Assembly (NCBI RefSeq): GCF_028532725.1
Contig: NZ_JAQKGU010000010.1
Span: forward strand, 62,001-126,000
Reading direction: 5' to 3'
DNA from: Desulfovibrio sp. Fe33
Lineage (GTDB): Bacteria > Desulfobacterota > Desulfovibrionia > Desulfovibrionales > Desulfovibrionaceae
DNA length: 64,000 bases
Positions within the stretch are counted from its first letter, which is position 1; each line of letters opens with the position of its first letter. The notes beneath the pieces were generated by a model. That model saw only the letters and a program-made list of their open reading frames with translations. It was not told the DNA's origin and ran no database searches. Position numbers and translations under genes: made by a program. Below are positions 1 to 64,000 of the stretch, piece by piece.

Positions 1-70
1 CCCTTTTCCTTCCTAAACTTTTTGGGCCGCTTCGCGGGTTTTCACGACGTTGTGTCGGTCTGTCGTCCGA

Positions 71-456
71 AAGTCGGCCATGTCGCGTTCGCTTGGCCTC
101 GCCGAAGGCGTGATAAGAAGCTTTGAAAGGGAGTCCAGAGGGGAAACTTTCCCGAAAGTTTCCTCCTCTGGCCGCCGGAGACATTCCTTTCAATCTTCTG
201 TTCTCAAGTCGGCCATGTCGCGTTCGCCCGGCCCCGCCGAAGGCGCGATAAGAAGCTTTGAAGGGGAGTCCAGAGGGGAAACTTTCTCGAAAGTTTCCTC
301 CTCTGGCCGCCGGAGGCATTCCTTTCAATCTTCTGTCCTCAAGTCGGCCATGTCGCGTTCGCCCGGCCCCGCCGAAGGCGCGATAAGAAGCTTTGAAGGG
401 GAGCCCAGAGGGGAAACTTTCTCGAAAGTTTCCTCCTCTGGCCGCCGGAGGCATTC
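71..456. repeat. Three tandem copies of a 135-bp repeat
   Basis: Copies begin at 71, 206 and 341, a spacing of exactly 135 bp; the third copy stops near 456. Copies differ by a few substitutions, mostly transitions. Each holds a near-perfect hairpin: the arms GGAAACTTTC and GAAAGTTTCC around a 2-base loop, with outer arms CCAGAG and CTCTGG. Because 135 is a multiple of 3, the array stays open in frame, but no start site or protein family supports coding. It lies just past the tmc terminator. Function is unknown. Confidence 0.85.
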
Positions 457-470
457 TCGATCAAAGGCGC

Positions 471-503
471 AAAAAAAGGCGGCTCCCCGGGGGGAGCCGC
501 CTT
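471..503 (-). terminator. Rho-independent terminator of the tmc operon
   Basis: On the minus strand a 13-bp perfect GC-rich stem (arms 476-488 and 491-503, 2-base loop) is followed by a run of seven T. It lies 20 bp beyond the tmcA stop codon, so it should end the tmcDCBA transcript. Confidence 0.9.
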
Positions 504-522
504 GTATCAGCAATGGGCAATG

Positions 523-921
523 CTACTTTACGTGGCATTCGCCGCAGGCGACGGGGCCTTTGCCTTCATTTTCGTGACAGCCCTGGCATTGCAGGTGGTA
601 GGCACGCATGAGCGGGGTGCCGCCATCGTCGCGGACTTCGGCGTGGCAGGAGCTACAGGGCTCGCCCTCGGAGGATTCTTCGAGGTTCTGGGTGCCGTCG
701 TCGTTTTTGGAGTGGTGGCAGACCACACAGTCGTCCAGGCCGGCCTTTTCGTTGTGGGCATCATGGACAAAGGGCACGCGGGGGCGTTCGAGCTTGGCGA
801 AGCCGTCGGCGGGCACCTCGGTCATGTCGTCCTGGGAAAAGGCCGTGGGGGCCATGTAGGCGACGACCAGCAGGATGACGGTCAGCATGGAGGCCGCAAG
901 CGTGAAGGTGTTCTTTTTCAT
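523..921 (-). CDS. tmcA: Acidic tetraheme cytochrome c3, Tmc subunit A
   Basis: Periplasmic type II cytochrome c3, expected to take electrons from periplasmic hydrogenases or formate dehydrogenases (via type I c3) and pass them to the Tmc membrane complex. The 132-residue product has a signal peptide or anchor at about 1-29 and four CxxCH heme sites: CVVCH 65-69, CSSCH 89-93, CQGCH 112-116 and CGECH 126-130. The mature part is rich in Asp and Glu, as in acidic c3. AGGAGG lies just upstream of the ATG. It is the last gene of the operon, 9 bp after tmcB. Family and context agree, so the call is firm. Confidence 0.93.
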
Positions 922-930
922 TGCGTCCTC

Positions 931-2250
931 CTAGACTTCCGGTTTTTCCATCAGTTCGTAGATGATGTCGCTGATGAACTTACCGTGCATCCCGAGATCA
1001 TAGTAACCGATGATGTCTTCGATGCCGCCGTGACAGTTGTGGCACGGAATGACGATGTCGTGCACGCCGGTCGCCTTGAGCTGTTCGGCTTTGACGCGGT
1101 TGCCGGTCATGCGGGTCTTCTTGAACGGCGGCCCGCAGTTGATGACGCCGCCGCCTGCGCAACAGCAGTAGTTGTGCTCGCGGTTGGGGGTCATTTCGAC
1201 CACTTCCTTGCACAGGAAGTGGACCACGTCGCGGAGCTTGTCCATGAGGCCTCGGCCGCGGATGATGTTGCACGGGTCCTGAATGGTCACCGGGTTTTCG
1301 TACTGGTGGGTGATCTTGATTTTGCCTTCGTTGATCAGTTCCCAGTAGAAGTCGATGGCGTGGATGACCGGAACCGGCATCTTCTTGTGGCCGAGCCAGC
1401 GGTTGCCCATGTCGTAGACGGAGCGGAAGGCGTGGCCGCATTCACCCATGACGATGCGCTTGACGCGCAGCTTCTGGGCGGATTCGTAGTGGGCGCGTTT
1501 GAGGCGGCCCATATTTTCGTAGTCGCCGACGAACATGCACATGTCCGAGTTGTCCCAGCCCGGATGGGAAGGCATGGTCCAATCCACGCCGGCCGCGTTC
1601 ATGATGGCCGCGGCCTGGTAGATGAGCTGGGTCCGGAACTTGGGTTCCGGGGCGATGACGGAGTAGTAGATTTCGGCCCCTTCCTTGTCCAGGGGGATGC
1701 GCAGGTCCGGGAACTCGTCGCGGGCCTCGTCCTCCTGCCACTGCAGGGAGTCGATCCACTCGTCGTCCTTGACCCACATCTGGTTCATGGTCGAGGCGTG
1801 GGAGTGGGCGGTGTCGCGGATGTACTGCGGGACCACGTCCAGCAGGTAGCAGATGCGGCGCACCATGGACATGATGTAGCCGGTGTCGATGCCGATGGGG
1901 CAGTAGTGGGCGCACCGTTTGCAGAGGTTGCACTCGGTGTAGGCCATCTGGGCCATTTCGTAGATGCGCTGGGGCGAGACCTTGCCCTTCTTGTCCATCA
2001 GCTCGTACATGGTCTTGCTAGCCTTGTTCACGGGCGAGTAGCTCGGATCGGCATCGTGGGACATGTAGAAGTGGCAGCCCTGCGAACACAGGCCGCACCT
2101 CATGCATGTTTCTTTGTAGGCCCGGAGTTTGGCGCCGGTTTCACCTTTGAGAGTCCGGTTGACCACCTCTTCGATTTTCTCGGTGGTCAGCGCGGCGACG
2201 CCTGCTTCAAGGCCGACGTCGGATATGATTCTGTCAGCAATGTGACTCAT
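931..2250 (-). CDS. tmcB: Tmc subunit B, HdrD-like iron-sulfur protein
   Basis: Cytoplasmic-side iron-sulfur subunit of the Tmc complex, related to heterodisulfide reductase HdrD and DsrK. The 439-residue product has two [4Fe-4S] ferredoxin-type motifs near residues 50-65 (CMRCGLCSQGC) and 108-120 (CNLCKRCAHYCP). Two CCG-type cysteine-rich blocks follow in the C-terminal half: one near CNIIRG and CCCAGGG, one ending in CHNCHGG, as expected for a special catalytic cubane. It sits between tmcC and tmcA. By analogy with HdrD/DsrK it may reduce a thiol or disulfide partner; the physiological acceptor is not visible here. Confidence 0.92.
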   Translation of the reverse strand: MSHIADRIISDVGLEAGVAALTTEKIEEVVNRTLKGETGAKLRAYKETCMRCGLCSQGCHFYMSHDADPSYSPVNKASKTMYELMDKKGKVSPQRIYEMAQMAYTECNLCKRCAHYCPIGIDTGYIMSMVRRICYLLDVVPQYIRDTAHSHASTMNQMWVKDDEWIDSLQWQEDEARDEFPDLRIPLDKEGAEIYYSVIAPEPKFRTQLIYQAAAIMNAAGVDWTMPSHPGWDNSDMCMFVGDYENMGRLKRAHYESAQKLRVKRIVMGECGHAFRSVYDMGNRWLGHKKMPVPVIHAIDFYWELINEGKIKITHQYENPVTIQDPCNIIRGRGLMDKLRDVVHFLCKEVVEMTPNREHNYCCCAGGGVINCGPPFKKTRMTGNRVKAEQLKATGVHDIVIPCHNCHGGIEDIIGYYDLGMHGKFISDIIYELMEKPEV

Positions 2251-2283
2251 TGTTCGTACCTCGCGTTACTGTGATGGTTTGGC

Positions 2284-2943
2284 CTACCAGTCATTGGCAT
2301 GGCGGACGCCGCCGAACTCGGAACCCATGTACGCCCTGGTGAAGAGGACGAACAGCGCGTGGCTCAGGCGGGTGAACGGGATCAGGGCGATCAGCAGTTC
2401 CCCGGCGAGTACGTGCAGGGTGGTCATGAACAGGACCGGGCCGACCTGATGGTAGGCCAGGACGCCGGTGATGAACGGCAGGGCCACGAGGACCAGGGCA
2501 AACCAATCCTGGCAACGGGTGACGCCTTTGACGTGCGGCAGGGCGAGGCGGCGGTACGCGAAGACCGCGCACCCGGCCAGGGCCACGAAGCTGATGATGT
2601 CGCCGAACTGCGAGGGCAGGCTCGGAAGGTTGATGCCGAACGCGGTGTTCCACATGACGACGTGTCCGCCCAGGAAGATGGCGACGAGCAGGAAGCAGAG
2701 GTGGAAGATGAAGGTCGTGACGGTCATCAGGGGGTCGGACTTCCAGCCCATGGACTTGAACGGAATCATCCACATCAGGATGGAGCGAAGTCCGTAGTAC
2801 CAGCTCATGTAGGCGATAGAGGAGCCGTCCTTGGCCTTGGCCAGTGCATACATGCTTACAAGACGGTAGATGGAGCCGAGGACGAAGACGCCCCAGGCGA
2901 CCCAGGCGAGGGGGCCGGTGACGAAGACGTAGAAATCAGTCAT
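2284..2943 (-). CDS. tmcC: Tmc subunit C, cytochrome b-like membrane protein
   Basis: Integral membrane subunit linking periplasmic TmcA with cytoplasmic-facing TmcB. The 219-residue product has about five or six hydrophobic helices, beginning at residues 8-28, and several in-membrane histidines fit heme b binding in the NarI/DsrM-like family. GGGAGGGG upstream of the ATG is a strong ribosome site. It lies 15 bp after tmcD and 33 bp before tmcB. Identity rests on the family resemblance plus the order of the whole cluster. Confidence 0.88.
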   Translation of the reverse strand: MTDFYVFVTGPLAWVAWGVFVLGSIYRLVSMYALAKAKDGSSIAYMSWYYGLRSILMWMIPFKSMGWKSDPLMTVTTFIFHLCFLLVAIFLGGHVVMWNTAFGINLPSLPSQFGDIISFVALAGCAVFAYRRLALPHVKGVTRCQDWFALVLVALPFITGVLAYHQVGPVLFMTTLHVLAGELLIALIPFTRLSHALFVLFTRAYMGSEFGGVRHANDW

Positions 2944-2958
2944 ATCTGCTCCCCTCCC

Positions 2959-4218
2959 TTAGAAGTTGCACACTTCCGCGACGATGCGGACGAAGCTGTT
3001 GTTCTCGATGGCTCGGATCAGCACCTTGGTCCCGTCTTCGCTGAAGATCGGGGGCCAGACGGCGTCGAAATCGCGCTCGAAGGACTTGCCGTTGACCAGA
3101 ATCCGGAACCTGCCGTTCTTTTCCACCTTGGCGGCGGCAGCCTTGGAATCCGGGGAGAACACCACAGGCCAGGCCATGTCGTAGGTGCCGGCCCAGGGAG
3201 TGCCGTCCACCACGATGCGGAAGTCCTCGTTGTAATTGGAGGCCAGAATCGCGCCGCGTTCGCCGTTGGGGCTGATCACCAGGTCGGACACGGTGGGGAA
3301 GGTCTCGTCCCAAGGGGCGTTGTTCACGCAGGCGGTGAACTGACCGTAGCTGGTGGCCACGATGGCCCACAGCTTGTCGCCGGAGGCGTCGTAGGTGAGC
3401 TGCAAACACTGGATATAGCGGGGTTCCCACAGGGTCTTGGCGTCCTTGTCCACGCCCCATTTGCCCGCCACGCGGACCGGAGCGGCCACGCCGCCGTCCT
3501 TGGGACAGAAGATCGGCTCCCAAACCTGGGTGTAGCTCTTGTCCCACGGCTTGTCGTCCACGGTGACGGTGTGGGCGTAGACAGTGGTCCGGCAGGTGGC
3601 GGCGACGGAGTCGCCTGCGTCGTTGAAGACCGGGTTCCAGATGTTGACGTAGCGGCCCTTCCAGGCCTCGCCGTCCACGGCCACGGTGTAGACGCCGCGC
3701 TTGAACCCTTCCAGGTCGGCAGCGCCCAGGCTTTCAGCCTGAACCACGGCGGCGGTGTGCGAACCGTCTTTGGCGAAGGCGGGCTGGTTGGCGTTTTCGT
3801 ACAGGGTTTCCCAAGGCTCGCCGTTGACGCTCATGCCATACTGTTCCATGGTTTTGGTCATGGTGGCGATGACGGAGCCGTCCTCACTGAACTTGGTGTC
3901 CCATACGTAATCGGTGGTCTCGCCCATGGCTTCGCCGTCCGCTACCAGGACCCATTCCATGTCCTGCTGGCAGATGGCGGTCAGGCGGCCGTCCGGGGAG
4001 AATTTCGGATACCAGATCTTTTCGAACGTGGCTTCCCATACCGAGTCGTTGACTCGAACGGTGAATTCGCCGTCGCCCACCTTGACGATGGCGGCGATGG
4101 TCTCGCCGTCAGGCGAGGCGTACGGCTCTTCCTGCCATTCGTGTCCTTCGAGAGGGGAGAGGGATTTAACGACCGTTTTTTGGCCGGGTTCCCAATCCCA
4201 AGAGGAGATTATTCCCAT
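2959..4218 (-). CDS. tmcD: Tmc subunit D, tryptophan-rich repeat protein
   Basis: First gene of the tmc transcript. The 419-residue product has no signal peptide or membrane helix and consists of about eight repeats of roughly 46-47 residues. Each repeat carries a Trp followed by a P-x-FS-x-DG-type turn (for example VVFSPDS and PIFSEDG), a pattern that suggests a beta-propeller. The TmcD family is described as Trp-rich and cytoplasmic; its job in the complex is not established. AGGGGG lies upstream of the ATG and a hairpin lies in the leader at 4241-4259. Confidence 0.85.
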   Translation of the reverse strand: MGIISSWDWEPGQKTVVKSLSPLEGHEWQEEPYASPDGETIAAIVKVGDGEFTVRVNDSVWEATFEKIWYPKFSPDGRLTAICQQDMEWVLVADGEAMGETTDYVWDTKFSEDGSVIATMTKTMEQYGMSVNGEPWETLYENANQPAFAKDGSHTAAVVQAESLGAADLEGFKRGVYTVAVDGEAWKGRYVNIWNPVFNDAGDSVAATCRTTVYAHTVTVDDKPWDKSYTQVWEPIFCPKDGGVAAPVRVAGKWGVDKDAKTLWEPRYIQCLQLTYDASGDKLWAIVATSYGQFTACVNNAPWDETFPTVSDLVISPNGERGAILASNYNEDFRIVVDGTPWAGTYDMAWPVVFSPDSKAAAAKVEKNGRFRILVNGKSFERDFDAVWPPIFSEDGTKVLIRAIENNSFVRIVAEVCNF

Positions 4219-4240
4219 AGCACCCCCTTGTGTTGTGACA

Positions 4241-4259
4241 CCGCTCCCAGCGGGAGCGG
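4241..4259 (-). promoter_or_regulatory. Hairpin in the tmcD leader
   Basis: A perfect 8-bp GC stem (CCGCTCCC and GGGAGCGG, 3-base loop) ends 22 bp before the tmcD start codon. It lacks a T run in either direction, so it is more likely a leader or mRNA-stability structure than a terminator. Confidence 0.45.
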
Positions 4260-4332
4260 CAAATAGTCATCCCGCCCGAAGGCGAGATCGTTCATTCAAC
4301 GCGGGGTCGTGTTCGTCAAGCGGCGTTCGCTT

Positions 4333-4427
4333 CGGGTCATCCCGGCAGGGGTCACAGGATTGCAGACGCCCGGCGGGGTCTGCTGCGCGCAGTCCGGCGG
4401 GTGTGACTGAATCCATGGGATGACCCG
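4333..4427. repeat. Large nested inverted repeat upstream of tmc
   Basis: Outer arms of 11 bp (CGGGTCATCCC at 4333 and its exact complement ending at 4427) enclose GTCACA/TGTGAC (4351-4356 and 4402-4407). Inside these lie a GCAGAC/GTCTGC hairpin (4362-4367 and 4378-4383) and a CTGCGCGCAG palindrome. The nesting gives a branched fold. It could be a structured leader RNA of tmc or a REP-like element; no known RNA family was recognised. Confidence 0.5.
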
Positions 4428-4889
4428 TTGCAGGGTTGTGAAACCCGTCTGGAACGATCTGCCCGGGGATCGCCGCCTATGACGATTTCGACGCCCAAGG
4501 ATTCGAGGTGGTCCGGCGGACAATGCCGCACGGACCCGGAAGTGCATCCCTTCCCGAAGTGCACCCTCGATTCCGTTGCTGATACCAGCTGTGGCCCTTG
4601 GTCAAAGAGACGGCCGGGCGGTAAATGTTCATACATTTCCAGGTATTTCCGACAGTCCGCAACCTCTTGGCCTGAGACAGAGCTATGTATAAGCACATGG
4701 CAAGAAAATAGTCCATTCTTTTCAGAGTTAAATGGGTATTCCAGACTAGTTCGGTTCGTTATTGGAGAGCAAAAATGAACAAACGGCTCTGGAATAGGCC
4801 GTGCGGCGGGGTTGGAAGGCGTTTCCTCCTCGTTAAGGAGGTTTTTAAATGAGTTCGTTGAGGTTTCGGCCCAGAAAAACGGCACGTGA

Positions 4890-4939
4890 TTATCATACTC
4901 GTCAGGTTTGAAAAAAAATGATAAAAGGCTATCCTGACG
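4890..4939 (+). promoter_or_regulatory. Interleaved inverted repeats (pseudoknot topology) before cytochrome c
   Basis: TTATCAT (4890-4896) pairs with ATGATAA (4918-4924), and CGTCAGG (4900-4906) pairs with CCTGACG (4933-4939). The two 7-bp stems interleave, as in an H-type pseudoknot, and end 46 bp before the cytochrome start. They could instead be two DNA operators. Confidence 0.35.
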
Positions 4940-4985
4940 GCACGAAATGGATATTTAACTGTTACGACGAGTTGTGGAGGGCAAT

Positions 4986-5291
4986 ATGAAAAAATTATTG
5001 GCTGTTTTGACCATCATATGCTGCTTCGGCGTGACCGCCGCTTTTGCCGTGGACGGCGGCGAATTGTATCGCACGCGCTGCGCCAAGTGTCATCGCGACG
5101 GAAGCGAATCCTCCAAGGCGGGCGGCGACGCGGTCCTGAAGGGACAATCCGCCCAGGAGATCGAGATGAAGCTCAAGGGTTACGTGGACGGGACCTATGG
5201 CGGCAGCAAGAAGAAGACCATGGAGCGCCTGCTCACCAAACTGTCGGCCGACGACATCAAGGCCCTGTCCGATTACATCGGCGCCATGTAG
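4986..5291 (+). CDS. Small periplasmic monoheme cytochrome c (class I, c553-like)
   Basis: Probable soluble periplasmic electron carrier. The 101-residue product has a signal peptide (about 1-21, ending AFA), one heme site CAKCH near residues 32-36, and a C-terminal helix typical of class I cytochromes (SADDIKALSDYI). A Met-rich helix near the C-terminus could supply the sixth ligand. The start at 4986 follows GGAGGG. It stands alone, divergent from tmc across a structured intergenic region. It resembles cytochrome c553 of Desulfovibrio, but the exact paralogue cannot be fixed. Confidence 0.85.
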   Translation: MKKLLAVLTIICCFGVTAAFAVDGGELYRTRCAKCHRDGSESSKAGGDAVLKGQSAQEIEMKLKGYVDGTYGGSKKKTMERLLTKLSADDIKALSDYIGAM

Positions 5292-5473
5292 GCCCGAGCG
5301 GCGAGGCTCCGAATCCCTCCGCCCCTGTCCGTCATCTTGCCTGCCGCCTCCTGCGGGGCGGCGGCGGGGATGACGGCGGGGGTAAATCCACGGCTGCGCG
5401 GAAGGCTGCCGATCTCGGTGCGGCCTCGCGGCCTCGGGCATTTCTGTTTGGCCGGAGCAGCCGTGATGTCGGG

Positions 5474-7066
5474 CTAGACGCCCGGAATAGGCAGCGTGAC
5501 GGTGAAGACGCTGCCGACGCCCACCTCCGACGAAGCCGAGATGCTTCCTCCGTAGTGCTCGACGATGTGCCTGCAAATGGGCAGGCCCAGGCCCGTGCCG
5601 CGCGGCTTCCCCTGTTCCCTGCATTCGCTTTGGTAGAATTTCTGGAAGATGAGTTCCAGTTCGTCGGCCGGGATGCCTTGGCCCGTGTCACGGACCTCTA
5701 TCCGGATCTTGTTCGGCGAGGCCTCGGCCGCGATCCGTATTTCGCCGGACGCGGTGTGCTTGTATGCGTTTGACAACAGGTTGAGGAGCAATTGCTGCAT
5801 TCGGTCCGGGTCGAAAGGCAGGGGCGGCAGCGTGCCCGGGATTTCCGTTTCAAAGCGCACCGATCCGTTGTTTTCGAACTGCGGCTGCATGGTCCTGGCC
5901 GCCCGTTTGATTTCGTCGGCAACGTTGAGCAGCGTGTCGCGCCATTCCATCTGTCCCGCCTCGATCTTATTGATGTCGAGCAGGTCGTTTATGAGTCTTG
6001 TCAGCCGGTCGCCTTCGACGGCGATGACTTCCAGGTTGGCCAGGATGAGGTCGCTCTTGTCCTTCATGCGCAGTTCCTCGGCATGGGGGGCGAAGTACTT
6101 GGAAAACGCCTTGTTCACCAGCTTCGAGAACCCGAGCACTGCCGCCAGCGGCGTACGCAGCTCGTGGGACGCCGAGGACAGGAAGGCTGAGCGCTGGTTG
6201 TCCAGGCGGACGAGTTCCCGGTTGGCCTCCCGCAGCTCCATGGTCCTGACGGCCACTATCTGTTCCAGTTCGTCGTGGGCTCGGGCCAGCAGACGCTCGG
6301 CGTTCTTGCGCTGGGCTATCTGGCCTTGGAGCATTTCGTTGTTGCGCTTGAGCATCCCGGTCTGCAACGCCACCTCCCCGAGCAGGGCGTTGTATTCGGC
6401 GACCACTTCGCCGAGTTCGTCGCGACTCTCCCAGACCAGGGGCCTGCGCTCTTCGTTGCGGGCGTTCTCCCTGAGGGATATCTTGAGCCGGTGCAGGGGG
6501 CGGCCCACGATAAAATGGAGGACCAGCCATGTGGCGGTCATGACGACCGCCAGGAGCACTCCCGCCGGTATGAGGTCGTCGTAGCCGCGCTGCCTGAGAT
6601 CGGCAGCGAGTTGGTCGGTATGGTATTGAACCTCCAGATTGCCGATGGTCAGGAGTTCTCCACCCACATTCCGGGTCAGCGGTTTCACGGCCGTCAGAAG
6701 GGAGTGTTCCGGGTGATCGTCCCCTTCGCCTTCCCGGAAGAGTTCCCGCCCTTTGGCGTCAAAGAGAATGATGCGGTGGAGGTCGTGGTTGTCCAGGTAG
6801 CTGCGCATCAGGGTTTCCAGCACGTCTTCCTGGAAATTCCATACCGGGCCGCTCAGCTCGGCGGCCTTGCTGGCCGTGAAGACTTCGAGCTGGTTCATGA
6901 GAGCGGTTGTGCCCTGCATCTTGATGCGGGCCGTGTAGAAGGAGAAGAGGATGATGCTGGTGGCGAGGAAGACCAGCAGCACCGGCAGCAGGATTTTCAC
7001 GCCCAGAGAAACGGGGAAGGCTTCGGGAGGGCCGAGCGGAGACAGATTCAGACGGCGGCGTGTCAT
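5474..7066 (-). CDS. Membrane sensor histidine kinase paired with a PhnD-like protein
   Basis: Hybrid-free histidine kinase of 530 residues. It has a first membrane helix near 20-42, a periplasmic sensor region, a second helix near 175-197, a HAMP-like linker, a coiled coil, then HisKA with the H box SHELRTPL and an HATPase domain with N box (LLNLLSNAYKH), G1 (DTGQGI) and G2 (GTGLGLP). The ATG at 7066 is chosen because the preceding gene ends at 7071 and the frame further upstream overlaps it. The ligand is probably presented by the PhnD-like protein. No response regulator lies next to it. Confidence 0.88.
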   Translation of the reverse strand: MTRRRLNLSPLGPPEAFPVSLGVKILLPVLLVFLATSIILFSFYTARIKMQGTTALMNQLEVFTASKAAELSGPVWNFQEDVLETLMRSYLDNHDLHRIILFDAKGRELFREGEGDDHPEHSLLTAVKPLTRNVGGELLTIGNLEVQYHTDQLAADLRQRGYDDLIPAGVLLAVVMTATWLVLHFIVGRPLHRLKISLRENARNEERRPLVWESRDELGEVVAEYNALLGEVALQTGMLKRNNEMLQGQIAQRKNAERLLARAHDELEQIVAVRTMELREANRELVRLDNQRSAFLSSASHELRTPLAAVLGFSKLVNKAFSKYFAPHAEELRMKDKSDLILANLEVIAVEGDRLTRLINDLLDINKIEAGQMEWRDTLLNVADEIKRAARTMQPQFENNGSVRFETEIPGTLPPLPFDPDRMQQLLLNLLSNAYKHTASGEIRIAAEASPNKIRIEVRDTGQGIPADELELIFQKFYQSECREQGKPRGTGLGLPICRHIVEHYGGSISASSEVGVGSVFTVTLPIPGV

Positions 7067-7070
7067 GGGC

Positions 7071-8066
7071 CTATTCCTCGTCCAGGCCCGTGATGGCGGC
7101 GTCGATCTTTTGCAGGCGGTCAAGCTTCTCTGTCTCGGAAAGACTCTCGTCGCGTTCCAACTGAAGACGCCGCTTATAAAATTCCAGTTTACGGACAGGC
7201 TCCAGTTGGGAGTTGTCCGATCCCTGAAAGCCGGTCCAGCTCCGGGCGGCCAGATTGGCCGTTTCGCGTCGCACGTCCGCTTCGCTTTTGCCGGGGCCGG
7301 GTTTGGCGTAGCCCAGGAAGAAAGCGCGGATGTCCGCCTTGAGGGCCGGATCAAGGTCCGAGCGGACCAGGATCGGGTCGGAGGGAATGAGCGGCGAGGT
7401 CCAGATGATCTTGATGCGCTGGTACCGTGCCGGGAACCTCGTTTTGAACCGGGACAGGGCCTGGCTGTTGCTGGTGGCCACGTCCAGCTCCCCGGATGCC
7501 ACGGCCAGGAAATTCTCCTCGTGATTGTGGTGGACCAGCCGTTTGAACGCCTTGTTCGGGTCAATGCCCTCGGCGGCGAACAGATAGTAGCTCGGAACCG
7601 TGTAGCCGGATGTGGAGTTGGGATCGCCGATGCCGAACTCTATTTCTGCGGAATGCGCAAGAACGTCCTCCTCACAGGTCCAGGGGGCCTCCCGGCGGGT
7701 GATGAGATGGGCGCGGTAGCCTGGCCCGTACTTGTTTCGGGTCTGGACCAGGACTTCGGCTCCGGCGCGGTCAACGGCCTCGATGGCCGCCTTGTTGCCC
7801 AACCAGGCGATCTGGGCGCGGCCCGTGGCCATGTACCAGATGACCCCTGCGTAGTCGTCCAGAATCATGGCCTCCACTTGGCGGTTCAGAGCTGTGGAAA
7901 GGTCGTCGAGTATGGGCTGCCAGTCCTTGAGCAGAGATTCCCTGGAATCCGTGGAAGCCAGTCCCATGACCAGGGGCGACGCCGGGGCTTGCCATGGCAG
8001 GAACAGAAGGCAAGCCAGGACGGTAAACGCCGTTCGGGCGAGCCCGGGGATGCTGAGCTTCTTCAT
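7071..8066 (-). CDS. PhnD-like periplasmic substrate-binding protein
   Basis: Exported binding protein of the phosphate/phosphite/phosphonate type (PhnD family), 331 residues. A signal peptide (MKKLSIPG to PASP, about 1-26) precedes the fold, which begins with the family-typical PLVMGLAST. It continues through the GNKAA and STSGY segments that usually form the ligand pocket and ends in a charged coiled coil of about 60 residues. No permease or ATPase gene is nearby; it is 4 bp from a histidine kinase, so a sensory role is inferred. The start at 8066 is the one giving a clean signal peptide. Confidence 0.85.
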   Translation of the reverse strand: MKKLSIPGLARTAFTVLACLLFLPWQAPASPLVMGLASTDSRESLLKDWQPILDDLSTALNRQVEAMILDDYAGVIWYMATGRAQIAWLGNKAAIEAVDRAGAEVLVQTRNKYGPGYRAHLITRREAPWTCEEDVLAHSAEIEFGIGDPNSTSGYTVPSYYLFAAEGIDPNKAFKRLVHHNHEENFLAVASGELDVATSNSQALSRFKTRFPARYQRIKIIWTSPLIPSDPILVRSDLDPALKADIRAFFLGYAKPGPGKSEADVRRETANLAARSWTGFQGSDNSQLEPVRKLEFYKRRLQLERDESLSETEKLDRLQKIDAAITGLDEE

Positions 8067-8190
8067 GAACCGTCCCTGATTGGAGTTGTGAAAACGGAGT
8101 CCTTTGTCGCTACAGCATTTTGCAAGTCCGGCAAGGACGGGGGCAGCGAAGTTTCGCAATTGTAACGGGAGAAAGTGAGGACGGCTAAGC

Positions 8191-8219
8191 AAAAAGGCCA
8201 CTCCGACACGGAGTGGCCT
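8191..8219 (-). terminator. Rho-independent terminator after the SIMPL gene
   Basis: Perfect 10-bp stem (8195-8204 and 8210-8219, 5-base loop) followed on the minus strand by TTTTT. It sits 31 bp after the stop at 8250. Confidence 0.9.
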
Positions 8220-8249
8220 GCATTGAGTCGTCCTGAACATGGCCCCCGA

Positions 8250-8960
8250 CTAGTCTTCAAGGAAATAGTCGACGCTGGTGACGACCCGGACTTTCTTGAT
8301 TTCGGGAGTGTACTGGTCGCGGTCCTGGAGGCTGAAGTAGCCCTGCGAGGCGCGGCGGATTCCCCCCACCCGTGAGCCGGAGTCCTCGGCGAACTGCTTG
8401 GCCGCGCTGCGCGCGTTGCGCGTGGCTTCGGCGATCATGTCCGGCTTGATGTCGTTGAGGCCGGTGAAGGCGAAGGTGGGCTGGAATTCGTAGTTGCGGA
8501 CGAGCAGCACGCCTCGGGAGACCAGTTCGCCGGCGGCGGACATGGCCTTTTTGACCGTGGCGATATCGCCGGAACGCACCGTGATGACGGACTGCGCCGA
8601 GTATCTGCTCACAGGTCGCTGGCCGGGCGAGTTGTATTGGTTCTCCTGGACGCGGGGGGCGGAGGTCATGATATCGGCTTCGCCCAGCCCCTGCTCCTTG
8701 AGGAATTCCATGACGGCGGTTCCGGAGACGGCCAAGGCGCTGTTGAGTGCGGGCAAAGTGTCGGCGCCCGCGCTGAAACTGATGGGCCACATGGCCAGAT
8801 CGGCGGGCACCTCGCGTTCGGCGAGCCCCTTGACCGAAACATAGCGGTCCATGGATTTGAAGTCGACCAGGGCCCCGGCAAGAACCCAGCAGCCGAGGAT
8901 GAAACCGACGGCCAGGACGAGGCCGGTCAATATGGAGTGAGCGGATGATTTGCGTTCCAT
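8250..8960 (-). CDS. SIMPL (DUF541) domain protein
   Basis: Membrane-anchored or secreted protein of 236 residues. One hydrophobic helix (about 10-35) is followed by the SIMPL fold beginning at YVSVKGLAEREVPADLA, which matches the family opening (V-x-G-x-A-x-x-x-x-P-D-x-A). It ends in a beta-strand VRVVTSVDYFLE. Related proteins (E. coli YggE) are linked to oxidative-stress tolerance, but the molecular role is not known. ATG at 8960 is preferred for its AAGGA site 7 bp upstream. Single-gene unit with its own terminator. Confidence 0.85.
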   Translation of the reverse strand: MERKSSAHSILTGLVLAVGFILGCWVLAGALVDFKSMDRYVSVKGLAEREVPADLAMWPISFSAGADTLPALNSALAVSGTAVMEFLKEQGLGEADIMTSAPRVQENQYNSPGQRPVSRYSAQSVITVRSGDIATVKKAMSAAGELVSRGVLLVRNYEFQPTFAFTGLNDIKPDMIAEATRNARSAAKQFAEDSGSRVGGIRRASQGYFSLQDRDQYTPEIKKVRVVTSVDYFLED

Positions 8961-9057
8961 GGCATGTCCTTTGATTTGGAATTTTCCAGTCACAACGGAC
9001 GATACGTCGTTCGCATGGGGTTGGCAAGGTGCTGAAGCGGGAGAGAGAAACGGGCCG

Positions 9058-9087
9058 TTGCCGTTTCTTCGTTTTTCCGGTTATTAT
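9058..9087 (+). promoter_or_regulatory. Possible sigma-70 promoter for the thioredoxin/peroxiredoxin pair
   Basis: TTGCCG (9058-9063) and TATTAT (9082-9087) are 18 bp apart, matching 4 of 6 and 5 of 6 consensus bases, and lie 43 bp before the ATG at 9130. Confidence 0.4.
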
Positions 9088-9129
9088 GGAAGGTAAGAAC
9101 CGAAAACCATAAGCGATAAGGATATCGGC

Positions 9130-9672
9130 ATGAAAAAACATATTTTTATCCTGACCGCCTGCCTCTTCCTGGCTGCGGCCCTGGTCCCGGCCGCGTCGGC
9201 CGCGGATATCTTCCCCAACCTCGCGCTCATGGGCAAGACCAGTCCGGAGCATCGTGAATATCTGGGCGTTTCCGAAGGCGATATCAAGATATCGGACATC
9301 GGCGCGGACTTCGCGTTTGTCGAGGTGCTCAGTATGTATTGTCCCATTTGCCAGCATGACGCGCCGGGCGTGAACGACATGTTCGCCCGGGTTCAGGCGT
9401 CGGACAAGGCGGCCCGTGTCCGTTTTGTCGGCATCGCCGCAGGCAACACCCCCTTCGAGGTGGCCTTCTACCGCAAGAAGTTCGACATCCAGTTCCCGCT
9501 CTTCGAGGACCCGGACTATGTGGCCCACAAGGCGTTGGACAACGTCGGGACCCCGGCCTACTACCTGGTGGACCTGCGCGAAGGAAAGCGGACCGTCCTC
9601 ATCTTCCACGAAGGAGAGATCAAGGACAAGGGCGTGTTTTTGAAGAATGTGCTGGATACGATGGGAAAATAG
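9130..9672 (+). CDS. Periplasmic thioredoxin-like (TlpA-type) protein
   Basis: Exported thiol-disulfide protein of 180 residues. A signal peptide (about 1-24, ending ASA) precedes a thioredoxin fold with the redox motif CPIC near residues 76-79 and the cis-proline segment GTPAYYLV. These two are the only cysteines of the mature protein. It is 10 bp upstream of a peroxiredoxin gene, so it may reduce that enzyme; this is inference. Start supported by AAGGAT upstream. It could equally serve cytochrome c maturation. Confidence 0.82.
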   Translation: MKKHIFILTACLFLAAALVPAASAADIFPNLALMGKTSPEHREYLGVSEGDIKISDIGADFAFVEVLSMYCPICQHDAPGVNDMFARVQASDKAARVRFVGIAAGNTPFEVAFYRKKFDIQFPLFEDPDYVAHKALDNVGTPAYYLVDLREGKRTVLIFHEGEIKDKGVFLKNVLDTMGK

Positions 9673-9682
9673 GAGATAAACC

Positions 9683-10261
9683 ATGAGACGGACGCTGCTC
9701 GCCGCACTCGCGGTTTGCTGTCTGATGACGGTCGCGGCGTATGCCGACGATATCGTTCCCTATCCTGTGGGACATCTCAAGCCCACGGATTCGACGCTCA
9801 AGGTCAAGGTAGGCGACCCCGCCCCCGATTTCACCCTCCCGGAGATCAAAGGAGGCACGGTCTCGTTAAGCGATTACCGGGGGAAGAAGAACGTGGTCCT
9901 GTCCTTTGTCCCGGCGGCCTGGACGCCGGTCTGCTCCGACCAGTGGCCCGGCTACAACCTGGCCCTGGACATGATCCGCGCCCTGGACGCCGAACTCGTC
10001 GGCATCAGCGTCGACAACACCCCGACCCAGGCCGAGTGGGCCAAGGCCATGCACGGGCTGAACTTCCCTGTGCTGTCCGATTTCTGGCCCCACGGCAAAG
10101 TGGCCGACACCTTCGGCGTCCTGCGGGGAGACGGCACGGCCGAGCGGGCCGTCATCATCATCGACAAGGCGGGGGTCATCCGCTACATCGACGTCCACGA
10201 CATCAATTCGCGGCCCGACTTGGGCGTCATGATCGGCGAACTGGAAAAGCTCGCCAGGTAG
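9683..10261 (+). CDS. Periplasmic peroxiredoxin (AhpC/TSA family)
   Basis: Exported peroxidase of 192 residues. A signal peptide (about 1-21) precedes the AhpC/TSA fold. The catalytic motif PxxxTxxC is present as PAAWTPVC near residues 76-83, and the family strand VGDPAPDFTLP opens the domain. The mature protein has only this one cysteine, so it is a 1-Cys enzyme that needs an outside thiol donor; the neighbouring CPIC protein is the obvious candidate. GGAG lies upstream of the ATG. Its stop is 3 bp from the stop of the convergent response regulator. Confidence 0.85.
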   Translation: MRRTLLAALAVCCLMTVAAYADDIVPYPVGHLKPTDSTLKVKVGDPAPDFTLPEIKGGTVSLSDYRGKKNVVLSFVPAAWTPVCSDQWPGYNLALDMIRALDAELVGISVDNTPTQAEWAKAMHGLNFPVLSDFWPHGKVADTFGVLRGDGTAERAVIIIDKAGVIRYIDVHDINSRPDLGVMIGELEKLAR

Positions 10262-10264
10262 CGC

Positions 10265-10981
10265 CTAGTCCCAGGGCAGCGGGGCATTGTCGCGGTCGAT
10301 GATCTCGGCGAACCGGGTTATGCCCAGGGTTTCGAACACGGACCGGAAATTGCTGGACAATCCGGTCAGGTAGACACGTCCGCCCGAGCCTGCGTATTCC
10401 CGCAACAGCGAGGTCAGGCCGGTGATTCCCGCGCCGTTGATGGAGGCGTTTTTCTCGAAATCTATGAGCACCGCCTCCTTGCCCATGGCCGCAGCCTGTT
10501 CGAAGGCTTCGGTCAGCCTGGGCATGGTGATGGCCGAGACGTTTCCGCGCACCCCGATGACGGCCGACTTATCCTCCTGCTTGAGCACGACCTGCCCCTC
10601 TTCGTTGCGGGCGATGGTCATTCGTTCCCGGGCGCGGGTCAGGGCCTTCTCAAGGGATTCGCGCTTGAGCGGCTTGTTGATGAAATCCGTGGCGTCGAGG
10701 TTCAGGGCCTGGATGGCCAGGTCCATGTCGCCGTGGCCGGTGATGACGATGACCTCGGTGCCGGGGCTGATTTCCTTGATGGCGCGCAGGGCCTCGATGC
10801 CGTCCATGACGGGCATCTTGATGTCCGTCAGCACCAGCTCAGGCGTTTCCCTCTTGAAGGTCTCGACGCCCTCCCGGCCGTTTTCGGCGGTCAGTACCTC
10901 GTACCCGTAGGCGGAGAGCAAGAGGGAGAACATCTTCAGTGTGGGCCTTTCATCGTCTATGACAAGTACTTTGCTGCTCAT
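10265..10981 (-). CDS. Response regulator with REC and STAS domains
   Basis: Cytoplasmic output protein of a three-gene signalling operon, 238 residues. REC domain at about 1-120 has the acidic pair DDE, the phospho-acceptor in LVLTDIKMP and the lysine in NKPLKRE. A STAS domain (anti-sigma-factor antagonist type) fills about 135-235. The usual D-S-x-G phosphorylation segment of STAS reads NGAGITGL, without the serine, so partner switching by serine phosphorylation is unlikely. There is no DNA-binding domain. Its ATG overlaps the kinase stop by 4 bp. Confidence 0.85.
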   Translation of the reverse strand: MSSKVLVIDDERPTLKMFSLLLSAYGYEVLTAENGREGVETFKRETPELVLTDIKMPVMDGIEALRAIKEISPGTEVIVITGHGDMDLAIQALNLDATDFINKPLKRESLEKALTRARERMTIARNEEGQVVLKQEDKSAVIGVRGNVSAITMPRLTEAFEQAAAMGKEAVLIDFEKNASINGAGITGLTSLLREYAGSGGRVYLTGLSSNFRSVFETLGITRFAEIIDRDNAPLPWD

Positions 10982-12984
10982 GCCTTGGACTCTCCTCGGG
11001 TGCCGGCGGCAGGGAACTCCATACGGAAGACCGTGCCTTGTCCTTTGGTGCTGTTTATGCGGATTTCTCCGCCGTAATCCTTGATGATGCCGTAGGTGAT
11101 GGCCAGGCCCAGGCCCATGCCCTGCCCGGCCTCCTTGGTCGTGAAGAACGGCTCGAATATTCTTTGCTGGTCCTTTTCGTCGATGCCGCCGCCGGTGTCC
11201 TCCACCTCGGCGTAGACCCGCTGCGCCTCGTTGCCGGTGCGGATGATGATTCGCCTGTCGCCGCCTTCGCCGTTGGAAATGTCGTTGATGGCGTCGCGGG
11301 CGTTGGTCACCAGGTTGAAGATGACCTGTTGCAGCCGGTTGGAGTGCGCCTGCACGGGCCGAAGCCCTTCGTCCAGTTCCAGCTCGAAGCGGATGTTGTC
11401 CAGCTCGAACTGCCGCCGGATCATGGACAGGACCGCCCGGATCGGCTGGTTCAGATTCACGGACTCCTCCATGAGATCGGACTTGCGGCCGAAGGAGCGC
11501 AGGGTGTCGATGATTTCCGCGGCGCGGTCGACCTGCGCCGAGATTTCGTTGACCACTTCCTTGAAGTGCTCCTTGGGTATCTCCAGGTCCTCCTCCTGCA
11601 TCATGGACAGGAATTCGCTGCCGACCTTGATGGCGTTGAGGGGCTGGTTGATCTCATGGGCCATGCCCGCCGACATCTCGCCCAGGGACTTCATCTTGCC
11701 CGCCTGGATGAGCTGGGCGTCCTTCTCGATGAGTTCGGTGATGTCCGTGACCGCGATGATGATGGCCTGCTTGCCCCGGTAGGAGATGGGGCAGGCGTGC
11801 ATGTTCACGAAGAAGGGCTCGCCGCCGTTCTTGTAGTGCAGCCGCTTGGGATAGTAGACGCAGCCGCCGCCGATTTCGGCGAAGTAGTCCAGGCAGACGG
11901 TGTTGTGCTCCGGTCCCAGTTGCAGGAAGTCCAGGCCGATGAGCTCGTCCATGGGATAGCCATAGAGTTCGGTGGCTCGTGGGTTGGCGTCCCTGATGCG
12001 GCTTGTGGCGCAGTCCACCACGAAGATGGGGTCCGGCCCCGAGTCGAACAGCGAGCGGTATTTTTCCTCGGATTCGCGCAGGCGGCGCCGGTAGAGCTTG
12101 ATGGACCAGACCATGTTGCGGAAGGAGTCGCCGAGCTGGATGACCTCGTCGCCTTCATGCTTGCGGTAGAACGCGCAGTCCGCGCACTTGCGATGGGTCT
12201 CGGCCGGCGTCTGGCCGCTGCGGGACTGGTCGAAGTGCCAGCAGGGAAGGTCCGTATTGGAAAAGGCAGGGCATTCGGCCGAGTTCCAGTCCTCGCCCGA
12301 GCCGAGCTTGAGCGGGATGTCGAAGTTGCCTCGGCTGATCTCGTCCGACAGGCGGGTCAGGTCGGATACGGGTTTGGTGATCCGCTTGGAGAGCCAGCTC
12401 GACAGGATGATGGAAATGATGACCACGGCCGAGATGAAGCCGAGGAAGGCCACGCGCAGCTTGCCGACCAGGGTGTCGATGTGCCGCTTGTTCAGGCCGA
12501 CATGGACCGTCCCGATGCGGTACAATCCTTCGTGGATGGCCGCGGCCAGGTCGTAGACCTCCTGGTGCCCCAGCTCCATGAGCTTGATGGAGTCGTTCTT
12601 GCCGGGCGACAGGGTATTGGCGCGCAGGTTGTCGGGCAGGGGATGGGTCAGGGTATGGGCGAGGATGTTGCCCGCCTGATCCTCGATGAAAATGTATGTA
12701 ACCAGGTCCTTGCGCTGCCGCAGTCTGGCCTCGTCGAAAATGAGCGCCAGCAGTTTGGGAACGTCGTTGTCCAGGATGTACGAGCCGCCGCGTTCGGCCA
12801 CGGAGTGGGCGATGGCGAAGCCGCGCATTTCCAGTTCGTTGGTCAGGGAGGATACCAGGATGTAGCGAGAAATCAGGGCGATGGCCACGGAAATGAAGAG
12901 AACGGCCGCCAGCATGGAGATAAGCAGCTTCTCGCGCAGGCCGATGCGGGCGAGACGGGAAAATCGGCGTTCCCCGGCGGTCAT
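10978..12984 (-). CDS. PAS-domain sensor histidine kinase with cysteine-rich linker
   Basis: Membrane histidine kinase of 668 residues. A helix at about 21-45, a periplasmic sensor region and a second helix near 178-198 are followed by HAMP. Next comes a short four-cysteine segment (ECPAF, PCWHF, KCADC), then a PAS domain (about 315-420), HisKA with H box MAHEINQPL and an HATPase with VTNARDAI, DTGGGI and GMGLGLA. The cysteines may bind a metal or act as a redox sensor. It overlaps both neighbours by 4 bp (ATGA), so the three genes are translationally coupled. Confidence 0.88.
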   Translation of the reverse strand: MTAGERRFSRLARIGLREKLLISMLAAVLFISVAIALISRYILVSSLTNELEMRGFAIAHSVAERGGSYILDNDVPKLLALIFDEARLRQRKDLVTYIFIEDQAGNILAHTLTHPLPDNLRANTLSPGKNDSIKLMELGHQEVYDLAAAIHEGLYRIGTVHVGLNKRHIDTLVGKLRVAFLGFISAVVIISIILSSWLSKRITKPVSDLTRLSDEISRGNFDIPLKLGSGEDWNSAECPAFSNTDLPCWHFDQSRSGQTPAETHRKCADCAFYRKHEGDEVIQLGDSFRNMVWSIKLYRRRLRESEEKYRSLFDSGPDPIFVVDCATSRIRDANPRATELYGYPMDELIGLDFLQLGPEHNTVCLDYFAEIGGGCVYYPKRLHYKNGGEPFFVNMHACPISYRGKQAIIIAVTDITELIEKDAQLIQAGKMKSLGEMSAGMAHEINQPLNAIKVGSEFLSMMQEEDLEIPKEHFKEVVNEISAQVDRAAEIIDTLRSFGRKSDLMEESVNLNQPIRAVLSMIRRQFELDNIRFELELDEGLRPVQAHSNRLQQVIFNLVTNARDAINDISNGEGGDRRIIIRTGNEAQRVYAEVEDTGGGIDEKDQQRIFEPFFTTKEAGQGMGLGLAITYGIIKDYGGEIRINSTKGQGTVFRMEFPAAGTRGESKA

Positions 12985-14204
12985 CGCTGCGCCTCCATTC
13001 CTTTTTTGAACCCTGCCCAGTCAGTGAAGGGCAGGAACCGTCCGTCGCTCAGCTTGGTGAAGTGGATGGCGTCCAGTCCCTGGCGGTCATGCGGGCCGTA
13101 GGTGATGGTCAGTCCCGGGCCGAGCTTGAAATCCTTGATGGACTCGATGGCCTGGATGAACCCTTCGCGCGTCAGGTCGCGGCCTGCCCGGCGAAGACCT
13201 TCGACCAGGATTTCCGCGTTGAGAAAACCTTCGAGGCCCACGAAGCTCGGGGTGTCTTCCGGATAGTAGCGCTTGAGGAGCTTGACGTAGTTCCCCGCCG
13301 AGTCGGCCGGGTCGTCGGACTCCACGGGCGGCGGGACCACCTGGGACATGAATACGTGCGCCGGGGAGGCCCTGCCCACGCGCCAGGCGAGCTCTTCCGC
13401 GCCGACGAAGGAGACCGTGTAGAAGAGAGGGTTGTAGCCCTCTTCGACCGACAGGTTGATGAACCGGGCGCAGGCCCCGTATGTGCCGATCATGACCACG
13501 GCTTCGGCTTTGGATTTGCGAATGCGGTCCAGGCCGTCCTGGACGTCCAGGGTGCCCCGAATGTAGGAGCCGCGTGCAACGGGCTCCATGCCGAACTGCT
13601 TGAGCGCGAGTTCCGTGCCGATGAGGCCGTCGAATCCGTAGGCGTCGTACTGGTAGAAGACGGCGATCCTGGTCAGGCCGAGGTCCTTCACCATGTGCCG
13701 GACCGCGGCCATGGTTTCCTGGTAGTAGGAAGCCCGGATATTGATGACGTAGCGGCTGGGCGGCTGCCTGAGTGCGTTGGCGCCGGTGAACATGCCGATG
13801 AGCGGGATGCGCGCGTCCTCCACAAGAGGCAGGGCCTTGATGGTGGTGGGGGTGCCCACGTAGCAGAACAGGGCGAAGACCTGCTTGTCGACGATGAAGT
13901 GTTGGGTATTGGCCAGGCATTGGGGCGGATCGTAGGAATCATCCATGACCTCGACCACGATCTTGCGGCCGTGGACCCCGCCCCGTTCGTTGACGTAGCG
14001 GATATACGCCCGGGCTCCCTGAAGGGTCTGGGTGCCGAGGTATCCCGCGTGGCCCGACAGGGTCAGGGAGGAGCCGAGAACTATCTCGGTGTCGGACACC
14101 CCCGGCGTCCCGGCGTCCACCGCTGCGGTGTCCTCGGACGGATCGCACCCGGCAAGGGCGAGCGCGAGGAAGATGAGGATACAGATGAGGGTGGCGTTTC
14201 GCAC
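12981..14204 (-). CDS. Branched-chain amino acid-type binding lipoprotein
   Basis: Exported binding lipoprotein of the LivJ/LivK type (Peripla_BP_6), 407 residues. The signal sequence ends in the lipobox LALAGC with Cys at about 19. The domain opens with the family-typical TEIVLGSSLTLSGHAGYLG and runs the full two-lobe length. No livHMGF transport genes are near. Instead it is fused by a 4-bp overlap to a sensor kinase, so a ligand-sensing role for the kinase is inferred; the ligand is unknown. A 12-bp inverted repeat lies 54 bp upstream. Confidence 0.87.
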   Translation of the reverse strand: MRNATLICILIFLALALAGCDPSEDTAAVDAGTPGVSDTEIVLGSSLTLSGHAGYLGTQTLQGARAYIRYVNERGGVHGRKIVVEVMDDSYDPPQCLANTQHFIVDKQVFALFCYVGTPTTIKALPLVEDARIPLIGMFTGANALRQPPSRYVINIRASYYQETMAAVRHMVKDLGLTRIAVFYQYDAYGFDGLIGTELALKQFGMEPVARGSYIRGTLDVQDGLDRIRKSKAEAVVMIGTYGACARFINLSVEEGYNPLFYTVSFVGAEELAWRVGRASPAHVFMSQVVPPPVESDDPADSAGNYVKLLKRYYPEDTPSFVGLEGFLNAEILVEGLRRAGRDLTREGFIQAIESIKDFKLGPGLTITYGPHDRQGLDAIHFTKLSDGRFLPFTDWAGFKKGMEAQR

Positions 14205-14257
14205 GGTTCGGCTCCATGTTCTGGTGGCGGCACAACGTCGCTATTTCCCGTTATCTT

Positions 14258-14298
14258 TTCGTGGGGAAAAACACAAGAAACACCCATTTCCCCACGAA
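14258..14298. promoter_or_regulatory. 12-bp inverted repeat upstream of the binding-protein/kinase operon
   Basis: Perfect arms TTCGTGGGGAAA (14258-14269) and TTTCCCCACGAA (14287-14298) with a 17-base spacer. No T run follows on the minus strand, so an operator or leader hairpin is more likely than a terminator. Confidence 0.45.
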
Positions 14299-14329
14299 GC
14301 AACATCGTCCGTTGCCCCGATATGCGGGG

Positions 14330-14362
14330 AAAAAGACCCCGGCAGCGCGGGCTGCCGGGGTC
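14330..14362 (-). terminator. Rho-independent terminator of the fdhAB operon
   Basis: Perfect 12-bp stem (14335-14346 and 14351-14362, loop of 4) followed by TTTTT on the minus strand, 128 bp past the fdhB stop. Confidence 0.88.
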
Positions 14363-14490
14363 ACGAAAAACTCCGCTTGCCCCAAGCCTTGCGGCCGGAC
14401 GGTGTGGCTTACGGAGGTGTTCCCGCATGATGCGTGCGAGTGGGAAATCCCCGGCGCGGGGGGAGGGACCCGCGCCGGGGGAGTGGTTCG

Positions 14491-15216
14491 TTATGAGGTC
14501 ATGCGCTTGACCGGGCGGCCCAGTTTCGCCAGGAACTGCTTCCTGGACAGGGGGCCGCGGCGAACGCCGGAGGCGTCCGCGGACAGGGACTCGTAGTAGC
14601 TGTCCGGATCGGTCTGCACCAGGTAGATCACCCGCACGTATTCCGCGTCCACCAGCTCCGCGTCGGGATATTTCCCGGCGACGGCGGCCAGCCGCTCCTC
14701 GGCCAGAGCCAGCATCTCGTCCCGGTCGCCGAAGTTCATGGCGCCGGTGGGGCAGGTCTGGACGCAGGCGGGCAGCATACCCGCCTTGACGCGGTCCACG
14801 CACATGTCGCACTTGACCACCTGGCCGGTTTCCTCGTTGACGCGGGGAATGTTGTACGGACAGGCCATGGAGAAGGCGTCCTTGTCGGGTTCCTGGGCGG
14901 TCAGCTCGGTGTAGACGACGGCGCCGGTCTCCTGGTCATGGATGATGGAACCGGGAATGGTCATGGCATCCAGGCAGGGCGGCTCGACGCAATGGCGGCA
15001 CTGTTCCGGGAAGAACAGCCACTGCATTCCGTCGGCGGTCTCCACTTCCTCGAAGCGGACCAGTTTGAGGGTCGTGCCGGACAGGTCCTTGGGGTTCTGA
15101 TGGGAGCCCCAGTTCTCGGTCTGTTCGGCGGGCAGTTTTTTCCATTGCTTGCAGGCAACCTGGCAACCACGGCAGGCCGTACACTTGGTCAGGTCGACGA
15201 AGAATGTTTTACTCAT
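14491..15216 (-). CDS. fdhB: Formate dehydrogenase beta subunit, four-cluster ferredoxin protein
   Basis: Electron-transfer subunit of periplasmic formate dehydrogenase, 241 residues. It has four groups of cysteines for [4Fe-4S] clusters: CTACRGCQVAC near 12-22, CRHCVEPPC, ACPYNIP and KCDMCVDRVKAG leading to CVQTCP. There is no signal peptide, as expected for export piggy-backed on the Tat-carrying alpha subunit. There is no C-terminal membrane helix, so the enzyme should be soluble. It starts 12 bp after fdhA with a GGAGG site and is followed by a terminator. Confidence 0.93.
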   Translation of the reverse strand: MSKTFFVDLTKCTACRGCQVACKQWKKLPAEQTENWGSHQNPKDLSGTTLKLVRFEEVETADGMQWLFFPEQCRHCVEPPCLDAMTIPGSIIHDQETGAVVYTELTAQEPDKDAFSMACPYNIPRVNEETGQVVKCDMCVDRVKAGMLPACVQTCPTGAMNFGDRDEMLALAEERLAAVAGKYPDAELVDAEYVRVIYLVQTDPDSYYESLSADASGVRRGPLSRKQFLAKLGRPVKRMTS

Positions 15217-15228
15217 GTCATTCCTCCT

Positions 15229-18200
15229 TTACGCCTTGCGGACGTTGACCATGAAGGCCTTGGTTTCGGGGATGCCCGTGTTCGGGTCGCCTACGGACGG
15301 GGTCAGCAGGTTGGCGGAGTCGCCGCCATCCTTGGGCCAGGTCCAGCCGAAGTGCCAGGGCAGGCCCACCTGGTGGACGATGGTGCCCTGGACCATGAAC
15401 GGCTTGAGTCGGCTGGTGACGATCGCCTTGGCCCAGATGGAGCCGCGCAGGGAATCGACCGTGACCTTCTCGCCGTTCTTGATGCCGCGGAGTTCCGCCA
15501 GTTCGGGGCTCATCTCCACGAAGACCTGCGGCTCGGCCTCGACCAGCCAGGGCTGGTTGCGGGTCATGACGCCGGTCTGCCAGTGCTCGGTGACACGATA
15601 GGTGGTGCCGATCAGGGGATACCTGGGATCGCACACGGCCTTTTCCTCGGTGTCGAAGGTGAGCGCCGTGGGGTTGTGCAGGGTGCTGGAGAACGGATGC
15701 GACTTCACCGGACATTCAAGCGGCTCGTAGTATTCCGGGAACGGACCGTCGGCCCGGCCGGGACCGAAGAGCTGTCCGAAGCCGTGCTTGCGCATGATGA
15801 AGGCGTACTTGGAGCCGGGGGCCCAGCCGCCGTCGGGCACGTCGCCCACCCACTTCTCGCCGTTCCAGGCGATGACCGCCTTTTCCGGGTTCCAGGGCTT
15901 GCCGTTGAGGTCGACCGAGGCGCGGTTGTACAGCACGCGGCGGTTGACGGGCCAGCACCAGGAGAAGTTCGGGTACAGGCCGATGTTGGCTTGTTCCGGA
16001 GTCTGGGTCAGGTCGCGCCGGGCGGCCATGTTGCCCTTGTCCGTGTAGGAGTGGCAGTACAGCCAGTTGCCCGAGCAGGTGGAGCCGTCGGCCTGCAGGA
16101 AGGCGAAGCTGGGAACCTGTTCGCCCTTCTTGTAGATCTTGCCCTTGATGTCCACGTCACGGGTGAAGTGGCCGTTTATCAGTTTGGCCGTCTTGTGGGG
16201 GTCGAATACGCCCTTGGTGGCGATGGCGTCCCAGGTCAGACGGGTGATGGGCGCGGGGTAGACGCCGCCTTCCTTCTCGTACAGGTGACGGATTTCCGCC
16301 ATCAGCTCGTACATGAGGTCGCCGTCCGGCTTCAGGCCGTTGGGGGCGTCCGGTCCCTTGTAGCGCCACTGCATCCAGCGGCCGGAGTTGGTGATGGAGC
16401 CTTCCTTTTCGATGGACACGGCGCAGGGCAGGAAGAAGACCTCGGTCTTGACCTTGGTCGGGTCCATGCCCGGTCCTTCCCAGAACCAGCCTGTCTCGTT
16501 GGGGAAGATGTTCACGTTGACCAGCCAGTCGAGGTTGCCCATGGCGCGCCGGTTCTTTTCGGCGTTCGCGCCGGAGCAGGCAGGGTTCATGCCCCATGCG
16601 AGCAGGCCCTTGAACTGGCCTTTCTCCATCTTGTCGAACAGGGTCAGCCAGGAATATTCCATGGCCGAGCCGGAATCGAGCCTGGGCAGGAACTGGTAGG
16701 CGTCCTCGGGGGTGTCGTCCTGCCACATGGCCTTGAGGAGCGACGCCGAGTATTTGGGGAAGTTGCCCCACCAGTTGGCGGACTTGGGATCGTTGGAAAC
16801 CGGGGTGTTCGCCTTGTTGTACACTTCCAGGGTGGGCTGGGACGCCTTGGGGGTGCTCAGGTAGCCCGGAAGGATGTGGTACAGCAGACAGTGGTCCGTG
16901 GACCCCTGGACGTTGGACTCGCCGCGCAGGGCGTTGACGCCGCCGCCGGCTATGCCGATGTTGCCCAGCAGGAGCTGGATCATGGCCATGGCGCGGATGT
17001 TCTGCACGCCCACGGTATGCTGGGTCCAGCCCATGGCGTACATGATGGTTCCGGCCTGGTCGGCCTTGCCTGTGGCCGCGTAGGTCTCGTACAGCTTGAC
17101 CAGGTTTTCCTTCTTCATGCCCGAGATGGAGACGACCTTGTCGAGATCGTAGCGCGCGTAGTGCTTCTTCAGGAGCTGGTACACGCAGTTGGGATCGGCG
17201 AGGGTCGGGTCCTTCTTCGGATTGCCTTCCGCGTCCATGGCGAAAGCCCAGGAGGACTTGTCATAGGAACGGGTGGACTTGTCGTAGCCCGAGAACATGC
17301 CGTCCTCGAACTTGTACTTGTCGCCGACGATGAAGGAGGCGTTCGTATAGTTGACCACGTAATCCCGGAAGATCAGGTCGTTGTCCAGGATGTACTTGAT
17401 CATGCCGCCAAGCACGGCGATATCCGCGCCGGAGCGGATGCCCGCGTAGAAGTCGGCCTTGGCCGAGGTCCTGGTGAAGCGGGGGTCGACGTGGATCAGG
17501 GTCGCGCCCTTTTCCTGCGCCTTGGTCACCCATTTGAAGGAAATGGGATGGTTTTCGGCAGCGTTGCTGCCCATGATGAGAATACAGGTGGAGTTCTGGA
17601 TGTCGATCCAGTGGTTGGTCATCGCGCCGCGTCCGAACGACTCTGCCAGAGCCGCAACAGTCGCGCTGTGTCAGATACGCGCCTGGTGTTCCACATACAC
17701 CAGGCCAAGGCTGCGGAGCATCGTCTGGTAAGCCCAGCACTCCTCGTTATCCAGTGCGGCGGAGCCCACGGAGGCTATGCCGTCGCAGCGGTTGACCACC
17801 TGGCCCTTGGCGTTTTTCTCGGTCCAGGTCTTGTCGCGGGAATCCTTGATCCTTTTGGCGATGGTTTCCAGCGCCCAGGACAGGGAGACCTTCTTGAATT
17901 CCTTGGCGTAGGGAGCCCTGTAGAGGACGGAGTCGGGGCGGCGGTCGTTCTCGGCCAATTGCCAGATGGACGCGCCCTTGGCGCACAGGGCGCCTTCGTT
18001 GATCGGATGGTCGGGGTCGCCCTCGACGTTGATGGCCCGCATGTCCTTGAGGGACGTGTTCACGACCAGGCCGCAACCCACTGCGCAGTAGCAGCAAACG
18101 GACGTGGTCTGTTTGCTCCATTTCGGATTCATGGCCGACACATGGTCAGGCAGCGTCGCCGCCGTGGCCTTGCAGCCGAATCCGAGCCCGCCGAACGCCG

Positions 18201-18255
18201 TGGCCGTGGCCGCGACTGCGGAGAGCTTCAGAAAGTTTCTACGATTGGTGTGCAT
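15229..18255 (-). CDS. fdhA: Formate dehydrogenase alpha subunit, selenocysteine-containing
   Basis: Catalytic subunit oxidising formate to CO2 with a Mo or W bis-pyranopterin cofactor. The reading frame continues through an in-frame UGA at 17671-17673, giving 1008 residues with selenocysteine at position 195 in the context EHQARI-Sec-HSATVAAL, the expected place in FdnG-type enzymes. A Tat signal (RRNFLK near residues 5-10) shows export to the periplasm. The N-terminal [4Fe-4S] site is CCYCAVGC near 54-61 plus CAKG. ATG at 18255 follows GGAGG. A SECIS-like hairpin follows the UGA. Read as two separate genes it would be misannotated as broken. Confidence 0.95.
17638..17663 (-). promoter_or_regulatory. 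SECIS-like hairpin downstream of the selenocysteine UGA
   Basis: Starting 11 nt into the RNA counted from the U of UGA, CGACU pairs with AGUCG. An inner stem (UUGC with GCAG, containing one G-U pair) closes a loop GGCUCUG, with a bulged G. Position and a GG-U-type apical loop fit bacterial SECIS elements. Confidence 0.65.
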
Positions 18256-18279
18256 TCTACCTCCTGTGTTGAATGCGGG

Positions 18280-18510
18280 TCAGCGCCCGCGGATCTCGCG
18301 GCCGAGCGCCACGAGCAGCTTGTACCCCCCGGGTTGGGCGGCGTGACCGTAGTCGGCCGGGATGAACACGGGGTCGCCGCAGATGCGGTGAACCACCGGG
18401 GTCATGCTTTTGGCCGCCTGACGGACCTCGGCTGAGACGAATCCCAGCCCGGCGAAGGGCAGGGCGGTTGCCGCGGTCGAAGCCTGTGGGTGTTGATTGA
18501 TCAAGCGCAT
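18280..18510 (-). CDS. Small protein at the head of the fdhAB operon
   Basis: Predicted protein of 76 residues with no recognised family. The ATG at 18510 (MRLINQHP) has GGGAGAGG about 7 bp upstream, better than any alternative start. The N-terminal part is weakly hydrophobic (about 10-27) and the rest is basic with one Cys; there is no clear membrane helix. The stop is 24 bp before fdhA, and both share the palindrome at 18652-18671, so it is probably co-transcribed with fdhAB. Coding is supported by position and ribosome site, not by homology. Confidence 0.5.
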   Translation of the reverse strand: MRLINQHPQASTAATALPFAGLGFVSAEVRQAAKSMTPVVHRICGDPVFIPADYGHAAQPGGYKLLVALGREIRGR

Positions 18511-18651
18511 ACGCGTACCTCTCCCATCTTTTCTATTATTCCTCTTATGATCCATAGATGGGGAGCGGGCAAAGAAAGCCGTCTTGCGGTGGGTCTTACA
18601 CAGGGAAAAATGTGCTCTATTTAACAGGATGACGCCATTCCTGGGTCCGCT

Positions 18652-18671
18652 TTATGTCGGATTTGACATAA
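18652..18671. promoter_or_regulatory. Crp/Fnr-like palindrome upstream of the fdhAB operon
   Basis: Perfect 7-bp arms TTATGTC and GACATAA with a 6-base spacer, 142 bp before the start of the first gene. Nearly the same 20-mer occurs upstream of fdhE at 20772-20791. Arm length and N6 spacing fit Crp/Fnr-family operators. Confidence 0.6.
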
Positions 18672-18737
18672 GTTGATTTCCGCCCCACGGTTTGACACCA
18701 GGCGGGATGCCTTCGCCGAAAGGCTGCGGAGGATGCG

Positions 18738-18774
18738 AAAAAGCCCGGTTCCCATGGCGTGGAATCGGGCTTTT
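18738..18774 (-). terminator. Rho-independent terminator after the ISXO2-like gene
   Basis: 14-bp stem (18739-18752 and 18761-18774, one G-U pair) with A and T runs at its outer ends, so it can act on both strands. It lies 30 bp beyond the stop at 18804 and separates the fdhE unit from the fdhAB unit. Confidence 0.85.
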
Positions 18775-18803
18775 CACTATCATGGCGGGGTGTTTCGGAC
18801 GAG

Positions 18804-19730
18804 TTAGTCCGTGTTCGGCACCAGTGCGCAGAGGTAGGAGGCCAGTATCTCGCACAGCGGGTTGTTTCGATTGTTGAAACGGAACTCCAGCTCCTTCATG
18901 TACAGGGGGAACCGCTGGCAGGAGATGCCCCGGAATTTCTTGATGCGCGACTGGGCGTACTCCCAGAATTCGTCGTGGACCGCGTCGATGTGCGGCGGCT
19001 CGTCGTAGCGGCGGATGATCTCGTAGGGCAGGGAGTCGTTGCCGCAGAACATGAGGGCGTCGTATTCCTTGTAGCGGTCTGTGTAGACCAGGTTGCCCGA
19101 ACGGATGAGCTTCAGGTGGAAGTTCATGTGGAAGTGGAACAGGGTCTCGGCCTGGAAGCCGGGCACCAGGTCGATGAAGACCAGGCCGTCGCGGCGCAGG
19201 ATGCCGTAGACCGGGATGGTGTCCATGTGCATTTCGCGCGGGCCGCCGGTCAGCCTGTTGCCCTTGAGATAGGAGTCCAGGCCCGTGGCCGGGCTGATGA
19301 GCTGCCGGGCGTCCAGGGCGTTGGCCAGGATGGCGAAGCGGATGGCGGTCAGGGCTTTGTAGACCGTGTTGTAGGACAGCCCCAGCTCCTCCTTCATCTG
19401 GTGGACCGAGCGTTCCTCGACGAACTGCACGATGAGGCGCAGCCACTCGCTCGGGCTCAGGGCCCCGTTGTTGAGCCACCGGCCGGAGAAGGGCTGGAAG
19501 GTGTACTTGCAGGCCGCGCAGCGCAACCGCTCGCCGGACAGCGTGTAGACCTTGCGATGCCCGCAGCGCGGACAGAAAGGGTCGCCGGTGGGCCAGGCCA
19601 GGTCCAGCAGGTAGTCCCTGGCCTTGTCCTCGTCGTGCAGCAGCGTCTCGAAGGCCGCGCCGTCATCCGTCGAGATGGTCGGCACGATGTGCGAAGTCTT
19701 CAGCATGGCGTCCCGCTGTGAACCGGGCAT
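18804..19730 (-). CDS. ISXO2/IS1595-like transposase-family protein in the fdhE operon
   Basis: Protein of 308 residues related to IS1595-family (ISXO2-like) transposases. An N-terminal zinc ribbon (CPRCGHRK near 53-60 and CAACKYTF near 72-79) and a helix-turn-helix-like region (about 95-135) precede a DDE-type domain. In that domain GLDSYLKG, VYTDRYKEY and HDEFWEY hold the likely acidic residues. It starts 15 bp after the fdhE stop with GGAGGG, leaving no room for a terminal inverted repeat, and it ends at a terminator. This suggests a domesticated gene co-expressed with fdhE, perhaps a regulator. A recent decayed insertion remains possible. Confidence 0.8.
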   Translation of the reverse strand: MPGSQRDAMLKTSHIVPTISTDDGAAFETLLHDEDKARDYLLDLAWPTGDPFCPRCGHRKVYTLSGERLRCAACKYTFQPFSGRWLNNGALSPSEWLRLIVQFVEERSVHQMKEELGLSYNTVYKALTAIRFAILANALDARQLISPATGLDSYLKGNRLTGGPREMHMDTIPVYGILRRDGLVFIDLVPGFQAETLFHFHMNFHLKLIRSGNLVYTDRYKEYDALMFCGNDSLPYEIIRRYDEPPHIDAVHDEFWEYAQSRIKKFRGISCQRFPLYMKELEFRFNNRNNPLCEILASYLCALVPNTD

Positions 19731-19745
19731 GGCACCCTCCGGATG

Positions 19746-20633
19746 TTAGAACCCCCAGGCGGACAGTGTGGCCCGCCGATATCCCTGGTTGGCGGCGACG
19801 TAGTCGAGGGCCAGGGAATCCAGGTCGTCCAGGACCGGGAGCGCGACGCGGTCCAGGTTCCGGAAATCGATGGTCTTGACGTATGTCTTGCATGTCTCGC
19901 AGACGTCTACCCGGAACCCGGGCTCTTCGTCCACGGTGAAGAAGGTCAGCTTCTTGTGGTCGTCCTCGCCGCAGACCGGGCAGGCGATGCGCTTGATCCG
20001 GTAGTGATGGCGGCAGAACGAGCAGGTGGCGTGCCGGAAGCCCTCTTTTTGCTCCAGGGAGGAGATGAGCGGCATGGCTCCGCACACGGGGCAGGTGCCG
20101 ACCGGCGAAATCTTCATGTCGGGGAGCTTTGCGGCGAGCATTCCGGCGGCGGCCTCCATGGACGGTCCCATGGCGGCCTGCACCAGGAACGGCAACGTCC
20201 TGGGAGCGCCCGGCATCCGTTCGGCCCATTTGCCGAAGAAGGCTGTGTCGTCGTCCAGAAAACGCCGGAACAGCTCGGCCGGGGTGAGTTCACCGGACTC
20301 CAGGGCCTTGGCCGCGATTCCTGCGCCGTCGCCCAGGGGGCCGTCGATCTTGCTGACAATGCGGATCAGCTCGCCGAGCAGCCGTTCGGCCTGGGCCGCG
20401 TCAAAAGGAAAATTCTCGCGGTTGACCAGGGAGACGCCCTGAAGCACGGCTTCGGGCGCGGCGAGTTGCTCATCGGGCGGCAACCGCACTTCCGCTTCGG
20501 GCAGGGCGGCCAACTGTAGGTGCGACACTTCGTCGAGCAGGTCGATAAGCTCTGACGATATATAGGATTTCTTTCTAAGCTGCGCCAGCTTGCGATCCAG
20601 TCTGCGCGTCTCTTGGGCCATGTTGCGTTCCAT
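19746..20633 (-). CDS. fdhE: Formate dehydrogenase accessory protein FdhE
   Basis: Maturation factor for formate dehydrogenase, cytoplasmic, 295 residues. The C-terminal half has the FdhE pattern of paired CxxC motifs: CPVCGAMP, CSFC, CPVCGED and CETCKTYVKT. These bind iron or zinc in the family. The ATG at 20633 has GGAG 6 bp upstream. The stop is 15 bp before the ISXO2-like gene. An AT-rich promoter region with a Crp/Fnr-like palindrome lies upstream. The gene is within 1.5 kb of the fdhAB operon it serves. Confidence 0.92.
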   Translation of the reverse strand: MERNMAQETRRLDRKLAQLRKKSYISSELIDLLDEVSHLQLAALPEAEVRLPPDEQLAAPEAVLQGVSLVNRENFPFDAAQAERLLGELIRIVSKIDGPLGDGAGIAAKALESGELTPAELFRRFLDDDTAFFGKWAERMPGAPRTLPFLVQAAMGPSMEAAAGMLAAKLPDMKISPVGTCPVCGAMPLISSLEQKEGFRHATCSFCRHHYRIKRIACPVCGEDDHKKLTFFTVDEEPGFRVDVCETCKTYVKTIDFRNLDRVALPVLDDLDSLALDYVAANQGYRRATLSAWGF

Positions 20634-20745
20634 GTGGTTCTCCAGAGTGTTTTCCGATCTGGGAAAACAGTATTGAGGTGGATGTCATCATGCCAAAGGT
20701 TTTGCACTTCCTCAAGGTTTTACACTAATGCATGGTATCATATTG

Positions 20746-20761
20746 TAATAATATATTATTA
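20746..20761. promoter_or_regulatory. 16-bp AT palindrome in the fdhE promoter region
   Basis: TAATAATA-TATTATTA is a perfect 16-bp palindrome lying 10 bp from the Crp/Fnr-like site on its fdhE side. It may overlap the -10 region. Confidence 0.4.
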
Positions 20762-20771
20762 ATGTATGCAA

Positions 20772-20791
20772 TTGTGTCTAAATTGACATAA
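20772..20791. promoter_or_regulatory. Crp/Fnr-like palindrome upstream of fdhE
   Basis: TTGTGTC-N6-GACATAA, one mismatch from the perfect site upstream of fdhAB, and at almost the same distance from the start codon (139 bp against 142 bp). A possible -35 (TTGCAT, 20766-20771) abuts it on the fdhE side. Confidence 0.6.
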
Positions 20792-20941
20792 TATGAATAG
20801 GATGGATCAATAAAGCTGGTTAGTTACAGAGACGAAAAAAATCTGAGATGCTCGTCGGGAAGAGGCTTCCGCGCGCATGTAATCGGCGCGGGCGGCTTCC
20901 CTTTGCGGGTGGTGACGCGCGGGCGGGACTTTCGGATACGG

Positions 20942-20972
20942 GGCCCTTTGGCGGCGAGGCCGCCAAAGGGCC
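20942..20972 (-). terminator. Strong hairpin after the small membrane protein gene
   Basis: Perfect 14-bp GC-rich stem (20942-20955 and 20959-20972, loop of 3), 20 bp past the stop at 20993. No T run follows on either strand, so it may stabilise an mRNA end rather than terminate by itself. Confidence 0.55.
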
Positions 20973-20992
20973 TTCATGGGTGTCGTTGTCGG

Positions 20993-21157
20993 TTATGATT
21001 CACAGAGCACGATCGGCAAGATGAAGATCGCTGCGCCGGCAGCGAAGATCAGCCCGATCAGGAGCAGCTTCCTGAGTGAGTATTCCTTGGGTGAATAATC
21101 GATTTCAGGTTTCTGCGAAGACGAATTTTCCATGTCGGGAAACTTGGGATCAACCAT
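20993..21157 (-). CDS. Small single-helix membrane protein
   Basis: Predicted 54-residue protein with a polar N-terminal half (VDPKFPDMENSSSQ) and one clear membrane helix at about 33-52 (LLLIGLIFAAGAAIFILPIV). The ATG at 21157 is chosen because GGAGG lies upstream, though 12 bases away, which is long. No family recognised. It lies between fdhD and fdhE and is followed by a strong hairpin. A role in formate metabolism is possible only by position. Confidence 0.5.
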   Translation of the reverse strand: MVDPKFPDMENSSSQKPEIDYSPKEYSLRKLLLIGLIFAAGAAIFILPIVLCES

Positions 21158-21236
21158 AGGGTAAGAGAACCTCCGTTGTTCCAACGAGTGGCAATTTCGC
21201 CTGGGACGGCGAGGGTCCCGGCGGCATTGGTCGAAT

Positions 21237-21581
21237 CTATGACGCGACGGGGAAGAACGGAGGCGCCCGGGTCGCGATCGACCTGTGCGCGCAATGGAGG
21301 GCTGGGCGGCTTGCTGTGGCCCCGGACAGGAACGCGGCCGCCCTGACGAAGTCGGCGGCCAGCCTGTCGGGACTTAAGGCGAGCACATGCCCCTGTTCAA
21401 GAAATTCGGGACTCGTGCGATGGAGGGGCTCGACGCCGCATGTCGTCGCTCCGGCATGACCGGGCGCGGAAAGGATAAAGCCGGTGTCGCGGCTCAACTC
21501 CTGCCCGTCGTCGAGGAAACGTCCGCCGTCCGTCTGCGCCAGGCACAAGGCCAGCAGCAGGAAGACGATCAGTCGTGACAT
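21237..21581 (-). CDS. Possible exported protein, unknown
   Basis: Open frame of 114 residues from an ATG at 21581. It begins with a short basic stretch and a hydrophobic core (LIVFLLLALCLA), a plausible signal peptide, but the remainder matches no family and there is no good ribosome site. Its amino acid make-up (many Ala, Arg, Ser) is what a random GC-rich frame also gives. It lies in the 595-bp space between fdhD and the small membrane protein. Listed because of the signal-like start; it may be non-coding. Confidence 0.25.
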   Translation of the reverse strand: MSRLIVFLLLALCLAQTDGGRFLDDGQELSRDTGFILSAPGHAGATTCGVEPLHRTSPEFLEQGHVLALSPDRLAADFVRAAAFLSGATASRPALHCAHRSIATRAPPFFPVAS

Positions 21582-21752
21582 ATGGCGGATTTTGATCGGC
21601 AACGGTCCGGCTCGCATTCGGTTTTCAGCTTGTCGCGCGGGACGGGCGCATCCGTCTTCAGCGGGTGCGCGAGGCGCTACCCGTCAGCGCTATCATGAGT
21701 ACGAACTTCCTGCAAAGGGATATTTCGGCGTACCGGGCGCGGGGGCCGGTGG

Positions 21753-22538
21753 TCAAAAGCCGATGATTCTCCCGTTGTCGTTGTAGACCCAGAAGCTGTC
21801 GTCGCGGATGTTCCCGATGAGGGTGATGCCGGTTTTCCTGGCCAGCTCGACGGAGAAGCTGGTGGCCACGGCCGTTGACGCCAGGACCGGGACGCCGATG
21901 CGGACCACTTTGAGCAGGATTTCCGAAGCCACCCGGCCCGTGGTCACGATCATCTTGTCGTCCACGGCCACGTCGTCCAGGAAGCATTGGCCGCACAGCA
22001 TGTCGATGGCGTTGTGGCGTCCTATGTCCTCGCGGAAGAGCAGGATTTCCTCAGGGGTGCAGAGGGAGGAGTTGTGGCAGCCGCGCGTGGTTTTGTACAG
22101 CGTGGACCGTTCGTGCAGCTCTTTCGCCAGAGTGAGAATCTGTTCCGGGCTGACGCGCACGTCGCCGCCCACGGTGCGTTTGGAGATGGTCGCCACATTG
22201 CGTCCGAAGTTCGTGCCTTTGCCGCAGCCTGAGGTGATGGACCGCTCCATGACCCGGTCCTTCCACGGATCGTGGCAGGTCTCCACCTCGGCCGTCAGCC
22301 GGTCGCCCTCGTCGCGGATGGTCAGGTCCGTGATCTGGGCCGGGCTGGAGATGAAGGCGTCGGACTTGAGAAAGCCCACCGCAAGGTATTCTGGATACTT
22401 GGCCGTGCACAGCAGCGTGACCACCTCGCGTCCGTTGAGGAAGATGGTCAACGGCACTTCCCGGATGGAACTGACGGTCTTGCGGGAGAAGCCCCGCCGG
22501 TATTCATGTATAACGTATTCTTGGCTATCCGAACTCAT
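21753..22538 (-). CDS. fdhD: Formate dehydrogenase sulfurtransferase FdhD
   Basis: Transfers sulfur to the Mo/W cofactor before its insertion into FdhA; cytoplasmic. The 261-residue product has the FdhD core: REVPLTIFLNG at the start, the reactive segment TSGCGKG, and the conserved FREDIGRHNAIDM and TTGRVASEI blocks. The usual CxxC loop here has a single cysteine (CGKG), leaving only the first, which is the catalytically important one in the E. coli protein. ATG at 22538 follows GGAGGCGGAT. Same strand as the other fdh genes but apparently a separate unit. Confidence 0.93.
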   Translation of the reverse strand: MSSDSQEYVIHEYRRGFSRKTVSSIREVPLTIFLNGREVVTLLCTAKYPEYLAVGFLKSDAFISSPAQITDLTIRDEGDRLTAEVETCHDPWKDRVMERSITSGCGKGTNFGRNVATISKRTVGGDVRVSPEQILTLAKELHERSTLYKTTRGCHNSSLCTPEEILLFREDIGRHNAIDMLCGQCFLDDVAVDDKMIVTTGRVASEILLKVVRIGVPVLASTAVATSFSVELARKTGITLIGNIRDDSFWVYNDNGRIIGF

Positions 22539-22652
22539 ATCCGCCTCCGTGCGTAGCGCGGCTTCCCTTCCAGGCATCTCTTAATCCGGACGGGGCGTGC
22601 GGGCAAGTCGGCGGATTTTGCCCTGATTCTCACACTCCGGCGGGGTCAGAGC

Positions 22653-22666
22653 GTGTTCGGGAACAC
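22653..22666. repeat. 14-bp palindrome between fliD and fdhD
   Basis: GTGTTC-GG-GAACAC, perfect 6-bp arms, 44 bp past the fliD stop. No T run; either a weak terminator or an operator. Confidence 0.3.
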
Positions 22667-22709
22667 TACGGGGCGCGGCGCCACGGACATTGACGATGAA
22701 ACGAGCGGC

Positions 22710-24428
22710 CTACAGGGATTCCAGCAGGGAGGTCAGGGTGGTGCCTTGGGCCTCGTAGGTGGCGAGCAGTGAATCCAGGGCCGCGTATTTCCGTTGCAGC
22801 GAGGTTTCCAGTGCATCCAGCCGTTTGTTTTCGTTGTATATCTGGTTGTCCAGGCTGGTGACGTTCTCCTCGTAATGCTCGATAAGGATGGTCAGGGAAC
22901 CGGTTTCCGCGTTGGTCACGCCGTCGAGCGAGTCGGACAGCTCTCCTATCTTGCCCTGCTTGACCCGGCACGAGCCTTGGTAATCGCCGTCCGCGTTAGC
23001 GGTCACGGACAGGTACAGGCCTTTCGCGTCTCCGTCGGAGGCGAGAATGGTCCAGCCGTCCACGGCTGCGTCTTTCCCGTCCACCCGGGCCGAAACCAGT
23101 TCGCCGCCGGAGATCGTGTACTCCACGGCGTGCTCCCCGGCTCCGGTAACGCCGTCGATGACCGAAATGACCTGCAACCCTTCGCTGTCCGATTCGCCCT
23201 GGGCGCGGGCCGAGAACAGGGAGGCCACGGCCGCGGCGTCCTTGTCCAGGGCTTCCTCCAGGTCGTCCTCGTCCAGGAGAAGCTGGCCGTAGGTGTCCGA
23301 GTCCTCATCCGTGTCGGTGCTGAAGCCGATTTGAGACAGGGCGGTGTAGTAGTCGCCGCCTCCGTCTTCGCTCCAGGTCTTGAACCCTTGGGCCGCCGAG
23401 GAGACGATGGATTTGATGTTGTTGTAGACGATGTCCAGGGCGTAGCTGTCCACGGTGTAGGTCTCCTCGTCGGAGTCCTCTTCCGCGGTGACGCGCCCGG
23501 TAAGAAGCTGGATGTCCTCAATGATGGCGTTGAGCGATTCCTGGAACTCGATGATGGCGTCGTACATGCCGTCGGTGTCGTAGCCCACCGAGACCTGAAG
23601 GGTGTCGCCGTCCGTGGTGTCCTTGAGATCGAAGGTCAGGCCGTCCACCACGTCGTCGATCGAGTTGGACGCCCGCTCGATCCAGTCGCCTTCGTCCGGC
23701 GGGAATCCGTCCACCTTGATTTGCGAGTCCTGCCCGGCCTGGGTATTGACGAATCCTCCCGCGCTCATTCCGGTCAGGGAACCCGTGTCGGTTACGGCGA
23801 TGACATTGTCGTCGCCCACGTCGCAGCTCTTGAGCACGAGATAGCTCGCGTCGCCGTCGTCCATGACCGAGGCCTCGAACTTGTCGCGCGCGTCCACCGA
23901 ACCGTTGATGGCCGAAACCAGCCCCGACAGGGTCGTGCCCGAGGCCACGTCGATGGTGATGTCCTCTCCGCCGAAGGTCACGGTCAGGGAGGTCGCCTCG
24001 TCGGCGATCACGGTGTCTTCGGATTCGTATGCGGTGTCCATGCTTACCCAGACATCGTTCAGGGCGAGCCGGTTGACCTCGATGGTGTGGATGCCCGGTT
24101 CGGCGTCGCCATCGGCGTCGACCTCCACCTCCTCGCTGCTGACGCTTGCGGTCATGGAGAAGAATTCGTCGGGCTCGTCCATGTCGTCCAGGAGCGTGTT
24201 GAAGTCGTCGATCTTGTCCGCGAGCTGCTCCATCAGGTCTATGACGTATTCGTACTCGTCCTTTTTGTCCTGGTACTCCTCAAGCTGGAAACTCTCGGAG
24301 TCGACGATCGCGTCGATGATCTCGGAAAAGTCGGTGCCGTTGCCGAGTCCGGAGAAGGACACGTCGCCCGAGGTGGTGATCGGCTCGTATGTCTCGACCG
24401 TGCTGGAAAGGGAGGAGATGTAGCCCAT
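22710..24428 (-). CDS. fliD: Flagellar filament cap protein FliD (HAP2)
   Basis: Filament cap that directs flagellin assembly at the distal tip, 572 residues. The N-terminal coiled region (LGNGTDFSEIIDAIVDSE) and the C-terminal heptad-rich segment with repeated Leu (RLDALETSLQRKYAALDSLLATYEAQ split by a Gln-Gly break) are typical of the family, with an acidic variable middle of many Asp and Thr. It ends the flgD-to-fliD operon, 9 bp after flgL, with AGGAGG upstream. Confidence 0.9.
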   Translation of the reverse strand: MGYISSLSSTVETYEPITTSGDVSFSGLGNGTDFSEIIDAIVDSESFQLEEYQDKKDEYEYVIDLMEQLADKIDDFNTLLDDMDEPDEFFSMTASVSSEEVEVDADGDAEPGIHTIEVNRLALNDVWVSMDTAYESEDTVIADEATSLTVTFGGEDITIDVASGTTLSGLVSAINGSVDARDKFEASVMDDGDASYLVLKSCDVGDDNVIAVTDTGSLTGMSAGGFVNTQAGQDSQIKVDGFPPDEGDWIERASNSIDDVVDGLTFDLKDTTDGDTLQVSVGYDTDGMYDAIIEFQESLNAIIEDIQLLTGRVTAEEDSDEETYTVDSYALDIVYNNIKSIVSSAAQGFKTWSEDGGGDYYTALSQIGFSTDTDEDSDTYGQLLLDEDDLEEALDKDAAAVASLFSARAQGESDSEGLQVISVIDGVTGAGEHAVEYTISGGELVSARVDGKDAAVDGWTILASDGDAKGLYLSVTANADGDYQGSCRVKQGKIGELSDSLDGVTNAETGSLTILIEHYEENVTSLDNQIYNENKRLDALETSLQRKYAALDSLLATYEAQGTTLTSLLESL

Positions 24429-24437
24429 GGCGGCCTC

Positions 24438-25631
24438 CTAGATGTAGTCGAGCAGGGACATGCTCATGATGCTGGACGAGGTCGAAAGGACCGCCTCGTA
24501 CACGTAGTTGGCCTGTTCCAGCTCGACCACGAGCTGGGTGGCGTCGGCGTCCTCCTCGCGGCTGATGGAGTTGGCGGCCAGCTCCTTGACCAGCGAGAGC
24601 GAAGTCTGCGTGTAGCTCACCTTGTTCTCTCTCGCCCCGATGTCCGCCGCGCCCGTTTCCACGGTCTCGTGGCAGTCGCCGAGGACCTCCAGGCACCGGG
24701 CGACACCCTCGTGGTCGCCGTTTTCCATGTAGACGATGCAGTCGGACAGGGTCTCGAACAGGTTGGGGGAGTCGAAGGGCTGGCCCGTGGAATCGTCCAC
24801 GCCGCCGAAGATGTCGCTGCCCACCGTGTTCATGTCCTCGGAGGTGCTTTCCGAGACGGCCACGGACATGGCCTTGGCGCTGCCCGTGTAGACGCACGCC
24901 TCGCGCAGGTGGAAGAGGGAGCCGTCGCCTTCGCCGTTCGATGCGGTCACGGCCGTGCCCGAGGCCAATTCCACCTGGGCGTCTCCAAGGTCCAGAACGG
25001 TGTCGCCCGGGGCGAGGGCGGACTGGGTCCATGTCTCGCCGCCGTCCGTGGAATATTCGTAATCCAGCGCGTCCGCGCCCACGGTCCCGTCCGAGGTGAA
25101 GCGCACGGCCACGGTTCCGTCCACCTCGCCGGACAGGGATACGAAGTCCGCGTGGTGCAGGGAGTCGTTGGACAGGGTCACGCCCAGCCCCATTTCGTAG
25201 GCGTTGTCGCCGATGTCGTCCCCGGCGAAGAGCGAGTCCGAGCCGAGCTGGGTGTTGGCGATGGCGTACAGGGCGTCGAGGTATCCCTCCATTTCCAAGG
25301 CCATCATCTTGAGCTCGTCGTCCGTGTAGGTCTCGGTGGAGCCCTGTTCGCACAATTCCAGGGCCGCCGTGATGGTTTCGCTGGCCGTGGACAGGGACTG
25401 GTCGGCGGTGCCGAGGTAGTCCAGGGCGGTCCCGCAGTTGTCTATGTAGCCGCTCAAAGAGGATTCGTAGGCGGAAAGCTCCACCACCCTGCCCATTCCC
25501 GCCGGGTCGTCCGACGGGCTGTTGATCCGCTTCTGGCTGGCGTTCATCATGGTGAGCTTGCTCACATCGTTGAGGGCCGAATTCATCTGGTTGAGGGAAA
25601 GCGAAAAAATCTGTGCCGTGCTGATGCGCAT
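24438..25631 (-). CDS. flgL: Flagellar hook-filament junction protein FlgL (HAP3)
   Basis: Junction protein between hook and filament, 397 residues. It begins MRISTAQIFSLSLNQMN and has the D0/D1 pattern RINSPSDDPAGMGRV shared by FlgL and flagellin. It ends in a second coiled segment (YVYEAVLSTSSSIM). An extended acidic middle domain makes it longer than the roughly 310-residue enteric FlgL. It lies 17 bp after flgK. In many relatives csrA and fliW follow flgL; here fliD does. Confidence 0.9.
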   Translation of the reverse strand: MRISTAQIFSLSLNQMNSALNDVSKLTMMNASQKRINSPSDDPAGMGRVVELSAYESSLSGYIDNCGTALDYLGTADQSLSTASETITAALELCEQGSTETYTDDELKMMALEMEGYLDALYAIANTQLGSDSLFAGDDIGDNAYEMGLGVTLSNDSLHHADFVSLSGEVDGTVAVRFTSDGTVGADALDYEYSTDGGETWTQSALAPGDTVLDLGDAQVELASGTAVTASNGEGDGSLFHLREACVYTGSAKAMSVAVSESTSEDMNTVGSDIFGGVDDSTGQPFDSPNLFETLSDCIVYMENGDHEGVARCLEVLGDCHETVETGAADIGARENKVSYTQTSLSLVKELAANSISREEDADATQLVVELEQANYVYEAVLSTSSSIMSMSLLDYI

Positions 25632-25648
25632 GGGGTGCCTCCTGCGGA

Positions 25649-27658
25649 TCAGACCAGGTCGAGGACGGTGTCCATCATTTCCCTGGTCACGCTGATTATT
25701 TGTGCGGCGGCCTGGTAGGCCTGCTGGTACTTGGTCAATTCGATAAGCTCTTCATCCACGTTGACCTCGCTGGTGGAGGACTGCTGCTCGTAGAGGTAGT
25801 CCACGGAGGTCCGGGCGTAGGTCTGCTGCAAATCCGCCGCGGACGCGGCGGAGCCGACGCTCGCCGTCAGGGCGGCCATGGCCGAGGCGAGGCTCGTTTG
25901 CAGGCTGCCCACGGAAAGGGTCTTCTCGTACAGGGATGCCAGGGCGGAGGCCGTCTCGTTGGAGCCGGTGGCCACCAGGCCGTCGTCGCCCGCCGAGCCG
26001 CTGTTGATGTGCGAGGAGTCGGCGGCCGCGTAGCTGTTGATGGAGATGGTCGAGGCGTCCGTGCCGGTGAAGAAGGTGTTCAGGCCCAGGGCGGCCATCA
26101 GGTTGGCGGTGTCCCCGGTGATCTCGAATGCGGCGTCCGTTCCCGCGGAGAGCCGGAGCGTTCCGTCCGTGACCGTGGCGGTCAGCTCCCCGCCGAAGGC
26201 CGCGTTGATGTCCGCAGCCAAGTCGTCCAGGGAATCGCTTGCCGGATCGATGGACAGGATGGAGCTGGTCGAAACGTTGCCGTCGGAGTCGTAGGTGGTC
26301 AGGGCCAGCTCTCCCGCCTGGATGGCGTCCGCGAAATGCAGGCCGCTGTCGTTGAGGGGGGCCGAAGCGTCGTCAACGGCGTAGCTGCCGGTCAGGGCCG
26401 TGTGGTGCTCAAGGCCCGTGCCCGCCGCATGGATCTCGTTGACCTCCCGGATAACGGCCTCGGCCAGGTCGTTCAGCCCGTCCAGGGTGGGCGTCACCGT
26501 GTCGTCGCGCGTGAGGAACAGGCCGGCCAGGCTTCCCCCGGAGGTCCGGCCCGAGACCATGTCGCCGCTGTCGTCCGTCAGCGGGGTGATGTTGGTCAGG
26601 TCGCCGTCGCCGGACTGCCAGTACAGGCCGGATTTGGGCACGACGGTGTACCTGTCGCCCGCCGCGTGCTCTCCCGCGCCGTCCTCGAACCAGATGGATA
26701 CCCCCTCGATCTCCGCCGGATCGTCCGCGCCGGACGCGGTGTAGAGGACGACGTCCCCGTTATCGTCTGTCTTCCAGCTCTGGCCGCCGTCGGTGGAGAC
26801 CTTGAACTGCGCCGTTCCGTCGGATCCGGAGGAGACGAATTCGATGAGCAGCTCCTCGCTGGACGAGCCCGAATAGCTCAGGCTGCCGTCATAGTCCGAA
26901 CCGCGTACCGGGGATTCGGAGACCCTTGCCTCCGAGTACGCCAGGCTGTGTGTTTCGCTTCCGTCCACGAGACTGTATCCCTCCCCGGTCAGTATGGTGA
27001 CCGTGTTGTCGGACTTGTAGAGGACCTCAACGCCGATGAGCGAATCCAGCTCCCTGATTTTCTGATCCCGTTCGGACACGGCCTGGTTGTCGTCGGGGTT
27101 GGCAGCGATGGCCGAGTTGAGTTCGGCCAGGTCCTCGATGAGCCCGTTGGCCTCGTTCACCTGATCCCGGATGTCGCCGTTGATGGCGTCCGTCATGGAG
27201 GCCAGGCTCGCGGCGGTGGAAGTGAACGCGTAGACCAGGGTTTCGGCCTGGCCGAGCAGGGCCGCGCGGGCCGACGTGGAATCCGGGTCGGTGACCAGCT
27301 CGTTCCAGCCGTCGAAGAACTCCTCCAGGACGTCGCTTATGCCGCCTTCGGACTGGTTCAGCAGGGAGTCCAGCCCGTCCAGGTAATCCAGGGCGCTGGT
27401 CTGCGCGGCCAGGTCGGCCAGGGCGTCCAGGTATTGGCTCTCCACGAACTTGTCCCACTCGGACTGGATGGCCGTGATGTCCGCTCCGGTGCCGACCGTG
27501 ATGCCGTTGATCGTGATGGAGCCGCCGGTGTCGTAAACCGTCGTGGTGCGCTGGTAGCCGGTGGTGTCCGCGTTGGCGATGTTGTTGGACGCGTTGTTGA
27601 CGGACACCTGCGCGTTTTGCAGCGCGGACTTGCCTATGCTGTAGAGGTTGTTGATCAT
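25649..27658 (-). CDS. flgK: Flagellar hook-associated protein FlgK (HAP1)
   Basis: First hook-filament junction protein, 669 residues. The N-terminus has the rod/hook family motif SVNNASNNIANADTTGYQRT near 21-40, and the C-terminus has the partner coiled segment (EELIELTKYQQAYQAAA near 635-650). The long acidic insert of Ser, Asp and Gly in the middle is variable surface domain. GGAGG precedes the ATG at 27658. It lies 24 bp after flgE. Confidence 0.92.
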   Translation of the reverse strand: MINNLYSIGKSALQNAQVSVNNASNNIANADTTGYQRTTTVYDTGGSITINGITVGTGADITAIQSEWDKFVESQYLDALADLAAQTSALDYLDGLDSLLNQSEGGISDVLEEFFDGWNELVTDPDSTSARAALLGQAETLVYAFTSTAASLASMTDAINGDIRDQVNEANGLIEDLAELNSAIAANPDDNQAVSERDQKIRELDSLIGVEVLYKSDNTVTILTGEGYSLVDGSETHSLAYSEARVSESPVRGSDYDGSLSYSGSSSEELLIEFVSSGSDGTAQFKVSTDGGQSWKTDDNGDVVLYTASGADDPAEIEGVSIWFEDGAGEHAAGDRYTVVPKSGLYWQSGDGDLTNITPLTDDSGDMVSGRTSGGSLAGLFLTRDDTVTPTLDGLNDLAEAVIREVNEIHAAGTGLEHHTALTGSYAVDDASAPLNDSGLHFADAIQAGELALTTYDSDGNVSTSSILSIDPASDSLDDLAADINAAFGGELTATVTDGTLRLSAGTDAAFEITGDTANLMAALGLNTFFTGTDASTISINSYAAADSSHINSGSAGDDGLVATGSNETASALASLYEKTLSVGSLQTSLASAMAALTASVGSAASAADLQQTYARTSVDYLYEQQSSTSEVNVDEELIELTKYQQAYQAAAQIISVTREMMDTVLDLV

Positions 27659-27682
27659 CCTGTCCTCCGGCGGTCCCCGTGG

Positions 27683-29233
27683 CTAACGCTTCAGGTTGAT
27701 GGCCGTGGACAGCAGGGTGTCGGCCGTGGTGATGATCTTGGAGTTGGCCTGGTATGCCGCCTGAATGATGATGAGGTTGGTCAGCTCGGTGGCCGTGTCC
27801 ACGTTGGACTGCTCCAGGGAGTTCGAGGCCAGTGTGCCGAATCCGGCCGAGCCGGGCGTGCCGATGAGCGCCTGCCCTGATTCCGTGGTGGCCGAGAAGA
27901 GGTTGCCTCCCTCGGAATAGAGGCCCTGGGTGTTGGTGAAGTCGGCCAGGGCGAAGGTGTAGAGTTCCTGGCTCTGCCCGTTTGTGTAGCTTCCTTCGAG
28001 GATGCCGTTCTCGCTGATGGAGATGTCCGTCAGCTCGCCGGGCGCGTATCCGTCCTGGGTCAGGGTGTAGGTGGCCGAGCTGGAAGTGGTGCTGGTGGTG
28101 GCGCGGGTGGACAGGACCCCGGTGTTGAAGGCGGGCAATTCGTCCGGCGTGGTGGCGGCCGAGAAGTCGTCCAGGGAATCGATGCCGCCCGAAACGTCCC
28201 AGCCCGTGCCCGTGGCGAAGTCCGCGTTTGATATGCCGAAGTCGAGTGAAATGGTCTGGTTTTCCTCGGCTCCCGTGAAGTTGACCTCGAACAGGGGCAG
28301 GCCGCTGTCGTCGAATTCGGCCAGGAGCCAGTTCTCGGCGGCCAGGGGATCGGTGGTGTCCGTGGGGGTGTCGGACAGGGTGAAGGCGGTCATGGATTGC
28401 AGGTCGCCCGAGGTCGAGAAGGTCAGGGTGCCGGTGACGAGCATTCCCGCGCCGCTGGTGTCGCCCATGTCCGTTCCCGCGAAGTCGCGCATGTCCTCTT
28501 CCGCGTCGCAGCAGACCGTGTATTCCCAGACGATGGAGCCGTCGTCGGTCTCCACGGGGTCGTAGTACGTGGTCAGGTCGTGGGACGCGCCGTTCTCGTC
28601 GAAGACCGTGATGGTCGTCTGGTAGGCGTAGCGCGAGTCGTCCAGGGCGGGATCGGACGTGCCGTCGTAGATTTCGAACAGGGAGGCGTAGGGGTTGGTC
28701 GAGGATGCGGTGTTGTCCTGTTCGGTGGCGTCCAGGTTGACCTGCATGGCGACTTCGCCGGTGGCCTGGGGCGGCGACTGGGAATTGTCCAGCCGGATGT
28801 CCACCAGCCCGCCGGTGATGGAGCTGTCTTCGGTTTCCCATCCCTGCACCCGGTTGCCGTGGGAGTCCACCAGGTAGCCGTTGGTGTCGAAGGAGAATCC
28901 GCCGTCGCGGGTGTAGTAGGTGTTGCCGGTGTCGGGGTCGACCACGATGTAGAAGCCGTCGCCGTTGATGGCCACGTCCGTGACCGTGTTGGTGGTCTCG
29001 TAGGCTCCCTGCGAAAAGTCGGTGGTCAGGGAGGAGGTGGTCACGCCGTTGCCGACCTGGCCGATGCTCCCCCCGGCGTAGACCGTGGAGTAGAAGACGT
29101 CCTCGAAGGATATGGACACGGATTTGTAGCCCGTGGTCGTCGAGTTGGCGAGGTTGTTGCTGACCACGGAAGTGGCCTGACTCTGGGCCTGAAGTCCGGA
29201 AATGCCGGTGTACATGGATCCGCTGATGCTCAT
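27683..29233 (-). CDS. flgE: Flagellar hook protein FlgE
   Basis: Subunit of the universal-joint hook, 516 residues. N-terminal SGMYTGISGLQ-type start (here SGSMYTGISGLQAQ) and VVSNNLANSTTTGYKS define the family. The mid-protein VAINGDGFYIV segment and the C-terminal NSLEQSNVDTATELTNLI complete the pattern. It is longer than the enteric protein (about 400), with extra D-rich surface domain. It lies 26 bp after flgD, whose product is its assembly scaffold. Confidence 0.93.
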   Translation of the reverse strand: MSISGSMYTGISGLQAQSQATSVVSNNLANSTTTGYKSVSISFEDVFYSTVYAGGSIGQVGNGVTTSSLTTDFSQGAYETTNTVTDVAINGDGFYIVVDPDTGNTYYTRDGGFSFDTNGYLVDSHGNRVQGWETEDSSITGGLVDIRLDNSQSPPQATGEVAMQVNLDATEQDNTASSTNPYASLFEIYDGTSDPALDDSRYAYQTTITVFDENGASHDLTTYYDPVETDDGSIVWEYTVCCDAEEDMRDFAGTDMGDTSGAGMLVTGTLTFSTSGDLQSMTAFTLSDTPTDTTDPLAAENWLLAEFDDSGLPLFEVNFTGAEENQTISLDFGISNADFATGTGWDVSGGIDSLDDFSAATTPDELPAFNTGVLSTRATTSTTSSSATYTLTQDGYAPGELTDISISENGILEGSYTNGQSQELYTFALADFTNTQGLYSEGGNLFSATTESGQALIGTPGSAGFGTLASNSLEQSNVDTATELTNLIIIQAAYQANSKIITTADTLLSTAINLKR

Positions 29234-29259
29234 GATGCGCTCCTTGAAAAACGGTCTGG

Positions 29260-29937
29260 TTACTGGGTGGCGTAGGTCACGTCGGCCAGGTTCACGGTCC
29301 GGCCGTCTTCGAGGGTCAGGACGACGCCTTCGTCGGTGGTGCTCACGCCGGTCACGGTGCCGGTGGTCGTGGTGGTGCAGCCGACCTTGTCCCCGTCGGC
29401 GTCGTAGGCTTTGGCGACGGCGTAGTAGATGCCGTCGTCGACCTCGTCGCCGTCGTAGCCTGTGCCGTCCCAGGTGAAGGCCACGGTGCCGCTTCCAATG
29501 TCGGTGAAGGTCTGCGTGTCGACGATGGACCCGTTCGAGTCGTAGAGGTTCAGGGCAAGCTCGGCCGCGTCTTCGTCGAGGGTCAGGTAGAGGATGGAGA
29601 CGTCCTCGCCATCCTTGCTGACGGCGTACCCCTCGGCCTCCACCTGCTTGCCGATGTAGTCCAGGCCGCTGACGGCTCCGAGCGAGTTGATGCTGTCGGT
29701 CAGGGAATCCATCTTCTCGTTCATCTCGGTCAGTTGCTCCAGTTGGGAGTACTGCGTCATCTGGTCGACCATCTGGGCGTTGTCCACGGGCTCGGTGGGG
29801 TCCTGATGCTCAAGCTCGGCGCACAGCAGGGTGATGAAGTCGTCCGAAGTCAGCGACGTGGAGCTGGCGGCGGCGGTCGACACCGAGGTCGACGACGCGA
29901 GCAGGGACTCGTAATAGCTGGTGGTGTCGATGCTCAT
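29260..29937 (-). CDS. flgD: Flagellar hook-cap scaffold FlgD
   Basis: Temporary cap for hook assembly, 225 residues. N-terminal region has the conserved FITLLCAELEHQDPTEPVDN followed by QMTQYSQLEQL. The C-terminal half has the FlgD Ig-like domain with the FTWDGTGYDG turn. GGAGG precedes the ATG at 29937, which overlaps the stop of the sigma-factor gene by 4 bp (ATGA), so the two are translationally coupled. Confidence 0.92.
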   Translation of the reverse strand: MSIDTTSYYESLLASSTSVSTAAASSTSLTSDDFITLLCAELEHQDPTEPVDNAQMVDQMTQYSQLEQLTEMNEKMDSLTDSINSLGAVSGLDYIGKQVEAEGYAVSKDGEDVSILYLTLDEDAAELALNLYDSNGSIVDTQTFTDIGSGTVAFTWDGTGYDGDEVDDGIYYAVAKAYDADGDKVGCTTTTTGTVTGVSTTDEGVVLTLEDGRTVNLADVTYATQ

Positions 29938-30518
29938 GAGGCTTTCCTCCTTTCGGAAAGGCGCGGCTCGCCGGCTTCGGCCAGGGGAGCGGATGCGCCG
30001 TAATGGATGCGGAGCCTGTTCAGGGCCTGGGATTTGATGCTGCGGACGGTGCGCGAGGTGATGCCGAGCTTCCGGGCGATTTCGCAGGCGATCAGCCCTT
30101 CCTTGAAAAAAAGGGTGAGGACTTCCGCCTGCCGGTCGGTCAGCACGCCCGCGGGCAGGCTGAACAGGGAGGTGTCGAGTCCGCCTTCCGGGTTGCGCAA
30201 AGGCTCGTCGGTGAGCACGGATTCCATCCAGCGGAGCTTCTTTCTGTAGTAGTCGATGACCGTGGTGCGGCAGATGATGTTGAGCCAGGTGATGAAGGAA
30301 CTCTTCTCGACGTTGTAGCGTGAAATGTAGTCGTTCTTGAATATTTTCAGCGCTATTTCCTGGTAGACATCATCTATTTCAGATCCATGCAGATTTATGT
30401 TTCTGGATTTTACGAAGTTGATGATGAGCTTGTAGATGAGCCTGGAATGTTCCTTGAACAGGCTTTCATATGATATTTCATCATATCGCTTTTCAATTTC
30501 CATTATTGTGCTGCTCAT
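29934..30518 (-). CDS. ECF-like sigma-70 family factor in the flagellar operon
   Basis: Sigma factor of 194 residues containing region 2 (about 20-90, with DDVYQEIALKIF and the WLNIICRTTVIDYYR -10 recognition helix) and region 4 (about 130-180, LTDRQAEVLTLFF and SRTVRSIKSQALNRLR). Region 3 is missing, so it is not FliA. ATG at 30518 follows AGGAGG. It heads the flgD-fliD operon behind a sigma-54-type promoter. The 5' half is visibly more AT-rich than its neighbours. Likely role: timing of late flagellar genes or a linked envelope response; targets unknown. Confidence 0.85.
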   Translation of the reverse strand: MSSTIMEIEKRYDEISYESLFKEHSRLIYKLIINFVKSRNINLHGSEIDDVYQEIALKIFKNDYISRYNVEKSSFITWLNIICRTTVIDYYRKKLRWMESVLTDEPLRNPEGGLDTSLFSLPAGVLTDRQAEVLTLFFKEGLIACEIARKLGITSRTVRSIKSQALNRLRIHYGASAPLAEAGEPRLSERRKAS

Positions 30519-30542
30519 TTTGAACCTCCTGCATCCCCAATG

Positions 30543-30557
30543 AGCAATGCAGGTGCC
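30543..30557 (-). promoter_or_regulatory. Sigma-54-type promoter for the flagellar sigma/flgDEKL/fliD operon
   Basis: On the minus strand GGCAC-N5-TTGCT, with the invariant GG and GC exactly 10 bases apart. Transcription would begin near 30532, leaving a leader of about 14 nt that just contains the AGGAGG ribosome site before the ATG at 30518. Confidence 0.75.
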
Positions 30558-30798
30558 GATCAACATCAAGAGAACGTAAAGTCGTATTGAGTTTTGTTTG
30601 ACCGATGTTTGCGACGGATAAAGATGCGCTGTCCGGCATCGCGATTCGCATGAGAAAATGAAGAAAAAATTAGGCGGAATGGGCTGGGAAAACGTCGGAG
30701 GGCCGCTTCGTGCGGGATGGGGGCGGGAGTGGGGAGTTTTTTTCCTTCTCATGCGGAAAAGGTGCAACCGTCCGGAATGTTCGGGCGATACATCCATT

Positions 30799-30829
30799 GA
30801 GGGCCGGTCCCTTGCGGGAACCGGCCCTC
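30799..30829 (-). terminator. Hairpin after fliC
   Basis: 13-bp GC-rich stem (30799-30811 and 30816-30829, one bulged A, 4-base loop) 19 bp beyond the fliC stop. There is no T run, so it may act as a stabilising 3' end. Confidence 0.55.
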
Positions 30830-30847
30830 GGTTGGAGAAGGTGCGGA

Positions 30848-31708
30848 CTAGCCGCCGATGAGCGACAGGGCCATCTGCGGGAGCGAGTTGGCCTGCGAGA
30901 GCATCGCCACGGCAGATTGGGTAATGATCTGCTGCTTGGTGTACTCGGTCATCTCTGTGGCCACGTCCACATCGGAGATGCGGGACTCCGAGGCCTGGAG
31001 GTTCTCGGCCTGGATTTCCAGGTTGGAGATGGTCGCGGACAGCCTGTTCTGCATGGCGCCCAGGTTGGCGCGCACGTTGTCCTTGGACACGATGGCCGAG
31101 TTCAGGGCGTCCAGGGCGCTCTGGGCCGCGGCCTGGGTGGAAACCACCGATCCGGCCTTGTCCGTGCCCGCGGCCAGCCCCACGCCCAGGGCGGAGGCGG
31201 TGCAGTTGCCGATGGTCACGTCATACTTGTCCTCGGCGGCGTCGTTGCCCGTGCCGAAATGGATGGTGATGCCGTCGGCGGAGAGGTTGCCGTTGAGCAG
31301 GTAGATGCCGTTGAAGTCCGTGGCGTTGGCGATTCGGGTGATCTCCGAGGCCATGGCCTGGTATTCCGAATCGATGATGAGCCGCTGGGCGTCGGTGTAG
31401 GTGCCGGTGGCGGCCTGCTCGGCCAGTTCCTTCATGCGGATGAGCTTTTCATCGATGACGGAGAGCGCTCCGTCGGCGGTCTGAATCATGGAGATGCCGT
31501 CGTTGGCGTTCCTGATTCCCTGGTTGAGGGTGGAGATGTCCGAACGCATCAGTTCGCGTACGGCCAGCCCGGCCGCATCGTCGGCCGAGGAGTTGACGCG
31601 CAGACCGGAAGAGAGCCGCTCCGTGGACGTGCTCAGCGCGTTGTACGAGCTGTTCAGGTTCCGGGCGGCGGCATTGGCCATGAGGTTGTTGTTTACTACG
31701 AGAGACAT
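30848..31708 (-). CDS. fliC: Flagellin
   Basis: Filament subunit, 286 residues. The N-terminal D0/D1 region has NSSYNALSTSTERLSSGLRV and NSSADDAAGLAV. The C-terminal D1/D0 region has the NLGAMQNRLSATISNLE block and ends in SQANSLPQMALSLIGG. The variable middle is short, as in other Desulfovibrio flagellins. AAGGAGG lies 6 bp before the ATG. It has its own upstream region with a 7-bp inverted repeat (31744-31767) in the leader and is followed by a hairpin, so it is a separate unit from the operon downstream. Confidence 0.95.
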   Translation of the reverse strand: MSLVVNNNLMANAAARNLNSSYNALSTSTERLSSGLRVNSSADDAAGLAVRELMRSDISTLNQGIRNANDGISMIQTADGALSVIDEKLIRMKELAEQAATGTYTDAQRLIIDSEYQAMASEITRIANATDFNGIYLLNGNLSADGITIHFGTGNDAAEDKYDVTIGNCTASALGVGLAAGTDKAGSVVSTQAAAQSALDALNSAIVSKDNVRANLGAMQNRLSATISNLEIQAENLQASESRISDVDVATEMTEYTKQQIITQSAVAMLSQANSLPQMALSLIGG

Positions 31709-31743
31709 GATTTCCTCCTTGAATGGTTATGCTTCCATGCATT

Positions 31744-31767
31744 TTCTCCGTCCCGATGATCGGAGAA
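31744..31767. promoter_or_regulatory. Inverted repeat in the fliC leader
   Basis: TTCTCCG (31744-31750) and CGGAGAA (31761-31767), perfect, 36 bp before the ATG. Could be a leader hairpin or operator. No good sigma-28 or sigma-54 promoter was found for fliC. Confidence 0.3.
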
Positions 31768-31892
31768 CCAAATTCTCCCCATATATACGGATGCAATATG
31801 GGGAGGCGTTCATGGAGGAAAAATGTGCCGAGGCGATTTCGGCGCGGCCTGCTATGGATTTCTGAATGCGGCGGTGATGTTCGTTGAGCTTC

Positions 31893-31917
31893 TTAATATT
31901 AATTGAGATTAAGTTAA
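31893..31917. promoter_or_regulatory. TTAA-rich repeats upstream of the response regulator operon
   Basis: Four TTAA motifs in 25 bp (31893, 31899, 31909, 31914), the first two forming the perfect palindrome TTAATATTAA, in an AT-rich patch 50-75 bp before the ATG at 31968. This is a candidate binding site for the OmpR-type regulator itself. Confidence 0.35.
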
Positions 31918-31967
31918 TATCATAATTTGTTCTGAATCTTTATGATGCATTCAAAAGGAGTGTGCGG

Positions 31968-32678
31968 ATGAAAGACCTGTTGCTGATCGACGACGACCCC
32001 GAACTGGCGGAGCTGCTGAAGGCCTATCTCGGCGGCGAAGGGCTCGGCCTGGATGCGGCCGCCACCGGAAGCGAGGGTCTGGAAATGGCCCGCGCGGGGG
32101 ATTACGGGCTGGTCATTCTGGACGTCATGCTTCCCGACACCAGCGGCTTCAACGTGTTGACCCGGTTGCGCGCGCATACCTCCGTGCCGGTCATCATGCT
32201 CACCGGACGGGGGGAGGAGATAGACCGGGTGGTCGGTCTGGAGATGGGAGCCGACGACTACGTGTCCAAGCCGTTTCAGCTTCGCGAACTCCTTGCCCGC
32301 ATCCGCGCGGTGCTGCGCCGGTACGGCAGCGGCCACGAGGAGGAAGTCCGTACGGCGGCGGTGAAGCCCAAGCCGGACATGGGTATCGGCGACGTGCTTC
32401 TGGACCGCAATGCCCGGAACATGACCGTGAGCGGCAGCCCGGTCCACCTGACCTCCACCGAGTTCGACATCCTGGAGATGCTCGCCTTGAACATGGGGAA
32501 CGTGGTTGAAAGGGGCAGCCTCATGGAAAAGGCGCTCGGCCGGAGCGAGGATTTCGACGATTACGTGCTCAACGTGCATATGAGCAATCTGCGCAAGAAA
32601 CTCGACCGGCACGTCAGCATCAAGACCATCCGGGGCAGGGGCTACCTCCTGGCCGTTCCCCAGGAAGGGGCCGCCTAG
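31968..32678 (+). CDS. OmpR/PhoB-type response regulator
   Basis: DNA-binding response regulator of 236 residues. REC domain about 1-115 has the acidic pair IDDDP, phospho-acceptor in VILDVMLP and the lysine in VSKPFQLREL. A winged helix (about 140-232) of the Trans_reg_C type ends in NVHMSNLRKKL and IRGRGYLL. ATG at 31968 is preferred over the GTG 6 bp upstream because AAGGAG lies 7 bases before it. It is the first gene of a four-gene operon ending in its probable partner kinase. Confidence 0.9.
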   Translation: MKDLLLIDDDPELAELLKAYLGGEGLGLDAAATGSEGLEMARAGDYGLVILDVMLPDTSGFNVLTRLRAHTSVPVIMLTGRGEEIDRVVGLEMGADDYVSKPFQLRELLARIRAVLRRYGSGHEEEVRTAAVKPKPDMGIGDVLLDRNARNMTVSGSPVHLTSTEFDILEMLALNMGNVVERGSLMEKALGRSEDFDDYVLNVHMSNLRKKLDRHVSIKTIRGRGYLLAVPQEGAA

Positions 32679-34589
32679 ATGGGAGCAGACCTGCTGCGGC
32701 CGATTGTTCTGGGAATACTGATTTCGTTTCTCTGGACGGTTCCGGCCCTGGCCGACGACGATCTATCCGGCCTCGGGCTGGAGGAGCTCTTGCAGGTGGA
32801 GGTGGCCAGCGCCACCCGCCGCACCGAACCCCTGTCGCGGATTCCGGCCGCGGTCACAGTCCTGACCGAGGAGGATATCTTTCGGTCCGGGGCCACCAAC
32901 GTGCCCGAGGCGCTTCAGCTCGTGCCCGGCGTGCATGTCGCCCAGATGAACACGGACCGCTGGGCCGTGGGCATCCGGGGGTTCAACGGCCTGTTGAGCA
33001 ATAAACATCTGGTTCTGGTGGACGGCAGGCCGGTGACCTCGCCGGTCATGACCGGGGTGCAGTGGGACAACATCGTGCCCATTGGTCAGATCAAGCGTAT
33101 CGAGGTGGTGCGCGGCACCCGGACCAGCCTGTGGGGGGCGGAATCCTTCACCGGGGTCATCAACATCATCACCAAGACCGCGTTCGAGTCGCTGGGCGGG
33201 CAGTCCGTGTCCGTGGGTGGCACCAGGGGCGCGGGACAGACCGTGCGCTACGGACGCAAGACCGGCGACGATTCCGCCTTCATGGTCTACGGCACTGCCC
33301 AATACCTGAACGGCGACTGGCTGAGCGGCTCGAACCGGGGCCAGAACGGCCATGAATGGTCCAAGTTTCAGAGCGGCCTTCGCGCGGACTGGGAGAACGC
33401 CTTTACCGACGCCTTGTCCCTGCAATGCGACCTGGTCCGCTCCAAAACCGAGGAGGACGGGCCGGTCGGTCCCCCTCCCGGCAACCGGGAAACCCGTTCG
33501 CGCACCGACGTCAACGGCTACGCCCAGTTCGTCTGGGACCGTGCGACCGGCCTGGATTCGAATCTGCGCTTCAGGACTTCCTTCACCCGGGATACCGCCA
33601 TGCTCGCCGACCTCGAAGGAGGGGCGAACATCCTCGACGCGGAGTTGACCTCGGCCATGGAGCGGATGGGCCGCCATTACCTGACCTGGGGCGTTGGCAC
33701 CCAGTATTTCTGGGATGACGTGCACGACGGGGACGACGTGGATGTGGATCTGGAGCGCATCTACACCTGGACCGGCACCGGCTTCATCCGCGACCGCATC
33801 ACTCTGCTGCCGGAGAGCCTCTATTTTGTCGCCGGGCTGAAGGCGGACGTGCTCGACGAGAAGTCCGTCGAACTGCAACCCACGCTTCGCCTGCTGCATA
33901 CCCGGGACGAGGCCGAGTATTGGATAGCGGTCTCGCGCGGCGTGCGGGCGGACACCCGCTACCAGCGCAGCGGCACCTATGTGGTTCATGCGAGGGGCAA
34001 GGACTACAAGGTGGAGGCCCCGGACGACCTCAAGGCCGAAAAGCTCGTCTCCTACGAGGCCGGAGTCCGCCGAGTCCTGACCCCGGATGTCCGGTTCGAC
34101 CTCTCGCTGTACGTCAACGACTATTCCGAACTGCTCATGCTCGAACTGGACGACGCCACCGATACGGCCACGGTGAGCAATTCCCTCAAGGGCACGGCCT
34201 ACGGCCTGGAAGCCGTGGTCGAATGGGCCGTGTCCGACCGGCTGACCCTCAAGCCGTCGGCCAGTCTCATCTACCAGAATATTTACGGCCTGGATTCCGG
34301 GCCGGTGGGCGACTCCATGCCCGAGGAGGGGCTGGGCAGCGAGATGAAGCTGCAAATCCTCACCAAGCCGCTCAAGGACGTGGGGCTGGATATCTTCCTG
34401 GGGTACATCGACAGCCCGGACCAGCGGCACCTGCCCGCCTATTTCAGCCTGGACGCGCACGCTTCCTGGCGGGTTTCCGACACGCTTCTGCTCGAACTCA
34501 TCGGCCGGAACCTGAGCGGCTCAAACGAGCAGTTCTCGGACCTTGCGGTGGGGCCGAGCGTGGACTGCCGCGTGACCTGGGATTTCTGA
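32679..34589 (+). CDS. TonB-dependent outer-membrane receptor
   Basis: Outer-membrane receptor of 636 residues. Signal peptide about 1-25 (ending ALA). A TonB-box-like start (LEELLQVEVASATRR) is followed by the plug domain (about 45-165) with AAVTVLTEEDIFRSGA, GIRGFNG, VDGRPV and RIEVVRGTRTSLWG. The C-terminal barrel ends in a terminal Phe. The start codon follows the regulator stop directly (TAG-ATG). No iron-uptake or Ton genes are near; the context is signalling. The substrate is unknown. The relatively small barrel resembles vitamin- or peptide-type receptors, but that is a guess. Confidence 0.88.
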   Translation: MGADLLRPIVLGILISFLWTVPALADDDLSGLGLEELLQVEVASATRRTEPLSRIPAAVTVLTEEDIFRSGATNVPEALQLVPGVHVAQMNTDRWAVGIRGFNGLLSNKHLVLVDGRPVTSPVMTGVQWDNIVPIGQIKRIEVVRGTRTSLWGAESFTGVINIITKTAFESLGGQSVSVGGTRGAGQTVRYGRKTGDDSAFMVYGTAQYLNGDWLSGSNRGQNGHEWSKFQSGLRADWENAFTDALSLQCDLVRSKTEEDGPVGPPPGNRETRSRTDVNGYAQFVWDRATGLDSNLRFRTSFTRDTAMLADLEGGANILDAELTSAMERMGRHYLTWGVGTQYFWDDVHDGDDVDVDLERIYTWTGTGFIRDRITLLPESLYFVAGLKADVLDEKSVELQPTLRLLHTRDEAEYWIAVSRGVRADTRYQRSGTYVVHARGKDYKVEAPDDLKAEKLVSYEAGVRRVLTPDVRFDLSLYVNDYSELLMLELDDATDTATVSNSLKGTAYGLEAVVEWAVSDRLTLKPSASLIYQNIYGLDSGPVGDSMPEEGLGSEMKLQILTKPLKDVGLDIFLGYIDSPDQRHLPAYFSLDAHASWRVSDTLLLELIGRNLSGSNEQFSDLAVGPSVDCRVTWDF

Positions 34590-35131
34590 TGAGCTTGTTG
34601 CGGCCGATATTTTTCGCGGTCCTCGCCTGGACGGTTTTCGCTTCACCGTACCAGGCGTGCGGCGGGACCCGCCTGACTGCGGAACCGGACCAGTTGCGGG
34701 CGCTTTACGTGCAGCGGCTGGTTAAATATGTGACTTGGCCGCACGGCGCGGGGCCGGCCCCGGGAGAACCCTTCGTGGTCGCGGCCACGGACCCGGCGCG
34801 GCTGCGGCCCTATTTCCCGGATTCCGATGCGGAGGGCGACGGCCCCCGTTTCCGGCTGGTCCAGTGGCCCGCCGAGTGCCACGTCCTGGTCCTGGCCGGG
34901 GCGTCCCGGCGCGAAGGCGCGGCCATCCTCCGGCGGGTGGCGGACCTGCCCGTGCTGACCATTGCCCAGGACCCCGAGGGGCCGGAGCAGGGCGCGGTCA
35001 TCAATTTCTACATGCAGGGCGGCAGGCTCAAGCTGGAGGTGAACCCCGAAGCGGCCGGACGCGCGGGGCTGGGGGTCAGTTCGCGGCTTATGCAGTTGGC
35101 CCGCATTTATCGGGGAGGCGTCCATGAGTGA
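34589..35131 (+). CDS. YfiR-like periplasmic protein (DUF4154)
   Basis: Periplasmic protein of 180 residues. Signal peptide about 1-23. The YfiR family pattern is present: LRALYVQRLVKYVTWP at the start (the FxxxFxxFVxWP block), a central VLVLAG and a C-terminal GAVINFYMQGGRLKLEVNP segment (the I-x-F-x-x-x-x-x-x-x-F-x-I-N block). The start overlaps the receptor stop (TGATG) and the end overlaps the kinase start by 8 bp. In Pseudomonas YfiR restrains a membrane diguanylate cyclase. Here a kinase takes that place, so it probably controls the kinase. Confidence 0.85.
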   Translation: MSLLRPIFFAVLAWTVFASPYQACGGTRLTAEPDQLRALYVQRLVKYVTWPHGAGPAPGEPFVVAATDPARLRPYFPDSDAEGDGPRFRLVQWPAECHVLVLAGASRREGAAILRRVADLPVLTIAQDPEGPEQGAVINFYMQGGRLKLEVNPEAAGRAGLGVSSRLMQLARIYRGGVHE

Positions 35132-36629
35132 TGCCAAAGTGACCCCCCTGGGCCGGAAGATCGTGGCGGCCATTCTCGGGACGACGCTGCTGGCCCTCGC
35201 ATTGAGCTTCTTCCTCAACGCCATCCCCCTGGTCCATGCCTACCGCCAGGAGGGCGCGGACAAGGCCCGCACCCTGGCGGGGCTCATGGCCGCGTCCCTG
35301 GTCGCGCCGGTGGATTTCGACGATCCCGAGGCCGCGGCCGAGAACCTTCGGACCCTGTCCCTGACGCCCGACGTGCTGGGAGCTGCGGTTTATCTCGCCG
35401 ACGGCTCGACTCTCGCCGTCTGGGGCGCGCCTCTTTCCTGCGAAGTCCCGCCCAAGCCGGGCGTGCGATCCGCACTGTCTTCCCTGACCGTGGTCTCGCC
35501 CGTTCCGTCGGGCCGCGCTGGATGCGTGGTGGCGCTGGACGTTTCGCTGGCCGGGCAGTGGGGGCTGCTCAGGTCCTATCTCGTCAGCGGGGCGCTTATC
35601 CTGCTCGGCGTGTTCGTCTTCTGCTTCAAGCTGGCCGGAACCTTCCGGCGCAGGCTGGGCGATCCCCTGCGCGAACTGACCGAGGCGGTCGACGCCATCT
35701 CCGCCAGCCGGGATTATTCGCGGCGGGTGGACTACGTGAGCAACGACGAGCTGGGCGTGCTCGTGACCGAGTTCAACGCCATGCTCGAACGCATCCAGGA
35801 CCGCGACGCGCGGCTGAACCGGCATCGGGAGATGCTTGAGCAGAGAGTGGAGGAGCGGACTCTCCAGCTCAAGGTCAAGCAGTTGGAGCTGCTCAGGAAC
35901 AACCGCCAGTTGCACAGCGAGATACAGCGGCGCGGACAGGCCGAGATGATCCGGGAGGAGGTGGAGCGCATCAACCGCCATGACCTCAAGTCGGGCCTGA
36001 GCCTGGTCATCGGCTATCCTGAGCTGTTGCTCCAGCAGGGGGGCCTGACCCCTGAACAGGCCAAGCTCATCAAGCGCATCCGGGCGGCCGGGTACCGGAT
36101 GCTGGACATGATCCGCAATCATCTGGACATGTTCAAGATGGAGAAGGGCGTCTACGCCCTCAACCGGCTGCCGACCGATCTGGTCGAGACCCTGTGCGAT
36201 CTCGAAGAGGAGCTCGCCCCGCAGCTCAACAGTTCCGGGGTGCGTCTGGTCATCCGCCTCGACGGCCGGGACGTGGTCGGCGACGAGACCTTCACCGTGT
36301 CCGGCGAGGGGCCCCTTTTGCGGACCATGTGCCGCAATCTCGTCCAGAACGCCATCGAGGCTTCCGGCCCCGGCGACGAGGTGGCGGTCTTTCTGGAGCG
36401 GGGCGAACGTCCGACCCTGACCGTGACCAACCCCGCGCCTGTGCCTGCGGAAATCCGGGAACGGTTTTTCGAGAAATACGTTACCTGCGGCAAGGAAAAC
36501 GGCACCGGCCTCGGCACCTACTTTGCGGCGCTTATCGCCCGCACCCACGGCGCGGACATTACCATGAACACCGGCGAGCGGAACGGCACCACCTTGCGCA
36601 TCGCCTTTCGCAGCCCGGCGAACCGCTGA
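35124..36629 (+). CDS. Sensor histidine kinase of the YfiR/receptor operon
   Basis: Membrane kinase of 501 residues. Helix about 13-35, a periplasmic domain of about 115 residues, helix about 150-170, HAMP (about 172-225), a coiled coil, then an atypical HisKA (H box NRHDLKSGL) and HATPase with N box NLVQNAIEAS. The G1 box reads NPAPVP in place of D-x-G-x-G, while G2 is TGLGTY; this form recurs in one kinase subfamily. It is the last gene, overlapping the YfiR-like gene by 8 bp, and ends 10 bp before a bidirectional terminator. Its partner should be the OmpR-type regulator at 31968. Confidence 0.87.
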   Translation: MSDAKVTPLGRKIVAAILGTTLLALALSFFLNAIPLVHAYRQEGADKARTLAGLMAASLVAPVDFDDPEAAAENLRTLSLTPDVLGAAVYLADGSTLAVWGAPLSCEVPPKPGVRSALSSLTVVSPVPSGRAGCVVALDVSLAGQWGLLRSYLVSGALILLGVFVFCFKLAGTFRRRLGDPLRELTEAVDAISASRDYSRRVDYVSNDELGVLVTEFNAMLERIQDRDARLNRHREMLEQRVEERTLQLKVKQLELLRNNRQLHSEIQRRGQAEMIREEVERINRHDLKSGLSLVIGYPELLLQQGGLTPEQAKLIKRIRAAGYRMLDMIRNHLDMFKMEKGVYALNRLPTDLVETLCDLEEELAPQLNSSGVRLVIRLDGRDVVGDETFTVSGEGPLLRTMCRNLVQNAIEASGPGDEVAVFLERGERPTLTVTNPAPVPAEIRERFFEKYVTCGKENGTGLGTYFAALIARTHGADITMNTGERNGTTLRIAFRSPANR

Positions 36630-36639
36630 TCGGAAAGGA

Positions 36640-36672
36640 AAAGGGCCGCCGGATGTGTTCCGGCGGCCCTTT
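36640..36672. terminator. Bidirectional terminator between the signalling operon and the RND operon
   Basis: Perfect 13-bp stem (36640-36652 and 36660-36672, 7-base loop) with A and T at the ends, midway between convergent stops at 36629 and 36681. Confidence 0.85.
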
Positions 36673-36680
36673 GACGCGTG

Positions 36681-39600
36681 CTATTCGGTCGGATGCAGGC
36701 TTGGATTGAGGTCGCTCCCGCGCTGGATGACCTTCGGGTCCCACTCGTATCCCTTGAACCGCTGGCGGAAGAAGATGGAGTAGAGGACCGGGCAGAGGAC
36801 CAGGGTGAGGACCGTGGCGACCGTCAGGCCGGACATGATGAGGTTGGCCATGGGCCGCCACATTTCGCCGCCCTGGAGGGAGAGCGGGACCATGCCGATG
36901 ATGGTCGTGGTGGCGGTCATGATGATGGGCCGGGCGCGCTCCAGGGAGGAGAGCACGATGGCGTCGGCCAGGTTCAGCCCCCGGCCGCGTTGAATCTCGA
37001 TGCGGTCGATGAGCATGATGGCGTTGTTCACGATGATGCCCAGCAGGGAGATCATGCCGAGCATGGGCATGAAGCCGAAGGGCGAGTTCGTGGCCAACAT
37101 GCCCGTGGTGATGCCGATGAGCATGGGCGGCAGGGTGAGCAGGATTATCAGCGGCCGCCGGATGGAGTTGAACTGGAATATGAGCACCAGCACGAGCAGT
37201 CCCATGGCCAGGGGCATGTTCGCGTTGATGGCCGCCTGGGCCTTCGCGCTCTCTTCGAACTCGCCGCCGTACTCCACCGTGTAGCCTATCGGCCAGTCTC
37301 CCTTGTCCATGAGCTGCCGAACGGCCGGGCGGACCTTGTTCAGGATGGACAGGGCGAAGTAGCCGTCGGCCACGTCCGCCTTGATGGTCATGGTCCGGGC
37401 CTGGTCGCGGCGGCGGATGTCCGAGGGCTGCCAGTCCAGATGGGTGCTCGCCACCTGGGACAGCGGCACGCTCTCGCCGGTGTCGTAGGAGTAGACGTTC
37501 AGGCTGTCGATTTTGTCCAGGCGGTTGCGGAATCCCTCGTCGTTGCGGAGCAGGATGGGGATGATGGTGTCGCCCTCGCGGTAGTTGGAGGCGGTCAGCC
37601 CGGACATGGCGGTCTGAAGGGAAACGGCCACGTCGAAGCTGGACAGCCCGGCCTCCCGCGCCTTGTCCTGGTCCACCTTGACGATCATCTTCTTCGTCCA
37701 CTGGCCCCAGTCGTCCCAGACGCGGGTGACGCCCTCCTGCTCCTCCACGACGGGCAGGATTTTGTCGCGCAGGGCGTAGAGGGTCTTGATGTTCGGTCCG
37801 GACAGGCGGATTTGCAGTTTGGCTCCCACCGGCGGGCCGTTCATGAGCTTGTTCAGGCTGTAGTCCGCGTCGGGGAAGCCCTCTTCCAATGCCTGGCGTG
37901 TGCGTTTGATGACCTGGTCCACGCTCTCCACGGACTTGGTGTTGACCACGAAGGTGGCCAGGTTGTCGTTCTTCTGCTCGATGTTGAGCGGCAGATACCA
38001 GCGGGGACCGCCGTGGCCGACGAACACGCCCACGCTGTTCACGTCCTCGTCGGCGAGGAGGATTTTCTCCAGCCGTTCCGCGCGCCGTTCGGTGGCGGTG
38101 ATGTCCGTACCGTAGGGCTGCCAGAAGTCGATGGTGAACTGGGCCCGTTCGTTGGGCGGGAAGAATATCTTGGGCACGTACCGGAACGCCCATCCTGAGA
38201 CCATGCAGCCTGCGAGGATCAACGCCAGGAACATGGTGCGGTGGCGAAGGCTCCACAGGAGCAGTCCGCGGTAGCTCTGGTACAGCCTGCTTGAAAAGGT
38301 CTGGACGGCCTGCTTGGGCTTGAGCAGGTAGAAGCACATCATGGGCACCATGGACATGGACAGTCCCCACGAGCAGGCCAGGGTCAGGGATACCACGATG
38401 AACAGGGAGGTGCAGAACTCGCCCACAGGGTGGGTGGTGGCCAGCGGGATGGGCAGGAAGGCGAAAACAGTGGTCAGGGACGCGGCCAGCAGCGGCATCC
38501 ACAGCTCGCTCACCGCGCCGGTTGTGGCCTTGAGCCGGTCCTCGCCCGAGGCGAGGCGGACCAGGATGGCCTCGGACACGACCACGCCGTTGTCCACCAG
38601 GATGCCCAGCGAGATAATCAGCGAGGCGATGGACACCCGTTGCAGCCCCACGTCGAGGTAGGGCATGAGCGCGATGCAGCCGAGCATGGCCATGGGCACC
38701 AGGGACCCGGCGATGACGCCCGTGCGCAGACCGGCGAAAAGCAGGATGATGACCACCACGAAGGCGAAGGATTCGATCAGGTTGATCGTGAAATCGTTGA
38801 TGGCCTTGTTGACGTAGTCCGGCTGGAAGACCAGCACGTCGGCGTCAAGGCCCACGTACATTGCGGCCCTGAGTTCGTCGAGCCGCTTGGCGACCCGTTC
38901 GCCCAGTTCGGCGATGTTGCCTCCGTCGGCCATGGATACGGCGAGCATGAGGCTCGGCTTGCCGTTGAACCGGGTCAGGGTGGTCGGCGGGTCGGAGAAG
39001 CCGCGCGAGATGTCGGTCACATCGGCCAGGCGGACCGAGGTCTTCTTGCCCGGCGGGCGGATGGCCAGGGAGTATATGTCCTCCACGCCCTTGAATTCGC
39101 CCGTGGGTTCGATGACGATGCGCTCCGGGCCGACCATGCTCGAACCGCTGGGTTGGAGGGTGTTCTGGCTGTCGATCATCTTGGCCAGGACGAATGGGCT
39201 TATCCCGGCGGTGGCCATGCGGGAGTTGGTGAAGTCCACGAAGATGCGCTCGCCCTGTTCGCCCCATCTCTCGACCTTGCCCACGCCCTTGATCTTGAGC
39301 AGTTCGTCGCGCAGGTCGTCGGCCGCGTCCTTGAGCTCGCGGTAGGAGAACCCGTCGCCGGTGAGGGCGACGACGATGCCGTACACGTCGCCGAACTCAT
39401 CGTTGACCAGCGGCGTCATGGCCTCGGCGGGCAGATCCGATCCGGCGTCATCCACCTTGTTGCGCAGTTTCTGCCAATAGGGCTGCATGTCCTTGATGGT
39501 GTCGTTGAACTCCACTTCGATGATGGACAGGCCGGACATGGACTGGGACTTGACGGTCTTGACCCCGTCGATTTCGCGGATTCTCTCCTCCAGCTTGTCC

Positions 39601-39791
39601 GTGACCAGCTCCTCCACCCGCTGGGGCGACGCGCCGGGGAAGACCGTGGATATCACGCCGGTGCGGATGGTGAAATCCGGGTCCTCGCTTTTCGGAATGG
39701 AGAAGAAAGTCATCACTCCGCTCACCGCGATGAGCAGGAAGAGGACGATGGAGGTGCGGTTGTTGGTGATGCACCATTTGGCCAGGTTCAT
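36681..39791 (-). CDS. RND-family efflux pump inner-membrane transporter
   Basis: Proton-driven drug or metabolite exporter, 1036 residues, full length for the AcrB superfamily. Twelve helices are arranged as 1 + 5 + 1 + 5 around two large periplasmic loops. The first helix follows MNLAKWCITNN, and the FFPPNERAQF segment opens the second half. In helix 4 the usual proton-relay pair Asp-Asp reads Asp-Asn (GILVDNGVVVSE), a variant seen in some RND subfamilies. It is the third gene after tetR and the adaptor, 2 bp behind the latter. No outer-membrane channel gene is nearby. Confidence 0.92.
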   Translation of the reverse strand: MNLAKWCITNNRTSIVLFLLIAVSGVMTFFSIPKSEDPDFTIRTGVISTVFPGASPQRVEELVTDKLEERIREIDGVKTVKSQSMSGLSIIEVEFNDTIKDMQPYWQKLRNKVDDAGSDLPAEAMTPLVNDEFGDVYGIVVALTGDGFSYRELKDAADDLRDELLKIKGVGKVERWGEQGERIFVDFTNSRMATAGISPFVLAKMIDSQNTLQPSGSSMVGPERIVIEPTGEFKGVEDIYSLAIRPPGKKTSVRLADVTDISRGFSDPPTTLTRFNGKPSLMLAVSMADGGNIAELGERVAKRLDELRAAMYVGLDADVLVFQPDYVNKAINDFTINLIESFAFVVVIILLFAGLRTGVIAGSLVPMAMLGCIALMPYLDVGLQRVSIASLIISLGILVDNGVVVSEAILVRLASGEDRLKATTGAVSELWMPLLAASLTTVFAFLPIPLATTHPVGEFCTSLFIVVSLTLACSWGLSMSMVPMMCFYLLKPKQAVQTFSSRLYQSYRGLLLWSLRHRTMFLALILAGCMVSGWAFRYVPKIFFPPNERAQFTIDFWQPYGTDITATERRAERLEKILLADEDVNSVGVFVGHGGPRWYLPLNIEQKNDNLATFVVNTKSVESVDQVIKRTRQALEEGFPDADYSLNKLMNGPPVGAKLQIRLSGPNIKTLYALRDKILPVVEEQEGVTRVWDDWGQWTKKMIVKVDQDKAREAGLSSFDVAVSLQTAMSGLTASNYREGDTIIPILLRNDEGFRNRLDKIDSLNVYSYDTGESVPLSQVASTHLDWQPSDIRRRDQARTMTIKADVADGYFALSILNKVRPAVRQLMDKGDWPIGYTVEYGGEFEESAKAQAAINANMPLAMGLLVLVLIFQFNSIRRPLIILLTLPPMLIGITTGMLATNSPFGFMPMLGMISLLGIIVNNAIMLIDRIEIQRGRGLNLADAIVLSSLERARPIIMTATTTIIGMVPLSLQGGEMWRPMANLIMSGLTVATVLTLVLCPVLYSIFFRQRFKGYEWDPKVIQRGSDLNPSLHPTE

Positions 39792-39793
39792 GG

Positions 39794-40885
39794 TCAGCCC
39801 TCCGCCCCGCTGTCGAGGAGGCGGACCTTGCGTCCTTCCTCCAGGCTGTGCACGCCGCGGATGACCACCACATCGCCTTCATTCAGCCCTTCGAGGATTT
39901 CAAGACCGGCCGGGGTGAGTTGGCCCACGGTGACGTCGCGCCGGGTCACGGAGGAGGTTTCGGGGGTCACCACCCACACGGCGTGAGCGCCGTCCGGTTC
40001 GCCGACCACGGCCACGGGCGGCAGGTAGAACGCCGCGTTCGCCCGGCCGAGGTTGATGAAGTTTACGTGGCCGGACATGCCGCTGCGCACCTGTCCCCCG
40101 ACGTTTTCGAGATAGACCTTGACCGGATAGGTCGAGCCGGAGCCGGATTCCACGCCGATCTCATGGACCGCGCCCTTCATGACCTTTCCGGGCAGGGCGT
40201 CGAAGGCCACGGACACCTCGTCCCCTTCCTTCACCCGGGAGATGAGCGTGTCGGGCACGCTGATGTACATCTTCATCTGGCGGCCCGCGTTGTAGGTGGC
40301 GATGGACTGGCCAGCGGACACGTTCTGGTGGAGGTCCGCCTCCGCTTCGCCGATCCAGCCGTCGAAAGGTGCGCGCAGGGTTGCGTAGCTCACTTGCTTG
40401 CGGGCGATGTCCAGTTGTTTGGCCGAAGCGCTGAGCCGGGCCTCGTAGGATTTGAAATCCGCCTCGATCTGGTCCAGCTCCCCGCGCGAGATGACCCGGC
40501 TCTCGAAGAGGCGGGAGTTGCGCTGCATGTCGGCCTTGGCGCGTACGAAGTTGGCCCGGACCTGTTCCATGTCGGCTTCGGCCCGGCGAAGCTCAAGCTC
40601 GTAATCGGACGGGTCGAGGCGGGCGATGATCTCGTCTTTGGCGAACCTGCGGCCGATCTGGTTTCCGGGGAAAAAGACGATTTTGCCGCCCACCCGGAAG
40701 GACAGTTTGGTGGCCAGGGCGTCCTCGGCCGTTCCTGCGAAGGACCAGAGTTTGCTGCTGTCGACCCGCACGGCCCTGGTGGTCTTGACCGGGCGCACCG
40801 GCTCGGGCACCGGTTCGGGAGAACGGTCGCAGGCGGCGAGGAGCGCCAGGCAGACAAGGGCGGCGGGGATGAGAAAACGGTTCAT
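39794..40885 (-). CDS. RND efflux periplasmic adaptor lipoprotein
   Basis: Membrane-fusion protein linking the RND pump to an outer-membrane channel, 363 residues. The start at 40885 gives a lipoprotein signal with lipobox LLAAC (Cys about 18). Barrel-sandwich and helical-hairpin regions follow (about 55-180), with the hairpin region rich in Arg, Glu and Leu, and the lipoyl-type APFDGWIGEA turn near 160. The end of the domain carries VVIRGVHSLEEGRKV. Its ATG overlaps the TetR stop (ATGA), tying pump expression to the regulator. Confidence 0.9.
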   Translation of the reverse strand: MNRFLIPAALVCLALLAACDRSPEPVPEPVRPVKTTRAVRVDSSKLWSFAGTAEDALATKLSFRVGGKIVFFPGNQIGRRFAKDEIIARLDPSDYELELRRAEADMEQVRANFVRAKADMQRNSRLFESRVISRGELDQIEADFKSYEARLSASAKQLDIARKQVSYATLRAPFDGWIGEAEADLHQNVSAGQSIATYNAGRQMKMYISVPDTLISRVKEGDEVSVAFDALPGKVMKGAVHEIGVESGSGSTYPVKVYLENVGGQVRSGMSGHVNFINLGRANAAFYLPPVAVVGEPDGAHAVWVVTPETSSVTRRDVTVGQLTPAGLEILEGLNEGDVVVIRGVHSLEEGRKVRLLDSGAEG

Positions 40886-41565
40886 TGTGCGTTCTCCATG
40901 GGGAGGCCGAGCAGCCCCCTGATGCGGGTCTTGATGATCGGCGATATGTCTTTGAGATGGTTCTCGAAGGAGTCCCATCCTATGATTTTGCAGATGAGTC
41001 CGTGGCTTTCCAGGAGCTTGACGACGATGCTGATGATGGCGTGGGCCGTGATGACCTCGTCCGCCTCGTTTCGGCAGTGGGCGGCGGTGCCGCGGACCAG
41101 GGTGCGCAGGGATTCCAGGTTGGGGCGGAAGAACAGCTCCTCCATCTTGGGATGAAGCTCGGAGGGGTGGACCAGCTCCCGCGAGATGATGACCGTTCCC
41201 CAGGCGTACTCCGTCCGGATCAGCAGCCCGTTGATGAGGGTGTCCATGAACCAGTCCGCCACGGCGGCTTTCTCCTCCGGGGTGTCCCCTGCCTCGGACA
41301 GCCTGGCTTCGACCGCCGGGGTGGGCGGATATATTTGATCCCGCACCTTGAATATCTCCCGGATGACGGCTTCGTACAGTCCGGCCTTGCCGCCGAAATG
41401 GTAGCTGACCGTGGCCAGGTTGACACCGGCCTCGGCGGCAAGGGTGCGCATGGATACGCCGTTGTACCCGTTCTGGGCGAAAAGCCGCGCGCCGGTGTAG
41501 ATCAGCGTCGCGCGTGTTTCCTCGCCTTGGGCCTGCTTGAGGGATTTGCCTCCCTTTCTGCTCAT
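40882..41565 (-). CDS. TetR-family regulator of the RND operon
   Basis: Repressor of 227 residues. The N-terminal helix-turn-helix spans about 20-65 (LFAQNGYNGVSMRTLA, then AGVNLATVSYHFGGKAGLY). The C-terminal ligand domain resembles the DUF1956/CecR type. ATG at 41565 is chosen because GGAGG is 5 bases upstream. It is the first gene of the operon, followed by the adaptor with a 4-bp overlap, so it likely controls itself and the pump through the palindrome at 41632-41649. Confidence 0.9.
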   Translation of the reverse strand: MSRKGGKSLKQAQGEETRATLIYTGARLFAQNGYNGVSMRTLAAEAGVNLATVSYHFGGKAGLYEAVIREIFKVRDQIYPPTPAVEARLSEAGDTPEEKAAVADWFMDTLINGLLIRTEYAWGTVIISRELVHPSELHPKMEELFFRPNLESLRTLVRGTAAHCRNEADEVITAHAIISIVVKLLESHGLICKIIGWDSFENHLKDISPIIKTRIRGLLGLPMENAQ

Positions 41566-41631
41566 GTCCGCCTCCATGGAACGGGTGTTGGAACAGGGAA
41601 AGCCGGATGGATACTTCCCGTCATTGGTCTT

Positions 41632-41649
41632 TGTCAAACGTTCGTTTAA
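41632..41649 (-). promoter_or_regulatory. TetR operator overlapping the -35 of the RND operon
   Basis: AAACG-TT-CGTTT (41636-41647) is a palindrome with a 2-base centre. On the minus strand it overlaps a perfect -35 TTGACA (41632-41637), about 70 bp before the tetR start. Classic arrangement for autorepression. The -10 is weak (TATCCA). Confidence 0.65.
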
Positions 41650-41821
41650 CATGAAAGAAGGCCTTGATCCAGTTCAATCGCCATTGCTCCATAGTGCCGG
41701 ATAGGTTTCAAAAAACACGGATATAATAGGAAGATAGCGGCTGAACGGATGAAGGGGAGCATGTGCTTGAGCGCGTTCTTCGCCGGATTCGTCTTTTCGG
41801 TAAACGGGGTGGCGTTCCAAC

Positions 41822-41855
41822 AAAAAAAGGCCGGGGTTGGGTCCGGCCTTTTTTT
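41822..41855 (-). terminator. Rho-independent terminator of potABCD
   Basis: 13-bp stem with AAAAAAA and TTTTTTT at its outer ends, 20 bp past the potD stop on the minus strand. The stem is symmetrical so it could also stop transcripts from the other side. Confidence 0.92.
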
Positions 41856-41875
41856 GTCTGAGATGGGGAGCGGGG

Positions 41876-42910
41876 CTATTCGTTGTCGCCCTTGAGCTTG
41901 ACCCAGTAGTCTTCATAGATGTTCATGGCTTCGCCGATGTCGTCCTGGAACTCGCCGCGAGCGGCGATGTCGTCCGCGGGGTAGACGATGTCGTTGTCGC
42001 GCACGTCCTCGGGGATGAACGCCCGGGCCGCCGCGTTGGGTGTGGAGTAGCCCATCTCGGTGGAGATGGTGGCGGCCACGTCCGGGCGGAGGAGGTAGTT
42101 CAGGAAGGCGTAAGCCTCATCCAGGTTCTTGGCGCCCTTGGGGATGCACAGGGAGTCCATCCACAGGGAGAAGCCCTCCACGGGGTAGACGAACTTGATT
42201 TCCGGGTTTTCCTGGTTGGTGATGAAGGCTTCACCGTTCCAGACGACGCCCACGGTGACTTCGTTGGAAAGGAGCGCCTGCTTGGGCGAATCGGAGTCGA
42301 AGACGCGGACGTACGGCATGAGGGCCTTGAGGCGTTCGAAGGCCTCCTGGAGGTGCGCCGGGTCGGTTTCGTTCAAGGAGTAGCCCAGGCTTTTCAGGGC
42401 GATGGCGAAGACGTCGCGGGGGTCGTTGGGCAGGAGCAAGTGGCCCTTCATTTCGGGTTTCCAGAGGTCCTTGAAGGACGTGACGGCGTCCTCAGCCAGG
42501 GCGCCGGTGTTCACGGCGATGCCGGTGGAGCCCCACATGTACGGCACGGAGTAGGTGTTGTCCGGGTCAAAGGGCTGGTCCGTGAACTTGGCGGAAAGAT
42601 TCTTGAAGTTCGGCAGCTTGGACTTGTCGAGGGGCAGGAGCATGTCCTGGCGGCGCATGAGGCCCACGTAATCGGAAGAGGGCACGACGAGGTCGTAGCC
42701 GTCGCCCGCCAGCTTGATCTTGGCGTACAGGGCTTCGTTGCTGTCGTAGGTGGACAGGTGGACCTTGATGCCGGTTTCCTTGGTGAATGCCTCGACGACC
42801 TCGTCCGGGATGTATTCGGACCAGATGTAGAGGTACAGCTCCCCACTGCCGGCAAGTGCCGGAACCGCGAGGATGAGAGTCAGGACGATTGCAAGCAGTG
42901 TTTTTTTCAT
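41876..42910 (-). CDS. potD: Spermidine/putrescine-binding protein PotD
   Basis: Periplasmic polyamine-binding protein, 344 residues. Signal peptide about 1-20 (LAVPALA). The mature start ELYLYIWSEYIPDEVVEAF and the later YMWGSTGIAVN and NPEIKFVYPVEG match PotD/PotF. The aromatic and acidic residues that bind the amine groups fall in these blocks. It is last in potABCD and its ATG overlaps the potC stop (ATGA). The exact polyamine preference cannot be read from sequence. Confidence 0.93.
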   Translation of the reverse strand: MKKTLLAIVLTLILAVPALAGSGELYLYIWSEYIPDEVVEAFTKETGIKVHLSTYDSNEALYAKIKLAGDGYDLVVPSSDYVGLMRRQDMLLPLDKSKLPNFKNLSAKFTDQPFDPDNTYSVPYMWGSTGIAVNTGALAEDAVTSFKDLWKPEMKGHLLLPNDPRDVFAIALKSLGYSLNETDPAHLQEAFERLKALMPYVRVFDSDSPKQALLSNEVTVGVVWNGEAFITNQENPEIKFVYPVEGFSLWMDSLCIPKGAKNLDEAYAFLNYLLRPDVAATISTEMGYSTPNAAARAFIPEDVRDNDIVYPADDIAARGEFQDDIGEAMNIYEDYWVKLKGDNE

Positions 42911-43674
42911 GATTTCTCCTTGAGCAGCTGCCGGGACAGGAGGACGGCGGCCACGGTTATGGTGATCATCACCACGCTGAGCGCGTTGACGTCGGGCTTT
43001 ATGCCGAGACGGACCATTGAATAAATCCGAAGAGGCAGAACTTCGTATGTCGGCCCCGTCGTGAAGAAGCTGACGATGACGTCGTCCAGCGACAGGGTGA
43101 AGCTCAGGAGCCATCCGGCGATGAGGCCGGGCGCGGCCATGGGGAGGACGATGCGCCGGAAGACCTGGTATTCGACGGCTCCCAGGTCCCGGGCCGCTTC
43201 GACCACGGTGGGGTCGAATCCCTTGAACCGCGAGTAGACCGTGGCCGCGACAAAGGGCACGCACAGGGTCACGTGGCCCATGAGCAGCGTCCAGAAGCCG
43301 AGGGACAGCCCCACGCCGAGAAAGAGGACCAGGAGCGATATGCCGATGACGATGTCGGGGGACATCATCATGACGAAGATCCCGGCGAATACCGCGCGCC
43401 GCCCCTTGAACCGGTACTGATGGAGCATGAAGGCCACCAGGGTGCCGATGATGCACGAGACCGTGGCCGAAACCACGGCGATGGTCATGGAGCGGAAGGC
43501 GGCGTCCAGCAGGGTGGAGTTGTTCAGGAGCCTTCCGTACCATTGGAGGGTGAAACCCTTCCAGGCCAGGGAATACTTCGAGGCGTTGAAGGAATAGACC
43601 GCGATGACCACCAGGGGCAGGTAGAGGAAGGCGTAGACCAGGGCCGCGTAAATTGTCTTGACGAAGCGGTTCAC
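42907..43674 (-). CDS. potC: Polyamine ABC transporter permease PotC
   Basis: Inner-membrane permease, 255 residues, six helices. It carries the coupling motif EAARDLGAVEYQVFRRIVLPMAAPG near 160-185 (quoted in part: EAARDLGA). The start codon is GTG at 43674, overlapping the potB stop in GTGA; an ATG start further upstream would run deep into potB. The frame ends where potD begins. Works with PotB as a heterodimer. Confidence 0.92.
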   Translation of the reverse strand: MNRFVKTIYAALVYAFLYLPLVVIAVYSFNASKYSLAWKGFTLQWYGRLLNNSTLLDAAFRSMTIAVVSATVSCIIGTLVAFMLHQYRFKGRRAVFAGIFVMMMSPDIVIGISLLVLFLGVGLSLGFWTLLMGHVTLCVPFVAATVYSRFKGFDPTVVEAARDLGAVEYQVFRRIVLPMAAPGLIAGWLLSFTLSLDDVIVSFFTTGPTYEVLPLRIYSMVRLGIKPDVNALSVVMITITVAAVLLSRQLLKEKS

Positions 43675-44522
43675 AGGTGCACCTTCCTTCCGGCCCGGCG
43701 GGCGCTCTTGTAGTAGAGGGCGAGCATGAGGCCCATGATGACCGTCATGGCGATGGAGGCCGCCGCGCCCAGGGGGATGTTGCGGGCCGCCAGGAACTGG
43801 TCGCGGATATAGTTGCCCAGGAGCATGGTCCTGGCTCCTCCCAGGATGTCCGGGATGTAAAACATGCCGAGCGCGGGCAGGAACACGAGCATACAGCCCG
43901 AGACGATGCCGGGCATGGTCAGGGGCACCGTGATCTTGCGGAAGGTGGCGAAGCGGCTCGCCCCGAGATCGCGCGAGGCTTCGAGGAGCTTGAGGTCCAG
44001 CTTTTCGATGGCCGCGTAGAGCGGCAGGATCATGAAGGGCAGCAGGGTGTAGATGAGCCCGATGAAGACCGCCGTCTGGGTGTACATGATCTTGATCGGC
44101 GCATCGATGACGCCGAGGAAGAGCAGGAACTTGTTGACCACGCCGTCGGCCTTGAGCACGGCCACCAGGGCGTAGGTGCGGATCAGCGTGTTGGTCCAGA
44201 ACGGGATCATGACCAGCAAAAGCAGCGTCTTGGTATACCGCTTGCCGGCGCGGGCCACGATGTAGGCGAAGGGATAGCCTATCACCAGGCACAACAGGGT
44301 GGCCGTGGCCGCCATAATCATGGAGTCGGCCAGCATGGAACCCAGGGCGGGCCGGAGCAGCTCGTGATAGCTCGACAGGGAGAAGACCGGCTCGATGAGG
44401 TTGTCCGGGTGGCGCTTGAGGAAGCTGACCCCCAGGAGCATGAGCGTGGGCACGGCTCCGAACAGGAACATCCAGCCGAGCACCCCGGTGACGACCAGTC
44501 GCTTGAACAGGCTATCCTTCAT
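43671..44522 (-). CDS. potB: Polyamine ABC transporter permease PotB
   Basis: Inner-membrane permease, 283 residues, six helices beginning at about 12-34, with the coupling motif EASRDLGASRFATFRKI. The segment IPFWTNTLIRTYA is typical of PotB. It overlaps potA by 11 bp at its start and potC by 4 bp at its end, so the four pot genes form one coupled operon. Confidence 0.92.
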   Translation of the reverse strand: MKDSLFKRLVVTGVLGWMFLFGAVPTLMLLGVSFLKRHPDNLIEPVFSLSSYHELLRPALGSMLADSMIMAATATLLCLVIGYPFAYIVARAGKRYTKTLLLLVMIPFWTNTLIRTYALVAVLKADGVVNKFLLFLGVIDAPIKIMYTQTAVFIGLIYTLLPFMILPLYAAIEKLDLKLLEASRDLGASRFATFRKITVPLTMPGIVSGCMLVFLPALGMFYIPDILGGARTMLLGNYIRDQFLAARNIPLGAAASIAMTVIMGLMLALYYKSARRAGRKVHL

Positions 44523-45630
44523 GGGGCAGGACCACCTCCCATCCCTCGAACCAGCCTACGGCCACCCGGTCGCCTGCGTGGAAGTACAGGCTTTCGCTGT
44601 CTTCGTCGAAGAACTCCGTGACCTGGATGCGTTTGCCGTCATCCAGGGTGATGTCCACGTCGTAGGTGGCGCCCCTGTAGCAGGTGCCGTCCACGGTGCC
44701 GTTGAGCAGGGCCTTGGCGAACTTGTCGGCCAGGTCCGGGGATTCCTCCACGTCCTTCATGACTTCCACGCGGAAGTCCTCGGGGCGCAGGAGCACGTGT
44801 ACGCGGTCCCCGTCCGCGAATTCGCGGCGGGCCTTGACCAGCACGGACGCGCCTTCCACCTCGGCGGTGTAGCTCTCGCCCCTGCGGCCGGTGATGGTCC
44901 CTTCCAGGACGTTGATCTCGCCAACGAACCGCGCCACGTAGAGGTTGGCCGGTTCCTCGTAGATTTCGCGCGGGGTGCCCACCTGCTCGATGTGCCCGTC
45001 GTTCATGACCACCACGCGGTCGGACATGGTGAACGCTTCTTCCTGGTCGTGGGTGACGAGGACGAAGGTGATTCCCAGGGTCCGCTGGAGGTCCTTGAGC
45101 TCTTTCTGCATCTGCTTGCGCAGCCGGTAGTCCAGGGCGGACAGGGGCTCGTCCAGGAGCAGGAGCCGGGGCTTGTTGACGATGGCCCGGGCGATGGCCA
45201 CGCGTTGTTGCTGCCCGCCGGAAAGCTCCGAGGGCATCCGTTTGCCCATGGCGGACAGGAAAACCAGTTGGAGAGCTTCGTCCACGGTGCGCCGAATGTC
45301 GGCCTCGGCGTTTCCGGCGATGCGCAGGCCGAAAGCGACGTTGTCGAAGACGTTCATGTGCGGGAACAGGGCATAGCTCTGGAATACGGTGTTTATGGCC
45401 CTCGATTCGGGCGGCACGCCCTTGACCGAGCGGCCGTCCAGCTCCACCAGGCCGTGGTCGCACTCCTCGAAACCGCCGAGAATGCGCAAGAGGGTGGTCT
45501 TGCCGCATCCGGATGGGCCGAGCAGGGTGATGAACTCTCCGTCCATTATGGACAGCGAGATATTTTCGACGGCGGTCTCCCCGTCAAAAGACTTGGTGAC
45601 GCTGTCCAGATTGGCGACAGGTTGTGACAT
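44512..45630 (-). CDS. potA: Polyamine ABC transporter ATPase PotA
   Basis: Cytoplasmic ATPase, 372 residues. Walker A GPSGCGKTT near 39-47, signature LSGGQQQR, Walker B LLLLDEPLSALD and the switch histidine (VTHDQEEA) are intact. The C-terminal TOBE regulatory region (about 280-370) is present. ATG at 45630 follows GAGGAG. First gene of the pot operon. Only 32 bp separates it from the acyltransferase stop upstream, so read-through is possible. Confidence 0.94.
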   Translation of the reverse strand: MSQPVANLDSVTKSFDGETAVENISLSIMDGEFITLLGPSGCGKTTLLRILGGFEECDHGLVELDGRSVKGVPPESRAINTVFQSYALFPHMNVFDNVAFGLRIAGNAEADIRRTVDEALQLVFLSAMGKRMPSELSGGQQQRVAIARAIVNKPRLLLLDEPLSALDYRLRKQMQKELKDLQRTLGITFVLVTHDQEEAFTMSDRVVVMNDGHIEQVGTPREIYEEPANLYVARFVGEINVLEGTITGRRGESYTAEVEGASVLVKARREFADGDRVHVLLRPEDFRVEVMKDVEESPDLADKFAKALLNGTVDGTCYRGATYDVDITLDDGKRIQVTEFFDEDSESLYFHAGDRVAVGWFEGWEVVLPHEG

Positions 45631-45662
45631 GTATCTCCTCGATATGTGGACGCCGACAGGCG

Positions 45663-46742
45663 CTATCTGATCTGTACCGCGGGCTGCATGACAGCTCCGG
45701 CGGCCGGGACGGGCAGCGTATGGCGGCGGCGCAATTTGGTTTTCAGGGACTCTATGCCCGAGTTGAATAGGAAGTGGACCGCGACGGAGGCCGTCAACGC
45801 GGCGGCCAGGATGAGCCACCCCTCGGGCTCGTCCGCGTAGGTCTCGAACAGGGCGATGACGATGTAGTGCAGCAGGTAGAACGGGTAGCTTACCTTGCCC
45901 GTGAATCTGTCGAATTGTAACCGTTTAAAGCCTCGAAAGACAAGCGGAAGCATCAGCAGGGTCGCCACGGGCAGGAAAAACGGGAGCAGAGGCTTGGCGA
46001 CGCCGTCGCTCGTCAGGACCAGTCCGATCAGGACGGAAAAGAGACCGTAGTCGAACCAGCGGGGGGCGGCGGGCAGTTTCCTGTGGACGCGGTAGGCCAG
46101 GATTCCACCGGCAAAAAGCCAGAATTCCAGCAGAAAAAAGCGCTTGAAAAAGACTATCCCGGACAGGTGGGAATTCATGACCGCGAGCTTGAGCGCCAGG
46201 CTGGCCCCCAAAAGCGACAGGAGGGTCCTGGTGCGCAGCCTGACCAGGAACGGGGCCAGGGCGTAGAAGGTGAGCTCCAGCGAAAGGGACCACCCCTGGA
46301 TGAGCGGTGCGTCGGACCACAGGGCCTGGCGGCTGTCGGTCACGAAGCGCAGCCCCCCTTCGGGAAGCCGGGCAAGGCTGAACAGCAGCTCTTGTCCGAA
46401 GGTCACGGCCGAGGTCCAGGCCATGACCGCGAAGGCGGCCGGATCGGCCAGGATGGCCCGCAGGCTTTCCCGGTTGGTCAGGGAGTGTATGTCCAGGCCC
46501 GCGAGCAGTCCCAGGCTGATCGTCAGCGCCAGGACGTACATGGGATAGAGCGTCAGGAAGCGGCTCAGGTAGAATGAACGCGCGTCGCCGTAGGATTTGT
46601 CCAGGACAAGGGCCATGTAGAAGCCGGAAATGGCGAAGAAGGTCAGCACGGCTTCATGGCCGTTGACCAGAGGAGAGTGCTCCAGTGTGGGGAAGTGCGA
46701 GTTGAAGACCGCAAAGGCGAGCAGCAGGCGGATGAAGCCCAT
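45663..46742 (-). CDS. Acyltransferase 3 family membrane protein
   Basis: Integral membrane O-acyltransferase (OafA/OPgC superfamily), 359 residues with about ten helices. The family opening is present in short form: IRLLLAFAVFNSHF with the conserved histidine near 16, and FFAISGFYMALVL. A later RFLTLYPMYVLAL block carries the R-x-x-x-x-x-P. Such enzymes acylate cell-surface polysaccharides; the substrate is not known. GGGAGG precedes the ATG. Neighbours give no direct clue. Confidence 0.85.
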   Translation of the reverse strand: MGFIRLLLAFAVFNSHFPTLEHSPLVNGHEAVLTFFAISGFYMALVLDKSYGDARSFYLSRFLTLYPMYVLALTISLGLLAGLDIHSLTNRESLRAILADPAAFAVMAWTSAVTFGQELLFSLARLPEGGLRFVTDSRQALWSDAPLIQGWSLSLELTFYALAPFLVRLRTRTLLSLLGASLALKLAVMNSHLSGIVFFKRFFLLEFWLFAGGILAYRVHRKLPAAPRWFDYGLFSVLIGLVLTSDGVAKPLLPFFLPVATLLMLPLVFRGFKRLQFDRFTGKVSYPFYLLHYIVIALFETYADEPEGWLILAAALTASVAVHFLFNSGIESLKTKLRRRHTLPVPAAGAVMQPAVQIR

Positions 46743-46831
46743 GGCATTACCTCCCTCTCCGGGAAACCGGACCTTTCAGGGCCGGTGGGGTGCACGATGC
46801 GGACAGGGCCGCCGCGGACCGCCTCAAGCGC

Positions 46832-47476
46832 TCAGCCATTGAACCCGAAGGGGGCGGGCTTGGGGTGATCCGGCGGGACTGCGGACAATACGGCCGGGGT
46901 GTGGCGACACAGGGCCGCGACCGACTGGTACGGCTCCTCGCCGCAGAGATAGGCGCGCAGCCGTTGCCGGGTCTCGGCGTCCATGTGGGCCATGAGCGGC
47001 TGGGACACGTCGGCCGTGCGGCTCAGCGCGTCCCGGATCTGCTCATCCCAGGCCTTGTGGAAGCGGTTCAGGTCGTCGGGGCGCAACTGCTTGCGGCAGC
47101 GGGTGCAGCCGCAAGCCAGGGGAATATCCCGTCCCAGGTCGAACAGGCCGTATTCCTCGCAGATTTCCTGGCCCTGCCAGATGTCCCGCACGGCGATTTC
47201 GAAGCCGTAGGCCGTGGCCATGATGTTGCAGTCGCAGCGGTGGTTGACGTAACGCGCGTTGTCCCTGCTCACGATATGCACGCCGGTTTCGTCGGCGTAG
47301 GCGGTCTTTCCGGGCGTTTCGGCCAGGCGGGGCCGGTTCATGGAGCGGGCCACAAAGGCCGCTTCCAGCCGGTCGCGCACGTAGACTATTGTTCCGCGCG
47401 GAATGTCTGCGGTGGCGAATACGCCGTACCCCGTGGCGGGGTCGACGAAGCGCACTTCGGTCTTGGGATGCATCAT
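46832..47476 (-). CDS. SET-domain protein, putative lysine methyltransferase
   Basis: Cytoplasmic protein of 214 residues. The SET fold is recognisable: GYGVFATADIPRGTIVYV near 16-33, the cofactor motif RYVNHRCDCN near 74-83, then FEIAVRDIWQGQEI and the active-site tyrosine block CEEYGL. A post-SET-like cysteine cluster CGCTRCR follows at about 122-128. The C-terminal 80 residues are a helical extension. Substrate unknown; bacterial SET proteins methylate chromatin-like or ribosomal proteins or act on host histones. It lies in a run of small genes with a GNAT enzyme. Confidence 0.8.
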   Translation of the reverse strand: MMHPKTEVRFVDPATGYGVFATADIPRGTIVYVRDRLEAAFVARSMNRPRLAETPGKTAYADETGVHIVSRDNARYVNHRCDCNIMATAYGFEIAVRDIWQGQEICEEYGLFDLGRDIPLACGCTRCRKQLRPDDLNRFHKAWDEQIRDALSRTADVSQPLMAHMDAETRQRLRAYLCGEEPYQSVAALCRHTPAVLSAVPPDHPKPAPFGFNG

Positions 47477-47531
47477 GGGCAGTCACCGCCCCTGCGGGAC
47501 AGGGGGCGTTTTCGGTCTTTTCAGGGCCGGT

Positions 47532-47804
47532 TTACCAATCCTCGTCGGTATCGTAGTCGATATCGTCTTCCAGGGTATAGTTGCGCACCTTGATGCGCAG
47601 CTCGTCGTCGTTTTCGGTGACCACGCCTTCGGCCGTGACCCACCTGTCTATGAATTCGATCAGGCTTTCTCCGTTCTCGTCGGGTTCGACGATGAACTCC
47701 TCCTCGCCGTCCACGAGCAGGACGATGCCGGATACTGTTTCGTTGTCCCATTCCAGGGGGAGTATCTGCCCGAACAGGGAATCCTCATACACGTCAATAG
47801 CCAT
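47532..47804 (-). CDS. Small acidic protein, unknown
   Basis: Cytoplasmic protein of 90 residues, very acidic, ending in a Asp/Glu-rich tail (LEDDIDYDTDEDW). It has no signal peptide. A pattern of short beta-strands (GIVLLVDG, WVTAEGVVTEND, LRIKVRNYTL) suggests a small beta-barrel such as an OB fold. ATG at 47804 follows GGGAG; a GTG 9 bp upstream is an alternative. It is 11 bp after the GNAT gene. No family recognised. Confidence 0.65.
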   Translation of the reverse strand: MAIDVYEDSLFGQILPLEWDNETVSGIVLLVDGEEEFIVEPDENGESLIEFIDRWVTAEGVVTENDDELRIKVRNYTLEDDIDYDTDEDW

Positions 47805-47815
47805 TTCTCCCACTC

Positions 47816-48379
47816 CTATTGGTATTGATTTTCCGCGTCGTCTTCGTCGATGAGCAGGCGGTAGACGAGACCGCCTTCCATGGGAATGAATTGCTTGCAG
47901 AACCTTTGCTGCAACGAGAAATCGTTGGCTTCGTAAAAACGGTGCGCGTTCTCGAAGGCCCGGCCTTCGCCGGTCTCCAGGAATATGGATCGTCCCGTCT
48001 CGCGGGCCACCCTCCGAATCATTTCGGCCACAAGGGCCGAGCCGATGCCCAGCCTGCGGAATTCGGGGTCCACGGTGATGCCGTAGAGCTCGAACTCGCC
48101 GGGCCAGTGCATGATCGGGCCGTAGCAGAGGAAGCCTATGATCCGGCTCTCCTCCGCATCTTCGAGTTTTGCAACGAGGAAGGTCTGGGCCTCCTCACCG
48201 TTGCCGTAGGCGCAGTCCCAGGCCATGTCCTCGGCGGACATCATCGCGTCCGACGAAAACAGCCCGCTGGAGGCTGCCATGTTCAGGACGGTTTCCACGT
48301 CCTCGGGCGTGATGCCGGTGGAGATGCGGACTTCCCGCATTTCCTCGGAAGCGTCGTCATTTCTGGTTGTCGTGTCCAT
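47816..48379 (-). CDS. GNAT-family N-acetyltransferase
   Basis: Acetyl-CoA-dependent acetyltransferase of 187 residues. The GNAT core has motif A ELYGITVDPEFRRLGIGSAL with the pyrophosphate-binding RRLGIG, then motif B (GRAFENAHRFYEANDF). The N-terminal strand-helix part and C-terminal YRLLIDE complete the fold. The substrate cannot be told. It lies 28 bp after a small exported protein gene and 11 bp before the acidic 90-residue protein. Confidence 0.85.
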   Translation of the reverse strand: MDTTTRNDDASEEMREVRISTGITPEDVETVLNMAASSGLFSSDAMMSAEDMAWDCAYGNGEEAQTFLVAKLEDAEESRIIGFLCYGPIMHWPGEFELYGITVDPEFRRLGIGSALVAEMIRRVARETGRSIFLETGEGRAFENAHRFYEANDFSLQQRFCKQFIPMEGGLVYRLLIDEDDAENQYQ

Positions 48380-48407
48380 GGTGGTTCCGAATCCGCTAGG
48401 GGAGTAG

Positions 48408-48758
48408 TCAGGCGAGACGGTCTGTCCGTCCGCTCGGTTGTGCGTTCATGGATGTATAGTTCATGGACGAGGTGTCGCCGACGACCTGAATGGAATCGAC
48501 ATGAATGGAATCGATGCCGAGCGTACTCGAGGCCGTGCCGGTGACTTCGCAAGTCCTGCCTTCCAGTGAGCCGGGGTCCTGGTTGACGCCCAGGAGCAGA
48601 TACTCCGTGTCGCCGTCCTTGATGACCAGCCCGAAGTCGGTGTTGACCACCAGACCCCAGACGGTGACGGTGCCGTCGGCGGCAGAGGCCGCGACGGACA
48701 GGGCGGGAGAAACGCAGAGGGCCATGACCAGCAGCAAGGGAAACAGTAATTTTCGCAT
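48408..48758 (-). CDS. Small exported protein, possible OB-like fold
   Basis: Periplasmic protein of 116 residues with a signal peptide about 1-27 (ending SAA or ASA). The mature part reads as five short strands (GTVTVWGLVVN, FGLVIKDGDTEYLLLG, TCEVTGTAS, DSIHVDSIQVVG), close to small OB-fold proteins that bind cations or nucleic acid. No confident family. It follows the next gene by 3 bp, so the two are translated together. Confidence 0.65.
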   Translation of the reverse strand: MRKLLFPLLLVMALCVSPALSVAASAADGTVTVWGLVVNTDFGLVIKDGDTEYLLLGVNQDPGSLEGRTCEVTGTASSTLGIDSIHVDSIQVVGDTSSMNYTSMNAQPSGRTDRLA

Positions 48759-48761
48759 GGG

Positions 48762-49034
48762 CTATCCTGATATGTTGTTTTCCACGGGCGCAAAGCTTTC
48801 GACGACCATGGACTCCACCCCGCACTCCTTGCGGACCACGCCGGTGAAGATTGCTTCCGTCCTCGACAGAGAGAGGAGGTTGGGGAGGCTTTTGAAGTTC
48901 TCCACGAGAATTTCCCGCTCATCCTTGCAGGCGATCAGCACTTCGGTCACGCGGAATTGCTTGTCCCACTGTCTGGGGACAAGCGTTCCTCTGACTATGA
49001 CCGTGTCTTGCTGATGTCTTTTTTCTTGCGGCAT
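48762..49034 (-). CDS. Small conserved-looking protein, possible OB-like fold
   Basis: Protein of 90 residues without signal peptide. Strand-rich: TVIVRGTLVPRQWD, FRVTEVLIACKDEREILVEN, EAIFTGVVRKECG, ESMVVESFAPVE. The order (strand with G, strand, strand, loop, strand with G, strand) matches that of the 116-residue exported protein downstream. The ribosome site is weak (GAGAAG). It appears to be the first gene of the run down to the SET gene. Confidence 0.6.
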   Translation of the reverse strand: MPQEKRHQQDTVIVRGTLVPRQWDKQFRVTEVLIACKDEREILVENFKSLPNLLSLSRTEAIFTGVVRKECGVESMVVESFAPVENNISG

Positions 49035-49269
49035 GAAACTTCTCTACCAGGTGTTTTGAAGTCATGACAAAAGCATGGAGCGTGCCAGCGGGTTAATTGG
49101 TTGGAATATATGAGGAAAGCTGGATTGAGCCTCTTCTTGAATCGGAATTGATTGTTCCTGTTTATAGCCTGAGGCGGACGAGGCAGGCAGAAACGGGCGA
49201 AGAACAGGCCGGGAAGGGGGTGTGCTTCTGGTAAAAAAGTTAGTATTTTCATAATGTTGAAACAATATA

Positions 49270-49284
49270 GGAATATTTTATTCC
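49270..49284. promoter_or_regulatory. 15-bp inverted repeat in an AT-rich promoter region
   Basis: GGAATA-TTT-TATTCC, perfect arms, in a 272-bp AT-rich gap (49035-49306) that should hold the promoter of the small-protein operon. No other element was recognised in that gap. Confidence 0.35.
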
Positions 49285-49306
49285 GATTGTATGCAATACG
49301 GAACTA

Positions 49307-50707
49307 CTAATTCTTTTTTTTACGAAAGTTCATTTTGTCGAGGCCGTGGCGATTTAGCAGTTTCGAGAGCTGCCTGGTGGTCACGCCCGCCCGCTGGGCC
49401 GCGTCCTTGATGACGCCGCGACACTGCTCCAGGAGGCTCGACAGGTATTGGCGCTCGAACTTGTCCAGGGTGATGCGCCTCGCCTCCTTGAGGGGCAGGC
49501 TGGTCTTCACCGGGGAGGTGACCACCTCTCCCTGGGTGTCGAGCAGGTCGGGCGGGAAGCTCTCGGGCTGGAGGACGTCGCCGGTTTCCAGGATACAGGC
49601 CCGCTCGATGACGTTTTCGAGCTCGCGCACGTTGCCCGGCCACTCGTATTCCAGCAGCGTGTCCAGCACCTGGGGGTGGATGCCCTTGACCTCGGTGTTG
49701 AGCAGGCCATTGAACTGTTGAATGAACGCCTCGGACAGGCGGGGAATGTCCTCGCGCCGCTCCCGCAGGGGCGGGATGCGGATGGGGAAGACGTTGAGCC
49801 GGTAGAACAGGTCGCGCCGGAACTTGCCGCGTTCGCACAGCTCCTGCATGTCCTCGTTGGTGGCAGCGATGATGCGCACGTCCACCGGGATGTCGGACTC
49901 GCCGCCCACGCGCTGGATGACCCGTTCCTGGATGACGTTGAGCAGCTTGACCTGGACCGACTGGGAAATGGTGCCGATTTCGTCCAGAAATATCGTCCCG
50001 CCGTGGGCCAGCTCGAATTTGCCGAGCTTGCGCCGCACCGCGCCGGTGAACGCCCCTTTCTCATGGCCGAACATTTCGCTTTCCACCAGCGTGTCCGGGA
50101 TGGCTCCGCAGTGCACGCTGATGAACGGCTGGTTCTTGCGGTTGGAGTGGGCGTGGATGAGCTTGGCGATGAGCGACTTGCCGGTGCCGGTTTCGCCCGT
50201 GAGCAGCACCGTGGTCCGGGTGCCCGCAACCTGGCGTATCTTGACGAACACGTCGCGCATGGATTTGCTGCGCGTGTCCACGTATTCCAGCGAGTCCTCG
50301 TTCCAGAACTGGCCGCGCAGGTAGTCCAGCTCGGACTTGAGCACGTCGGATTCGCGGACCTTGTCCACGATGAGGTCCAGCTCTTCCTTTTCGATGGGAT
50401 GCGTCAGGTAGTCGAAGGCTCCGGCCTTGACCGCGTCGACGGCGTGGTGCGTGTTGGCTTCGTCGGCCATGACCACGATGGCCGCCGAGGGATACTGCTC
50501 CCACAGCCCTTCCAGTCCCCTGGCTACGGAGGTGTGCTTCCCGAGCAGGGATTCCACATCCACGAACAGTGTATCCACTTCGCGGTCCGGCGGCGTGTCC
50601 ACGGCAACGGGGGCCATCTCGGTCTTCAGATGTTTTTCCTGGTCGAGCAGGGCGCCGATCTCCTTCGACCGGCTTCCGTTGCGGGTGATGACGAGCATTT
50701 TACGCAT
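49307..50707 (-). CDS. Sigma-54-dependent transcriptional activator with atypical receiver
   Basis: NtrC-type activator of 466 residues. A receiver-like domain (about 1-115), a sigma-54 AAA+ domain (about 145-380) and a Fis-type helix-turn-helix (about 415-460) are visible. The AAA+ part has Walker A GETGTGKS, the sigma-54 contact GAFTGA, Walker B IFLDEIG and the arginine finger region. The receiver keeps FVDV at the phospho-acceptor position but lacks the N-terminal acidic pair (it reads TRNGSRSK), so phosphorylation is doubtful. ATG at 50707 is the most upstream in-frame ATG before low-complexity sequence. No kinase adjoins. Confidence 0.9.
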   Translation of the reverse strand: MRKMLVITRNGSRSKEIGALLDQEKHLKTEMAPVAVDTPPDREVDTLFVDVESLLGKHTSVARGLEGLWEQYPSAAIVVMADEANTHHAVDAVKAGAFDYLTHPIEKEELDLIVDKVRESDVLKSELDYLRGQFWNEDSLEYVDTRSKSMRDVFVKIRQVAGTRTTVLLTGETGTGKSLIAKLIHAHSNRKNQPFISVHCGAIPDTLVESEMFGHEKGAFTGAVRRKLGKFELAHGGTIFLDEIGTISQSVQVKLLNVIQERVIQRVGGESDIPVDVRIIAATNEDMQELCERGKFRRDLFYRLNVFPIRIPPLRERREDIPRLSEAFIQQFNGLLNTEVKGIHPQVLDTLLEYEWPGNVRELENVIERACILETGDVLQPESFPPDLLDTQGEVVTSPVKTSLPLKEARRITLDKFERQYLSSLLEQCRGVIKDAAQRAGVTTRQLSKLLNRHGLDKMNFRKKKN

Positions 50708-50825
50708 AATGGCTTGGTCTCCAAGCCACCTTTTACTTCGATGCCGCAATTGAGACAATTCAAATCTGCGTCTTCGCGGCCGGGGAGAGGGGGCTTTTGG
50801 CGTGGGCGGAACGGACAATATTATA

Positions 50826-50873
50826 AAGGGCTTTCCCCTTCGCGCAGTCGGTTGCGCTATGGGGAAAGCCCTT
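50826..50873 (-). terminator. Terminator of the glycogen operon
   Basis: Perfect 13-bp stem AAGGGCTTTCCCC (50826-50838) with its complement (50861-50873). The 22-base loop can itself fold. T-rich sequence follows on the minus strand, 38 bp past the stop at 50912. Confidence 0.8.
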
Positions 50874-50911
50874 CGGAGTGGAAGTGCGGGAGCCGCTTGG
50901 CGGCGGGTTCC

Positions 50912-53900
50912 TCAGCTCCAGCGGATCAGCCTGGGGTCGCATTTGCTTGCGAGTCCGGGGTGCGCGGGGAGCACCCGGACGCCGTAGCGGACGGGGCCGG
51001 ATTCGATGGGGCTGAACTTGGCCCGGTAGAGCAGGGTGGTTCCCTCGGTGTGCTTCAATTCCATGGGGATGCAGGCCACGATGGTTTCCTCGTCCGGGGT
51101 GGCGGCCACGAATTCCACCAGGATTTCCTCGGTCAGGAGCTGGCCCCGGTCCACCTTGGCGGTCACCGTCAGTTCGTTGCCCAGCCTGAAGACGTCGCCG
51201 TTGATGCCCTCGACCTGGACTTCCCTGATGTTCACCGTGGCGAACCGGCCGGGGATGCGTATGCGCCATTCGCCCAGCCGTTGCGCGAGTTCATTGTTGT
51301 TCTTCCCTCGCGCGGCGGACAGCCTGATGGCGGGCAGGTACATGTCGTCGATGTAGTCCCGGACCATGCGGTGGGTGCCGTACTGCATGAAGGCGGTTCG
51401 AATGGCCGCCTTCATGCGGGCGAGCCAGGCGTGGGGCACGCCGTCGCCGCCCCGGTCGTAGAATTCGGGGACCACCTCGGATTGCAGGGTGGCGTATAGG
51501 TTGTCCGCGTCCACGATGTCCTGGTTGACCTGGCTTTCGTAGACAAGGCCGCTGCCCACGGCCCAGCCGTTGGTGCCGTCGAACGCCTCGTCCCACCAAC
51601 CGTCCAGGATGGAGCAGTTGGGTACGCCGTTGGCCGCGGCCTTCATGCCGCTGGTGCCGCTGGCCTCCATGAGCCGGGTGGGGTTGTTCAGCCAGACGTC
51701 CGCGCCAGACACGAGCAGCCGGGCCAGCCGGATGTCGTAGCTTTCCAGGAAGATGACCCGGCCCAGGAAGTCTTCCTGCTTGGCCAGGCGGCAGATGAGG
51801 TTGATGTAGCTCGCCCCCATGGTGTCCGCCGGGTGGGCCTTGCCCGCGAAGATGACGTTCACCGGCCGGTCCGCGCTGCACAGGATTTCCTTGATCCGTT
51901 GCAGGTTGTGGAAGAGCAGGGTGGGGCGTTTGTAGGCCGTGCACCGACGGGCGAAACACAGCGTCAGGTGGTCGGGATTCAGGGTGCTCAGGAAGGCGTG
52001 CAGCCGGTTGGGCGGCTCGCCCTCACGGGTCCATTGGGTGGAGATGGACCGCCGGACCTCATCGTAGAGGCGGTGCTTGAGGGTGACGTGGGTGTCCCAC
52101 AGCCGCCTGTCGTCCAGGTCGTCCAGACGGTCCCAGCCGTCCTTCTCCAAGAGGGCGTGGTGTACGGACAGGCGGCACGATTCCTCGATATCGTGCCGGA
52201 CGCGCTCGTCCAGCCAGGAAGGGATGTGTACGCCGTTGGTCACGTGTCCCACCGGGACTTCGCTCAGGATGAAGCCGCGCCACAGGTCCTGCCACATGCG
52301 CCTGGACACGTCGCCGTGCAGGCGGGAGACGCCGTTGCGTTTGCAGGAGAGTTGCAGGGCCAGCACGGTCATGTTCAGGTGGTCCGCTTCTTCGGCATAG
52401 ATGTGCCCGAGGTTCCACAGTCCCTCCCAGGGCACGCCCATTTCGTCGGCGTAACCGCGGAAGTAGTTTTCCACCAGGGACTTCTCGAACCGTTCGTTGC
52501 CCGCGGGGACCGGGGTGTGCATGGTGAACACGGTGTTGCCCCGGACGATCTCCTTGGCCGTGGCGAAGCTTACGCCGTCCAGCATCATGAGTTGGCGGAT
52601 GCGCTCGAAGAGCAGGAAAGCGGAATGGCCCTCGTTGAGATGGAAGACCGACGGGGTTACGTCCAGGGCGGTGAGCAGGCGGATTCCGCCCACTCCGAGA
52701 ACGATCTCCTGCTCGATGCGCCCCTTGGAGGTCGGGTCGTAGAGCTTGGAGGTGATGTCCCGGTCCGAGCGGGAGTTTTCGACAACGTCCGTGTCGAGCA
52801 GGTAGAGCCTGGCGCGGCCCACGTGGACCTCCCATATCTGGGCGAAGACCGTGCGGCCCGGCAGGCTCAGGGTTATCATGACCTTTTCCCCGTCCTTGTG
52901 CAGGGGGGTGATGGGCATGGTGGCGAAGTCGTTCTCATGGTATTCCACCACCTGGTCTCCGTTGCCGTTGATCCGCTGGTGGAAGAAGCCGTTCTTGTAG
53001 AGCAGGGAGATGCCGATGAAGGGCAGGTTCAGGTCGCTGGCCGACTTGATGTGGTCGCCGGAGAGCAGGCCGAGTCCGCCGGAGTAGACCGGAATGGATT
53101 CGTGCAGGCCGAACTCCATGGAAAAGTAGGCCACCGGATTTTTCCAGGTTATGCCCTGCACGTTGGCCGTTTTGCTTTCGGCCATGTAGGCGTCGAAGCG
53201 CTCCAGAACGGTCTTGAGCCGCGCCATGAATTCGGAATCGCCTGCCAGCTCGTTCAGCCGGTCGATGCGCATGGTGTTCAGGAAGAGGTCCGGGTTGTGG
53301 CCGCTGGCGCGCCATTTGTCCGCGTCCATCCACTCGAACAGTTCCTGGGAGTCCCGATGCCAGACCCACCAGAGATTTTCGGCAAGGTCGCGCAGCCTGG
53401 CAAGGGGCGCGGGCAGCTCCGTGATTACGGTGAAGGAGCGCAGCCTGGGCTGGGTGGTGTTCACGCCGGAGAAGCTGATCTCGGTCCCGGGCGCGGCGGC
53501 CATGCGCTGCACGCCCGCGATGCGCTCGGTGCGGATGTCCGCCGCGTGCTCATACGCCTCCAGGTACCGGGGGTAGAAGTGGGACCAGGTGGCCTCTTCG
53601 GCGATGCTCCGGGCTTCCGCGCTGCGGGAGGCCCGCTCCTCCGGGGTCCAGCGGGTGAAATCGGCCAGGAATCGGGCCAGGTTCTCACGCGTGGTCTCGT
53701 AGTCATCGTCCAGCCGGTTGAGGACGTGCACTCCGGGATGGCCCTGCGGATGTTTCTCCATAACCCATTGGCCGAACCCGGCCCGGTCCGAGGTCACCGT
53801 GGGCACGGCGAAGGCCGCGCTTTCCATGGGGGTGTAGCCCCACGGCTCGTAGAAGGAGGGGAAGACGGTCAGGTCCATGCCCGCCAGCGCGTCATAATAT

Positions 53901-55150
53901 TCGAGGTTGAGGACGCCGTCGTTGCCGTCCAGGTAGACCGGGATGAAGATGACGCAGCAACTGTTCTCCGGTTGGTTGTCGAGCTTTCGTTCGCGGCATT
54001 TGACGACCATGGGGTCGTGTTCGGCGTCGCCCAGGTGGTGGGTGCTGATGCCCGCGTATTTTTCGATGTCGTACCGTTCCTGCTTGAGACGCCGCCGGGC
54101 CTCGTCGCTGAATCCCGCGTACCCGCAGGAGACGAGCAGGAAGGCGACCACCGTGACGTCGTTGCCCGCCTTGGCGAGCTCTTCATCCAGGTCGCCCAGT
54201 CCGTCCAGGAGCAGGTCGATGCCCTTGTTGTGAAATTCATACCGTCCGCTGGTTGCCACCAGCAGGGTCTTTGCCGGGTCGAGGTCGCGTTCGAGGAAGT
54301 TGGCGGCCAGGTCGATGAGCCGTTTTCTCGACGCCGTTCGCGTCTGGGCGACGGTCCGGGGCTCGGCGAATCCTTCGAGATTGAAGCCGTTGACCGTGAC
54401 CACGGCGGGATTGGTGCCGAGCAGGTTGGAGGCTTCCTTGCGGGTGATGTTGGAGACCGTGGTGAAGCAGTCCGCCTCGCGGGCCGAGACCGATTCCATG
54501 GAGTGCTTGGCCGTGACCCCGAACGCCTTGGCTTCCTGGGAGGGTTCGATCTCCTCAAGCCGCTTGTAGATGTCCACACCTGATCCGGACATGGCCCGGC
54601 CGAGCATGGTGGCGTGGGTGGTCAGGACCGTGACCACCGAGGGCGCGTGCTTCTTCAGGTGGAGCACGCCCGCTCCGGTCATCCACTCGTGGAAGTGGGC
54701 GTACACGTCGGCTCCTTCCTCCACGTCCTCGCTGATCTCGCGAATGGCCATGGCCGCGGCCGTGGAGAAGAGGACCGGCTCGATGTAGTCCCAACCGCCC
54801 GCCATGGAATCCACGCCGTAGTCGTTCCAGAGCTGGAAGAGGAGCTTGTCGGGGGCCGGGAAGGCGTTGCGGAAGCCGATGAGCAGGACCAGGGGGGCGC
54901 CGGGGATGTCCCATCGGCCGGAAGCGGTCTCCACACCCCAGGCCTTGAGCCGTTCCAGGGCCGGGCGGATTTCCTCCGGGGGGCCTTCCGGGACGAAGCC
55001 GGGGTTGCGGTCGAGCAGCGGCCCCACGGCCACGTAGCGGTCGTCGAAGGCCGCCATGGCCTGCACGGCCTTGCTGCTGATGACGGTGTGGATGCCGCCG
55101 ACCTTGTTGCACACTTCCCAGGAAACTTCGAATAGCCAGCTTGTCTCCAT
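50912..55150 (-). CDS. Glycogen synthase-like / alpha-glucan phosphorylase fusion
   Basis: Single protein of 1412 residues. The N-terminal half (about 1-560) is a GT3-type glycogen synthase, with the family start FEVSWEVCNKVGGIHTVIS and FPSFYEPWGYTPME. After a linker comes DUF3417 (about 590-700, LAENLWWVWHRDS) and an alpha-glucan phosphorylase (GT35, about 700-1310) with the pyridoxal-phosphate lysine in SGTSGMKAAANG. It ends in a beta-rich region of about 90 residues. Synthesis and breakdown in one chain implies tight regulation. ATG follows AGGAG. Last gene of the operon, 10 bp after the GH57 gene. Confidence 0.9.
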   Translation of the reverse strand: METSWLFEVSWEVCNKVGGIHTVISSKAVQAMAAFDDRYVAVGPLLDRNPGFVPEGPPEEIRPALERLKAWGVETASGRWDIPGAPLVLLIGFRNAFPAPDKLLFQLWNDYGVDSMAGGWDYIEPVLFSTAAAMAIREISEDVEEGADVYAHFHEWMTGAGVLHLKKHAPSVVTVLTTHATMLGRAMSGSGVDIYKRLEEIEPSQEAKAFGVTAKHSMESVSAREADCFTTVSNITRKEASNLLGTNPAVVTVNGFNLEGFAEPRTVAQTRTASRKRLIDLAANFLERDLDPAKTLLVATSGRYEFHNKGIDLLLDGLGDLDEELAKAGNDVTVVAFLLVSCGYAGFSDEARRRLKQERYDIEKYAGISTHHLGDAEHDPMVVKCRERKLDNQPENSCCVIFIPVYLDGNDGVLNLEYYDALAGMDLTVFPSFYEPWGYTPMESAAFAVPTVTSDRAGFGQWVMEKHPQGHPGVHVLNRLDDDYETTRENLARFLADFTRWTPEERASRSAEARSIAEEATWSHFYPRYLEAYEHAADIRTERIAGVQRMAAAPGTEISFSGVNTTQPRLRSFTVITELPAPLARLRDLAENLWWVWHRDSQELFEWMDADKWRASGHNPDLFLNTMRIDRLNELAGDSEFMARLKTVLERFDAYMAESKTANVQGITWKNPVAYFSMEFGLHESIPVYSGGLGLLSGDHIKSASDLNLPFIGISLLYKNGFFHQRINGNGDQVVEYHENDFATMPITPLHKDGEKVMITLSLPGRTVFAQIWEVHVGRARLYLLDTDVVENSRSDRDITSKLYDPTSKGRIEQEIVLGVGGIRLLTALDVTPSVFHLNEGHSAFLLFERIRQLMMLDGVSFATAKEIVRGNTVFTMHTPVPAGNERFEKSLVENYFRGYADEMGVPWEGLWNLGHIYAEEADHLNMTVLALQLSCKRNGVSRLHGDVSRRMWQDLWRGFILSEVPVGHVTNGVHIPSWLDERVRHDIEESCRLSVHHALLEKDGWDRLDDLDDRRLWDTHVTLKHRLYDEVRRSISTQWTREGEPPNRLHAFLSTLNPDHLTLCFARRCTAYKRPTLLFHNLQRIKEILCSADRPVNVIFAGKAHPADTMGASYINLICRLAKQEDFLGRVIFLESYDIRLARLLVSGADVWLNNPTRLMEASGTSGMKAAANGVPNCSILDGWWDEAFDGTNGWAVGSGLVYESQVNQDIVDADNLYATLQSEVVPEFYDRGGDGVPHAWLARMKAAIRTAFMQYGTHRMVRDYIDDMYLPAIRLSAARGKNNNELAQRLGEWRIRIPGRFATVNIREVQVEGINGDVFRLGNELTVTAKVDRGQLLTEEILVEFVAATPDEETIVACIPMELKHTEGTTLLYRAKFSPIESGPVRYGVRVLPAHPGLASKCDPRLIRWS

Positions 55151-55160
55151 GGCTGATCTC

Positions 55161-56363
55161 CTACCCCTGTTTTCCGTTCCCGCCGTCCAGCCGGAGGGCG
55201 AGATCGTTGAGGACGTTCATGTAGGTGATGAACGCCTGATGCGGGGTGTCGTACGGGTTGAAGTACTTGTGCACGTCGCCGTCGGAAAACCACTTGGTGC
55301 ACATGTAATAGAAATGGTCGCTGGTCAGGAGCTCGCGCCAGGTGGCGATGATGTCCGCATCGCCCGAGGCCATGACCCTGCTCTCCAGGGAGTAGGCCAT
55401 TTCGGCGGCCTGGTCCTGCATGGGGTTGCCCAGCCATGCGGTCACATCGCGCTCCAGGTCGGCCCAGGAGGTGAAGTAGGGCACGTCGAGCTGGGCCATG
55501 GGGTCCAGGTGGGCGGCGGCCTCGCCGGGCGTTTCGAAGACGAAGTCGCCGTGGGCCAGGACCGCTCCCGGCAGGCTCCTGAAGAACTCGAAGATGCCGG
55601 TGTCCGCCCACTGGTGCTCTCCGATGGTCTCGTAGTCCATGAACAGGTTGATGATCTCGCCGCTGCCTGCCGAGCCGTGGACCCATCCTGCGAATTTCTC
55701 GGTGGTCACGGGCCACTCGGTCCATCCCCGGTCCGAAAAACGGAAGGCCACGTCGTCCGAAAGCCGGTAGTTCTTGAGCAGTGCCTTGAGCTTGGAGCAG
55801 CCGGCGGGCTGGTAGACGAAGTTGGGCGAGCGCCAGCCCAGCACCTGGTCCGCGCCCTCGGCCAGGATGGCCTTGTAGCCCATCTTCTCGATCTCCTGGG
55901 CCAGGTCGTTGTTGTAGATCAGCTCGGTGTTGCGGAAGGTCACGGGCTTGGAGCCGAAGAACTCCTCCAGTATGCGGCCGTGCATCTTCACCTGTCGGCG
56001 GAACTCCTCCTTCGAGAACAGGAAGGCCAGGGAGTGGTAGTGGGTCTCGCCGATGAACTCCACGCAGCCGGTGTCGGCCAGGGTCCGGAAGGAATCCAGG
56101 ACCTCGGGGCAGAACTCCTGGAACTGCTCCATGGCCACGCCGGTGATGGCGTAGGAGATGCGGAATTTACCCTTGAACTCCTCGATGAGGTCGAGCATCA
56201 GCCGGTTGGCGGGCAGGTAGCACTTCTGGGCCACCTTGCGCATGATGTCCCGGTTGGCGGCTTCGTCGCGATAGTGGTGGCTGCGCCCCAGGCTGAAGAA
56301 CGAATAGTCCTTGTCCAGGCGCATGGGCTGGTGGACCTGGAAGTAGAAGCACACGGAAGTCAT
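55161..56363 (-). CDS. GH57-family alpha-amylase / 4-alpha-glucanotransferase
   Basis: Cytoplasmic alpha-glucan enzyme, 400 residues. GH57 motifs in order: FQVHQPMRL near 6-14, GETHYHSLAF, the nucleophile block RNTELIYNND and the acid block DYETIGEHQWADTG. The start at 56363 overlaps the stop of the upstream glycosyltransferase (ATGA). GH57 members are amylases, branching enzymes or glucanotransferases; which of these it is cannot be told, but a branching function would fill a gap in this operon. Confidence 0.88.
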   Translation of the reverse strand: MTSVCFYFQVHQPMRLDKDYSFFSLGRSHHYRDEAANRDIMRKVAQKCYLPANRLMLDLIEEFKGKFRISYAITGVAMEQFQEFCPEVLDSFRTLADTGCVEFIGETHYHSLAFLFSKEEFRRQVKMHGRILEEFFGSKPVTFRNTELIYNNDLAQEIEKMGYKAILAEGADQVLGWRSPNFVYQPAGCSKLKALLKNYRLSDDVAFRFSDRGWTEWPVTTEKFAGWVHGSAGSGEIINLFMDYETIGEHQWADTGIFEFFRSLPGAVLAHGDFVFETPGEAAAHLDPMAQLDVPYFTSWADLERDVTAWLGNPMQDQAAEMAYSLESRVMASGDADIIATWRELLTSDHFYYMCTKWFSDGDVHKYFNPYDTPHQAFITYMNVLNDLALRLDGGNGKQG

Positions 56364-57646
56364 GACAGTCCTCCGGTCAGTTGCCGATATACGTCGAGGA
56401 CCTTTTCCGCGGCCTGGTCCCACTGGATGTTCTTGAGTGTTTCCCGCCCGCGTTCGACCAGCGTTCTGGCCCGTTCCTCGTTGGTGAGGATGTCCTCGAT
56501 CTCATGGGCCAGCCGGTCCACGTCCCAGAAGTCCACCTTGACCGCGTCCTTGAGGACCTCGGCCACGCCGGACTGCTTGGAGACGATGCACGGCACGTCG
56601 AAGACCGTGGCCTCCAGCGGGGTGATGCCGAAGGGTTCGGACACGCTCGGCATGACGTAGAGGTCGCTCATGGCGTAGATGCGCTCCACGTCGGTTCCGC
56701 GCACGAAGCCGGTGAAGTGGAACCTGTCGCCCAGCCGGAGTTCGGCCATGCGTTCGACCATGCGGGGGAACATGTCGCCGGTCCCGGCCATGGCGAAGCG
56801 GACGTCGCGGTGTTTTTCGAGCACCTTGGCCGCCGCCTCGACGAAGTAGTCCGGGCCTTTCTGAAAGGTGATGCGCCCCAGGAAAAGGACCAGCTTCTCC
56901 TTGAACGGCTTCTTGACGCGGAGTTGTCCCAGCCGCCGGTGTTTGGCCACGGCGTTATGGACCACGGAGATCTTGTCCGGGGAGATGCCGTATCGGTTGA
57001 CGATGGTTTCCATGGTGAGGTGGCTGACCGCGATAATCCGGTCGGCGGCTTCGAATCCGGCCCGCTCGATGTCGTAGACGGACTGGTTGACGTGCTCGCC
57101 GGAGCGGTCGAACTCCAGGGCGTGCGCGTGGACCACCAGGGGCTTGCCCGAGACCCGTTTGGCCTCGATGCCCGCCGGGGCGGTCAGCCAGTCGTGGGCG
57201 TGGATGACGTCGAACCGCTCGGTCAGGCCCAGGTGCGCGCCTATGAGGCTGTAGCGCACGATTTCGTCCATGAGGTTCGCGCCGTATCCGCCCGAGAAGT
57301 CGTTTTCAAGTTCCGCGAAGATGTCTTCGGTGGTGACCTGCTCGTTCTTTTCGAGCAGGAAGCGGTATTCCTTTTCCGTGAGGTAGGGGCGCAGTGGCGA
57401 GAGCACCTCCAGCACGGACATCCTTTCCTGCAACTCCCGGATTTCGGACACGCCGACCTTGGCGCGCAGCCGGTTGGCTCCGAGCAGGGTCAGGTGTTGC
57501 GCCTCCTCGTCGGAGTCCAGCCGGGGCAGGACGAACAGGATGTCGGTCCCGAGATTGGCCAGTCCCTTGGTCAGGCCCAGGCAGGCCGTTCCCAGGCCGC
57601 CCGAGATATACGGCGGGAATTCCCAGCCGAACATGAGTACGCGCAT
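56360..57646 (-). CDS. GT4-type glycosyltransferase, glycogen synthase-like
   Basis: Cytoplasmic glucosyltransferase of 428 residues. The N-terminal half begins MRVLMFGWEFPPYISGGLG with the sugar-nucleotide loop, has FDVIHAHDWLTAPAG, and the C-terminal half has LFLGRITFQKGPDYFVEAA and SEPFGITPLEATVF, the E-x7-E region. ATG at 57646 follows AAGGAG. It lies 2 bp after the debranching gene. Function inferred as alpha-glucan elongation from neighbours. Confidence 0.88.
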   Translation of the reverse strand: MRVLMFGWEFPPYISGGLGTACLGLTKGLANLGTDILFVLPRLDSDEEAQHLTLLGANRLRAKVGVSEIRELQERMSVLEVLSPLRPYLTEKEYRFLLEKNEQVTTEDIFAELENDFSGGYGANLMDEIVRYSLIGAHLGLTERFDVIHAHDWLTAPAGIEAKRVSGKPLVVHAHALEFDRSGEHVNQSVYDIERAGFEAADRIIAVSHLTMETIVNRYGISPDKISVVHNAVAKHRRLGQLRVKKPFKEKLVLFLGRITFQKGPDYFVEAAAKVLEKHRDVRFAMAGTGDMFPRMVERMAELRLGDRFHFTGFVRGTDVERIYAMSDLYVMPSVSEPFGITPLEATVFDVPCIVSKQSGVAEVLKDAVKVDFWDVDRLAHEIEDILTNEERARTLVERGRETLKNIQWDQAAEKVLDVYRQLTGGLS

Positions 57647-57648
57647 GG

Positions 57649-59607
57649 CTATTTCTCCTTGAGGAGCTTGTTCAGGCGGATGGCCTCGGCCATGGACCAT
57701 GCCTGGGCCACGGCGCCCTTGGGCGCGTGCGGCGGGTTGCCCGTGTACAGCTCCGGCACCGCGTTGATGCAGAGGTCGTCGGGGAATGCGCGCAGAATCG
57801 GCTTGAAGTATTTGAGCAGGAACGCTCCGGTTCCGGCGCGGTCCTCGGCCTGGCGCAGCAGGGCCTGGCCGAAATGCCCGGCCAGCCAGGGCCAGACCAT
57901 GCCCTGGTGGTAGGCCGAGTCGCGTGAGTCGGCGTCGCCCTTGTAGAAGGGCGAGTAGGCCGGATCGCGGGGCGATAGGGTACGCAGGCCGTAAGGGGTC
58001 AGCAGGTGGGCCTGGACCACGCCGATGACCGCGCGCATGAGGTGGTAGTCGAGCATGGTGTGCGGCAGGGACAGGGCGAATATCTGGTTGGGCCGGATGC
58101 GCCGGTCCCGGCCGTGCTCGTTGACCACGTCGCACAGGCAGTTGTCCCGGTCGTTCCAGAAGCGGGCCACGAAGTTCGCCTGGAGACGGTCGGCCGCCTC
58201 ACCGGCGCGCCCGGCCGTTTCGTTGTCCGGGCCGGTCGCCAGTTCCTGGAAAAAACGCAGCGCGTTGTACCACAGGGCGTTGATCTCCACCGCCGCGCCG
58301 TGGCGCGGCGTGACCGGCCGCCCGTAGGCCTGGGCGTCCATCCAGGTGAGCTGGGTGTGTTCGTTGCCCGCGTGGAGCAGCCCGTCACTGTCTAGCCCGC
58401 ACAGGGGCACGCGGCCGTCCAGGTGGGCGGTCACGATGGAGCGCAGGGCCGGGTATATCCGGTCCATGACGAAGTCCATGCTCCCCCGTGTTTTGAGATA
58501 CTCCTGGACGGCCCAGAAGAACCACAGGGAGGCGTCCACCGAGTTGTAGGCCAGGTGGTCGGAGTTCTGGTCCAGGTAGTTTGGCAGCAGCCCGTCGCGG
58601 CACAGCCCCGCATAGGCGGCCAGGACCTCTTCGCCGAACTTGCGGCGTCCGGCGTAAAAGGTCAGTCCCGGCAGGCTTATCATGGTGTCGCGGCCCCATT
58701 CGCCGAACCAGTGGTAACCGGCGATGACCGAGGCGAACCCGGAGGGGTTGCGGATCAGGAACATGCCGGAGAAATATTTGAGCCATCGGGTGGACCGGCT
58801 GCGGTCCTTGCAGGCCTCGAATTCGTCCTCGCGCCGGGCGATCTCCTTTTTGCGCAGCCGCTCCAGGTTGCCAAGCGGCTCCACGGACGCGGCGAAGATT
58901 ACGGGTTTGCCCTTTTCCAGGCGCGTTTCGAACATGCCGGGGCAGAACAGGTCCTCCTGATAGTCGAAACCGCGCGCCCGTTCCATGAGGTATTCGATGT
59001 TGTAGGTCCACTTGGGGCCGGGGAAGAACTCCGAGGCCCGGTTGGTGGCCATGTAGAGCGGGGGCATCCCTTCGTAGGGCTGAATCTTGCGGCCGTTGCG
59101 CTCGGGGTAGGACTTGGGCCGCAGGAACATGTTCTCCCTGGTCAGCTTGTGGATTTCCCGGTAGGCCAGCAGGGGGCGCAGGCGCAGGGCGGGTTTGACC
59201 TTGCCTTCAAGGAGTTCGTAGCAGACCAGCACGGTGTTTTGGCCGTGGATCATGAGGAAGGACTTGCGGATGAGGGCGTCGCCGATGCGATAGGTCGTGG
59301 AGGGATAGAGGCCCTGGTCGAAGGAGTCCACGAACTGATGCCCGGTGGGATGGTACACGCCGGGGAATTTGTTGGACGACAGGAGAAATTCCTTGTCGTT
59401 GGCCAGGACCGATGTCTCCAGTTTGGAGAGGAGGACGAACCTCCCTTTCGGCTCCTTGAGCGCCGCGATGAGTATTCCGTGGTACTTGCGGGTGTGGCAA
59501 TTGATGATGGTGCTGGACGCGTAGCCGCCCAGACCGTTCCCGTCTATCCATTCCTTTCTGGTCGCCGTTTCGGTGTTGACGCATTCTTCCCTGGAAATAT
59601 GCAGCAT
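57649..59607 (-). CDS. Glycogen debranching enzyme (amylo-alpha-1,6-glucosidase)
   Basis: Cytoplasmic enzyme of 652 residues of the GDE_C/GH133 type, first gene of the glycogen operon. The N-terminal domain (about 5-240) has EWIDGNGLGGYASST. The catalytic (alpha/alpha)6 domain has WFGEWGRDTMISLPGL near 320-335 and YLDQNSDHLAYNSVDASLW near 370-390, plus YHQGMVWPWL near the end. ATG at 59607 gives the expected N-terminus and has AGGTGG upstream. Confidence 0.9.
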   Translation of the reverse strand: MLHISREECVNTETATRKEWIDGNGLGGYASSTIINCHTRKYHGILIAALKEPKGRFVLLSKLETSVLANDKEFLLSSNKFPGVYHPTGHQFVDSFDQGLYPSTTYRIGDALIRKSFLMIHGQNTVLVCYELLEGKVKPALRLRPLLAYREIHKLTRENMFLRPKSYPERNGRKIQPYEGMPPLYMATNRASEFFPGPKWTYNIEYLMERARGFDYQEDLFCPGMFETRLEKGKPVIFAASVEPLGNLERLRKKEIARREDEFEACKDRSRSTRWLKYFSGMFLIRNPSGFASVIAGYHWFGEWGRDTMISLPGLTFYAGRRKFGEEVLAAYAGLCRDGLLPNYLDQNSDHLAYNSVDASLWFFWAVQEYLKTRGSMDFVMDRIYPALRSIVTAHLDGRVPLCGLDSDGLLHAGNEHTQLTWMDAQAYGRPVTPRHGAAVEINALWYNALRFFQELATGPDNETAGRAGEAADRLQANFVARFWNDRDNCLCDVVNEHGRDRRIRPNQIFALSLPHTMLDYHLMRAVIGVVQAHLLTPYGLRTLSPRDPAYSPFYKGDADSRDSAYHQGMVWPWLAGHFGQALLRQAEDRAGTGAFLLKYFKPILRAFPDDLCINAVPELYTGNPPHAPKGAVAQAWSMAEAIRLNKLLKEK

Positions 59608-59828
59608 GATGACCACCTGTTCATGAGGTTCGGAAGATGGGAGCTGCCCCGGAAGGGGTATTTCCGATTGTGATAGTTGATAGAAAAATACGGCTGGTTG
59701 CAAGCGAAAAAGTATTTTGTGGATTATTATTTTCAAAACGGTACGCGAAAGGATTGCGAAGCGTGACAACGGGCGCGCGGAATTGCCCGCGGGCGGTCTT
59801 TCGCGGTTCCCGGCAGGGTTCGGATAAA

Positions 59829-59854
59829 CGAAGACGCGGCCCTGAGGCCGCGTC
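59829..59854 (-). terminator. Rho-independent terminator of the second RND operon
   Basis: 9-bp perfect stem (59833-59841 and 59846-59854, 4-base loop) followed by a T-rich stretch on the minus strand, 57 bp past the stop at 59911. Confidence 0.75.
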
Positions 59855-59910
59855 CCGCGCCGTGGTTGCGGCGGTGCTTTTCGCCCCGGCGGATGGCCGG
59901 GGAAGACTCG

Positions 59911-62900
59911 TTATTCGGAGTGTGGACGCACGGCCTCGGACTTGCCGAAGAGCCGGTTGAGCCGTTGCTGCGCCGCGTCCAGGTACATGAAGTAGACCGG
60001 GGTGAAGTAGAGGGTCAGGAGCTGGGAGACCATGAGCCCGCCGACCACGGCCAGGCCGAGCGGCCGTCGGGCCTCGGCCCCCGCGCCCAGTCCCAGCGCG
60101 ATGGGCAGGGTGCCCATGAGGGCCGCCATGGTGGTCATCATGATCGGCCGGAAACGTATCAGCGCGCCTTCGCGAATCGCTTCGGCCGCGCGCAGTCCGT
60201 GTTCGCGCTGGGTCTCCACCGCGAAGTCGATCATCATGATGGCGTTTTTCTTGACGATGCCGATGAGCATGATGATGCCCACGAAGCCGTAAATGTTCAG
60301 GTCGAGCCCGAAGAGCATCAGCGTGAGCAGCGCGCCCACGCCCGCCGACGGCAGGCCGGAAAGAATGGTCAGGGGGTGGATGAAGGATTCGTAGAGCACG
60401 CCGAGGACCAGGTAGATGACCAGGATGGCCATGGCCAGCAGGACCCACAGGCCGCGCATGGAGTCCTGGAACGCCTGGGCCTCGCCCTGGAAGCTTGTGG
60501 ACACCGAGGCGGGAATCACTTCGCGCGCCAGCCCGGAGACCGCGTCCACGGCCGAGCCCAGGGACTCGCCCGGCGGCAGGTTGAAGGAGATGGTCGCCGA
60601 AGGCAGTTGGCCCGAGTGGTTGATGGACAGCGGCCCCACGCCGAGCCCCCACTTGGCCAGCGTTTCCAGGCGGATGAGCCTGCCGTTTTGCGACCGCACG
60701 GAGAGCATGGCCAGGGCGTCCGGGTTGCTTTGGTATTCCGGAGCCAGCTCCATGATGACGTCGTAGGTGTCCGTGGGCGCGTAGATGGATGAAACCTTGC
60801 GGTTTCCGAAGGATGTCGAGAGGGCGTCCTCGATCTGGTAGGCGGAGATGCCCAGCGCCGAGGCCCTGTCGCGGTCTATGTCGATGGCCAGTTCGGGATT
60901 GTCGAATTCCATGTCCGAGGAGACGTCCTGCACGTTGGGCAGGTCCCTCATGCGTTTTTCCATTTCGGCGGCGGCCAGGAAAAGGGCTTCGGTGTCCGGG
61001 CTTTGCAGGGTGTACTGGTACTGCCCCTTGGAGCTGCGCCCGCCGATGCGGATGGCCGGGGGATTGGACACGTATGACCGGATTCCCGGCACCTGCGCGA
61101 GTTTGGCCCGGAGCCGCTGCTGGACCGCTTCGATGGGCCCGCGTTCGCGGCGGGGCTTGAGGTCCACCATGAGCCGCCCGGAGTTGCCGCCCTGGTTGGG
61201 GCCGCCTCCGCCGACAACGGACATGTAGCCTTCCACGGCCGGGTCCTTGCTGATGATGGCCATGAGCTGGTGCTGGCGCGTCTTCATGATGTCGAAGGCC
61301 ACGCCCTGTTCGGCCTCGGTGCGGACCATCAGCCTGCCCGCGTCCTCGGTGGGCAGGAATCCCTTGGGAATGGCGCGGAACAGGATCACGGTCAGGGCCA
61401 GGACCAGGACGGAGGCGAGCATGGTCAGCCTGTGGTGGCGGATGGTCCAGTCCAGGGACGCCGCGTAGGCGTTGCGCAGCCCCTCGAAGCCGCGTTCGAA
61501 CAGGTTGAAGATCCTGCCTCCGCGTTTCTGTTCCGCGCGCGGGCGGATTATCAGGCTGCACAGCATGGGGGTCAGGGTCAGCGAGACCAGCCCGGATATG
61601 AGGATGGAGGCGCAGATGGTCACCGCGAATTCGTGGAAGAGGCGCCCCACGATGCCGCCCATGAAGAGCACGGGCAGGAACACGGCGGCCAGGGATATGG
61701 TCATGGAGACGATGGTGAAGGCGATCTCCCTGGAGCCGTCCATGACCGCCTCCATGGTGGATTTGCCCATCTCCCCGTGGCGGACGATGTTTTCGAGCAT
61801 GACGATGGCGTCGTCCACCACGAAGCCCACGGACAGGGTCAGCGCCATGAGCGAGATGTTGTTCAGGCTGAAGCCGTGGACATGCATGACCGCGAAGGTG
61901 CCGATGATGGACATGGGCAGGGCCAGACTCGGTATGATCGTGGCCGACAGCCTGCGCAGAAAAAGGAATATGACCGTGATGACCAGGGCAACGGTGAGCA
62001 GCAGGGTGAACTGGACGTCCTCGATGGATTCCTTGATGGACTCGGAGCGGTCGTAGAGGATGTCGAGTTTGACGGCGGCGGGCAGTTGGGCCTGGAAGGT
62101 GGGCAGCAGGTCGCGCACGGCCTCGACCACCTCCACGGTGTTCGTGCCGGGCTGGCGCTGGATGGCCAGGACCATGCCGGGTTGGCCGTTGTACCAGTTG
62201 CGCCGTCTGATCTGCTCCACGGAGTCGAAGACGTGGGCCACGTCGGACAGCCGCACGGGCGCGCCCTTGCGCCAGGCCACCACCAGCGGCTTGTAGTCCT
62301 CGGCGTTCATGAGTTTGCCGCTGGAGCGGACGATGTACTCGCGCACGGGACCGGCCACGGTGCCCACAGGCAGGTTGACGTTGCCCTTGCGCACGGCCTC
62401 GGCCACTTCGTCCACGCCCAATTCCATGGAGGAGAGCTTTTCGGGCGAAAGCTGGATGCGCACCGCGTACTTCTGGGAGCCGTAGACCATGACCTGGGCC
62501 ACGCCGTTGACCATGGAGATGCGCTGGGCCATGAAGTTCTCGGCGTACTCGTTGACGTCGGACAGCCGCATGGTCGGCGAGGAAAGCGAAAGGTAGAGGA
62601 TCGGCGAGTCCGCCGGGTTGACCTTGCGGAAGCTTGGAGTGGAGGTCATGTCGTCGGGCAGCCGCCGCAGGGCCGTGGTGATGGCCGACTGCACGTCCAG
62701 CGCGGCGTCGTCGATGTTCCGCTCCAGGTCGAACTGGAGGGTGACGCGCGTGGAGCCAAGGCTTGAAACCGAGGTCATGGAATCCAGGCCCGCGATGGTC
62801 GAGAACTGCTTCTCCAGCGGCGTGGCCACGGACGAGGCCATGGTCTCGGGGTTGGCGCCGGAGAGCTGGGCCGAGACCTCGATGGTCGGAAAGTCCACGT

Positions 62901-63015
62901 TGGGCAGGTCGCTGACCGGCAGCCTCAGGTAGGCCATGATGCCGAACACCAGGATGGCGGTCATGAGTAGGGTGGTCATGACCGGGCGTCGGACGAAAAG
63001 GGCGGACGGATTCAT
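59911..63015 (-). CDS. RND-family efflux pump transporter (MdtB/MdtC-like)
   Basis: Proton-driven exporter, 1034 residues, full length for the HAE1 family. Start MNPSALFVRRPV followed by helix 1, the porter-domain opening LRLPVSDLPNVDFPTIEV, and helix 4 with an intact Asp-Asp pair (VGFVVDDAIVMLEN). The second half begins near IPKGFLPTEDAG. The similarity to MdtB/MdtC is by pattern only. ATG overlaps the adaptor stop by one base (TAATG). The gene ends before a terminator. Confidence 0.93.
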   Translation of the reverse strand: MNPSALFVRRPVMTTLLMTAILVFGIMAYLRLPVSDLPNVDFPTIEVSAQLSGANPETMASSVATPLEKQFSTIAGLDSMTSVSSLGSTRVTLQFDLERNIDDAALDVQSAITTALRRLPDDMTSTPSFRKVNPADSPILYLSLSSPTMRLSDVNEYAENFMAQRISMVNGVAQVMVYGSQKYAVRIQLSPEKLSSMELGVDEVAEAVRKGNVNLPVGTVAGPVREYIVRSSGKLMNAEDYKPLVVAWRKGAPVRLSDVAHVFDSVEQIRRRNWYNGQPGMVLAIQRQPGTNTVEVVEAVRDLLPTFQAQLPAAVKLDILYDRSESIKESIEDVQFTLLLTVALVITVIFLFLRRLSATIIPSLALPMSIIGTFAVMHVHGFSLNNISLMALTLSVGFVVDDAIVMLENIVRHGEMGKSTMEAVMDGSREIAFTIVSMTISLAAVFLPVLFMGGIVGRLFHEFAVTICASILISGLVSLTLTPMLCSLIIRPRAEQKRGGRIFNLFERGFEGLRNAYAASLDWTIRHHRLTMLASVLVLALTVILFRAIPKGFLPTEDAGRLMVRTEAEQGVAFDIMKTRQHQLMAIISKDPAVEGYMSVVGGGGPNQGGNSGRLMVDLKPRRERGPIEAVQQRLRAKLAQVPGIRSYVSNPPAIRIGGRSSKGQYQYTLQSPDTEALFLAAAEMEKRMRDLPNVQDVSSDMEFDNPELAIDIDRDRASALGISAYQIEDALSTSFGNRKVSSIYAPTDTYDVIMELAPEYQSNPDALAMLSVRSQNGRLIRLETLAKWGLGVGPLSINHSGQLPSATISFNLPPGESLGSAVDAVSGLAREVIPASVSTSFQGEAQAFQDSMRGLWVLLAMAILVIYLVLGVLYESFIHPLTILSGLPSAGVGALLTLMLFGLDLNIYGFVGIIMLIGIVKKNAIMMIDFAVETQREHGLRAAEAIREGALIRFRPIMMTTMAALMGTLPIALGLGAGAEARRPLGLAVVGGLMVSQLLTLYFTPVYFMYLDAAQQRLNRLFGKSEAVRPHSE

Positions 63016-64000
63016 TATTCGCCGTCCTTGGACGGGCCTTGTCCCTTGCCGTCGCCGGGAGCGTTCTTGATGGATACCTTCGCGCCGGGGCTCAGACTCA
63101 CCTGGCCGTCCAGGACCACCAGCTCGCCGGAGTCAAGCCCCGCGCCGATGACGGTCCGCTTGCCCACGATGTGGGAGGCCGTCACCTGTCGCGCCTCAAC
63201 GGTTCCCGTCGACGGGGCGTCCTTGTCCGTCGTGATGACGTAGACGTAAGGCCCCTCCATGCCCTGCATGACCGCGCCGGTGGGCAGGAGCAGGGCGTCC
63301 TTCAGGATGCGCAGGGTCAGTTCCACCCGGGCGAACTGGCCGGGCCAGAACCGGGTGTCCTCGTTGGGGTAGGAGGCCAGCAGGCGGATGGTGCCGGTGG
63401 TCGTGTCCACGGCGTTGTCCACGGCGGCAAGGTCCGCGTCCACGGGCGCGGCGTCCGTGCCGGAAGGGGTGATGCGCACGCGCATGGGGCCCTGTCGGCG
63501 GCGTGCCATGATTTCGCCCAGGTACCGTTCCGGCAGGGTGAAGGAAATGTTGATGGGCCTGATCTGGTTGATGACGCACAAGGTGCGGTCGTCGTTGGCC
63601 TTGATGACGTTGCCGACGTTCACCTGGACGATGCCCACCCGCCCGGGGATGGGGGCGCGGATGGAGGCGTAGTCGCGGTCGAGCCGGGCCTTTTCGAGGG
63701 CGGCCTCGTTGAGCCGGATGGTGTTTTCCAGGGACGTGGCCTCGGCAAAGGTGTTGTCGTAGGACTCCTGGGCAACCACGTTCAGGTCGCGGAGCTTGGA
63801 GTAGCGGCGCAGGTCCTCCTTGGCCTTGTTCAGGTGGGCGCGGTCCCGGTCGAGCCGGGCCTGGGCCTCCATGACCGCCAGGTCGAAGGAGCGGGAATCG
63901 ACCTGGAAGAGCAGGTCGCCCGCCTCCACGTCCTGGCCGTTTTGGACCAACTGCTTCTCGATGATCCCGCCCACCCTGGACTTGATCTCCACCGAGGCGA
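63015..64000 (-). CDS. RND efflux periplasmic adaptor, 5' end outside the window
   Basis: Membrane-fusion protein, C-terminal 327 or so residues visible; the N-terminus including any signal peptide is past base 64000. Present are the first lipoyl half-motif (EIKSRVGGIIEKQLVQNGQ at the left of the hairpin), a long coiled hairpin (about 45-95 of the visible part), IRAPIPGRVGIVQVNVGNVI and the barrel domain. It ends in a Lys/Gly-rich tail. It should serve the MdtB/C-like pump that follows with a 1-bp overlap. Confidence 0.9.
   Translation of the reverse strand, partial: ASVEIKSRVGGIIEKQLVQNGQDVEAGDLLFQVDSRSFDLAVMEAQARLDRDRAHLNKAKEDLRRYSKLRDLNVVAQESYDNTFAEATSLENTIRLNEAALEKARLDRDYASIRAPIPGRVGIVQVNVGNVIKANDDRTLCVINQIRPINISFTLPERYLGEIMARRRQGPMRVRITPSGTDAAPVDADLAAVDNAVDTTTGTIRLLASYPNEDTRFWPGQFARVELTLRILKDALLLPTGAVMQGMEGPYVYVITTDKDAPSTGTVEARQVTASHIVGKRTVIGAGLDSGELVVLDGQVSLSPGAKVSIKNAPGDGKGQGPSKDGE

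Follow-up and report, generated by a model that had tools for sequence, protein, structure and literature searches.

A conserved palindrome upstream of formate dehydrogenase and maturation units in Desulfovibrio as a probable operator of single-domain ModE-like proteins

In the window analyzed here (a stretch of 64,000 nucleotides from the genome of Desulfovibrio sp. Fe33), the units for the formate dehydrogenase FdhAB and for its maturation factor FdhE are preceded by the same palindrome, which raises the question of which regulator recognizes both sites and what else it governs. Re-searching the window recovered TTATGTC-N6-GACATAA and its one-change copy exactly where the initial annotation had placed them (Table 1), and the sole other match to the 20-mer was at position 30353 with 3 mismatches. 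Shuffled windows gave a mean of 0.65 matches at ≤3 mismatches, with three matches reached in 3 of 100 shuffles. The spacings stated for the two sites, 142 and 139 bp, hold when measured to the starts at 18510 and 20633 (fdhE); the 142-bp distance runs to the start of the 76-aa ORF, and fdhA proper begins at 18255. A larger repeat carrying both copies, the objection raised at the outset, was looked for and fails, with only 25 nt in common at 76% identity. A repeat element or IS termini were accordingly rejected, there being no extended repeat and each copy being kept at its own place in relatives. No Rfam riboswitch match at the gathering threshold was found in the region 13800–22700, and alignments inspected by eye contained no GG-N10-GC pair of a sigma-54 promoter near the operators.

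Table 1. Features of the fdhE/fdhAB locus (window coordinates)
Feature	Position	Strand	Details
Palindrome, proposed single-domain-ModE operator, fdhA unit side	18652..18671	.	TTATGTCGGATTTGACATAA; 0 mismatches to TTATGTC-N6-GACATAA
Palindrome, proposed operator, fdhE unit side	20772..20791	.	TTGTGTCTAAATTGACATAA; 1 mismatch
Second shared element	18684..18698	-	GTGTCAAACCGTGGG; just upstream of the fdhA palindrome
Second shared element, copy 1, fdhE promoter	20711..20725	-	GTGTAAAACCTTGAG
Second shared element, copy 2, fdhE promoter	20693..20707	-	GTGCAAAACCTTTGG; 18 bp from copy 1, overlaps predicted -35 box
fdhE promoter, predicted sigma-70-like	20669..20696	-	TTGGCA-N16-AATACT; 9/12 consensus positions; TTGGCA conserved in alignment
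fdhE, formate dehydrogenase accessory protein	19746..20633	-	Pfam FdhE_central/FdhE_C; NCBIfam FdhE below its cut-off
IS1595-transposase-like gene directly after fdhE	18804..19730	-	Strong ortholog beside fdhE in 31/31 genus genomes having this fdhE
Inverted repeat, A/T-rich ends, probable fdhE-unit terminator	18739..18774	.	Repeat search; absent from terminator-scan output
Conserved 76-aa ORF, palindrome-to-fdhA interval	18280..18510	-	Alignment of relatives; no Pfam family
fdhA	15229..18255	-	TIGR01553; single in-frame TGA before stop (17671–17673), presumed Sec codon
fdhB, 4Fe-4S subunit	14491..15216	-	Fer4_11
fdhD/NarQ family gene upstream of fdhE unit	21753..22577	-	Domain match

In the whole source genome, three places match the 20-mer with ≤1 mismatch (the two window sites and C16:38383), and nine with ≤2 mismatches versus two for the reversed control. 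A relaxed search of the same genome was not above control (11 and 9 versus 8 and 10), so that the weaker local sites on contigs C3, C7, and C11 (2–4 mismatches) rest on conservation in relatives. Across 36 genomes of the genus, the near-identical pattern occurs 104 times (two G019 places being one sequence at two contig ends) versus 14 for the reversed control, by which a chance origin of the paired palindromes is rejected. Sites scoring at least 11/14 lie at nearly fixed distances before fdhE in 27 of 30 loci (120–154 bp; 30 of the 31 strong fdhE loci counted) and before fdhA in 27 of the best 30 loci (389–408 bp; one locus with only 341 bp upstream), and the same score was reached by 44 and 32, respectively, of 3000 shuffled upstream regions. 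In the relatives, the palindrome arms are nearly invariant, variation being seen in the AT-rich spacer and in the flanks at fdhE. The proposal that maturation and enzyme units share a site is thus well supported and holds through the genus. Two loci in an FdhE protein scan of the contig collection duplicate G026 and G017 and are not independent. In another step of the analysis, removal of duplicate proteins reduced 95 hits to 88. Beyond the genus, the 20-mer was found in 2 of 24 genomes, with ModE-like genes present there, and within it the motif search found no palindrome in G008, G013, and G023, in which ModE is present.

The sites also precede genes for tungstate uptake, Mo and W aldehyde oxidoreductases, MoeA/FmdE-like proteins, and a second fdh operon. 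The gene context was counted for 75 listed sites of the 104, matched to loci by the 20-mer with labels rechecked. Fifty-four of these 75 lie ≤800 bp upstream of a member of the gene set (fdhA, fdhE, modE/fdh2, MoeA-like/Mo-aldehyde oxidoreductase, FmdE-like, AFOR-linked, and aldehyde dehydrogenase), in which FmdE, MoeA-like, and aldehyde dehydrogenase became reference genes after the sites had been inspected. Mo/W transport or enzyme genes, tup included, are thus found behind the sites, as behind a ModE-type operator; 6 of the 54 sites precede an aldehyde dehydrogenase without a known Mo/W cofactor. Among the 75 listed sites, 19 are in fdhA and 2 in fdhE context, and 21 have no set gene nearby, some being at contig ends. 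One further site precedes tupA in G055.

Two paralogous ModE-like proteins of 128–129 aa are encoded in the source genome, each a LysR-type winged helix-turn-helix (wHTH): ModE-A on C3, immediately ahead of the second fdhA, and ModE-B on C11, immediately ahead of tupABC. Both match Pfam HTH_1 and, below its cut-off, TIGR00637, and the best PDB match of ModE-A is E. coli ModE (1b9m, E 2.2e-08; next 1o7l and 2ijl). A domain search located the N-terminal LysR-type ModE wHTH and found no C-terminal TOBE/Mop domain in either protein; because the former is present and the latter absent, we class them by domain content as single-domain ModE-like proteins and not as full molybdate-responsive ModE. The only TOBE gene found in this genome is TunR-like. 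ModE-like matches occur in all 36 genus genomes, every genome's below the TIGR00637 cut-off; 89 were used for the analysis of neighborhoods (G021 C4 and G052 C2 left out). ModE-A stands before fdhA of the second fdh operon in 29 of 32 loci; the ModE-A gene is directly preceded by a site in 14 of the 32 and lacks one there in 18, and at several other ModE-A loci the site is found ahead of an FmdE gene immediately upstream. ModE-B is followed by a tupA-like gene of the tup operon in 31 of 32 loci, and a site scoring at least 11/14 is found in 28. The palindrome sites are kept where ModE-A alone (G030) or ModE-B alone (G004 and G022) was found.

When aligned at the dyad with the ModE inner-arm consensus NTATATA-N6-TATATAN (taken from PMC545781), the first site and the palindrome's own consensus each match at 8 of 12 positions and the second site at 7, with equal spacing. 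The ModE outer arms ATCG/CGAT are absent (1/8 positions at the first window site, 0/8 at the second), and for this reason the palindrome is filed, from its letters, as a variant that may work like a ModE operator rather than as a ModE site of the E. coli type; their absence weakens the ModE explanation and raises its rivals. The initial annotation had assigned the common regulator to the Crp/Fnr type, which would couple fdh to the redox or formate state. The palindromic 20-mer with an N6 center and six HTH_Crp matches in the genome, five of them above the cut-off, are in keeping with this assignment, but none of the six genes lies ≤40 kb from any of the nine places with ≤2 mismatches, the targets belong to Mo/W metabolism, and palindromes front ModE-like genes. 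Moreover, only 2 of 12 dyad-aligned positions agree with TTGTGA-N6-TCACAA, the consensus used for Crp and the CRP-like HcpR of Desulfovibrio. The operators of HcpR and CooA are likewise palindromes of related bacteria, but CooA sites match at 0 of 10 positions and both regulators have other targets; the FNR consensus, TTGAT-N4-ATCAA, matches at 2 of 8. The common site was therefore retained and the Crp/Fnr part, now very unlikely, was dropped; Crp/Fnr, HcpR, CooA, and FNR were all rejected as binders on their unfit arms and on the distance of such genes from the ≤2-mismatch places. C4:232612, a poor match from the relaxed search, lies ~7.7 kb from an HTH_Crp gene.

Regulators known from Mo/W physiology in sulfate reducers, TunR and TaoR/TupR, have partly shared targets (tup and aor) and different DNA-binding domains. 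The role of the TunR family was reportedly described by Kazakov et al. in 2013. Binding of TunR, which combines a Xer-like DNA-binding domain with two TOBE domains, would give a direct response to tungstate or molybdate, and a TunR-like protein is indeed encoded in the source genome, with the corresponding gene in G029 ending ~460 bp before a palindrome. It is nevertheless highly improbable and was rejected, as no TOBE match was obtained in G011 (100% complete), which still carries four palindrome sites. A different 30-bp repeat, CGGTCACG-N14-CGTGACCG, is presumably the TunR site. In a published survey, that repeat lies before mod operons of Desulfovibrio having an integrase–Mop fusion gene in the mod cluster (PMC545781). 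Alternatively, a regulator of the TaoR family (HTH plus PBP-like domain) or another factor could bind the palindrome, the ModE genes being mere passengers in Mo/W operons. ModE-A belongs to the fdh cluster, hence a site before it is a site before fdh too; the palindrome lacks the ModE outer arms; and, according to two reports (PMC11980592 and PMC10102598), a tungsten aldehyde oxidoreductase is controlled by TaoR and the uptake of tungstate by TupR. However, the only strong PF12727 match of the source genome is a MoeA–PBP fusion, so that the TaoR family, lacking a strong member there, was rejected; strong matches in 375-aa frames occur in 2 of 36 genomes, with a fragmented one in G008 (a count of strong matches, weak ones of ~300 aa lying outside the domain check). 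ModE is also the sole candidate found beside both site classes (fdh2 and tup), and we consider the passenger explanation unlikely.

Judged from sequence, the palindrome is thus probably the operator of HTH-only ModE proteins that coordinate many Mo/W-dependent genes, rather than a Crp/Fnr site. In this model, the two TTATGYC arms, spaced like the inner arms of a ModE site, would be contacted by a ModE dimer. Binding would activate transcription of fdhA and fdhE, whose predicted promoters lie ~120 bp downstream of the operator, possibly assisted by a formate dehydrogenase (FDH)-specific GTGYMAAACCKTKRG element near the -35 box; repression is probable where ~35 bp separate a site from the presumed start codon of aldehyde dehydrogenase or where a site is close to tupA. 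Candidate signals are tungstate, molybdate, a cofactor intermediate, and formate, and a single metal-linked cue would govern the enzyme, its maturation factor, and the uptake of metal together. Both ModE-A and ModE-B are without the usual oxyanion-binding domain. As the 20-mer is scarce outside the genus despite ModE-like genes, drift of the operator has to be assumed under the ModE reading.

The proposed system resembles that of ModE in E. coli and Geobacter in its LysR-type wHTH regulator, its Mo/W transport and enzyme targets, and an inverted repeat whose TAT-N12-ATA arms are equally far from the dyad in both. It differs in having GYC for the inner triplet ATA, no ATCG/CGAT outer arms, two paralogous regulators without TOBE, and targets that include fdhA, fdhE, tupABC, and aldehyde oxidoreductases. 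In the survey by Rodionov et al. (2004), ModE of Desulfovibrio is described as a DNA-binding domain alone with an unclear sensing mechanism, an E. coli-type ModE site was not found, and the 30-bp repeat before mod operons was proposed instead (PMC545781). The proteins considered here are of the same kind and from related sulfate reducers, and the operator differs and the regulon proposed is wider than in that text; if correct, our assignment would supply the operator of the Desulfovibrio single-domain ModE that escaped the 2004 search with an E. coli profile (PMC545781).

The palindrome thereby offers a concrete candidate operator, two proteins as its possible regulators, and a list of targets, which bears on isoenzyme control and on ModE sensing. 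Sulfate reducers switch their formate dehydrogenase isoenzymes with the supply of molybdenum and tungsten, and the literature searched named no regulator of this change. No published operator for a single-domain ModE was recognized in the open literature (the subscription papers on TunR of 2013 and TaoR of 2019 and RegPrecise being outside its scope), and its novelty in print is uncertain. The assignment also raises the questions of how ModE senses metal without a molybdate-binding domain and what binds the FDH-specific element.

With 0 mismatches, GTGYMAAACCKTKRG occurs three times genome-wide, always within the fdhA and fdhE promoters. Among the relatives, the element is found at 30/30 fdhE and 19/30 fdhA promoters, and at 0/12 MoeA-like and 0/8 aldehyde dehydrogenase sites. 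A doubtful but conceivable arrangement is that fdh promoters integrate two signals, with a sensor-less ModE at the palindrome reporting metal status and an exapted IS1595-family transposase acting on GTGYMAAACCKTKRG as an FDH-specific transcription factor. The element accompanies the conserved IS1595-transposase-like gene, and in four genomes without this fdhE it lies ≤300 bp upstream of four of the six transposase-like genes.

Both palindromes upstream of the fdhAB and fdhE units (TTATGTC-N6-GACATAA and a copy with one change) were found as described in the initial annotation, except that the start codon counted for the fdhA unit is that of a 76-aa ORF and not that of fdhA itself. Over the whole 3.46-Mb genome, the pattern occurs at three places when one mismatch is tolerated (both window sites and C16:38383) and at nine places when two are tolerated, versus two for the reversed pattern. 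A longer repeated sequence spanning both copies was looked for and none was found, contrary to the possibility that one repeat element holds them. Among 60 genomes (own included), exact TTRTGTC-N6-GACATAA is present in 25, comprising 23 of the 36 in the genus and two of the 24 others, and its reversed control matches in one; with TTRTGTC-N6-GACAYAA and one mismatch allowed, 33/36 genus genomes have a match (104 places vs 14 for the control). A site scoring at least 11/14 precedes fdhE in 27 of 30 loci (120–154 bp from the start) and fdhA likewise in 27 of 30 (389–408 bp), the loci being from related genomes and not 30 independent tests; shuffled fdhE and fdhA upstream regions reach this score in 44/3000 and 32/3000 cases, which bears out the earlier view that chance occurrence is unlikely. 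In contrast to the almost invariant arms (TTATGYC/GRCATAA), the spacer (AT-rich) and the flanks of the fdhE site are variable, and the variable spacer argues against mere descent as the cause of arm conservation. At the fdhA site, the 5' flank is also conserved. Three fdhA paralogues (L296, L306, and L313 in genomes G012, G017, and G027) have an open frame of >1000 aa without TGA, with the palindrome ~708–730 bp upstream.

The motif search listed 75 sites, 54 of which fall within 800 bp upstream of a small gene set, namely fdhA (19), a MoeA-like gene followed by a Mo aldehyde oxidoreductase gene (11), the ModE-like gene ModE-A with the second fdh operon (8), FmdE-like (6), aldehyde dehydrogenase (6), fdhE (2), AFOR (1), and an unnamed gene beside AFOR (1), and 21 are without any gene of the set; this fraction is descriptive, because some reference genes were picked after the sites had been seen. 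The independent point is the common Mo/W theme of the fdh, aldehyde oxidoreductase, FmdE, MoeA-like, and tupA genes. The third best palindrome in the own genome (G000:C16:38383; L003, L077) lies upstream of an aldehyde dehydrogenase gene, ~35 bp from its likely start codon, and a palindrome precedes such a gene at eight distinct loci. Weaker sites (2 to 4 mismatches) are found in the own genome before ModE-A/fdh2 (C3:307169), the second ModE-like gene, ModE-B, with tupABC (C11:29441), AFOR (C11:32486), and a MoeA-like gene (C7:91371 and C7:91292). As the relaxed search listing them shows no excess (11 and 9 vs 8 and 10 in the control), they count solely through sites at the same genes in relatives. 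A palindrome-like sequence, TTATGCTTTAAACGGCATAA, at G000:C2:256114 (L228) lies 15 bp upstream of an ORF of 256 aa for which Pfam gave no family.

The ModE family search gave matches in all 36 genus genomes, all below the curated cut-off. The two own proteins (129 and 128 aa), assigned by Pfam a LysR-type HTH alone, both match the ModE DNA-binding domain model, with no TOBE domain present in either, and the closest solved structures to ModE-A are E. coli ModE (1b9m, 1o7l) and 2ijl. In the genus, the gene immediately following ModE-A is a second fdhA in 29 of 32 loci, and that following ModE-B is a tupA-like gene in 31 of 32 (own TupA, 349 bits vs the 400-bit cut-off). A palindrome of at least 11/14 is located in front of ModE-B in 28/32 loci and of ModE-A in 14/32; at several ModE-A loci without a site directly in front, it precedes the FmdE gene just upstream. 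Across the order, 44 of 88 distinct ModE-like genes have such a site between 600 bp upstream and 60 bp inside, the background in random window stretches being 15/2000 for a score of 11 and 40/2000 for 13–14, the latter expected because the window holds two real sites. Outside the genus, just 3/25 ModE-like loci have a site of at least 11, and in 5/25 the ModE-like gene is divergent from fdhE, which is a second sign of a ModE–fdh link. Sites are kept with only one paralogue found in G030 (perfect sites, only ModE-A) and in G004 and G022 (only ModE-B).

With the dyads aligned, 8/12 inner-arm positions in the ModE consensus presented in a 2004 survey (PMC545781) are identical in the palindrome, and 7/12 in the second window site. 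The outer arms are missing here (1/8 and 0/8 positions at the two window sites), so that this likeness is supporting and not decisive, and it is the gene neighbourhood that carries the ModE argument. For such single-domain proteins, the survey calls the sensing mechanism unclear and reports no E. coli-type site; upstream of mod operons, it proposes another repeat, of 30 bp (PMC545781).

The initial annotation had proposed a common regulator of the Crp/Fnr type; the shared, conserved site agrees with a common regulator, which is probably not of that family, since none of the six HTH_Crp matches in the own genome lies within 40 kb of the nine places and the palindrome is identical to the HcpR/CRP site at only 2/12 positions. 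Likeness to the CooA site is 0/10. A TunR-type binder would have a counterpart in the own genome, where a TunR-like protein is present, yet genome G011 has no TOBE match and keeps four palindrome sites. The TunR-like gene (L121, 646–1707 on G000:C4), the only TOBE gene found in the own genome, encodes a tyrosine-recombinase-type domain and two TOBE domains. As for TaoR, the strong PF12727 match of the own genome turned out to be a MoeA fused to a PBP-like domain. The palindrome is a real, conserved site and most likely the operator of a single-domain ModE regulon.

Features of the fdh locus in the window
Feature	Position	Location	Remark
fdhA	start 18255		in-frame TGA present
76-aa ORF	18280–18510	between operator and fdhA	conserved; GGGAGAGG conserved before its start; no Pfam family matched
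Palindrome	18652–18671	before fdhA unit	
Second element, GTGYMAAACCKTKRG	18684–18698, 20693–20707, 20711–20725		tied to formate dehydrogenase promoters
Terminator-like inverted repeat	18739–18774	end of fdhE unit	absent from list of consensus terminator scan
IS1595-transposase-like gene	18804–19730	directly after fdhE	
Candidate fdhE promoter, TTGGCA-N16-AATACT	20696–20669		conserved in alignment
Palindrome, one change	20772–20791	before fdhE unit	
Sensor histidine kinase, response regulator with STAS domain, periplasmic binding protein	10265–14204	directly downstream of fdhAB	

The candidate promoter is plausibly that of fdhE, and the operator centre would then lie ~120 bp upstream of the predicted start site, a position suggesting activation and not occlusion. 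Before fdhA, a weaker TTGCCC-N17-CATAAG, seen in the alignment and absent from the list of the promoter scan, may give a similar operator distance. The site close to the aldehyde dehydrogenase start codon would suit repression; one protein could favour the metal enzymes and switch off the metal-free aldehyde dehydrogenase, and aldehyde oxidation may switch between a metal-free and a metal-dependent route.

Promoter alignments contain a further shared block, GTGYMAAACCKTKRG. This pattern, derived from the window's own copies, occurs without mismatch at exactly three places in the own genome, two of them in the fdhE promoter with a spacing of 18 bp and the third next to the fdhA palindrome, and at one additional place with one mismatch; with 4 and 6 places for the reversed control when up to one mismatch is allowed, the count is not above background. 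At a score of at least 13/15, it is found in 30/30 fdhE and 19/30 fdhA promoters and around distinct palindromes of FmdE (4/7) and ModE-A (2/9), and at none of 12 MoeA-like sites, eight aldehyde dehydrogenase sites, and 1000 random window regions, a distribution that ties it to formate dehydrogenase.

In all 31 genus genomes having this fdhE, a single strong copy of the IS1595-like gene directly follows it, the orthologs being 70–100% identical over the matched part, whereas identity is just ~28% for the multi-copy IS1595 elements found in G004 and G011; the fdhE-linked gene looks domesticated. At five fdhE loci of other families, no transposase-like gene was found within the stretch examined, and L171 alone reaches 13/15 for GTGYMAAACCKTKRG. 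In four genomes without this fdhE, the element lies within 300 bp upstream of four of six transposase-like gene copies, both copies of G020 having none within that distance. From this co-occurrence, the transposase-like protein is a candidate for binding GTGYMAAACCKTKRG, albeit one of low probability.
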